IMG/VR virus record: IMGVR_UViG_3300009419_000841
Location: 1 to 32,678 of that record
Length of the DNA: 32,678 nt
Source of the DNA: a virus
Reading direction: 5' to 3' (one strand)
Shown here in pieces: positions 1 to 32,678 of this stretch (position 1 is its first letter; each line of letters opens with the position of its first letter). The notes beneath the pieces are model-generated. The model saw nothing but the letters and a program-made list of their open reading frames with translations. It made no database searches and was not told the DNA's origin. Position numbers and translations under genes: made by a program.

Positions 1-161
1 ACAAAATATGGGTCAGCTCCTGCTTCGTTTGCCTGTGTAAGTACGCTACTGGCTAGCATCATATGACCTTTATGACCCATACCTCTACCCCAACCAACAA
101 CTGCACTTTTGTTTTCACCAGTGCGGTCTAAATTTTCTATTAATAATTCGCGTAATCTCAT
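1..161 (-). CDS. HIGH-type (cytidylyltransferase-like) nucleotidyltransferase, N-terminal part only
   Basis: Only the first 53 codons are in the window; the gene runs off the left edge. The start ATG at 161-159 overlaps the TAA stop of the upstream gene by one base, which fixes the start. After a short MRLRELL leader there is a beta strand (SAVVGWGRGM) followed by GHKGH at about residues 30-34. This matches the nucleotide-binding (H/G)xGH signature of the cytidylyltransferase-like superfamily, which includes NMN and phosphopantetheine adenylyltransferases. Substrate cannot be inferred from this fragment. It is the third nucleotidyltransferase-fold gene in a row in one operon. Its N terminus closely matches that of the preceding ligase-like protein (RLREL), suggesting a shared targeting peptide. 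Confidence 0.6.
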   Translation of the reverse strand, partial: MRLRELLIENLDRTGENKSAVVGWGRGMGHKGHMMLASSVLTQANEAGADPYF

Positions 162-1300
162 TAGTCTTTCCTTGGAGCCCAATTACCCTGGTCAATCGTT
201 TTAACAAACTGCCCTGGTAAGTCACGTTTAAATTCACCGCCCGGATGTGCTTGTACATAACCCTCTGGCTTTGTTTGTTTAATACCGCCGTGTGTTCCGG
301 CATTAAGAGAAGCAATAACTTTCATCTTTGCCTTAGTTAACATTTCTACTGCGTCTAGTACAACATTAAGGCCTGGATGGGTTAGAATCTTTTCTGCTTT
401 TCCACCAGTTGGGAATTCAGTTTTAACCCAATTCTCAAATTGACTCTTGACACCTTCAATGCGTAAGTTCTGATTATAAAACTTATACATCACATCGCCA
501 GGTTTAGTTAACCCTGGGACGCCAGCAATAAAGCTATCAATGACTTGGGCGTTTTGTTCTATATATTGTTCTGCCTGATCTAACTCTGTTTGATCAAATT
601 CTATTGGTTCCTGTACATAAGTTGTGCCTTGCACAATAACATCTTCAGTACTTAACTGTTCTGCATTTGGATAACGAGACTCTGTCGGATCTGCTAGGCT
701 ACTATAGTAACCAGTAGCCGCAACCATAAGTTTTGCATAGCCAATCTTTCCACCTAACTCACTATTCACTGGAATATGGAAGGTAGTAATGTTTGGAGTA
801 AAATCATATGTGTTAGTTGCTTTGTTTACAATTGGCATCTTGCCAGGATAGAATAATAAGCCGCCTTCAATAAATCCTTTTTCAGGACTAATGCTTTCAA
901 AATACTGCCAAAGATCTGCTAATTGTTTTGCATAACTTTGACGTTGTTTTTCTTTTCCAGGTTCTGCTTTGCCTGTATTAATAATAAAATTTTCAATATC
1001 AGCTGGACTTAGCATCAGTGTACTAACACCGTTAGTTGTTTCTTTTTTGCCACGCTTTAAATAGTCCCAGGCATTTTTTGGAATAAGCATGAATCTATCT
1101 TCAGCATCTCTGCCCCAGTACACAACAGGACTACCATCCCATTTTAATTCAATACTTCCGCCTTGTTGGCTCATCTTACGCATACGCTCAACGGCATGCA
1201 AGCCACCAGTACTACCGTTAGTGAATACTAAATCTTCAATGTGTTGATATTTGCGACCTACTGCTGGAGCTGCCGCTTCAAATAGTTCTCTTAATCTCAC
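161..1300 (-). CDS. Ligase-like covalent nucleotidyltransferase (DUF6267-like phage protein)
   Basis: Predicted 379-residue protein. I place the start at GTG 1300-1298: it overlaps the previous gene's stop as GTGA and has AGGATG a few bases upstream. An ATG 30 bases earlier would add ten residues deep in the previous gene. I see the motif order of polynucleotide ligases and capping enzymes: KWDG at residues 53-56 (motif I, candidate AMP/GMP-accepting Lys53), R64 downstream, FIEGGLLF at 143-150 (motif III-like), EGYV at 346-349 (motif IV) and a Lys-containing stretch at 358-367 (motif V). About 190 residues lie between III and IV, longer than in small RNA ligases. The protein resembles the DUF6267 family of T4-like marine phages, for which I know no established function. 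Ligase activity is inference. The N terminus RLRELFE|A fits a prohead protease site. Confidence 0.6.
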   Translation of the reverse strand: MRLRELFEAAAPAVGRKYQHIEDLVFTNGSTGGLHAVERMRKMSQQGGSIELKWDGSPVVYWGRDAEDRFMLIPKNAWDYLKRGKKETTNGVSTLMLSPADIENFIINTGKAEPGKEKQRQSYAKQLADLWQYFESISPEKGFIEGGLLFYPGKMPIVNKATNTYDFTPNITTFHIPVNSELGGKIGYAKLMVAATGYYSSLADPTESRYPNAEQLSTEDVIVQGTTYVQEPIEFDQTELDQAEQYIEQNAQVIDSFIAGVPGLTKPGDVMYKFYNQNLRIEGVKSQFENWVKTEFPTGGKAEKILTHPGLNVVLDAVEMLTKAKMKVIASLNAGTHGGIKQTKPEGYVQAHPGGEFKRDLPGQFVKTIDQGNWAPRKD

Positions 1301-2064
1301 GACAACATCCTTTTCATGCGACTGAACCATTCGTTAGTTCCGACGGTTGGTGTTGCAGCCTGCCAACTTGACGATGCTTTCGCTTTGTCAAAAATCTCAT
1401 TGCGGGTTGCTTCGTTTGGAATAGCGGCAAGTATTGATTCAACACTGCCTAAACTATCTGCATTAGCACCCCTGCCTAACAAATATTGTGCGATCTCATC
1501 TAAGTCATCACTTAAAAAGTCTGCTTTCTTACCATTCTCATCACGCTTATACAGTCCTTCATCTGGACTCCATAACAACCCTTGACTAGTAGCCAAGGTA
1601 TTCATCATCATTTGTTTGTTGACGCCTTTATACGGACTACCTGCAGGAATTTTATGTCTGTGAAATGCGGCAACTTTTTCTGCTTTGCGTACTACTTTAA
1701 TATCTACTTGATGAAACTTATCTTGGAACGGCAACAGTATGTGTACTGTTACACCTGCTTTGTATGTTTTAATGCCTTTGGATTGCAAATAATCGTCAAG
1801 TGCTTGTCTAGCGGCTTTATCTTCGTCTGCAAGTTTTTTCATCTTAGGAATATCAAAAAACTTTTTAACTAAATCCATGTCAGTCATGACGTCTAAGTCA
1901 CCACTCATTTTACCCGGAGTTGGTGTGGCAGCACTGCCAATTACGTGTACTTTTAATCCTGTACCTTGCAATAGCTTATCAGTAGCTTGATCTAAATCTG
2001 GTGCAATGCCCTGGTCAAATGGTTCTGACTCTGGCCAAATGTTACCGCCTTCGTTTAATATCAT
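1297..2064 (-). CDS. DNA polymerase beta-type nucleotidyltransferase domain protein
   Basis: 255 residues. The ATG at 2064 overlaps the stop of the upstream gene as ATGA, and its own stop overlaps the next gene as GTGA. It shows the Pol-beta superfamily signature: a helix, then HVIGSAA (Gly43-Ser44), then SGDLDVM with Asp56 and Asp58 as the metal-binding pair, then the third acidic residue in HQVDIKVV (Asp121). A basic region, KVVRKAEK, follows directly. Members of this superfamily transfer nucleotides to RNA, DNA, antibiotics or proteins; the substrate here is unknown. It sits between a small unknown protein and the ligase-like protein and is translationally coupled to both. The N terminus MILNE|GG has the L-x-E pattern of T4 prohead-protease sites. 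Confidence 0.7.
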   Translation of the reverse strand: MILNEGGNIWPESEPFDQGIAPDLDQATDKLLQGTGLKVHVIGSAATPTPGKMSGDLDVMTDMDLVKKFFDIPKMKKLADEDKAARQALDDYLQSKGIKTYKAGVTVHILLPFQDKFHQVDIKVVRKAEKVAAFHRHKIPAGSPYKGVNKQMMMNTLATSQGLLWSPDEGLYKRDENGKKADFLSDDLDEIAQYLLGRGANADSLGSVESILAAIPNEATRNEIFDKAKASSSWQAATPTVGTNEWFSRMKRMLS

Positions 2065-2459
2065 TTGTATAGTCCTTCACGCATATTTTTTAATTCTTCT
2101 TCGTGTATAGCTTTGCAAATTTCTTCAACCATTTCTTTATCTAACTCATCCCTAAGTTCACGCAATGGAAATTCATGTTGATACATTTTATATGCTTTTA
2201 CAACAGTTGGCTGAAACACTCTATGACTAAAAGATTGACCGTTGTCAAACTGTTTTCTGCATAGATTTAATACTGGAAAGAAACTTTTACGATAAAAGTC
2301 ATCGTTATGATGCATGAAGTAAATTAAGTCTTCAGCAAGGTCAAACGTGTATTCATCGTTTTCATTGCTGTCTTTTGATGGATCCTTATTGAACCCAACT
2401 TTGTTAATGCCTAATTCACTATCTAGCTTTTCTTTGTCAAAGATTTCTGTTATTTTCAT
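2061..2459 (-). CDS. Conserved phage protein of unknown function, first gene of the nucleotidyltransferase operon
   Basis: 132 residues, start ATG 2459 preceded by GGGCAGGT. I do not recognise a family. The protein is acidic and mostly helical, with a D/N-rich segment at residues 25-37, an aromatic segment around FMHHNDDFYRKSFFP and a charged C-terminal helix. It is the first gene after the late promoter at 2508-2515 and is coupled (ATGA) to the Pol-beta nucleotidyltransferase, so it probably works with or is co-packaged with those enzymes (inference). The N terminus MKITE also contains an I-x-E pattern, which could be chance. Confidence 0.6.
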   Translation of the reverse strand: MKITEIFDKEKLDSELGINKVGFNKDPSKDSNENDEYTFDLAEDLIYFMHHNDDFYRKSFFPVLNLCRKQFDNGQSFSHRVFQPTVVKAYKMYQHEFPLRELRDELDKEMVEEICKAIHEEELKNMREGLYK

Positions 2460-2507
2460 TTTACCTGCCCTATAAGACTAATGGCAGTTGCACCAGTCCC
2501 GATCTAA

Positions 2508-2515
2508 TATTTATC
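2508..2515 (-). promoter_or_regulatory. T4-type late promoter motif GATAAATA
   Basis: On the minus strand GATAAATA occurs about 50 bases upstream of the ATG at 2459. It differs from the T4 late consensus TATAAATA only at the first base. The same octamer is found upstream of the 785-residue structural gene (17845-17852) and of erpA (28891-28898). It would drive the nucleotidyltransferase operon late in infection. No sigma70-like -35 box is evident here. Confidence 0.6.
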
Positions 2516-2543
2516 GATATTAGTTTTTAAGGAGATAGATTGC

Positions 2544-3206
2544 TTAGACGGGTAATTCGTTAATAACGCGGTCGATTCTGCCGATTTCGGAGCCTAAAAA
2601 CATCTTAACCATGGTAAGACACTTTTCGTCCTTTACATAGAAGTAGCAACCACCCCAACTGCGATCTCGACCTAGATCACGTATAGCGGCATTGGTCATC
2701 TTTACTTTAGTATTATTTTCAGTCCATGCTATAAAACTAGCATAACTGTGTCTTGTTCTCCCCATAGTTACACGGAATCCGTAATTAATTTTAGGGAGAT
2801 AAACTGTATTTTTTTCTAATTTAGGTTGTAAAGCTGTACCAGGCTGACTTACATACTTTGTACGATTTACATCTACATTGCTCAGTGTAACAATGTCATT
2901 AAAATTGTTAGAGTAAAATGACAACAACGGATGTTCTACCCTAATGTCAAATCCAGTACGTTTTGACAATACTGATTCTAGTTGTAGACAGTAGTCTAAA
3001 TCTTGTTGTGTTTTTAATTTACTCCACAAGGGAGTGTCCAGCGGTAACTTTTTGCTATCAATTAGCAATAACTTTTCTTTAGCAAAATCTAAATTAACAC
3101 CTCTGAACCAGCTGGCAACAGGACATACCAGTACTGCCTTGTACTGGTATTTGTCCATAAACAGACGTTTAGTTGTTTTGACTAGAATCTTGGGGTTCAG
3201 TTTCAT
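2544..3206 (-). CDS. Conserved hypothetical protein, possibly RNA/DNA-metabolism associated
   Basis: 220 residues from ATG 3206, which overlaps the end of clpA by 38 bases and has only a weak GGTAGAG upstream. An internal ATG at 3158 (starting MDKYQYKAV) would remove the overlap but has no visible Shine-Dalgarno sequence, so the start is uncertain. I see no signal peptide or membrane segment. The protein is basic, with a C-terminal region rich in Arg and Trp (MGRTRHSY, RDLGRDRSWGG). Function is not recognised. It follows clpA in the same direction and may be co-transcribed with it from the clpA promoter. Confidence 0.55.
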   Translation of the reverse strand: MKLNPKILVKTTKRLFMDKYQYKAVLVCPVASWFRGVNLDFAKEKLLLIDSKKLPLDTPLWSKLKTQQDLDYCLQLESVLSKRTGFDIRVEHPLLSFYSNNFNDIVTLSNVDVNRTKYVSQPGTALQPKLEKNTVYLPKINYGFRVTMGRTRHSYASFIAWTENNTKVKMTNAAIRDLGRDRSWGGCYFYVKDEKCLTMVKMFLGSEIGRIDRVINELPV

Positions 3207-5436
3207 TCTCTACCAATGTGACTTTGGGTGCTTTTACTTTCTTAGTTAGCACGACATTGTCCCCGTCTGTGGTAATATTGAGCATGCCGCCGTCCTTTAG
3301 TTCTCCAAACAACATCATTTTACTCAATGGACGTTTAATTAGTTGATCAATAGTACGTTGCAACGGACGTGCGCCCATTTTACTATCAAACCCTTTCTTA
3401 ATTAACAAGTCAATTGCATCGTTAGTAATCTTAATCTTAATGCCTTTTTCTTTAACTTGGTCACTAAGTTCACTAATAAATTTACCAACAATTTTAGTCA
3501 TTGTTTCTTTAGCAAGTTTCTTAAATGTTACAATAGCATCTAAACGATTACGGAATTCAGGAGCAAAGAATTTCTTAAGTTCCTTATCTTCATACTCGTT
3601 TTCTTGTGCGCCAAATCCAATCTTATTTTTCTCTGCGGCACTTGCTCCCGCATTTGTTGTGAGAATAAGAACAATATTTCGGCAGTCTGCTTTTTTACCA
3701 TTACTACCAGTAACAAATCCATTGTCCATAAGTTGCAACAGGATAGTGCTGACATCTGGATGTGACTTTTCAACTTCGTCAAACAACAGAACGCAATTAG
3801 GATTTTCTTGAATCTGTGTAATCAACAAGCCTGCATTTTCTTCAAAGCCAACATAACCTGGAGGGCTACCAATTAGCTTACTTAGACTGTGTTTTTCTTG
3901 ATACTCTGACATATCAAAACGCAACAGCTTAACACCTAAATTCTTAGCCAGTGCTTTAGCAGTTTCTGTTTTACCACAACCTGTTGGGCCCATAAACACA
4001 AAACTACCGATCGGCTTGTTTTCTGATTTTAGCCCTGCTCGAGCAACAAGAATTTTGTCCACTACTTCTGTAATAGCGTTATCTTGTCCGTAAACTTCTA
4101 ACTGTAGCTGACTTTCTAAATTAGCCAAGTTACTGCTTTCAGTTTCTGCAATAGCTTCAGCAGGCATTTGTACCATCTGTGCTAGTTCATATTGCACTTC
4201 GCTTTCACCTACGACACGTTCGTCTACCAGTTTGATGTTAAAGCGTGAGCAAGCACAATCAATTAAGTCGATTGCTTTATCTGGCAATTTTTTATCACTT
4301 TGATATTTCACACTTAGTTTAACTGCGGCACTTAATGCTTCATCTAAAATTTTAACTTTATGATGTGTCTCATAATACTTCTTAAGACCTTTTAGAATTT
4401 GCAATGCTACTTCTGGAGTAGGCTCATCAACAGTAATGCGTTGGAAACGACGCATCAATGCACGGTCTTTTTCAAAGTACTTACGATATTCATCCCAAGT
4501 AGTCGACGCAACAACTTTGATATTGCCCTTGCCTAGTGCAGGCTTCATCATGTTAGCAAGGTCGTTTGCACTGTTGCCTGCACTACCTGCACCGCTAATC
4601 ATATGTGCCTCGTCGATGAACAGGATAGTTTTACCTTTTTTCTCTAGACCTTTAAGAACTGATTTAAATCGTTCTTCAAAGTCTCCTCGATACTTACTGC
4701 CAGCCAGCATACTACTAATGTCTAAGTTGAATACTTGATAATCTTTTAGGAATTCAGGTACTGCGCCCTTAACAATATTAAATGCAAGACCCTCAGCAAT
4801 AGCAGTCTTACCAACGCCCGGCTCGCCTACAAGCATTACGTTATTTTTATTTCTACGTCCCATTGCAAGTGCAATGTTCTCCAACTCACTTATACGACCG
4901 ATAACAGGATCAATCTTATTCTTCTTAACTGCGTCATTAAGGTTAGTTGTAAATGCTTTTAACGCACGTTCGCTTTGTGTATCAGGCACTTCTTCTTCAC
5001 CGCTTTCAATTTCGTTATTCAAATAATCTGCAAACTTGTCCTTGTCAATTTCTGCTTGCTGGATATAGTACAATGCCCAACTACGTTTCTCGCTCATAAT
5101 TGCAAGGAACACATCTGTTGGTTCAATCTGTTGACGACCATTGAATAGCACTTGTGTAAATGCTCGATTAAGAACACGCTCAACTGCTTGAGTTTTCTTT
5201 GGTTTAGAAACATTAGTGACTACGATATCGCTAAGTTTTGTCTTTAGATAATGTTCTAAATTCTTTTTAATGTAGTCTGGATCTGCTCCATACCCATGAA
5301 CACATTTAGAAAAACTATCTTCGCATAGCATAGCAAAAAGCAAATGCTCGATAGTCAAATATTCATGTTGTAGTTTTTTGGCTACGTCAATAGCTTTTTC
5401 AAATACTAGTTTTAGATTTTCGCTGGGTTCTACCAT
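3169..5436 (-). CDS. clpA: ClpA-type AAA+ unfoldase with ClpP-docking loop
   Basis: 755 residues, the usual ClpA length (about 758 in E. coli). It has a Clp N domain (residues about 1-145), then AAA+ module 1 with Walker A GEPGVGKT (204-211) and Walker B ILFIDEAH (271-278), and module 2 with Walker A GPTGCGKT (483-490), Walker B LLFDEVE (550-556) and the sensor-2 GAR (688-690). There is no long middle coiled coil, so it is ClpA rather than ClpB or ClpC. An IGF tripeptide (606-608) occupies the position of the ClpA IGL loop that docks on ClpP. No clpP lies in this window, so it presumably uses host ClpP to degrade selected proteins (inference). SD AGAGGAC precedes ATG 5436, and a TTGACA/TAAAAT promoter lies upstream. 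The C-terminal tail is acidic and Ser/Gln/Asn-rich. Confidence 0.93.
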   Translation of the reverse strand: MVEPSENLKLVFEKAIDVAKKLQHEYLTIEHLLFAMLCEDSFSKCVHGYGADPDYIKKNLEHYLKTKLSDIVVTNVSKPKKTQAVERVLNRAFTQVLFNGRQQIEPTDVFLAIMSEKRSWALYYIQQAEIDKDKFADYLNNEIESGEEEVPDTQSERALKAFTTNLNDAVKKNKIDPVIGRISELENIALAMGRRNKNNVMLVGEPGVGKTAIAEGLAFNIVKGAVPEFLKDYQVFNLDISSMLAGSKYRGDFEERFKSVLKGLEKKGKTILFIDEAHMISGAGSAGNSANDLANMMKPALGKGNIKVVASTTWDEYRKYFEKDRALMRRFQRITVDEPTPEVALQILKGLKKYYETHHKVKILDEALSAAVKLSVKYQSDKKLPDKAIDLIDCACSRFNIKLVDERVVGESEVQYELAQMVQMPAEAIAETESSNLANLESQLQLEVYGQDNAITEVVDKILVARAGLKSENKPIGSFVFMGPTGCGKTETAKALAKNLGVKLLRFDMSEYQEKHSLSKLIGSPPGYVGFEENAGLLITQIQENPNCVLLFDEVEKSHPDVSTILLQLMDNGFVTGSNGKKADCRNIVLILTTNAGASAAEKNKIGFGAQENEYEDKELKKFFAPEFRNRLDAIVTFKKLAKETMTKIVGKFISELSDQVKEKGIKIKITNDAIDLLIKKGFDSKMGARPLQRTIDQLIKRPLSKMMLFGELKDGGMLNITTDGDNVVLTKKVKAPKVTLVENETEPQDSSQNN

Positions 5437-5465
5437 GTTGTCCTCTATGTGGAGTTAGTTTTTAT

Positions 5466-5493
5466 ATTTTACAGTAATCTATAGAAATGTCAA
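5466..5493 (-). promoter_or_regulatory. sigma70-type promoter for clpA (TTGACA-N16-TAAAAT)
   Basis: Minus-strand TTGACA at 5493-5488, a 16-base spacer and TAAAAT at 5471-5466. The predicted start of transcription is near 5459, giving a leader of about 23 bases that carries AGAGGAC before the ATG at 5436. The -35 box overlaps the last codons of dnaJ. It allows clpA expression separately from dnaJ. Confidence 0.6.
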
Positions 5494-6335
5494 GAGTTAG
5501 AATTGAATTCGTTACGAATATTTTCTAATTTCTCTTTGATTTCTTCATTTGTAATAGCAGGCACGTTGATGTGAACGATGATAACAAAGTTGCCTGCCTT
5601 ACGTGTTCTTGAATTTTGAAAGCCCATTCCTGATGCGGCATATTCACCACCGTGACTAATGCCTGGTCGAACTTTGATTTGAATGTTTTTATCATCGATA
5701 GTGCTTACCTTTTTAGTACAGCCTAGCATTGCTTCAAATGCATCAATTTCTAAAACTGTACAAACATCATCACCACGACGTTCAAACTTATTGTCTGGTT
5801 CCACAATAACATTAACATTCAAATTACCGCGTTGTATATTAGGAAAGCTGTCGTCACCGAGCCCGTTATATCGAATGGTTTGACCATGCTCGATTCCAGG
5901 CGGTATTGTGATGTTTACAATTTGGCGCTTGTTTGATGGCAAAGTATATGTTGCTTCTAATTCTTTACCTATAAAACTATCTTTCAAACTAATACTAACA
6001 CGTAAACTTAAATCTCTGTTTTTACGCATCATGTGTTCATGTGCCGCAAATCCTGGACCAAACCTAAATATATTACCAAATATATTTTGTAAATCATCCA
6101 TATTCTGATAATTACCAAAGTCAAAGTTAGACGGACCACCGCCCATAAGTTGTTGGTCATACTGAGCACGTTTACTTGGATCACCCAACGTGTCGTATGC
6201 TACTGAGATTTCTTTGAATTTGTCAGAATCGCCACCTTTGTCGGGATGGTGTTTCATTGCCAGTTTACGATATGCTTTTTTGATATCGTCTTGGCTGGAA
6301 GTCTGTTCGACTCCGAGAATAGAATAATAGGTCAT
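5490..6335 (-). CDS. dnaJ: DnaJ/CbpA-type J-domain co-chaperone (class B)
   Basis: 281 residues from ATG 6335; a TTG codon directly before it (6338) is a less likely start. The J domain is at residues 1-65 with the HPD triad (30-32) that stimulates DnaK ATPase. A Gly/Phe-rich linker follows (about 65-100), then two C-terminal beta domains that bind substrate (about 105-260) including IPPGIEHGQTIRYNGLG. There is no CxxCxGxG zinc finger, so it is class B (CbpA/DnaJB-like). It presumably directs host DnaK to phage proteins. It has its own consensus promoter with almost no leader and no Shine-Dalgarno sequence, and it lies directly upstream of clpA, forming a proteostasis pair. Confidence 0.92.
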   Translation of the reverse strand: MTYYSILGVEQTSSQDDIKKAYRKLAMKHHPDKGGDSDKFKEISVAYDTLGDPSKRAQYDQQLMGGGPSNFDFGNYQNMDDLQNIFGNIFRFGPGFAAHEHMMRKNRDLSLRVSISLKDSFIGKELEATYTLPSNKRQIVNITIPPGIEHGQTIRYNGLGDDSFPNIQRGNLNVNVIVEPDNKFERRGDDVCTVLEIDAFEAMLGCTKKVSTIDDKNIQIKVRPGISHGGEYAASGMGFQNSRTRKAGNFVIIVHINVPAITNEEIKEKLENIRNEFNSNS

Positions 6336-6343
6336 CAATAGTA

Positions 6344-6372
6344 ATTATACTACATGATGACCCATCTGTCAA
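6344..6372 (-). promoter_or_regulatory. Consensus sigma70 promoter for dnaJ (TTGACA-N17-TATAAT)
   Basis: Minus-strand TTGACA at 6372-6367, exactly 17 bases, then TATAAT at 6349-6344. The predicted start is 6338-6335, that is on or within three bases of the dnaJ ATG. The bases TATAATTACTAT are shared with the queD promoter at the right end of the window. No Shine-Dalgarno sequence lies between the promoter and the gene, so the message would be leaderless or nearly so. Confidence 0.75.
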
Positions 6373-6381
6373 CTAACTGGA

Positions 6382-6939
6382 TTAGATTTGTGGACGTTTA
6401 ATGCCCATTGTTGTCCCAGTTGGTTCAGCTGCCGTATCCGATAAAGCAAAAGTGCTTGTTGGAGTAGATGGTGTACTTACTGCTGGTTGACTTGCAACCG
6501 CTGGCGTTCCAAATCCTGCACTGCTACCAAAGCCGCTTGATGCTGGAGTTGTAGTTGGGGAGCCAAAGCTACTTGCTGGTGCACCGAATCCTGTTGAAGG
6601 TGTGCTAGGTGCTGTAAACCCGCCCGATGATCCTGTTGTTGGTGTTGTTGCTCCGCCATTGTTTGCTCCGCCTAATTTTTCTTGTGTACGACCAAATGCC
6701 GCAATACCTAACACTGCACCCATTGCGATGTGGAATAAACCAGCACCTTGTAATGTTAGAGGATTCCATTGTGTAATTGGTGCGTGTGTCATAGTCTGTA
6801 ATAGACTCCATAAGACTGGAAATATAACCATGTCCATGGTACATACTAACATATACATCCACCCCATCATTGGACGCCATTTGCTATTCATCCAATCTTC
6901 TTTTTTTGTTTCGCTTACGCTTTTTACTTCTTCGCTCAT
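6382..6939 (-). CDS. Holin-like membrane protein of the 3TM type with an FG/Ser/Thr-rich tail
   Basis: 185 residues; ATG 6939 with GGAG upstream. Residues 17-85 (WMNSKWRPMMGW, a hydrophobic segment to about 48, then WNPLTLQGAGLFHIAMGAVLGIAAFGR) resemble the 3TM holin family (GTA_holin_3TM, PF11351), which forms membrane lesions that let the endolysin reach the cell wall. The position, ahead of two other membrane proteins and the endolysin/spanin genes, supports a lysis role. From about residue 88 to the end the protein is low-complexity: Gly, Ser, Thr, Pro and Ala with repeated GFG/FGAP/SFGS units. Such a long disordered tail is not part of the usual family core. Which of the neighbouring membrane proteins is the true holin is not proven. 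Confidence 0.7.
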   Translation of the reverse strand: MSEEVKSVSETKKEDWMNSKWRPMMGWMYMLVCTMDMVIFPVLWSLLQTMTHAPITQWNPLTLQGAGLFHIAMGAVLGIAAFGRTQEKLGGANNGGATTPTTGSSGGFTAPSTPSTGFGAPASSFGSPTTTPASSGFGSSAGFGTPAVASQPAVSTPSTPTSTFALSDTAAEPTGTTMGIKRPQI

Positions 6940-6959
6940 TTTCCGCTCCTATTTATTTG

Positions 6960-7076
6960 TTACTTCTTTGCAATCATAGTTTGAATCTTTTCCTGAATAA
7001 TCTTAGCCCAAAATGGCTGTGGGAAATTCCAACCTACAAATGCTCCTACCGCTACCCAAAATAATGTATCTAACAT
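6960..7076 (-). CDS. 38-residue single-span membrane protein
   Basis: Start ATG 7076 preceded by a good AGGAG Shine-Dalgarno sequence eight bases upstream, stop TAA 6962-6960. The product begins MLDTLFWVAVGAFVGWN and continues FPQPFWAKIIQEK with a basic C terminus. It has one membrane helix (about residues 4-17) and a short amphipathic basic tail. The stop codon lies within an AATAAATAGGAG stretch that precedes the holin-like gene. It sits between two membrane proteins of the lysis region, so it could be a holin regulator or small holin; function is inferred from position only. Confidence 0.75.
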   Translation of the reverse strand: MLDTLFWVAVGAFVGWNFPQPFWAKIIQEKIQTMIAKK

Positions 7077-7096
7077 AACTTTCTCCTATTTAATTT

Positions 7097-7660
7097 TTAA
7101 AAAAACAAAAACAAGCCGTTGGCCGATAATAAAATACCAAACCCTGCTACCACAAAGCTACCCCAAAACATGGCCATACTAACTGCAAGAATACTTGCTG
7201 ATAATACAACAATGGCTAATTGGTATGCTGTACTTGCATATCCAATCCATGGACTACCTTTTTTTGCTTCTTCACGAACACGTTCCATTTCTCTTGCTGT
7301 GACTGAAATTTCTTTCTTATCTGCATCCATGCGATCCGCTTCTGCTTTAAATTCTTTCTTTAATACAGGATCGCTTGTTGTTTTAGATGCAATTTCATAA
7401 CTGACTAAACGGTTGTTCTTTGCTTGGTATTGCGCCCACATGTTGTTAGCGCCTAGTGTGTTGTTTAATACTGTGCTAGATAGTTTACCGCCATACCATG
7501 CGTTAACTGCCAACAGTAATGCAAATACGGAAATTACCATACCTGCTTTGTCTTTGATCTTTGCTTCACGCTCGCTACGTGAACCTGCTACCGGCTTGGG
7601 TGCATCTGGATCTTTTTGTTCTTTAGTGATTAATTTTAAAATTGTATCGTGTAATGCCAT
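7097..7660 (-). CDS. DUF4337-like membrane protein
   Basis: 187 residues; ATG 7660 preceded by AAGGAGCG. After a charged cytoplasmic N terminus (1-38) there is a membrane segment (about 39-56, VISVFALLLAVNAWYGG), then a long charged region with NMWAQYQAKNNRL (residues 72-84) and a helical stretch rich in Lys/Glu, then two membrane segments near the C terminus (about 143-186). This layout and the WAxYQAK motif fit the DUF4337 family, which is common in bacteria and phages and has no established function. It lies in the lysis gene cluster and could affect membrane timing or insertion; that is inference. Confidence 0.7.
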   Translation of the reverse strand: MALHDTILKLITKEQKDPDAPKPVAGSRSEREAKIKDKAGMVISVFALLLAVNAWYGGKLSSTVLNNTLGANNMWAQYQAKNNRLVSYEIASKTTSDPVLKKEFKAEADRMDADKKEISVTAREMERVREEAKKGSPWIGYASTAYQLAIVVLSASILAVSMAMFWGSFVVAGFGILLSANGLFLFF

Positions 7661-7679
7661 TTGTTTCGCTCCTTCATGT

Positions 7680-7686
7680 TATTTAC
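7680..7686 (-). promoter_or_regulatory. Possible late promoter motif GTAAATA before the DUF4337 gene
   Basis: Minus-strand GTAAATA overlaps the stop codon of the endolysin gene, 20 bases before the ATG at 7660. It lacks the first bases of the full TATAAATA consensus, so it is weaker than the motifs at 2508 and 29216. It could give late expression of the membrane proteins independent of the upstream genes. Confidence 0.35.
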
Positions 7687-8441
7687 TAACGACTTGCTAT
7701 TTTTGTCGGTTGCGGCTTTGGTGTCGCGGCCTGACCTGGTTTCTTAGGTTGTGCTTGTGCTAACTGTTGTTTTTGCTGTTGTGTTGCAGCCAAACGTTCT
7801 TTAGATTTAAGGCCAGCAGGATTAACAACCTTAGTAGCTTGTTTGGATGTTTTGCCCTTGCCTACTTTCATTTTAAAATATGCAATGGACGCCAGCGCGG
7901 CTTCCTTAGGATTAACTGAAAGTAGTGTTGGGTTGTCAATATAAATGCTTGGATTTTCTGGATGAACAGCCGCCCCAATTTTAGCATATAATTCTCTGCC
8001 AGTAATATGTATAAATCCTCGGCCTCTGTATTTCCAGCCATCTCCGCTCTTTTCATCACCGTTGCCATTTTTATTTGCTAATGCTCTATTAGCAAGGGCA
8101 ACTGGATTACCTACATACGGTGTTGCTTCTGCAGGTGTTTTGAAATTACTAGTGAATACTTTATAAATCCTTTGAGGATCAGTATAATTAAACTTTTCAG
8201 AAGCCGCTGTCCAGTTTGCTGTTTCAACTTGACATTGTCCTAAAAAACTAGACAAGTCGTTAGCTGTCTTTAATCCTTTTGCTTTGGCTAAGGATACTAG
8301 TGTTTCTTTATGTTGCGCCGGATTAAATGCTTGAGGTTCGTTAACTGCTATTTTAGGAATAACAGGTACAGGTGTTGGAGCTATCTGTGTAGGTTGAATA
8401 GCGGGTTTAGGTGCCCCGCCAAATAGTTCCCTTAAAATCAT
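7686..8441 (-). CDS. GH19 (chitinase-like) peptidoglycan hydrolase, endolysin
   Basis: 251 residues; ATG 8441 overlaps the Rz stop as ATGA. A short N terminus MILRELFGG is followed by a Pro-rich linker (about 10-40), then the glycoside hydrolase family 19 domain (about 45-190): FLGQCQVETANW (catalytic Glu73), SEKFNYTDPQRI, and YRGRGFIHITGR, which matches the GRGxxQxTGR region. The C-terminal tail is Gln/Pro/Lys-rich and probably disordered. Phage GH19 enzymes cut peptidoglycan glycan strands. There is no Sec signal, so it needs the holin to reach the wall. The N-terminal M-x-LREL is shared with two proteins of the cassette at 1-1300, which raises the possibility that this enzyme is virion-associated rather than, or as well as, a soluble endolysin. 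Confidence 0.85.
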   Translation of the reverse strand: MILRELFGGAPKPAIQPTQIAPTPVPVIPKIAVNEPQAFNPAQHKETLVSLAKAKGLKTANDLSSFLGQCQVETANWTAASEKFNYTDPQRIYKVFTSNFKTPAEATPYVGNPVALANRALANKNGNGDEKSGDGWKYRGRGFIHITGRELYAKIGAAVHPENPSIYIDNPTLLSVNPKEAALASIAYFKMKVGKGKTSKQATKVVNPAGLKSKERLAATQQQKQQLAQAQPKKPGQAATPKPQPTKIASR

Positions 8442-9058
8442 TTAACGCTTTCAAAAATTTTCTTTTGCTCTTTATACCACTCTTGCCACGCTTTTAATTT
8501 TTCTGCGTTTTCATGGCAGGCGCCGTAATTTTCGACGACTCGGTCGAGGAGACGACTGGCTTCAACTCCGCTGGGGGTTCCATCAGTTGCTTCGGCACGT
8601 CCGGCCACTTCATTACGACTGGCGCTGTCGTGCAAGCTGACAGTAGACTTAGGCAAAGTACACTGAGCATCAAGTTGCTTGCCAGCAACTTCTTTAATGA
8701 TTTCTCTATTGACATAAACGTTTTCCTTAATAACTTTTATTTTAGTTACTATCTTTTCTTCTATTACTGTATTAACTTGTTGACTTTTTTCTTCAGCTAC
8801 TCGTACCTTTTCTTCAAGGTCTTTTACTTTTTGTCTCCAAGCCATTTCTGTTCCATATCCGCCAAACATATAGGAACCGATAACCAACATTAATACACCT
8901 ACCAGTTCAGCAGGTAATTTATATTGACTTATAACTGGAATCCATGCAGTTAACTTGCTTACAACGTATAGTGTAAAGCCTGCACCTGCAATAAAATAGG
9001 TAATCCAAATAAGCAAACTATCTGGGATAAGACTCAACATCCATCCAAATTGCCACAT
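8438..9058 (-). CDS. Rz-like inner-membrane spanin
   Basis: 206 residues; ATG 9058 with GGAGAG upstream. Two hydrophobic segments lie near the N terminus (about 14-36 and 48-68), followed by a highly charged helical stretch predicted as coiled coil (about 72-120, WRQKVKDLEEKVRVAEEKSQ...). The C-terminal periplasmic part is charged (EKLKAWQEWYKEQKK). This is the usual layout of Rz-type i-spanins, which pair with an outer-membrane lipoprotein to fuse the two membranes at the end of lysis. The identification rests largely on the nested Rz1-like lipoprotein gene and the neighbouring endolysin. Confidence 0.8.
   Translation of the reverse strand: MWQFGWMLSLIPDSLLIWITYFIAGAGFTLYVVSKLTAWIPVISQYKLPAELVGVLMLVIGSYMFGGYGTEMAWRQKVKDLEEKVRVAEEKSQQVNTVIEEKIVTKIKVIKENVYVNREIIKEVAGKQLDAQCTLPKSTVSLHDSASRNEVAGRAEATDGTPSGVEASRLLDRVVENYGACHENAEKLKAWQEWYKEQKKIFESVK
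8494..8715 (-). CDS. Rz1-like outer-membrane spanin lipoprotein, nested inside Rz
   Basis: 73 residues, read in a different frame entirely within the Rz gene. ATG 8715 is preceded by AAGGA. A basic N terminus (MSIEKSLKKLLA) leads to a hydrophobic stretch and the lipobox LLSAC, with lipidated Cys28. The mature part is about 46 residues and Pro-rich (WPDVPKQLMEPPAELKP), as in known Rz1 proteins. Embedded Rz/Rz1 gene pairs are well established in lambda-type systems. Finding it here confirms that this is a lysis cassette for a Gram-negative host. Confidence 0.88.
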   Translation of the reverse strand: MSIEKSLKKLLASNLMLSVLCLSLLSACTTAPVVMKWPDVPKQLMEPPAELKPVVSSTESSKITAPAMKTQKN

Positions 9059-9059
9059 A

Positions 9060-9794
9060 TTAAGTTCTCTCCAGTACTAGTGCGTACCCTTTGTTTTCAA
9101 AAACAAAAACATTGTCTATCTTTGTTATGTTATAGTCACCTAAATACTTTGTTAAGAAAATGCATTCGCTAATATCTTTAGTTTCTATTTTTAAACGACC
9201 TTGAGTACGTTCATATACTTCTTTTTTACGTCCAAAGTCTTTGATCTTCATGTTAATGGATTCAGCAAACACTTTTTGAAATCTAATATCGTCATCTAGT
9301 ACAGCTACGTTTTCAATAAAACCTCTATTAAAAAAGTTAGAGAAGTTGTTCATTTGATTGTTAGCAATCCTGTCTTCATACTCTTCTGTATTTGTAGGGA
9401 TTGCATCTTTAAGAATATCCAATGTAGCAGGCATACTTTTAAAACTTTTATAATATCTAAATTTAAAATTATCAATCTTTGTTAATCTAGCAACACCGTC
9501 TAACAATTCGACGATCCTATCAGGAACATGTCGATCTCTTTTTATTTCAACAAACACTCTATGTTTGCCGTTGTCAGTCGGACCGCTTGTTGCATCTGCA
9601 TCTAATACAAACTCATAGCCCATCTCTAAAAAACGGGCTAAATCGTCTGCTGGTGCTTTATCTTCTACAGTAAAACTTAAGACAACCATATCGCCGTCTT
9701 CGCCAATTTTAGATTTAAAACTGTCGATGTCGAACACGTGGCTTACTAAGTGAGCCAAATCGCCGGCTAGTAAGTCTTCGTTAATGCGTTTCAT
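9060..9794 (-). CDS. Conserved T4-like marine phage protein, probably structural
   Basis: 244 residues; ATG 9794 overlaps the preceding stop by one base (TAATG). It resembles a protein conserved in T4-like cyanophages and pelagiphages, often annotated as virion structural; I recognise the N-terminal block LAGDLAHLVSHVFDIDSFKSK and the VLDAD/VFVEIKRDRHVP region. No enzyme motif or membrane segment is visible. The coupled upstream gene is conserved alongside. N-terminal MKRINE has an I-x-E pattern. Virion location is inferred from family memory, not from a motif. Confidence 0.6.
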   Translation of the reverse strand: MKRINEDLLAGDLAHLVSHVFDIDSFKSKIGEDGDMVVLSFTVEDKAPADDLARFLEMGYEFVLDADATSGPTDNGKHRVFVEIKRDRHVPDRIVELLDGVARLTKIDNFKFRYYKSFKSMPATLDILKDAIPTNTEEYEDRIANNQMNNFSNFFNRGFIENVAVLDDDIRFQKVFAESINMKIKDFGRKKEVYERTQGRLKIETKDISECIFLTKYLGDYNITKIDNVFVFENKGYALVLERT

Positions 9795-10342
9795 TATACA
9801 GGTGCTCCTGCGGTTGGAGCCGCTGGTGTAGCTGCCGCTGGTGCTGCCGCCGCCGGTGCTCCTGCTCCTGGGGCCGCTGCCTCTTTCTTAGTGGGATTTT
9901 TACTACTACGTTCTTCTCTGATGCGGTCCATATATCCATTAAAAATATCAAACACTAATTTTTTAGGCATCATGATTTCAACTAACCATACAGGCTTAGA
10001 ATCTAACTTGCCCTTCTTTGTTCCAGGACGTAAATCGTCTGGAGTACGAATTCTTCTAGGCTCTACTACGGTTGTTTTTTCATACAACACTTTACACCCT
10101 AAATCAGTCAATCGCTTGCCTGCTACAGGATCTGGCATTTTATCATAAGGCCACATGAACTCAGCTGTAACCCAATGTCGGTCAACTTTTGGTCCCGATG
10201 CTAATTCACCGTCTCTCCAGTTTTTATATACGTACATATCCATCTCGTCTAGGACTCGTTCAAAGTCCTTTAATATAGCCAAGCTGGAATTGTTATTATA
10301 AATGCTTTCTACGTTTTTGATAACTTCTAATATGTCACGCAT
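9794..10342 (-). CDS. Conserved T4-like phage protein with Ala/Pro-rich tail
   Basis: 182 residues from ATG 10342. I prefer this start to the ATG at 10390, because CAGGGA lies at Shine-Dalgarno distance and a CTAAATAC late motif (10368-10375) falls between the two ATGs. The body contains WPYDKMPDPVAGKRLTDLG and a basic segment EPRRIRTPDDLRPGTKKGK. The last 35 residues are almost entirely Ala, Pro, Gly and Thr, a flexible tail. Conserved in marine T4-like phages, probably virion-related like its coupled neighbour; the exact role is not known to me. Confidence 0.6.
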   Translation of the reverse strand: MRDILEVIKNVESIYNNNSSLAILKDFERVLDEMDMYVYKNWRDGELASGPKVDRHWVTAEFMWPYDKMPDPVAGKRLTDLGCKVLYEKTTVVEPRRIRTPDDLRPGTKKGKLDSKPVWLVEIMMPKKLVFDIFNGYMDRIREERSSKNPTKKEAAAPGAGAPAAAAPAAATPAAPTAGAPV

Positions 10343-10367
10343 GGATTTTCCCTGTTTTGATACTAAT

Positions 10368-10375
10368 GTATTTAG
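10368..10375 (-). promoter_or_regulatory. Late promoter motif CTAAATAC
   Basis: Minus-strand CTAAATAC ends 25 bases before the ATG at 10342, leaving room for a leader with CAGGGA. It is a TAAATA-core variant of the T4 late motif. It supports the shorter start of the downstream gene, since transcripts from here could not include the ATG at 10390. Confidence 0.5.
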
Positions 10376-10420
10376 CTGGGCTGAAATCATACCGTATCAG
10401 TTTATATTTTGTCGTAATCG

Positions 10421-10428
10421 TTAAATAT
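10421..10428 (+). promoter_or_regulatory. Possible promoter element TTAAATAT for phoH
   Basis: A TAAATA-core motif on the plus strand. With T4 late spacing, transcription would begin near 10433, the first base of the strong leader hairpin. No convincing -35 box at 16-18 bases was found, so a phage-type promoter is more likely than sigma70. Confidence 0.4.
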
Positions 10429-10432
10429 GATT

Positions 10433-10492
10433 GTAGGACCTCTGTAGTTATCGAGGCGGTCGCTACATGTCCTACTTTACCCAGAGTAGGAG
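10433..10492 (+). promoter_or_regulatory. phoH mRNA leader with two mutually exclusive hairpins, one covering the ribosome site
   Basis: Segment A (GTAGGAC, 10433-10439) is complementary over 7 bases to segment B (GTCCTAC, 10469-10475). This pairing is extended inside by TGTAG (10443-10447) with CTACA (10463-10467), giving a 12-pair hairpin. Segment B also pairs over 7 bases (10470-10476 with 10485-10491, loop of 8) with segment C, which contains the phoH Shine-Dalgarno AGGAG (10488-10492). A:B leaves the ribosome site free; B:C hides it. This is the layout of a translational switch. The ligand or trigger, if any, is unknown. Confidence 0.55.
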
Positions 10493-10501
10493 ATAAACTG
10501 A

Positions 10502-11224
10502 ATGAGTAAACAACGAGTGAAAAAGCGTTTTACATCAGACGTTAAAGTGATAGATTTTCAACCATACCTTCCTCAGAAGAAGCAACGTGTAGTAATGTCA
10601 GCACGTTCGCAGAATCAGAAAGCATACTTACAAAAACTGCAAAACGACGAAACTAGCATTGTATTTGCTATCGGGCCAGCCGGCACGGGCAAAACTATGT
10701 TGGCTGTTATGCACGGCATTAAGTTGTATCAGGAAGGGTTGGTAGATAAGATTATTGTTACTAGACCCGCCGTTTCCGTAGATGAAGATTTAGGATTTTT
10801 ACCAGGTGACTTAAATGAAAAGATGGCACCTTGGACTCGTCCTATTTTTGACGTTATGGGAGAATATTATAAGCAATCAGACATAGCAGAAATGCTAAAG
10901 GAAGGTGTTATCGAAATAAGCCCACTCGCGTATATGCGCGGACGCACATTTAAGAATGCATATATCATAGCAGATGAAATGCAGAATGCTACTGTAAATC
11001 AAATGAAGATGTTGCTAACACGCTTGGGAGAAGGATCCAAGATGGTAGTGACGGGAGATTTGGCACAGGCAGATAGACGTAGCGATAACGGATTAATTAA
11101 TTTTTGCAACCTACTCGCAAGTAAACCAAATTTAAAACACATCGACATTGTAGAATTCGATCATAAAGATATTGAACGACATGATGCAGTAAGGGAAGTG
11201 TTGGGAATTTATGGTGACACGTAA
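10502..11224 (+). CDS. phoH: PhoH-like ATPase
   Basis: 240 residues; ATG 10502 with AGGAG nine bases upstream. P-loop GPAGTGKT at 58-65, Walker B ADEMQ at 157-161 and the conserved TGDLAQAD block at 184-191 identify the PhoH family (P-loop ATPase related to helicases). In E. coli phoH responds to phosphate limitation; phage copies are very common in marine phages and their role is unsettled (RNA or phospholipid metabolism and phosphate stress have been proposed). It is a lone plus-strand gene between two minus-strand blocks, with its own regulated leader and a terminator just after the stop. Confidence 0.93.
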   Translation: MSKQRVKKRFTSDVKVIDFQPYLPQKKQRVVMSARSQNQKAYLQKLQNDETSIVFAIGPAGTGKTMLAVMHGIKLYQEGLVDKIIVTRPAVSVDEDLGFLPGDLNEKMAPWTRPIFDVMGEYYKQSDIAEMLKEGVIEISPLAYMRGRTFKNAYIIADEMQNATVNQMKMLLTRLGEGSKMVVTGDLAQADRRSDNGLINFCNLLASKPNLKHIDIVEFDHKDIERHDAVREVLGIYGDT

Positions 11225-11232
11225 TAGTCATT

Positions 11233-11258
11233 AAAAAAGGACCTTCGGGTCCTTTTTC
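11233..11258. terminator. Bidirectional terminator with UUCG tetraloop
   Basis: A stem of AAAAAGGACC/GGTCCTTTTT around a TTCG loop (11244-11247) lies between the convergent stops of phoH and the dCMP deaminase gene. A/T tracts on both sides make a U-run in either direction. C(UUCG)G-capped terminators are typical of T4-like phages. Confidence 0.92.
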
Positions 11259-11774
11259 TTATTCTAACTGTTCAACTCCGACCTGCGAAGCTTTAAGGAA
11301 ATCAATCCCGGAATTATCCCGATAAGCAGTGCGAAACCAAACTCGTTTAATACCTGCTTGGTAGATAAGTTTGGCACAGTCCAAGCAAGGAGCATGAGTA
11401 ACAAATAAATCCCCATCGAGACCAGACTCGTTACTTCTAGCCAATTTCGCAATGGCGTTAGTTTCTGCATGTAATACCTCTGGTTTAGTTTTGAGTCGGT
11501 AACGGCCTTGCATTGTGTTTCCGTCAGCATCTAAATAAGTGCCTTCATAAGGCCAACCTTCTATAATCTCTTCTGCACTTAGCCATCCGCCGGCACTGCA
11601 CCATTCTACATTTTCGCAATCGTTATCCCAACCTGCCGGCATACCATTGTAGCCGATAGAAATAATTCTATCATCCTTAACAACAATAGCACCGACATGT
11701 AACCGCTTGGCATGACTAAGCTCTGCGAATGTTTCCGCAGTTTTCATGTACGCTTCTTTTAATTTACTCTTCAT
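11259..11774 (-). CDS. cd: Zinc-dependent dCMP deaminase
   Basis: 171 residues; ATG 11774 overlaps the ferredoxin stop as ATGA. Zinc and catalytic motifs are complete: HAE at 102-104 (His ligand, catalytic Glu104) and PCLDC (Cys130, Cys133). [19 protein letters not shown] near the N terminus is characteristic of dCMP/ComEB-type deaminases. An insert with Cys residues ([13 protein letters not shown], 51-63) occurs in T4-type enzymes, which can bind a structural zinc and are allosterically regulated. It converts dCMP to dUMP for thymidylate synthesis. Last gene of the replication-related operon, directly before the terminator. Confidence 0.92.
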
Positions 11775-12094
11775 TCTTCTAATAAGTCTAGCTTGTCAGG
11801 TTTATCTTTCCATTCAGCATGATCTGGTAATGGGTCTTTCTTTTTAGTAATAACAGGCCACTTGACGCTTAGACGTTTATTAAGGTCAGTCCACATCACA
11901 ACATTTACATTGACATCATTGTCAGCTACGATAGCATCGACCGGGCATTCTGGAACACATACTCCACAGTCGATGCATTCGTCTGGATTAATTACTAAAA
12001 AGTTTGGGCCTTCGTAAAAGCAGTCAACTGGGCATACTTCTACACAATCGGTATGCTTGCACTTGATACAGTTCTCAGTTACCAAATATGTCAT
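11771..12094 (-). CDS. fdxA: 7Fe ferredoxin ([3Fe-4S][4Fe-4S], FdxA type)
   Basis: 107 residues, almost the length of Azotobacter ferredoxin I (106). The cysteines fall at 9, 12, 17, 21, 25, 40, 43, 46 and 50, the same spacing as in that protein. By analogy 9, 17 and 50 hold the [3Fe-4S] cluster and 21, 40, 43 and 46 hold the [4Fe-4S] cluster. The C-terminal half ([26 protein letters not shown]) matches bacterial FdxA. It is a low-potential electron carrier; the partner enzyme is not identified. It overlaps gp44 before it and dCMP deaminase after it by four bases each, so it is fully embedded in a DNA-replication operon. This differs from the plant-type 2Fe-2S ferredoxin (PetF) known from cyanophages. 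Confidence 0.93.
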
Positions 12095-13005
12095 AGATGC
12101 GACAATCTAATCAATGTTGCAGACAAGTTAATTTCCGGGTCAATAACCAAGGTATGATCAACCAGGCCTTGTTTAATAATTAAGATAGCTTTCTCTTGTT
12201 TAGCATCATCACCGAACAATGTGATGTTATCATACATCCAACGATATACTTCCTCCATCTCTTCTGGTCGAGCTTGACTACAAATTAGCTTACGTGCTTC
12301 GTTGATCTTGCCTAGCTTAAACAATTCTACCATGTCAATTTTGTAGTCCTGTTCACCAGTGTCGCCCTTTTCTGGACTATGCAGTAGCCCATCCAAGCTA
12401 TTCATCTGCACCATGTTAATGCATTTACGCAAATCTGGATACGTTACTTTGACAACAGTATCTAAAACATCGGCATCGAATTTAATATCTTCCGAATCCA
12501 AAATATGTACTACACGAGCAAACATCTCTACTTGATCGATTTTCTCAATATGAAATCCTTGGCATCTGGAATGTAGGGCAGGGATGATACGATTAGGATA
12601 ATTGCAAGTAAGTATGAAACGAGCGGTCGTGTGATATGTTTCCATGACTCCACGGAGGATAGCTTGTGCGTTAGGCGTAAGATAATCTGCTTCATCTAAT
12701 AGTACTACCTTAAAATCTCCAAACGGAATCATCTGGACAAAGTTTGTAATTTTATCACGAATAGTCTCTGCACTGTTTTCTCGTGATGCGTTAATTTCCA
12801 TAATGTCATATTCGTTAATTTCTAACTCATTAAACAATAATCTTGCCAGTGTTGTTTTGCCAATACCTGCATTGCCACTCAACAACAGATGCGGGATGGA
12901 TCCATCTTTAATCCATCTCTCAACTTGCGCTTTTTGATGTGCATCTCTAAACACATAACCATCTACAGTCTTAGGACGGTATTTTTCTACCCATAGTTCT
13001 TTCAT
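12091..13005 (-). CDS. 44: Sliding clamp loader large subunit (T4 gp44-like)
   Basis: 304 residues; ATG 13005 overlaps the previous stop as ATGA. AAA+ motifs: Walker A GNAGIGKT (44-51), Walker B LLDEAD (102-107), sensor 1 LTCNYPNR (132-139), and the SRC arginine-finger motif (146-148). The opening [16 protein letters not shown] is typical of gp44/RFC-type loaders. It loads the phage sliding clamp for replication and, in T4, for late transcription. The small clamp loader subunit gp62 and the clamp gp45 are not in this window; in T4 these are neighbours, so the order here differs. Confidence 0.93.
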
Positions 13006-13193
13006 TCTTTTGCCTTATTAATAATTTGTTGTGTAATTGGACTAATTCTATTATCTATTAATGATAGATCATGCAATCTATCAGCACATTTTCGTACATC
13101 ATCACTTAGTTGACCCTTACCAATAGCACTTTCTATAAGACGTGCAACATTATGCAATGTTATGACAGCGTCAACTAAATCAAGATTTCTCAA
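13002..13193 (-). CDS. 63-residue conserved hypothetical protein
   Basis: Starts with TTG 13193, which overlaps the previous stop as TTGA and has GAGGAA upstream; ends by overlapping gp44 as ATGA. The protein is all-helical in appearance (VDAVITLHNVARLIESAIG, DVRKCADRLHDLS) with no catalytic motif. Translational coupling on both sides is the main evidence that it is real. The function is unknown. Confidence 0.7.
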   Translation of the reverse strand: MRNLDLVDAVITLHNVARLIESAIGKGQLSDDVRKCADRLHDLSLIDNRISPITQQIINKAKE

Positions 13194-13357
13194 ACCAATT
13201 CCTCAACGATGCCTAACACTTCTGCTAAAATTAAGCAAACGCCAGCCATTAGCAAGTTGCCTGTAATCAAACAGCCGCCCGCTACAATACGTACAGCACT
13301 CTTTACAATGCTGACATAAAAATGTCCCTTGCTAGTATCTTTAGGTTGAATTTCCAC
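13190..13357 (-). CDS. 55-residue single-pass membrane protein
   Basis: Starts with GTG 13357, overlapping the upstream CxxC gene by 17 bases, with AGGA about ten bases upstream; its TGA stop overlaps the next gene's TTG. Product: a short charged head (EIQPKDTSKGHFYVS), one strongly hydrophobic helix (about residues 24-48, RIVAGGCLITGNLLMAG) and an acidic end (LGIVEELV). It resembles small membrane proteins seen in other marine T4-like phages. Function unknown. Confidence 0.7.
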   Translation of the reverse strand: MEIQPKDTSKGHFYVSIVKSAVRIVAGGCLITGNLLMAGVCLILAEVLGIVEELV

Positions 13358-13508
13358 GTTTAAATAATCCTTTTATAAACTGTATTAGATTGTAAAATCT
13401 AAAATGATGAGTAGTCAGCATTGGAGTATGATGCGGACATCGCCCTTGCATGTAGTCGCAACTAGTTGAATAGGGCTTGTTACAAATATTGCAATTAATA
13501 GTATTCAT
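13341..13508 (-). CDS. 55-residue Cys/His-rich (zinc-finger-like) protein, first gene of the replication operon
   Basis: Starts with ATG 13508, stops TAA 13343-13341. The sequence begins MNTINCNICNKPYSTSCDYM and continues QGRCPHH. Cys6-x2-Cys9, Cys17, Cys24 and His26-His27 form a plausible zinc site. A basic hydrophobic C terminus (IQFIKGLFKRG) follows. Similar short proteins occur in marine T4-like phages. There is no Shine-Dalgarno sequence: a perfect sigma70 promoter ends six bases before the ATG, so the message should be leaderless. It could be a small regulator, but this is only a guess from size and zinc motif. Confidence 0.75.
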   Translation of the reverse strand: MNTINCNICNKPYSTSCDYMQGRCPHHTPMLTTHHFRFYNLIQFIKGLFKRGNST

Positions 13509-13514
13509 GTCTAT

Positions 13515-13543
13515 ATTATACAGGTAAGAACAGGACTAGTCAA
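13515..13543 (-). promoter_or_regulatory. Consensus sigma70 promoter of the replication operon (TTGACT-N17-TATAAT)
   Basis: Minus-strand TTGACT at 13543-13538, 17 bases, TATAAT at 13520-13515, then six bases and the ATG at 13508. The predicted +1 is the A of the start codon. It drives six coupled genes that end at the terminator at 11233-11258. The -35 box overlaps the centre of a 10-base inverted repeat. Confidence 0.8.
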
Positions 13544-13553
13544 TAGTCCTGTT
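13529..13553. promoter_or_regulatory. Inverted repeat over the -35 box (candidate operator)
   Basis: AACAGGACTA (13529-13538), 5-base spacer, TAGTCCTGTT (13544-13553): a perfect 10-base dyad. There is no T-run on the minus strand after it, so a terminator for the upstream groES-like gene is less likely than a protein binding site, though a transcript-end hairpin is possible. Confidence 0.5.
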
Positions 13554-13572
13554 AAGTTGGTTTACCAATTAG

Positions 13573-13896
13573 TTAATATTCGGAAGGAAGTTCGTCTGCT
13601 TGAAGCATTATTGATTTCACTTCGACCATTCGAACAGTAAGTTCTTTTCCATCTTCTTCAACTGTGATGCCTCTGGTCCATCGTCCATGTTCGACACATA
13701 TCCAATCTCCAACTTTAACATCTTGTTGATCAGGACCAACGGCCCAGACCTTACCCCAACGAGGTTTGATACCATCGCTTTTGCCATCCTGACTACGTAG
13801 GATGATTCCGACTTTACTTACTTCATCAGAAAAGTTCATGTCTGAAACAAGGATGTTGTCCTTGAGAGGGATGATTTTACCTTTTACAACATTCAT
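13573..13896 (-). CDS. 31: GroES-like co-chaperonin (T4 gp31-like)
   Basis: 107 residues; ATG 13896 overlaps the previous stop (TAATG). The fold pattern is that of GroES: IIPLKDNILVSDM at the N terminus, a mobile-loop region with KVGIILRSQ, GKVWAVGPDQQDVKVGDWICVEHGRW, and a closing strand VEVKSIML. T4 gp31 replaces GroES on host GroEL to fold the major capsid protein, and this protein probably does the same. Sequence identity to bacterial GroES looks low, as expected for phage forms. Together with DnaJ and ClpA it gives the phage three host-chaperone partners in this window. Confidence 0.82.
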   Translation of the reverse strand: MNVVKGKIIPLKDNILVSDMNFSDEVSKVGIILRSQDGKSDGIKPRWGKVWAVGPDQQDVKVGDWICVEHGRWTRGITVEEDGKELTVRMVEVKSIMLQADELPSEY

Positions 13897-14114
13897 TATT
13901 CGCCTTTATTTGGTTTACCTTTAAAATACTCACTCATGATGTCTTCGCGTTTACGAATAATTTTGCCACCTGGACCAATTTCGTCTCCGCGAGCATTAAC
14001 ACGGGAATTTCCCACTGCTAATGTTAGCTCATTTTGAGCTCTAAGTTTTTCCATATCCACTTCTTTGCCGGATGCACTACGGTGGATAACTCTTTGTGAT
14101 TCTTTCATTGCCAT
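13896..14114 (-). CDS. 72-residue conserved marine T4-like phage protein
   Basis: ATG 14114 with AAGGAG upstream. The protein is basic and polar, with VIHRSASGKEVDMEKLRAQN and RGDEIGPGGKIIRKREDIM, blocks I recognise as conserved in T4-like marine phages without a known role. There is no membrane segment or catalytic signature. Its stop overlaps the start of the groES-like gene, so the two are co-translated. Confidence 0.65.
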   Translation of the reverse strand: MAMKESQRVIHRSASGKEVDMEKLRAQNELTLAVGNSRVNARGDEIGPGGKIIRKREDIMSEYFKGKPNKGE

Positions 14115-14141
14115 TTTAATCTCCTTGGATTATAACAGTAC

Positions 14142-14648
14142 TTATCTTAGGAAGTCCTGCCAGTCTAAATTATATTTAATCGGGTCAATCTTATGAACAC
14201 CTATAATATATAACACATAACTGGCAACACTTGACCCCCGACCAACACCCCAGAGTATGTTGTTTTCTCTGCTAAACTCTACAAAATATTTAAGCCATCT
14301 TAACAAGTCTATCATATTTCTTCGATCAAACTCTTTTAGCTCTTCTTCAGCTCTATTATATGATACAATGTCTGGACAGTTACATAACACCCAATTTTTG
14401 ATATCAAGTGTTTTGTATTCTTCAGGCATGTTCCAATCTGACTGTAACGCTAAATCGTGTTCCTCTATACTAACATCAAAGTCGTTGGGGTACGGTTTTA
14501 AGAACAAAAATCCCAGTTGTTCTTCTAGTTGTCTTGTGTTGTTGTTTGAATTGACAAACATTTCCGGCGATAATGGTTGTCCATTATACAAGGCATCAAA
14601 AATGTCTTTTTCTTCAAAGATAGGATTACAGAATTTGTCAGATAGCAT
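14142..14648 (-). CDS. Fragment-sized DNA polymerase III alpha (DnaE)-like protein lacking catalytic residues
   Basis: 168 residues. The last 60 (from about RRNMIDLLRWLKYFVEFS, then GVGRGSSVASYVLYIIGVHKIDP and NLDWQDFLR) align with the DnaE segment around GRGSGAGSLVAYALxITDLDP...FERFL, at the start of the polymerase palm. The protein stops just before the catalytic PDFDxDF motif, and the N-terminal 110 residues correspond to the region between PHP domain and palm. So neither a polymerase nor a PHP nuclease site is present. Stop and start look normal, with a good promoter, so it seems to be a maintained small protein rather than a fresh truncation. Possible roles include clamp or replisome interaction (inference). 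No Shine-Dalgarno; promoter -10 ends six bases before the ATG. Confidence 0.75.
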   Translation of the reverse strand: MLSDKFCNPIFEEKDIFDALYNGQPLSPEMFVNSNNNTRQLEEQLGFLFLKPYPNDFDVSIEEHDLALQSDWNMPEEYKTLDIKNWVLCNCPDIVSYNRAEEELKEFDRRNMIDLLRWLKYFVEFSRENNILWGVGRGSSVASYVLYIIGVHKIDPIKYNLDWQDFLR

Positions 14649-14672
14649 ACAAGTATTTTAGTTTACTTGTAT
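14647..14672. promoter_or_regulatory. Inverted repeat spanning -10 box and start codon of the DnaE-like gene
   Basis: ATACAAGTA (14647-14655), 8-base spacer, TACTTGTAT (14664-14672): a perfect 9-base dyad. It covers the -10 element and reaches into the start codon, so a bound protein would block initiation. On RNA of the upstream gene it would form a hairpin around the stop codon. Confidence 0.5.
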
Positions 14673-14683
14673 TAAATTGTCAA
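14655..14683 (-). promoter_or_regulatory. sigma70-type promoter of the DnaE-like gene (TTGACA-N17-TAAAAT)
   Basis: Minus-strand TTGACA at 14683-14678, 17 bases, TAAAAT at 14660-14655, six bases, then ATG 14648. The predicted transcript starts on the A of the ATG. The -35 lies inside the coding end of the upstream 78-residue gene. Confidence 0.7.
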
Positions 14684-14894
14684 GATCTTTATTGCGTTTT
14701 TGTGATTGTTCTTGCCAAAGTTTGGCTTGACGAGCCTTGAGCTCTTCTTTATACATGTCAATGAACAGCGATATTTGATATTTGAGATCTGGACTGTTTG
14801 CGATCCAATACTTCTTACTAAGATCCTGAATTTTATTTTCTACTTCAGAATCTTTCAAACTACTCAAATTGTCAACTAACGGATTGATTACCAT
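14658..14894 (-). CDS. 78-residue conserved phage protein
   Basis: ATG 14894 overlaps the stop of the upstream structural gene by one base. Helical, charged protein: a short hydrophobic N terminus (MVINPLVDNLSSL), then NKIQDLSKKYWIANSPDLKYQI, and a basic helix rich in Lys/Arg/Gln at the C terminus (KARQAKLWQEQSQKR). Similar small proteins accompany tail genes in marine T4-like phages. Exact function unknown; chaperone or assembly factor for the neighbouring tail proteins is a guess. Confidence 0.65.
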   Translation of the reverse strand: MVINPLVDNLSSLKDSEVENKIQDLSKKYWIANSPDLKYQISLFIDMYKEELKARQAKLWQEQSQKRNKDLDNLIQVN

Positions 14895-15472
14895 TATTCA
14901 AACACACCTACTAATTTTAAGTACACATCAGTACCGCCATTATATGTCCATGCTTCCACAATCTTGTCTTCAGTATCAGTTACTGTAATTTGTGGCGATG
15001 TGCTTGGAATAACAAATTCGCCACTAACAGTTTTGATAGCTCCGCCACCACCTGTCTCATTGCCGAATGTTACAGTACGATCAGCACCTAGACTCTTAAG
15101 GTGTAATTTAATTTTAGCATACAATCCACTCTCTGGCCAATTGCTAAATGTAATAGTTGCATCATTACTAAAACTAACAACTTGCAACGGGCCATTTGTG
15201 ATATCAATTGGGGTAGTAGTACTAACACCTGCTATTGTAAAAACTGAACCATAAAATTCATTAAATTCTGCATTTCTAATGATGTTTGTGTTGAAATCGT
15301 TTTCAGCATTTAGTTTGGCTGTATTGGTTTGCAATGTAGATATTTCACTACCAGCAGTATCTAATGCTGATTTAATATTTGTGAAGTTGTCTCTAAATCC
15401 TTGGCTGTTATTATCCTGCCCAGCTATAGGGAAGGCGCCGTCGATATTGCTTGTTATAATTGCACTGGTCAT
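14894..15472 (-). CDS. Tail/fibre-associated structural protein
   Basis: 192 residues; ATG 15472 overlaps the preceding gene as ATGA. The N terminus has GQDNNSQGFRDNFTNIKSALDTAGSE style sequence (residues 18-43), followed by a short heptad-like helix, a variant of the attachment domain seen in the three proteins further upstream (19337-28556). The remainder is beta-rich and Thr/Ser/Gly-rich, with GNETGGGGAIKTVSGEF. Likely a trimeric virion protein such as a tail or baseplate fibre component. No enzymatic motif. Confidence 0.65.
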   Translation of the reverse strand: MTSAIITSNIDGAFPIAGQDNNSQGFRDNFTNIKSALDTAGSEISTLQTNTAKLNAENDFNTNIIRNAEFNEFYGSVFTIAGVSTTTPIDITNGPLQVVSFSNDATITFSNWPESGLYAKIKLHLKSLGADRTVTFGNETGGGGAIKTVSGEFVIPSTSPQITVTDTEDKIVEAWTYNGGTDVYLKLVGVFE

Positions 15473-17826
15473 GTTATAGTTACCTTGTCATCTTTAAATA
15501 CTAGATATTTATCGTTGCCGTATCCGGTCACGGAATCTATTATATATCTATCTACGGTATAGTCTAAATTCTTAAAATCAAATCCGCTATACTTAATGTT
15601 TAGCATAATATCTGCACTTGTTCCAGGTTTACAGAAACAAATTGGAACTGCTAAAACAAATCCTAATTCTTGCTTACTTTCGTCCTGGACACTACGCATC
15701 CATAGGGGTAAGTAATTTCGTTCTCTCGCACCAGCAGTCAGAATCTTATTTCTCCAAATACTAATTGAACTTGGATATCTTGTACTATAATTTGGATCGC
15801 TAGCAAATAAGTTTGTTTGATCAACTGTTATTCTATTATCAGGTCTTGGTAAGAATGGTTCGTCCCTGTCGCTGGTTTTCCAAATAGCATTACTGGCATC
15901 TGTTGTAATAGTTTTAGGATCTAATGGACGTTTTAATGTTGCGTTCAAATACTTATTCCCAATTTCTAATGGGTCAAACATTTCCACATAAACAACTTCG
16001 TATACTACTGTGTTTGTTCCTGTAATCTTTGCCTTAGCAGATTTAATGTCACCAAATGTAAAACGTTTTCTCTTGTGGTTTAATCCCATAGCACTAACAT
16101 ATTGTGCGGCAGTTTTAGTTTCGATGCCGCCAAAGATAGTCATTCTTAAATCTCGTTGTATACCAAAGTTAGGATCATTTGGTCTATAGACACTTTCTGC
16201 TGGAAATACATTACTGTTATTAATGAAGTCGTTAAACAATGCTCGCTTGTTTTGATTCATAAATGTTCTAGCAACAATACTGCTATACAGTCTATCATTA
16301 GGTGTGTCTATATTTAAAGTAAACTCTCTACTAATGCTACTGTACTTAAATTGATCTTGCGCTTTAATTACGAATTTAAATGTTCTATCTACTGAAGTAG
16401 TTCCACCATCAAATGTTTGATTAGTATATACCCCATCAGAGAATGTTGTTATGCCTGGCTCATTTACAGTGCCATACTGATTAACTTTGCCTGTAATCTC
16501 ACCGTCTAATTCTAAAGATAATCCTGACGGCAACGAACCTGACTCTAATGAATATACCAGTGTAGCACCTTCTATATTACTAGTTGCTAACACTCTAAGA
16601 TTACTGATAAAATTTGCATCAATAGTGCCTAACAAACTATCAGTCTCCCAAGTCATTATACTATCAACATCGCCTAACGTCTTAATTGTAAACGTTCTTT
16701 TTGTGGCTGCAATAGTACCATCACTATCATATCTAGATGCTGTTATTGTAAAATGGTATGTTTCAGTAATGGTTGGTTGATATGGAACTACACCAAATAA
16801 TTCTGAAGTAGCAATATCTAATTGTAATCCAGGCGGAAGTATACTAGCACTATTATCAGGATTTAACGAATCTAAATTATAAGTTATCGGGCCTAATTCA
16901 GGCGAGTCATAACAATCTAATACGATAGTCAAATAGTTATTAGCCCTGTGTGTACCAAGGTCCGTTGGTGTTAACCATATTGGGTTTCTTAAATATGTTC
17001 CGTCGACAGTGAATACACCATTGGCTGCTCTAGCAATAGTATTATCAGCACGTAAGAAATCGTCACCAACAACATATATTTTAAATTTTCTTTTACTAAC
17101 AGTGTCGCTATCACTTACGGATACAATAAATTCATAGTTCCTGTTTAGTTTGCGAGGAGGCAACGACGGTATAAAATAATCATAAAATACGCTATCGTAT
17201 ATAAAGCTATCAAATCCGTTATCTGGTCTGTTACCAAAATCGTAGCCGGTCACATCATATAGGTCGTTGCTATAGTTCCCATTGCCAACTTCTGAATCAA
17301 CGACAGTGTATGCTGGATCTATAAGACCAGTAATCTTACCATCATCGGTTAATGTTAGCCCTGGCGGTAATGTTCCGTCACCACTAGAGATAAAGTATTG
17401 TAGGGTTTGACCGGTTGCAGTGTCGTTATCAGATACACTGATTTGAAAATCTACAAAACTTGAGTCTAAAATAAAATATGTGTTATTTGGGCCTACTGGT
17501 AACGACCCCTCAGTAGTCGCAAATACAGGAACATCTGCACCTTCGATGGTTAATTTAAACGTTCTATCTGCTATCTCGCCGTTATAGGATGCTCTAATAC
17601 AGAATGTAAATTCAGTAACTCTCGGAACTTCAAAAGGCGTTCCTACAATGTGATCACCAGCCAATCTAAGTCCCGCAGGCAGTGATCCACTAATAATTTT
17701 AAATGTTGCTGATGATGAATCGGGTACTATAGAATCATATGTTACAGGCAATCCAAGATCTACAATAGATCCTTCTTGTATTGTACCAAATGTGTACCCG
17801 GATTTTTTAGTCCAAATGTTTAACAT
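15469..17826 (-). CDS. Large structural protein with four putative-Ig (He_PIG) repeats
   Basis: 785 residues; ATG 17826 preceded by AAGGG. At least four repeats carry the He_PIG signature (G-x-LPxGLxL...GxIxG): around residues 45-65 (SGSLPAGLRLAGDHIVG), 148-168 (GTLPPGLTLTDDGKITG), 328-346 (ILPPGLQLD) and 428-447 (SGSLPSGLSLELDGEITG). Each is followed by a cadherin-like FxFxIxA strand. The C-terminal 275 residues are a different domain (IFGGIETKTAAQYVSAMGL, then a basic KRKRFTFGD). He_PIG domains occur in phage and bacterial surface proteins that bind carbohydrates or form stalks. Probably a fibre or adhesin. A late-type promoter sits just upstream. Confidence 0.8.
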   Translation of the reverse strand: MLNIWTKKSGYTFGTIQEGSIVDLGLPVTYDSIVPDSSSATFKIISGSLPAGLRLAGDHIVGTPFEVPRVTEFTFCIRASYNGEIADRTFKLTIEGADVPVFATTEGSLPVGPNNTYFILDSSFVDFQISVSDNDTATGQTLQYFISSGDGTLPPGLTLTDDGKITGLIDPAYTVVDSEVGNGNYSNDLYDVTGYDFGNRPDNGFDSFIYDSVFYDYFIPSLPPRKLNRNYEFIVSVSDSDTVSKRKFKIYVVGDDFLRADNTIARAANGVFTVDGTYLRNPIWLTPTDLGTHRANNYLTIVLDCYDSPELGPITYNLDSLNPDNSASILPPGLQLDIATSELFGVVPYQPTITETYHFTITASRYDSDGTIAATKRTFTIKTLGDVDSIMTWETDSLLGTIDANFISNLRVLATSNIEGATLVYSLESGSLPSGLSLELDGEITGKVNQYGTVNEPGITTFSDGVYTNQTFDGGTTSVDRTFKFVIKAQDQFKYSSISREFTLNIDTPNDRLYSSIVARTFMNQNKRALFNDFINNSNVFPAESVYRPNDPNFGIQRDLRMTIFGGIETKTAAQYVSAMGLNHKRKRFTFGDIKSAKAKITGTNTVVYEVVYVEMFDPLEIGNKYLNATLKRPLDPKTITTDASNAIWKTSDRDEPFLPRPDNRITVDQTNLFASDPNYSTRYPSSISIWRNKILTAGARERNYLPLWMRSVQDESKQELGFVLAVPICFCKPGTSADIMLNIKYSGFDFKNLDYTVDRYIIDSVTGYGNDKYLVFKDDKVTIT

Positions 17827-17833
17827 GCTTCGC

Positions 17834-17856
17834 CCTTGATATAATATTTATCAAGG
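17834..17856 (-). promoter_or_regulatory. Late promoter GATAAATA inside a perfect hairpin
   Basis: Minus-strand GATAAATA (17852-17845) is 18 bases upstream of the ATG at 17826. It is embedded in an inverted repeat CCTTGATA (17834-17841)/TATCAAGG (17849-17856) with a 7-base loop. The hairpin would form in RNA reading through from the upstream fibre gene, so the site may couple 3-prime end formation or processing with a new late start. Confidence 0.6.
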
Positions 17857-17865
17857 ACTAAGTTA

Positions 17866-19320
17866 TTAATTTAGGTCATCCCAAGTTGCGCCATTGTAGC
17901 CCGAAAACTTGCTAGTTCCAGTAAGGAAAACCATCATTCCAGCCTCTGGGCTAATGCTTAGACCGGTAAAATATGCATCTCGAGCAGTTGCATCAGCATA
18001 AGATGCGAGTTTAAACGGCACTAAACTTGATACTTTAGATCCAGTAAGTTCTAATTTAGTACCAACAGTTCCAGCAGAGTTGGAGACAAATAGATCTAAT
18101 TTTCCAGGAATAATATTTGATCCAACAGTGCCAATAACGCTTGCTAAGATTCCTGAACTAGCACGATAAGCAACACCATCATACCCAGAGAATACAAGTT
18201 GTTGTATCTGGTCGCCTGTCTGAACAATTTGTTGGGATAATATGTTACCCCTGCTTCTAGCAAAAGAAACGCCACCGGTCAACACAGCAGTTGAATGTGA
18301 TTCTAATATGTTAAGCGGCAATGATGTAGGAGACGAGGCAGCTACTAAAATAGTACCGCTACCACTTGCACCGCCTTGCCCTGCACTATAAATTGTTAAG
18401 CCAGTACTGTTTACGTTACCGACAACATCTAAAATACCTGACCCGTTTGGGTTAATTAAAATACTTTCATTACTGTTTAAAGTTGTAATGTTATTTTGAA
18501 AAACTCTAATTGACCCAGTGTTTAACTCACCATTTACTATTCCTGAAACATCGCCGACCAAGTCTCCAGTAAATATTGTACTAGTAACTCCAGCTAATCC
18601 AGATAATACTGTAGTCGAGTCACCAAGTGCAAGAACATCTGATCCAATAGTTATCGAACTATTAGCTAACATTGTATTAGTTACCGAGCCAACGTCAGTA
18701 GTATAAACACCGTTAGTTACTGTGGCTGCACTGCCTGAAATATTTCCAGATATCTTACTGCCTGCTAGACTAGTGATCCAGCTAGGGTCGTTATATGAAG
18801 CACTGGTATAAACACCGTTTGTTACTGATCCAGCATTGCCGCTTACGTTGCCAGTTACTGATCCTGTTAAGTTGCCAGTGATTGTTCCACTAACATCTAA
18901 TGCCCCAGTAATAACAACTTTGCCAGTACCTGACGGATCAATGTTGATGTTTTCGTTACTGTTAAGTCCTAGTATATTATTTTGTGTTAATCTAATAGAC
19001 CCGTTATTAATCTCATCAAATTGTGCTGCCGCGTTAATTGTTATGGCGTTCGTGCCACTGTTTGTGGTGATAGTTATATTATCACCGGCAATTAATGTTA
19101 GTAGTTCATTTGCTCCTGTTGAGTAAACAGTATCCTGTCCCCCAACTGCAACTGATCCAAAATATCCGGCACTGTTACCGCCAGTAGTAATTCCATCTCC
19201 GATGAATAATTTTTTACTATCAGTTGTATATAATAACTCGCCCTGTGCCGGAACAGGGGTAGCTACACCATTCATTAACGATCTTTCGTTATTGGTACCG
19301 CGTCTAATTTGTAATGCCAT
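17866..19320 (-). CDS. Tail fibre protein with Mtd-like N-terminal domain
   Basis: 484 residues; ATG 19320 with GGGGAAG upstream. The start MALQIRRGTNNERS...PVPAQGELLYTTDSKKLFIGDG (residues 1-43) is the N-terminal module found in major tropism determinant and many fibre proteins. The middle is Gly/Thr/Asn-rich, with two near-repeats, NGSIRLTQNNILGLNSNENI at 106-125 and a matching copy at 268-287, and two copies of a TVTNGVYT/SVTNGVYT unit (165-172, 200-207). The C terminus (MMVFLTGTSKFSGYNGATWDDL) is typical of fibre tips. Likely determines adsorption; the receptor is unknown. Confidence 0.8.
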   Translation of the reverse strand: MALQIRRGTNNERSLMNGVATPVPAQGELLYTTDSKKLFIGDGITTGGNSAGYFGSVAVGGQDTVYSTGANELLTLIAGDNITITTNSGTNAITINAAAQFDEINNGSIRLTQNNILGLNSNENINIDPSGTGKVVITGALDVSGTITGNLTGSVTGNVSGNAGSVTNGVYTSASYNDPSWITSLAGSKISGNISGSAATVTNGVYTTDVGSVTNTMLANSSITIGSDVLALGDSTTVLSGLAGVTSTIFTGDLVGDVSGIVNGELNTGSIRVFQNNITTLNSNESILINPNGSGILDVVGNVNSTGLTIYSAGQGGASGSGTILVAASSPTSLPLNILESHSTAVLTGGVSFARSRGNILSQQIVQTGDQIQQLVFSGYDGVAYRASSGILASVIGTVGSNIIPGKLDLFVSNSAGTVGTKLELTGSKVSSLVPFKLASYADATARDAYFTGLSISPEAGMMVFLTGTSKFSGYNGATWDDLN

Positions 19321-19336
19321 TATCTTCCCCTAATCC

Positions 19337-19789
19337 TTAAATGAAGTTTCCAAAATCAACGCCAAACATTGGGCTAGTAAATGATCCATAATCAATATTA
19401 CCCAATGATGCCGCTAACTCTCTTATGTCTATGCCGTATACTGTTGCTTGTATGTCACCAGTACCAACAATGTTATGTCCGTTTAAATCCAAGTCCCCAC
19501 CTAATTTAGGACTAGTTTCATCTTCTAAATTGCCCACGCCACCAATAGTAATAGCGTTTCCATCAGAAGTTAATGTAATGTTGTCACCTGCAACAAGGGA
19601 TCTAAACTCAAATATAGTGCCAATTTTTTGTTTAAAAACCTGTTCGCCAGTGCCCAAGTTTGCCCCAGCAGTAACATCCCTGTTATCGAGCAGGCCAAAA
19701 TTATTGTTTACTTTTTCAAATGCTGTGCGGAGATCGTCTCCAGTCCCGTCATTTGAGTAATTACCAATGTTAATTGTTTCTATGGTCAT
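19337..19789 (-). CDS. Short fibre/structural protein with NDGTGD-type N-terminal domain
   Basis: 150 residues. The N terminus INIGNYSNDGTGDDLRTAFEKVNNNF (residues 6-31) matches the N terminus of the next two genes upstream. The middle shows a fibre-like motif (LVAGDNITLTSDGNAITIGG and LGGDLDLNGHNIVGTG), and the C terminus is short and aromatic (FGVDFGNFI). It probably shares an attachment site with its paralogues and carries a small tip. Transcribed late: GTAAATA lies 16 bases upstream of the ATG. Confidence 0.7.
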   Translation of the reverse strand: MTIETINIGNYSNDGTGDDLRTAFEKVNNNFGLLDNRDVTAGANLGTGEQVFKQKIGTIFEFRSLVAGDNITLTSDGNAITIGGVGNLEDETSPKLGGDLDLNGHNIVGTGDIQATVYGIDIRELAASLGNIDYGSFTSPMFGVDFGNFI

Positions 19790-19804
19790 AATTGTCTCTT
19801 TTAG

Positions 19805-19811
19805 TATTTAC
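19805..19811 (-). promoter_or_regulatory. Possible late promoter motif GTAAATA
   Basis: Minus-strand GTAAATAC in the 23-base gap between the 206-residue gene and the gene starting at 19789. It has only the TAAATA core of the late consensus. Adjacent AAGAGAC could act as a weak ribosome site. Confidence 0.35.
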
Positions 19812-19812
19812 C

Positions 19813-20433
19813 TTAAACCGTTGTTGGTAATTCTACAGCATATATTCTAATATTTAAATCGTTGTTTATATTAGTTTGTGTTGTTGTAGCTGTGATTTCT
19901 ACCAAGTTTGATATATTGTTTCGACGTACTGCAATAGTAGCTAGGGCAGATGGACTTGTGTAAGTCACCCCGTATACTGATATATCTGGTTCAAGGGTGT
20001 TATTTTGACAAGCTATCATTGCTTCGCAAGTTTGCACATGTCTTAACCCAGTTGGATCACTATCATGATTACTTTCTATTAATATCGTTGCTTTGACTCC
20101 AGCTATACTTGTGTTAGAAAGGGTGTAAATAGTCCCGTCAATAGTGCCTACTGGTAATGTAATACTAGAAGCAGTTGTAATCACTTGGTTGATAGTTACC
20201 TGACTAGTGTCAACAACTCCGACAATTTTACCACCAACTCCGTCAACGAGCATAGTACTGTCATCAGCAAATACACTACCAATGATATCAGTACTAATAA
20301 TAGTACCATCAGTATTGTTGCTTAATAGATTATAGACTTCGGTAAAGTTATTGTTTACCTTTGTAAATGCCGTACGTAACGGATCGCCGTCACCTTTATC
20401 AGCTATCCCAATATTAATTATTTGTTGTGTCAT
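19813..20433 (-). CDS. Structural/fibre protein with NDGTGD-related N-terminal domain
   Basis: 206 residues; ATG 20433 overlaps the stop of the giant fibre gene by one base (TAATG). N terminus IINIGIADKGDGDPLRTAFTKVNNNFTEVYN is a variant of the shared attachment domain. A beta-rich middle follows (IGSVFADDSTMLVDGVGGKIVGVVDTSQVTI) and a C-terminal domain with several Cys and aromatic residues (HVQTCEAMIACQNN). No catalytic motif is seen. Likely a virion protein stacked with its neighbours. Confidence 0.7.
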   Translation of the reverse strand: MTQQIINIGIADKGDGDPLRTAFTKVNNNFTEVYNLLSNNTDGTIISTDIIGSVFADDSTMLVDGVGGKIVGVVDTSQVTINQVITTASSITLPVGTIDGTIYTLSNTSIAGVKATILIESNHDSDPTGLRHVQTCEAMIACQNNTLEPDISVYGVTYTSPSALATIAVRRNNISNLVEITATTTQTNINNDLNIRIYAVELPTTV

Positions 20434-23400
20434 TATAGTCTCCCTACTGCAACTTCAATTATCCCTTTATTAGGATCTAACTTATCAGCAACTGCCTTAC
20501 CAATAATTGTGCCTATTTGTGGATTCATTGCCTTACAAGCATATCCTGGAATAGCCGATGTAGTAATTAAATCACCTTTCTTAATAACACCCAGTACTTT
20601 AATTGGAACACGCCCTTGTAGAGCAACACATGCTCTTAAGCCCTGTAGTTCTTTGTTCATAATATATGCTGGATTTGTTGTAACAACACCAGCAACTCTA
20701 CTGTCATTAGCTAATGTACTTTCTGTTACTTCAGCAGTGCCGCCAAATATTAACACTGTACCTGGTTCATATTCTCGATCGGCACTATAATATTCTGCCA
20801 AGTCAGCGTATGTGGCTTGAAGCTGACCATCTAAGTGCCAATCACCTTGAATATCGCCACGTGTCGCAGCCGCACCAGTAGTGATATTATCAACCTTAAT
20901 TTGACCTAATAGTGCATCAATAATACCAGTTGCTTGCAATGATAATTTACTTGCACCTTGTAGTACCCATGCACCAGTTAACTTACCTGCACCAGCTTCA
21001 CTTCCAGTTGTTATATCGGTAATAGTGGCAGTGCCTGTTAACGTAGTTGTACCGCCAACGGTCAATTTACCTGTCAGAGCATTAGTGCCAATTCCTGTGG
21101 TACTTATGACACCAGAGGCACTTATATCACTAGAACCAGTAATTGTACTATCTACCGTTAAATTATTTTTAACGTTAGTAGTACCAGTAGAATCAGTTCC
21201 AGTAGCTGTCATGAAAGCAAATGGTGCTCCACTCGCTCGTGGGCTATAGAGTTCAACGTGAGTACTTGCAGTATCAATTATCTTATAGCCATCGACCTTA
21301 AGTTGCTTGACGTCGATCTCACCAGCTGAGCCAGTTTTTACAATACTGTCATTACCGCCGTTAGTTGTAATTGAGCTAATTGTATATGTGTTTACATTGT
21401 TTGGCGAAGTGCCTGTAACAGCACTAACTGTTACTAGACCTACAGTATTAAATGCAGTTCTCAACCCTTCTTCAACTATTGTTTGACTAGAAATTTGTCT
21501 TGGATATGTCGCACTGCCTGTAAAGTTGCCAAGTATTGACTTGTTATCTATGTTGGCCAGTTCTGTTTGTGCAACACCGCCATCTTTAATACCTACCCAT
21601 CCGTTCGTAACTTCAAAGTTAGCACTGTCAAAACTTGCAATACCACTACCTGCTTGGATAGTATCTAATAAAATAGCAGTACCTGATCCTGATCCTACAC
21701 CAGTTGCTTGGAATATAACTCCAACTGTATTTGCACTTGCACCAATTGCTGTGAATGATGTATTACCTAATGCTGAAATTCTATATCGTTTGCCTATAAC
21801 AAATGATCCGCCGGATACACTTGTAGCAGTTGGAGTAGTTGAACTAGTAGTTGCCAAAGTCAATGCTAGTTTGCTTTGTGCAATTGCCGCATCTGACTTA
21901 ACATCCAAGTTAATAATAGTGTCAGGGTTGATTTGATAATCAACTTGCGCGGCACTAAGTCCTAAGACCGTTGCACCGATAGCATGTGTCGACGCTGTGC
22001 CGCCATATAGTTTACCACCATTAATTGGCGTCAGTACTGACAGTCTTGTTACTGTGTCGAATCGTTCAATGCCGCCCCCAGTTGTGACTGCGGCGTATTG
22101 GAATATTTCAGTACCAACCTGTATGTAACCAGATGTTGGGAATCCTGCGGCACTAGTAACAACGATTCCCGAATTAACAGATAGTTGTGTTGTTCCAGAA
22201 ATCGCTGTAGTCAGTGTAGTTCTATTTGCGCTGGACAGTGTAGCACTTAGATCACCGCCAACAGTCGCTGTAACTGAATGTGTTGAATTACCTGCAAATG
22301 CTAGTATATCTGCTTGTGCTGGAGTGAACAACGCTACGTCGTTCATCTTATTCAATCTATCAATATTTGCAACAGCACTATCCACATACGTTTTATTTGT
22401 GGCATCGTTGTTGGCAATCGGAGTAGCTACGTTTGTTAGTTTAAAACCGCCAATGTTTAAGTCAGCAGTTGCTGGTAAAATACCTGCACGATCCATAAAG
22501 CCTGGACCAACAGGAGTTAACCCTAAACTTGCTAACGGTACATTTGTCTTGTTTAGACCTAATCTACGATCAATATACACGCCAACAGCATTTTCTGTTG
22601 GAACTGTATCATCGGCCATGTCAATAAATTCGTTGTCATCAGAGAACTCTCTAACTTCTCGACCTGTCTTAAATCCCAAGCCATCCAAGTTAGTAAGTGC
22701 GATACTTGCTGAGAAACTTACACGTCCAGTACCTTGGTCAACTGTGAAGAATCTACCTACACGGAAGAAACCGTTTTGATCTGTTGAGATCCAGAATACA
22801 CGACCTTGTGTTCTTTCGTCAATTTCTTGACTTGTTACTGGAGTACCGCCACGACCATAAATCTTACTTGGGAAGTTAGTTTGGTTATAGCCGCCTGTGC
22901 CCACGTCTAAGAAGTCGTGACCAGTAGCACGACATGTACTAATGTTAACTAGAATTTCTGCATTTTCTTCAGACATTAAACCTGCTCTTAAAGAGAAAGA
23001 GGAATCTGATAAGTTAATGTTTGTTACCGCAGCCACACTAGTTTGCAAACCAGTTAGCACTGGTACAGCATTTTTATTGATATATGTGTCAAACGTTATA
23101 TAACCATAGGCAGCACTCACGCCCATGTCATAATAGTTCCTTACGGTGTGTACTTTACCACTCCAACCAAATTGCATTTGGCCACCATCTGCTAATAATC
23201 TATTAACTTCTGATGTGGTTATACGTGAAATAGCAATTCTTCTATCGCCAATCTTTGATCCTAGACTTGCTCTTGCACCGCTATATTTGAAATATACATT
23301 TCCAGTTACTATTTTTTGTGCTTCATCACTGCCAGTATTGCTATATGTGAATGTACTTGTTCCCGTTACTGTAACAGTTTTGGCAGTCCCGTCATATGTA

Positions 23401-26400
23401 TTATCACTAACGTCAACATCAACGAGGTTGCCAGTGACCAAATCGTGTGGTCTAGCAGTTGTTATAGTAACAGTATTGCCAGATCGTGCCACATAAGTTA
23501 CTGGCATTGAGTCTAACTTTGATGACACTAAAACACTTGCAATACCAACAGCTACTTTACTTCCTTCTGCAACTAATGTGCCAGTTGCATATGAGAACGA
23601 ACTGGTAGTAGGCGTTGCAGTCACTAATACTGCATCAGAATCATAAAGTGGGTCGCTACTACATTGTACAGTTACACGTTCACCCACCTGTAGACCATGT
23701 ACCGCATCTAGCACTACTGTTGCAACCCCACCAACAGTTCTACTAACTGTTGAAATATCTGCATCAATTATGCTAAACTGTTTGACCTGCATTGAAATAT
23801 ATCTGTAGCTTTGGTCAATTTGAATAATGGATTCTTTATTGGGAGTTACGAATCCAGTTGCAGGGGTTGTCGACACAGTCGACCCATTGTTTGTATATTG
23901 GAAAGTGTAATCGTCAACAACAGTTACAGTAGCCTGCGTATTATTAAATGATACATCAGACACATCAATTTCTGCATACTTGTTGGTTTGTAATCCATGA
24001 GGATCTGTTGTAACAACAGTAGCAATATTTGAACCATTTCTTGCTACGGTTGAAACTGCAATTCTTCCACCCTGTTGCATGGCATTACCAACAGAGTCGG
24101 CTGAACTATATCCAATAGCTCTATAAACTGCTGGAGCAGTTACACTAGGATCACCAGTGAACGTCATAGCAGTACTTGGTCTAATTGGATTAGTTTCTGT
24201 TATGTTGTAGAATCTAAATGACTGTAATGCACGGAGAGTAATTAAATCGTTATGTGTTAAGTTTGCAGCCAAACCAGTTGCAGTTGTGTCACTATTGTTG
24301 GCACCTAAGTACACACGAATTAATGTATTTGCGGCAAGTGGTGGACTTTCTAAATCACTTACGTCCTCTGCACGACTAATTTCGTATCTATAAATTCCTA
24401 CAGTTGCACCATGATTAATTTCAAGTTCAGTAATATTTTGTGGAATATAAGAACAATTATATAATACTAACGATGTGTCATTAGTTTCAGCTGTGCTGGC
24501 AAACACCCCGGCTTTATATACCTGAGCAATTTGAACCATGTTGTCTGCAAGTGTAATTGAATCTGGAACTTCTAACGGGTCACCACCTTCAGCAACAAGA
24601 CCATAAACGCCGTGTGCTGTTGAACCGTTTAATGAACGAATTTGTCCGCCATTCTTTGCATAAAACGCCGCATGGCAATAGTAACTGAATACAGATACTG
24701 TTTCAATTAGACCTTTGTTTGTAGCAATAAGTCCGTAGCCTAAGTCGTTTATTTGTGTGAAGTCATTTGACAACATACTAGTATTACCAGCACCAATAAT
24801 TGTTATAGTGTATGGTAAACTAGTCAATACAGAAATTGGAACCGGTGTCGATTGTGAAAGCAATAAGTTGTAAATGGCATATTGCCTTGTTGGAGCCGAA
24901 GTTGTACCATTTACAATTATTTCAGTCAACGTGTCTGTGATAAGAGTTTCGATTCTTGATAGTGAGCCGCTTTCGCCTGGATCTACTAAATTTGTTACTT
25001 GTGCATAGTCACTTTGTAATGGTGTCACTGTAGCATTTGTGACAATATCTAATGCTATTGTTTGGATATAATCAAATGCATCTAAGTAAATGCTTTTTAA
25101 TGTAGGCGAAAGTTGAAATTCTCTACCTACGTAATACATTAGTGCAGTCTCTAGCATCTCACTGTTACCAGTATACAATAGATCGTGTACTAACGCATCA
25201 ACAATATAACCAGTATCTCTAGTAGTCGTAGAAACTTTGTAATTTAATGTTGGATTATCTTGTTCTATTTTTGCAATAACTTGCGCTTTGATAAAATTCT
25301 TATTTTGTTTTAATAATGCAGCCGCATATTTGTAACCACTGCCATCAGCATGTACAGTATCAATTCTAAATCTATTTTCATTTATTTGGAAGAATGCAGG
25401 AGCTAGAGGTTTTCTATCTACGTTTGTAACAATAAGATTATATGCATCTGTTTTTGTAATAACACTGGCAGTTAAGTTGCCAGAAAAGCCGTCAACAAAT
25501 TGTCCGCCTCTAAATGCTTGTTTGTTAACTGATTGTGAGAAACTAGAACTTTGTTGGCAATATGGACTCTTACTTAATACTTGACCAATTGGATCAAGCA
25601 CCATCATAAAGCCTCCATGACCTTGCACACATATTTGTCTAACAATGACACTATCGTTACACAGGAACACATCCATGTCTTTATTATTCTTTGGAGGGTT
25701 GTATATACTTGCAGGATCGGTCTTGTTAATAATTGCTTTAATGGCCGTTATTTGTTCAGAAATTCGAGTATCAGAACCAGTTTCGCCTGCTGGCAGATTT
25801 GTTACCTGCGCTACAATACCACGCTTTGGACTAATAGATGAATTGTCAATAATTTGTTGAGCTAAGGTATTAACGTATTGAATACCTGCAAGTGTTTCAG
25901 TTAATTGTTCTGTGATAGCAACTAATGAATTACCTTGTGAAGTTAACCCTCTAAAGTAAGACTCACCAGAATTTAATACTCCGTCTATTAACCCAGTTTC
26001 TAAATCACCAGACATGTTGTCAACAATGTAACCAACATCACGAGCACACAGAGCTTGATTATAACTTAGTAATGGGTATGTAAAGTTAATATATCTAACA
26101 ACTTCATCTTTAATTAATTCTTTGTTAGCACGTAATAAAGCAGCCGCATTAGGATATGTTATCGTTGTATCTAAAATTAATGTGTTTACGGGTTTATTTG
26201 GATTTTGTAAGTAATGTTTACCGTAAGTTACTGTTTGATAGATGCTCCAATCGCCACTGCCCACACTGGTTAGTGCAGAGAATGGATCATGCATTGTAAC
26301 TGAGAATGTTGATCCGCCACTTACAGCAGAAATAACACCTTCGGCCTTAGGCAATCCGGCACCTTGGTTAGCAACAATGTATGCTCCCACCCATGCTGAA

Positions 26401-28556
26401 TTAGTAACGCCTGAGCCCAATGTTATAGTAATATCACCGTTAAGTTGGCTAGGTGTTATTGTCGTTGCTTCAGCCAAGTCCTGACCAGTATAGTTAGTAG
26501 TTCTCAACCCATCAAAAATTTTGTCTCTGTTAAACGCAATAGTGGCCCATTTAGATTTTGAAACACGGTCTTTAGGACGAACAATAGTCCTACGCATTTC
26601 ATCACCGATGATAGCAGTATTCGCTGGTAAGCGAATCGGCAAATCTTCATAGTAGATGCCACTTTCAATGTTAATAGTGATGTTTAAATCTTTTACTGAT
26701 TCACCAAATTTTAAATTTTCACCTAACTGGAAAGAGCCAGATAGTACATCGACATCTATGTAGTCCTCTCCAGTAGCAGACCCACCGTCTGCTCCGTAGT
26801 AATAAACAATATTTCCTTTGGCGTTTGATGCAGAACCTTGTAATAGTTTTCCAGGAATTATATCTGTATTGTTTGGATTTCCTTGATCAACTTCATTGCC
26901 TGCATTGTTACTAAAATATATTCTAGTATATCCACTTGGAGCTGTAGTAATTTGTGTAACCTCTGAAAGATTAACACCGTTAGCATAAGCAATTACCTGT
27001 TGGTATGGTCCTGGTTCTGGCTCTGCATCTTGGATTAACGATTCAGCATAATCGCAGGCAGCACTTATTGTTTTGAAAGCATATGCTAACGCACGACCTT
27101 CTTTGCCAGGCGGCGTATTTGTTTGTGCATCATCGCCTGTTGTTGCAACAAACAAGTTAATACTACTTGCAAAACTTGAGTTGTCAACATAATATTTTGT
27201 TGCGGCTTGCAAATCATCTGCACCGTTTGGTGTGCCTGACCCTGCTAGAGCACCTGGGTGATCATATAATGTTAATGCTCCAGTCATTGTGTCGCCTTGT
27301 CGACGAACAATAGACTTTCTAGGCATAGCCTCATTGCTTAACCAAAAACCTTCTAACTCAGTATCATAGAATGCATCTGTTATTGAATGTACATCAGTTG
27401 CAGTTATGCTAGTTGATGATACTGTTTGCGAATTAGAAACAATATATGTTCCTGTGCTACCTAATGCACCACCAACAGCAGTACTTGTAAGTTGTTGAAC
27501 GATAGTTGTGCCAGATGTAACTCCGCTACCCGATAGTACTTGACCTAGTTCAAGTGTGCCAGATGCAACAGCAGTAACGGTTAATGTTGTGCCACCGATA
27601 GATCCAGTTACTTGAGTAGCAAGCGGGGCACTGACTGAAATTCTGTTTGTGCCTTCTCTTGCATCATTGAATGTTGGATGGAAACTTAATTGTGCAGAGT
27701 TTACATACTTGAAGTAATAAACCGGACGTGCTGTTCCTGATCCGCTACCCGATGTTGATGCTTCAAATTTTGTTCCAGGTACTGAGCTGGTTGCGCCGAT
27801 AGCTTCCCAGTCTGTGTTACCTGTTGTTTCAATAATGTATGTTCGCCCAGCAATCAATGCAGATGGCGCAACGCTCATATAGATATTTGATGCATTTAGT
27901 CCAGTAGTATTGTAGGTAAATGCAATACCATCAACGCCGCTATCGTAACTATGCCCTGGAATACTGGCATTTCCATCAGAGAATGAGTCGATAGTTTTTG
28001 TATATTCAGCGGCACTTTCTGGCTCATCTCGTAAACGAATTTGTCCAGCACTTGAACCACCTGTTTGTTGAATGTATCTACGATCAGCGTATCCTTTATT
28101 AATAGCAAGATCATCGATAGTTACTGTAGTTCCGCCTGGACCGTGTACTGCATTAAACTGATTAACTGCCAGTGCGCTTGGTTCTGAAATTTTACCAATT
28201 GTAAATCCGTTTGCATTCAAAGGATTAGATAAACTTGGAACTAAGTCGTAGCCAACTGATCCGCCTGTGGCAGAAATTGTTAATCTTGATGGGTCAGTAG
28301 TGTCAATAGTAATACCACTGCCTTCAACTAATTCCCTAGCTAAGATGTTTTCGCCAGTCTCATCCGAAGTTAGTACACTATTTGAGCCGTAATCTACAGG
28401 AGTATCACTTAGGTCTTTGAACTTAATAGTTCCTTCAGACCCAAATATTGCGTACAATTCGTTAAAATTAGCATTAACTTTTCTAAACGATTCGCGGATA
28501 CTATCGCCAGTACCGTCATTACCTTGTACACCAATATCAATTGTTTGTTTTGTCAT
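20433..28556 (-). CDS. Giant 2707-residue tail fibre/adhesin with C-terminal chaperone-like domain
   Basis: I start at ATG 28556 ([11 protein letters not shown]): it has GGAG upstream, follows the erpA-type stop by five bases and gives the shared [23 protein letters not shown] domain at the N terminus. An upstream in-frame start would add 12 residues inside that gene. Visible modules: two copies of a YxIxxxGNTxWxAIGA...GSGTA unit (near residues 255 and 2285), two copies of AAALL(R/K)xNKxxIKxxV followed by RDxGYIVD (near 800-845 and 1080-1120), and three THGL-type repeats (about 1510-1740). The C-terminal 150 residues ([33 protein letters not shown]) resemble the G2-type autoprocessing chaperone domain of phage appendages. 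Probably the main host-recognition fibre; domain functions are inference. Confidence 0.82.
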
Positions 28557-28561
28557 TTTTC

Positions 28562-28885
28562 TTATACTCCGAAGCTGGAACCGCAACCGCATGTCGACGA
28601 TGCGTTGGGATTGTTAATTGTAAAAGAAGCACCCATAAGTTCTTCTTTATAATCTATTTCTGCGCCTGTTAGGTACTGCATACTCATGCTGTCTACTAAC
28701 ACCTTGTATTCATCTAATGGAATCTCGAAATCATCTTCATTGATTTCATCGTCCAGTGTAAATCCGTAACTAAATCCACTACACCCGCCGCCCTGTACAA
28801 AGGTACGCAGTGATATTTTTGGATTGTTTTCTTCAAGGAGAATGTCCTTGATTTTTCTTTTTGCTGATTCAGAGATTGTTATCAT
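28562..28885 (-). CDS. erpA: A-type iron-sulfur carrier (ErpA/IscA family)
   Basis: 107 residues. The three conserved cysteines are present: [11 protein letters not shown] (Cys35) and the C-terminal CGCGSSFGV (Cys99, Cys101). [28 protein letters not shown] is closest to ErpA among the family (ErpA/IscA/SufA). These proteins receive Fe-S clusters and hand them to targets. A ferredoxin that needs two clusters is encoded elsewhere in this window, which suggests they belong to one Fe-S supply theme (inference). No Shine-Dalgarno: a late GATAAATA motif ends five bases before the ATG. The giant fibre gene follows with a gap of five bases. Confidence 0.93.
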
Positions 28886-28886
28886 A

Positions 28887-28914
28887 TTGATATTTATCGA
28901 TACCGTTTTATAAT
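28887..28914 (+). promoter_or_regulatory. Possible sigma70 promoter for the zinc-ribbon gene (TTGATA-N16-TATAAT)
   Basis: Plus-strand TTGATA 28887-28892, 16 bases, TATAAT 28909-28914, predicted start near 28921, giving a 12-base leader without Shine-Dalgarno. A TAAATA core (28922-28927) lies five bases before the ATG at 28933, so a late start directly on the ATG is also possible. Confidence 0.5.
28891..28898 (-). promoter_or_regulatory. Late promoter GATAAATA of erpA, abutting the start codon
   Basis: Minus-strand GATAAATA ends five bases before the erpA ATG at 28885. T4 late transcripts begin about six bases after the octamer, so the message would start at the ATG. It overlaps the -35 box of the divergent plus-strand promoter, so the two could exclude each other. 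Confidence 0.55.
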
Positions 28915-28932
28915 CTTAATGTAAATAGTAAT

Positions 28933-29220
28933 ATGTACATTGGAACTGAATTTAGACTCAATCATTATGTAAGAACCAGCAATGCTGGCAAGGTTCATAC
29001 TTATAGCCGCAAAAAAACAGTTGTGGTTTTTAGGTGTGACTGCTGCCAGGGAGTGTTTAATCGAGACAAAGGGAAAATGGATCCCAAGAGATTAAGCAAT
29101 AATTTTTACCACGTATGTGGTAATTGCGATGCTAAAAAGTTTGCCCAAGAAAAGGGTGTCGAAGCACGTAGGGTTTGGGATATGCCAGTAAGTAGTCTGA
29201 AGACCATAGGACAACTATAA
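28933..29220 (+). CDS. Zinc-ribbon-like small protein
   Basis: 95 residues. FRCDCCQGVFNRDKGKMD (residues 33-50) and FYHVCGNCDAKKFAQ form two CxxC knuckles about 25 residues apart, a probable single zinc site. The rest is basic. The layout resembles HNH-type or treble-clef proteins of marine phages but a full HNH triad is not evident. No Shine-Dalgarno sequence. Function unknown; nucleic-acid binding is plausible. Confidence 0.75.
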   Translation: MYIGTEFRLNHYVRTSNAGKVHTYSRKKTVVVFRCDCCQGVFNRDKGKMDPKRLSNNFYHVCGNCDAKKFAQEKGVEARRVWDMPVSSLKTIGQL

Positions 29221-29223
29221 ATA
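29216..29223 (+). promoter_or_regulatory. Perfect T4 late promoter TATAAATA
   Basis: Exact T4 late consensus on the plus strand, overlapping the stop codon of the zinc-ribbon gene and lying 21 bases before the ATG at 29245. The leader contains the strong Shine-Dalgarno AAGGAGG. It indicates high late expression of the small basic protein. Confidence 0.75.
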
Positions 29224-29244
29224 ACTCACAAGGAGGAATCCCAC

Positions 29245-29490
29245 ATGTTAGGATTTATTAAAAAGTTATTTGGTGGTAAAACAGAAACTCAGGTCGCTGA
29301 GGTACCATACAAAGTTGAAGTAGCAGAACCCGCACCTGCACCAGTAGTCGAGCCAGTTGCTCAAGCAGTAGTCGAGGTTGTTGCTAAGCCTGCCCCTAAA
29401 AAGGCTCCAGCTAAAGCGCCAGCTAAGAAGCCAGCAGGAGCTAAACCAAAGGGTCCACGCAAACCACGTGCCCCTAGGCAACCTAAGTAA
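29245..29490 (+). CDS. Histone H1-like Ala/Pro/Lys-rich basic protein
   Basis: 81 residues; ATG 29245 with a strong AAGGAGG. Residues 1-12 (MLGFIKKLFGGK) are amphipathic; 15-50 are rich in Val/Glu/Pro/Ala; 50-81 are KxPAPKKAPAKAPAKK-type sequence ending in basic PRKPRAPRQPK. The tail is like the C-terminal domain of histone H1 and bacterial HU/H1-like DNA-condensing proteins. A role in packing phage DNA or binding nucleic acid late in infection is likely but inferred from composition. The gene meets uvdE tail to tail, with stops adjacent (TAA/TTA) inside the 12-base palindrome 29485-29496, and no terminator. Confidence 0.72.
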   Translation: MLGFIKKLFGGKTETQVAEVPYKVEVAEPAPAPVVEPVAQAVVEVVAKPAPKKAPAKAPAKKPAGAKPKGPRKPRAPRQPK

Positions 29491-30510
29491 TTACTTGGTT
29501 GTGATGTATTTGTGAAAGTTAAATGAGGCTAGATTTTTAGCCTTACTTTCACACATTATATCAAATTGGTCCCAGAATGTTGAGGCCCATTCATTAACTT
29601 CTTTATTCCAATAGAAGTTTGAGTGGGCTCTCATTTTTTGTTTCTTGTAACCACTGGCTAACAATTTAGCATGATCTGGACGAGTATTGGTACAGTGATT
29701 AATCAAATAGTCTTCACGACTAACTGAGTAGTGCATAGTTGGTCTTAGACCACGCCAAGATTCAACGACACGTAGTACCCTCGGGTCTGTAGGATCAATG
29801 TATTCACCTTCTCGAATCCAGTGATGATGTATATCCATAACAATGGGCAGGATATCAGTTAGTTCTAAGCAGTCCCCCAATCCCCACGAGTTTTCTTCGT
29901 TTTCGATTGTGATGCAGTTTCTTGCTTCGGGGGTAAGTTTTTTGTAGGCAGCTCGAATACCTTGGGGACCGGCTCGACCCGAGATGTGGACGTTGATTTT
30001 AAAGTCCTGAAATTGTTTACCGTAGCCCATGTACCTGACCATATCTGCATGATACTCAAACTCCTCTATTGATCGTTGAACAATATTTTGATCAACACTT
30101 GCAAGAACAGTAAACTGACCAGGATGCATAGAAAGACGGGTACCGCTTTTACGAGCACTATCACCAATAGGGCTAAAATTGCGCTCAAGATACTGAACAA
30201 CGTCAGGCTTACGCCAAAAATAACTCCAACTACGCTCGGTATAAGCAGGAAGAATGTCGCTACTAAGGCGAACCATCCTAAGATTTTCATGTTGCTCCCC
30301 TACTCGGTCAACTAACTTTTTTGTGGCTGTAATATTGCCTACCATTATGTCCCACAGCTTTTGCTCTGCGACATCCTTGGTCTGTCTATTTAACCAGGAT
30401 ATGGTAGTTCCCCCTGTGTTAAATTGTTTAGCATCGTCCTTAGGACTAATACCATCAACTTGATCTGGGCGATCAATCCATTTACATGCGAAGCCTATAC
30501 GTTTTTTCAT
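29491..30510 (-). CDS. uvdE: UV damage endonuclease (UvdE/UVDE family)
   Basis: 339 residues from ATG 30510 (MKKRIGFACKW); an ATG six bases upstream lies in the expected untranscribed region, immediately after the -10. The TIM-barrel fold of UVDE is recognisable: N-terminal RIGFACKW, LRMVRLSSDILP, RLSMHPGQF, INVHISGRAG, ENEENSWGLGDCLEL, VMDIHHHW and MHYSVSRE. Metal ligands (His/Glu/Asp) fall in these blocks. The enzyme nicks DNA 5-prime to UV photoproducts. T4-like cyanophages also carry it, fitting a sunlit aquatic habitat. No Shine-Dalgarno; consensus promoter ends six bases upstream. Confidence 0.9.
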   Translation of the reverse strand: MKKRIGFACKWIDRPDQVDGISPKDDAKQFNTGGTTISWLNRQTKDVAEQKLWDIMVGNITATKKLVDRVGEQHENLRMVRLSSDILPAYTERSWSYFWRKPDVVQYLERNFSPIGDSARKSGTRLSMHPGQFTVLASVDQNIVQRSIEEFEYHADMVRYMGYGKQFQDFKINVHISGRAGPQGIRAAYKKLTPEARNCITIENEENSWGLGDCLELTDILPIVMDIHHHWIREGEYIDPTDPRVLRVVESWRGLRPTMHYSVSREDYLINHCTNTRPDHAKLLASGYKKQKMRAHSNFYWNKEVNEWASTFWDQFDIMCESKAKNLASFNFHKYITTK

Positions 30511-30516
30511 ATTCAT

Positions 30517-30545
30517 ATTATACTACACTAGTTGATTAATGTCAA
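30517..30545 (-). promoter_or_regulatory. Consensus sigma70 promoter of uvdE (TTGACA-N17-TATAAT)
   Basis: Minus-strand TTGACA at 30545-30540, 17 bases, TATAAT at 30522-30517, six bases, then ATG 30510. The predicted +1 is the A of that ATG. The -35 box overlaps the start of the divergent plus-strand gene at 30539. Confidence 0.78.
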
Positions 30546-31366
30546 TATATACTTGTATGATTTTTGATTTTTATGGCAACTTTGGTGCTCTAAATAGTCC
30601 CCCAATTTTTGAAGCATTTGAAATTGGATTAAAGAAGCACGGGCATGAAGTAAGACACCATTCCGGCGATGGTGACGTAGCAGTGATTTGGAGTGTACTT
30701 TGGTATGGAAGGATGGCGTCAAATTATCCAATTTGGCAAAAATATCGTAACCAAAATAAACCTGTTATTGTTTTAGAAGTTGGAGCACTGAAAAGAGACG
30801 TTACTTGGAAGATCGGTATTAACGGAATCAACATGGGATCTTACTTTGTCAATAACAATATGGACAGTAGTAGGATAAACAGTTTTGGATTAACATTAGA
30901 TGACTGGAAAACAGGTTCTAATATTATTATTTGTAGTCAGCATGACCGCAGCCAGCAATGGCAGGGAAATAAATCCTTAGATCAATGGGTAACTGACACT
31001 GTCAATGAATTGAAAAAACACACAGACAAACCAATTAAGTTACGCCCGCATCCAAGATGTCCAGTTCGAGGCATTTCAAATATCAAAATTGACACTACTA
31101 CACCGTTTGCAACTGATTTAGCAACTGCATGGGCAGTAGTCAACTGGAATTCTAATCCCGGAATCGAATCAATAATCCACGGCGTACCTTCTTTTGTCGG
31201 TCCTACCAGTCTAGCCAGTCCCGTAGCCAATTTGCAGTTATCGCAAATAGCAAATCCAAATAAGCCTGACAGACAACAATGGTTTAACAACCTTGCTTGG
31301 ACAGAGTGGACAGTGGATGAAATGACTAAAGGTATTCCTCAGGAATACATTATCGCCAGTTTTTAA
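30539..31366 (+). CDS. GT-B-like glycosyltransferase (capsule/KDO-transferase-like), predicted
   Basis: 275 residues if starting at ATG 30539; an ATG at 30557 (MIFDFYGNFG) is an alternative, and neither has a Shine-Dalgarno sequence. Blocks: DVAVIWSVLWYGRM (about 42-60), IVLEVGALKRD, IKLRPHPRCP (163-175), and AVVNWNSNPGIESIIHGVPSF (about 199-219). The last resembles the sugar-nucleotide-binding loop of KpsS/KpsC and CDP-glycerol-type transferases, where a conserved Asn/Ser and Glu precede G-x-P. It could modify phage or host polysaccharide. It overlaps the next gene tail to tail by 17 bases. Confidence 0.55.
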   Translation: MSIYTCMIFDFYGNFGALNSPPIFEAFEIGLKKHGHEVRHHSGDGDVAVIWSVLWYGRMASNYPIWQKYRNQNKPVIVLEVGALKRDVTWKIGINGINMGSYFVNNNMDSSRINSFGLTLDDWKTGSNIIICSQHDRSQQWQGNKSLDQWVTDTVNELKKHTDKPIKLRPHPRCPVRGISNIKIDTTTPFATDLATAWAVVNWNSNPGIESIIHGVPSFVGPTSLASPVANLQLSQIANPNKPDRQQWFNNLAWTEWTVDEMTKGIPQEYIIASF

Positions 31367-32045
31367 CTATAACTGGATCTTCAATAGTGTGAACATGTGG
31401 GTATCCATGAAATGCAATGATTGATGTGCTATCATGTATCGCTGGGTCTCTAATAGTTTTAAATTTACTTTGCGGACCTAAGGTGGTAAGCTCGTCCCTA
31501 CTACGAATTTCCCACTTGTAGCTACGTATCCATTCGTCAGGGAAGAATTTGATTTTGTCTCTGCACAATGACCATATCCAGTCTTGATCACCGTGATATT
31601 TTCTAGCAACATTTGGATCTGTTTCAAACCTATCCCAAATTTCAGAAAACTTTCCTGCTGGCCACTTGAGTACAGCACTACCTAACTTTTGATAATCTGG
31701 TCTAAAGACACGTCCAACATCTCGTAGGCCTACAAATTCTTCAGGAAGGTAATCCATATAATGATCAATACCTTTTACAATGACCATGTCTAGGTCAATA
31801 TAAAAATTAGTATCACCTTCTGGAAAATGATCTGCTTTAAATATGTAAGGCTTCCACCACCAACCTTGTATATTGTTGTGTGGTAGTAGTCTTACTTCTA
31901 TTCCAGGATTTAAATCTTTAGGGTCATCTGTAAAGCATACAAATCTATGAGGCATCCTGAGATGCCTCTGAATCATATTATATAGATTATTAGCATAGGC
32001 AGTACTATACTTTGTACCGTGCTTTAAACAAATGACGTTTAACAT
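31350..32045 (-). CDS. GT8-like (GT-A) glycosyltransferase
   Basis: 231 residues; ATG 32045 overlaps the queD stop by one base. FYIDLDMVIVKG carries the metal-binding DxD (Asp84, Asp86) of GT-A enzymes. FVCFTDDP and GWWWKPYIFKADHFP precede it, and HGDQDWIWSL follows, the pattern of family 8-like phage transferases. Likely adds sugar to DNA, protein or glycan; the acceptor is unknown. It is in the same operon as queD and convergent with the GT-B-like gene. Confidence 0.75.
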   Translation of the reverse strand: MLNVICLKHGTKYSTAYANNLYNMIQRHLRMPHRFVCFTDDPKDLNPGIEVRLLPHNNIQGWWWKPYIFKADHFPEGDTNFYIDLDMVIVKGIDHYMDYLPEEFVGLRDVGRVFRPDYQKLGSAVLKWPAGKFSEIWDRFETDPNVARKYHGDQDWIWSLCRDKIKFFPDEWIRSYKWEIRSRDELTTLGPQSKFKTIRDPAIHDSTSIIAFHGYPHVHTIEDPVIVKNWR

Positions 32046-32569
32046 TAACCTTCGTAGACTGCACTGTTGCCAGCATGTTCAAATACTTCAACTGAACGAA
32101 GTTTAACTCCGGCACCGACTGGATAACGTGCTTCAAAAAGGCGACCGTCTGGATGCGTCCAACTTGTGCCTGCTTGGTATGCTATCAAGATTTCGTTCAT
32201 TGTCTTATAAGCTAATTCGGCAAACTTTTCGCAACCAACTGCTTCTACTAGACGCAAATCTAGTACACCACCTTCTGCTTGTTTACCTAACTTGGCAAGT
32301 TCTTTAAACTTTGGAAGATGCGGATCGTCCAATGCCATAACAGTGGTGTGGTCAAACTGCCACTCACTCCACTCTTTAAATGCCTTAAGTCCACCAAAGT
32401 CCATAACCCAGTTGCGGTCATCCAATGTTTCTGATTCGAAAATTAATTTGATACCAATTGAGTATCCGTGTAGTAATGAGCAGTGACTATGTGTACTTCT
32501 CCACTGTCTAAAACAGCATGAAAGGCCGCGGTCGTTACCGTATGTTTTTGTTGAAAGATATTTTGCCAT
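32045..32569 (-). CDS. queD: 6-carboxy/6-pyruvoyl-tetrahydropterin synthase-like protein (QueD)
   Basis: 174 residues from ATG 32569, preceded by AAGGA; a GTG at 32596 is possible but has no ribosome site. The PTPS fold is supported by FRQWRSTHSH (residues 20-29), CSLLHGYSIGIKL (Cys30, His34), VMDFGGLK (56-62), FDHTTVM (72-78) and LRSVEVFEHAGNSA at the end. In bacteria QueD makes carboxytetrahydropterin for 7-deazaguanine (queuosine) synthesis; phages use the pathway for tRNA or DNA modification. The second His of the HGH zinc motif is Tyr36 here. It may be usual for the phage form or imply altered metal binding. Other queuosine genes are not in this window. Confidence 0.85.
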   Translation of the reverse strand: MAKYLSTKTYGNDRGLSCCFRQWRSTHSHCSLLHGYSIGIKLIFESETLDDRNWVMDFGGLKAFKEWSEWQFDHTTVMALDDPHLPKFKELAKLGKQAEGGVLDLRLVEAVGCEKFAELAYKTMNEILIAYQAGTSWTHPDGRLFEARYPVGAGVKLRSVEVFEHAGNSAVYEG

Positions 32570-32574
32570 TGTTG

Positions 32575-32635
32575 TTTTCCTTGTTAACAATGACACGCAG
32601 AGTTTATATTGCGGGATGAGCGTCTAAGTCCGCAT
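32575..32635 (-). promoter_or_regulatory. queD mRNA leader with hairpin and possible pseudoknot
   Basis: The predicted transcript start is 32635. A 5-pair hairpin TGCGG (32634-32630)/CCGCA (32614-32610) with a 15-base loop opens the leader. Loop bases ACGC (32623-32620) can pair with GCGT (32598-32595) downstream, and an A-rich ATATAAAC tract lies between. Hairpin, A-rich linker and loop-tail pairing are the layout of preQ1 class I riboswitches, although the sequence match is loose. The leader also begins with the three-codon frame ATG CGG ACT TAG. Confidence 0.3.
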
Positions 32636-32641
32636 ATAGTA

Positions 32642-32669
32642 ATTATACACGAATTACATCTAAAGTCAA
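32642..32669 (-). promoter_or_regulatory. sigma70-type promoter of queD (TTGACT-N16-TATAAT)
   Basis: Minus-strand TTGACT 32669-32664, 16 bases, TATAAT 32647-32642, predicted start 32635, and a 66-base leader to the ATG at 32569. It shares TATAATTACTAT with the dnaJ promoter. Confidence 0.7.
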
Positions 32670-32678
32670 ATTTCTGAT

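Follow-up and report, generated by a model that had tools for sequence, protein, structure and literature searches.

In PgVPolX, from the eukaryotic algal virus Phaeocystis globosa virus, a PolX core and a complete NAD+-dependent DNA ligase share a single polypeptide; gap filling and nick sealing have been demonstrated for it, and it has dRP-lyase activity (PMC5537341). The PolX of African swine fever virus (ASFV) lacks the 8-kDa and fingers domains (PMC5537341). In jumbo phages, the Pol-beta nucleotidyltransferase RlaP has been described in partnership with the phage ligases Rnl1/Rnl2 (PMC7824862). In bacteriophage T4, the internal proteins and Alt are made late, packaged in the head and injected, and each has a short N-terminal leader ending in L/I-x-E (PMC3012670, PMC9026906), the motif after which the T4 prohead protease gp21 cuts (PMC9026906). 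The T4 DNA ligase, gp30, is reportedly absent from T4-like cyanophages, and a 2010 review allowed for a distant ligase in these phages that had escaped recognition (PMC2984593).

Here we describe a locus that recalls each of these systems. It lies at one end of a 32.7-kb viral record (IMG/VR IMGVR_UViG_3300009419_000841), the whole of which was analysed and is called the window below. The source is an aquatic phage, assigned to the T4-like group because the neighbouring genes encode a ClpB-type ATPase, DnaJ, a holin, an endolysin, PhoH, a clamp loader and tail fibre proteins. The late-made set of three predicted enzymes suggests a repair kit, possibly packed in the virus particle.

Operon layout, late promoter and gene fusions

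A minus-strand operon fills bases 1-2,459 of the window, running from the gene for a 132-aa protein through a PolX-like gene and a DUF6267 gene to the start of a HIGH-type gene. Its features are:

2508 to 2514, minus strand: late-promoter-like box (GATAAATAT), 49 bases before the operon's first gene; box conserved in relatives
2061 to 2459, minus strand: 132-aa protein, the operon's first gene; precedes PolX in relatives too
1297 to 2064, minus strand: PolX-like nucleotidyltransferase, 255 aa, palm and thumb without the 8-kDa domain, predicted catalytic residues D56, D58 and D121 (from model, fold search and signature)
2050 to 2064, minus strand: N-terminal LxE/GG of the PolX-like protein, MILNE/GGNIW, a prohead-protease-like site (from alignment)
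161 to 1300, minus strand: DUF6267 ligase-type protein, 379 aa from the GTG at 1300 (from Pfam, model and motifs)
1277 to 1300, minus strand: DUF6267 leader (M/V)RLRELFE/AAAP, capsid-targeting-like (from comparison with relatives)
1133 to 1144, minus strand: DUF6267 motif I, KWDG, with the predicted AMP-accepting Lys (K53 when counted from the GTG start, K63 in the 389-aa ORF); invariant in 63/63
254 to 268, minus strand: DUF6267 motif IV, PEGYV; PEG invariant in 63/63, aligning with EGYV of T4 RNA ligase 1
1 to 161, minus strand: HIGH-family (NMN-adenylyltransferase-like) protein, 5' part with motif GRGMGHKGH, truncated by the window edge

A preliminary description of this DNA had placed three nucleotidyltransferase genes in a row here, coupled by overlaps of 1-4 bases, and both points are correct. 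The PolX-like and DUF6267 genes overlap by 4 bases at the GTG start, and the DUF6267 and HIGH genes by 1 base at the ATG at 161. The DUF6267 frame is open from 1330 (389 aa), and the GTG at 1300 is the likely start, in agreement with the relatives. About the first 53 codons of the HIGH gene lie within the window, the remainder being known from the relative L001 (94% identical; 268 aa). The 132-aa protein had no match in Pfam or PHROG, and none by tblastn in cultured phages or the phage collection.

The same description had called the operon late, and the promoter evidence agrees. The T4-type late box core ATAAATA (NATAAATA-type) is rarer in the window than chance would give (6 against 13.8 expected), and 6/6 boxes have a start codon no more than 60 bases downstream (0/20,000 random placements), on a gene list that includes the small plus-strand ORF 29245-29490, which we accepted as a gene. 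The box upstream of the operon is kept in 53/63 homologues of the 132-aa gene. Around the operon, scans for sigma-70 promoters and for terminators returned no more than chance would give.

Relatives were taken from IMG/VR, and their loci, on about 100 contigs, were scored with profiles of the three proteins. The PolX-like and DUF6267 proteins are fused in 50 distinct loci (615-712 aa, longer when HIGH is included), 5 of which join all three domains (e.g. L086, L090 (984 aa)), and they are separate neighbours in 33 distinct loci. DUF6267 is fused with HIGH in a further pattern seen at 2 loci. Counting only loci whose sequence reaches far enough, HIGH is adjacent or fused in 73/73 PolX-bearing loci. 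The one exception is L084, where the PolX-like gene stands on its own. This order and fusion of the three genes is far beyond chance, so the adjacency in related phages that the preliminary description had proposed to look for is a conserved one. Because of the fusions and the conserved order, to which the predicted structures can be added, the three genes form one functional unit.

Direct tblastn found no match to the PolX protein in cultured phages. A cellular origin was rejected: the single hit among 84,980 genomes came from a 4.2-kb MAG contig, so the family appears to be phage-specific.

Predicted folds and motifs of the three proteins

The first of the three proteins carries the Pol-beta signature reported earlier (GS...GDLDV plus a later D, which is D121 of VDIK): G43-S44, D56-x-D58 and D121 make five residues invariant in 38/38 diverse relatives. 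Its AlphaFold2 model, built with 38 relatives (pLDDT 91.7), contains the Pol-beta core. Every one of the top 50 matches listed by Foldseek against the PDB was a Pol lambda or Pol beta (probability 1.00; best E 4.8e-7), mostly over 190-215 alignment columns across palm and thumb, with moderate TM-scores of about 0.42-0.51 by query length. An hhalign comparison with 14 bacterial PolX proteins was colinear through GS/GD(L/I)D, VD(I/L)(K/R) and the thumb, and weakly significant (P=0.036, reached by 3/100 column shuffles). The modelled fold places the protein with the family X DNA polymerases, and we call it PolX-like. Its membership of family X is incomplete, because the alignment shows neither a YFTGS-type motif for nucleotide selection nor the Arg that family X conserves after GS, and because the 8-kDa domain is missing; at 255 aa the protein begins at the palm, without 8-kDa and fingers domains. 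Pfam returned no PolX domain match. Identity with RlaP was rejected, as PF10127 had no match in the window or in 11 related records (E up to 10).

The KWDG protein belongs to Pfam DUF6267 (PF19782, 'family of unknown function'; E=1.4e-17). Motifs I (KWDG), III ((E/Q)G(G/D)LLF), IV (PEG(Y/F)V) and V (VK.(I/V)D) follow in order, and K-W-D-G, P-E-G and the motif V lysine K377 are invariant in 63/63 relatives. The ligase-like signature of the preliminary description stood as regards KWDG (K53), FIEGG (motif III) and EGYV; its 'Lys-rich motif V' was an overstatement, since only K377 is conserved, a single Lys where K-x-K is usual. In the AlphaFold2 model (63 sequences, pLDDT 89.2), the expected ligase core found some backing: the 12 best Foldseek matches in the PDB were weak (best E 0.03, TM ~0.2) and all were nucleic-acid ligases, among them the ASFV ligase (top), fungal tRNA ligase, DNA ligase IV, T4 DNA ligase and an archaeal RNA ligase.

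Profile comparison aligned motifs I and III of DUF6267 with ATP DNA ligases (P=0.0025, 0/100 shuffles) and motifs IV and V with T4 RNA ligase 1 (P=0.03, 0/40 shuffles), and hhalign scores against Rnl2-type sequences, T4 RnlB and T4 gp30 did not rise above shuffles. Motifs and predicted fold together make DUF6267 a likely member of the covalent nucleotidyltransferase (ligase/capping) superfamily. The chain ends about 12 residues past motif V, without an OB domain or motif VI. An OB domain, which DNA ligases require, would not fit in that space, and the protein is therefore more RNA-ligase-like on that feature. An NAD+-dependent ligase identity was rejected, there being no match to PF01653. Sequence searches of the PDB with all three families gave nothing useful, and our literature search found no paper on DUF6267 or 'cytitidyltransferase'.

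The HIGH-type domain first noted as GHKGH was confirmed as GRGMGHKGH, its 5' part lying in the window. The family has the motifs GMGHKGH and RATPMR, and in cyanophages TTGH and ISGTKMR, all of which fit (T/H)xGH and (S/A)x(T/P)xMR-like patterns. Among 41 members, 20 matched CTP_transf_like, 16 TIGR00482 and 15 TIGR01526 (best E 2e-7); the two TIGR models describe NaMN/NMN adenylyltransferases, and cyanophage relatives are among the matching members. L001, the member closest to the window, matched none of these three directly. HIGH relatives also match phrog_3041 and phrog_395 'cytidyltransferase', and a cytidylyltransferase of this kind is termed an NMNAT homologue in a study of S-CREM2 virions (PMC10665884). 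The HIGH protein resembles NMN adenylyltransferases. Some relatives have variable C-terminal extensions. The family also occurs alone in jumbo phages, whose 'cytidyltransferases' were not beside DUF6267 in the three regions examined.

DUF6267 and HIGH without PolX is the wider pattern, seen in S-RSM4, P-HM1 and DSL-LC02. Tallied as record counts and not record by record, 376 gp41-bearing Synechococcus phage records include 368-371 with DUF6267 and 374-376 with HIGH, and each family is counted in 61/61 records named 'Cyanophage'. In a predicted structure library, a 591-aa 'cytidyltransferase' of S-PM2 matches the DUF6267 model, which suggests that this protein is a DUF6267-HIGH fusion too. The DUF6267 gene of cyanophages and HTVC008M follows the uvsX/gp41 region in the replication gene cluster; in S-RSM4 and DSL-LC02, where the stretch reaches that far, it precedes gp61 and nrdA. 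Searches for the ligase families PF01068, PF01653 and PF09414 found none in three complete cyanophage genomes or in the 260-kb contig holding L121; PF09511 also had no match, in a search run without a positive control. A family with ligase-superfamily motifs and a ligase-like predicted fold, near-universal in T4-like cyanophages, bears on the missing-ligase question.

Leaders and protease-like sites

All four proteins of the operon begin with a short leader, ending in the window in LNE, LFE, LIE and ITE, and each conforms to an N-terminal L/I-x-E. The HIGH leader reads MRLRELLIE/N, and the 132-aa protein starts MKITE/IFDKE, which resembles the T4 Alt start MELITE/LFDE. The T4 internal proteins IPII/IPIII begin MKTYQEFIAE/A, similar to the leaders of the module, and the T4 leader spacing is reproduced in the HIGH relatives of DSL-LC02 (MKRFLQFLSE/A) and L149 (MKSFFNFIRE/A). 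As descriptive counts, the patterns having been set after the sequences were viewed and the sequences being related and not phylogenetically independent, one of two leader patterns is found in 49/109 HIGH proteins against 16/7,549 internal Met positions and 0/454 opposite-strand ORFs, and [LIVMF]xE followed by A/S/D/E/N/G is found at 41/41 distinct junctions of fused PolX-DUF6267 proteins, scored within about 8 residues of the conserved GRKYQHIED start against a background of 0.04 per 8-aa window. The junctions between DUF6267 and HIGH carry IQE/N, LQE/N, VRE/A and VNE/A. Cyanophage DUF6267 proteins such as those of S-RSM4 and P-HM1 have no leader.

The preliminary description had passed over these leaders and protease-like sites, as well as the PolX likeness, the NMNAT likeness and the near-universality of DUF6267 in T4-like cyanophages.

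Because the leaders are T4-like and the junction sites protease-like, prohead entry, cleavage and injection are suggested for this phage, and on the sequences the module enzymes are probably packaged and injected with the genome. In S-CREM2, a cytidylyltransferase was detected in virions by mass spectrometry; the virion table has no entry just upstream of it, where DUF6267 would lie, and cleavage of the protein is not mentioned in the part of that source available (PMC10665884). If the packaging inference holds, a phage would be injecting DNA repair enzymes that are synthesised as one fused polypeptide and then cut apart by the head protease of the phage itself.

Possible functions and comparison with known systems

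The preliminary description had read the combination of folds as a repair, tagging or end-processing system. The three folds and their functional coupling are supported by the fusions, the gene order and the models, and the reading that fits best is nucleic-acid repair or end-processing, because the fusion of a PolX-like and a ligase-type protein has a characterised parallel in PgVPolX (PMC5537341). We tentatively favour a late-made gap-fill-and-seal module of T4-like phages, joined by a cofactor enzyme, packaged and injected. The PolX-like enzyme would add nucleotides at a gap or broken end, after which DUF6267 would take AMP onto the KWDG lysine and seal the remaining nick. The NMNAT-like enzyme may serve this process by making or restoring NAD+ or a similar adenylated cofactor. 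The enzymes would enter the prohead by way of their leaders, the fused forms being cut apart at the junction sites, and injection with the genome would permit immediate action on the incoming DNA. It is tempting to go further and see in DUF6267 the ligase that has been missed in T4-like cyanophages, and in the present locus a PolX-ligase-NMNAT polyprotein, cut by the prohead protease in the capsid, through which each virion injects a DNA repair kit; this fuller version we hold to be rather unlikely.

RNA repair has to be taken seriously as a rival, since DUF6267 has no OB domain, although on balance we think it somewhat unlikely. The Pol-beta protein would here restore lost nucleotides and DUF6267 would rejoin broken RNA, such as tRNA that host anticodon nucleases have cleaved. 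DUF6267 aligns with T4 RNA ligase 1 over motifs IV-V, one of its members has a weak match to RNA_lig_T4_1 (E=0.017), RNA ligases are present among the fold matches, and the partnership of RlaP with Rnl1/Rnl2 offers a described example (PMC7824862). Against this, the Pol-beta protein is structurally nearest to family X DNA polymerases and not to RlaP, the 32.7-kb window contains no tRNA, no kinase or phosphatase partner was seen beside the module, and the cyanophage context of DUF6267 is one of replication genes.

A pathway for NAD+ or another nucleotide cofactor is a doubtful alternative to the gap-fill-and-seal module. Its core would be the NMNAT-like protein, and the other two would counter NAD+-depleting host defences through AMPylation or NMPylation of a metabolite or protein. 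The resemblance of the HIGH protein to NMNATs, its solitary copies in jumbo phages, the virion-borne relative in S-CREM2 (PMC10665884) and the known NAD+ salvage of phages (PMC9503650) are consistent with such a role. It leaves the PolX fold with its thumb and the ligase motifs unexplained, and no nicotinamide phosphoribosyltransferase partner was noticed on reading through the regions inspected.

It is improbable that the leaders are not targeting signals and that the module works solely in the producing cell, repairing DNA during late replication and packaging. A late-type promoter box would suit this role, as would the leaderless cyanophage members and the lack of DUF6267 from the S-CREM2 virion list (PMC10665884). 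The cleavage-like sites, however, are conserved even at internal fusion junctions, and several HIGH relatives have canonical T4-spaced leaders. Finally, inactive or structural descendants of nucleotidyltransferases, serving as internal head proteins, would account for the leaders and the variable C-terminal extensions of HIGH, but this is very improbable, given catalytic residues invariant in 63 DUF6267 and 38 PolX-like sequences.

Returning to the gap-fill-and-seal module that we favour, African swine fever virus likewise pairs a minimal PolX without an 8-kDa domain with a viral ligase, AsfvLIG, which heads the PDB fold matches for DUF6267. There, PolX and AsfvLIG come from two different genes, the ligase is complete and includes an OB domain, and we know of no HIGH partner. 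The T4 internal proteins and Alt share the leaders described above, from which packaging is inferred here; unlike the module, the internal proteins are neither polymerases nor ligases, and to our knowledge they include no fused enzyme set divided by a protease. Cyanophages carry the homologous DUF6267/'cytitidyltransferase' pair, adjacent and overlapping as here and listed in databases as of unknown function. That pair lacks PolX, and its upstream gene encodes a different, possibly nuclease-like protein. The RlaP system joins a Pol-beta nucleotidyltransferase to a phage ligase, as here, and differs from the module in the PolX-type thumb, the fusion and the HIGH partner. PgVPolX is the nearest proven parallel; it differs in its complete NAD+-dependent ligase and its dRP-lyase activity, and it has no HIGH domain and no packaging leaders described (PMC5537341). 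An algal giant virus thus provides a precedent for joining PolX to a ligase; as far as checked, what is new is the set of three, its occurrence in a phage and the ligase-type character of DUF6267.

Proteins occupying the PolX place

In relatives that lack the family X polymerase-like protein (PolX), diverse proteins occupy its place upstream of the ligase-type gene DUF6267, among them:
L027:4865-6016, PolX-replacing protein
L028:4523-5980, PolX-replacing protein
L029:5119-5928, PolX-replacing protein

These proteins, in the three loci listed and in other PolX-less loci, carry a TD.T / YxSLK-like pattern. They may be PD-(D/E)XK nucleases, an impression from sequence motifs that is strongest in the L027 group.

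PolX-like genes and a ligase in other contexts

Among 84,980 cellular genomes searched, the PolX-like family had a sole match (L181:6-590), on a 4.2-kb contig from a Bacteroidetes MAG that is probably phage. Locus L084 (5001-5858 and 7311-8000) has a PolX-like gene without DUF6267 or HIGH, and a second nucleotidyltransferase-like gene (GSNAGYNYSEYSDIDLHL) nearby. The L110 phage contig (G006:C1:13076-13621) holds a canonical ATP-dependent DNA ligase (PF01068) besides a divergent PolX-DUF6267-HIGH module.

Late-promoter-like boxes and other window genes

ATAAATA boxes are fewer in the window than expected by chance, and every one lies directly upstream of a start codon.
2508-2514, 6950-6956, 15506-15512, 17845-17851, 28891-28897 (-), late-promoter-like boxes
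29217-29223 (+), late-promoter-like box
14142-14648 (-), 168-aa protein matching short DNA polymerase family phrog_11127, possibly a piece of a split polymerase
31350-32596 (-), genes coding for glycosyltransferase and QueD-like proteins, at the window's far end

Leader sequences

In the window, an endolysin-like protein begins MILRELFGG, a leader common to PolX-DUF6267 fusions.
7686-8441 (-), endolysin-like protein

A 195-aa P-loop protein adjoins DUF6267 in four relatives:
L144:4801-5388
L146:4040-4627
L152:4815-5402
L162:2954-3541

In all four it bears a capsid-targeting leader (MKSFRDFIFE/..GGPGSGK) of the type found in T4.
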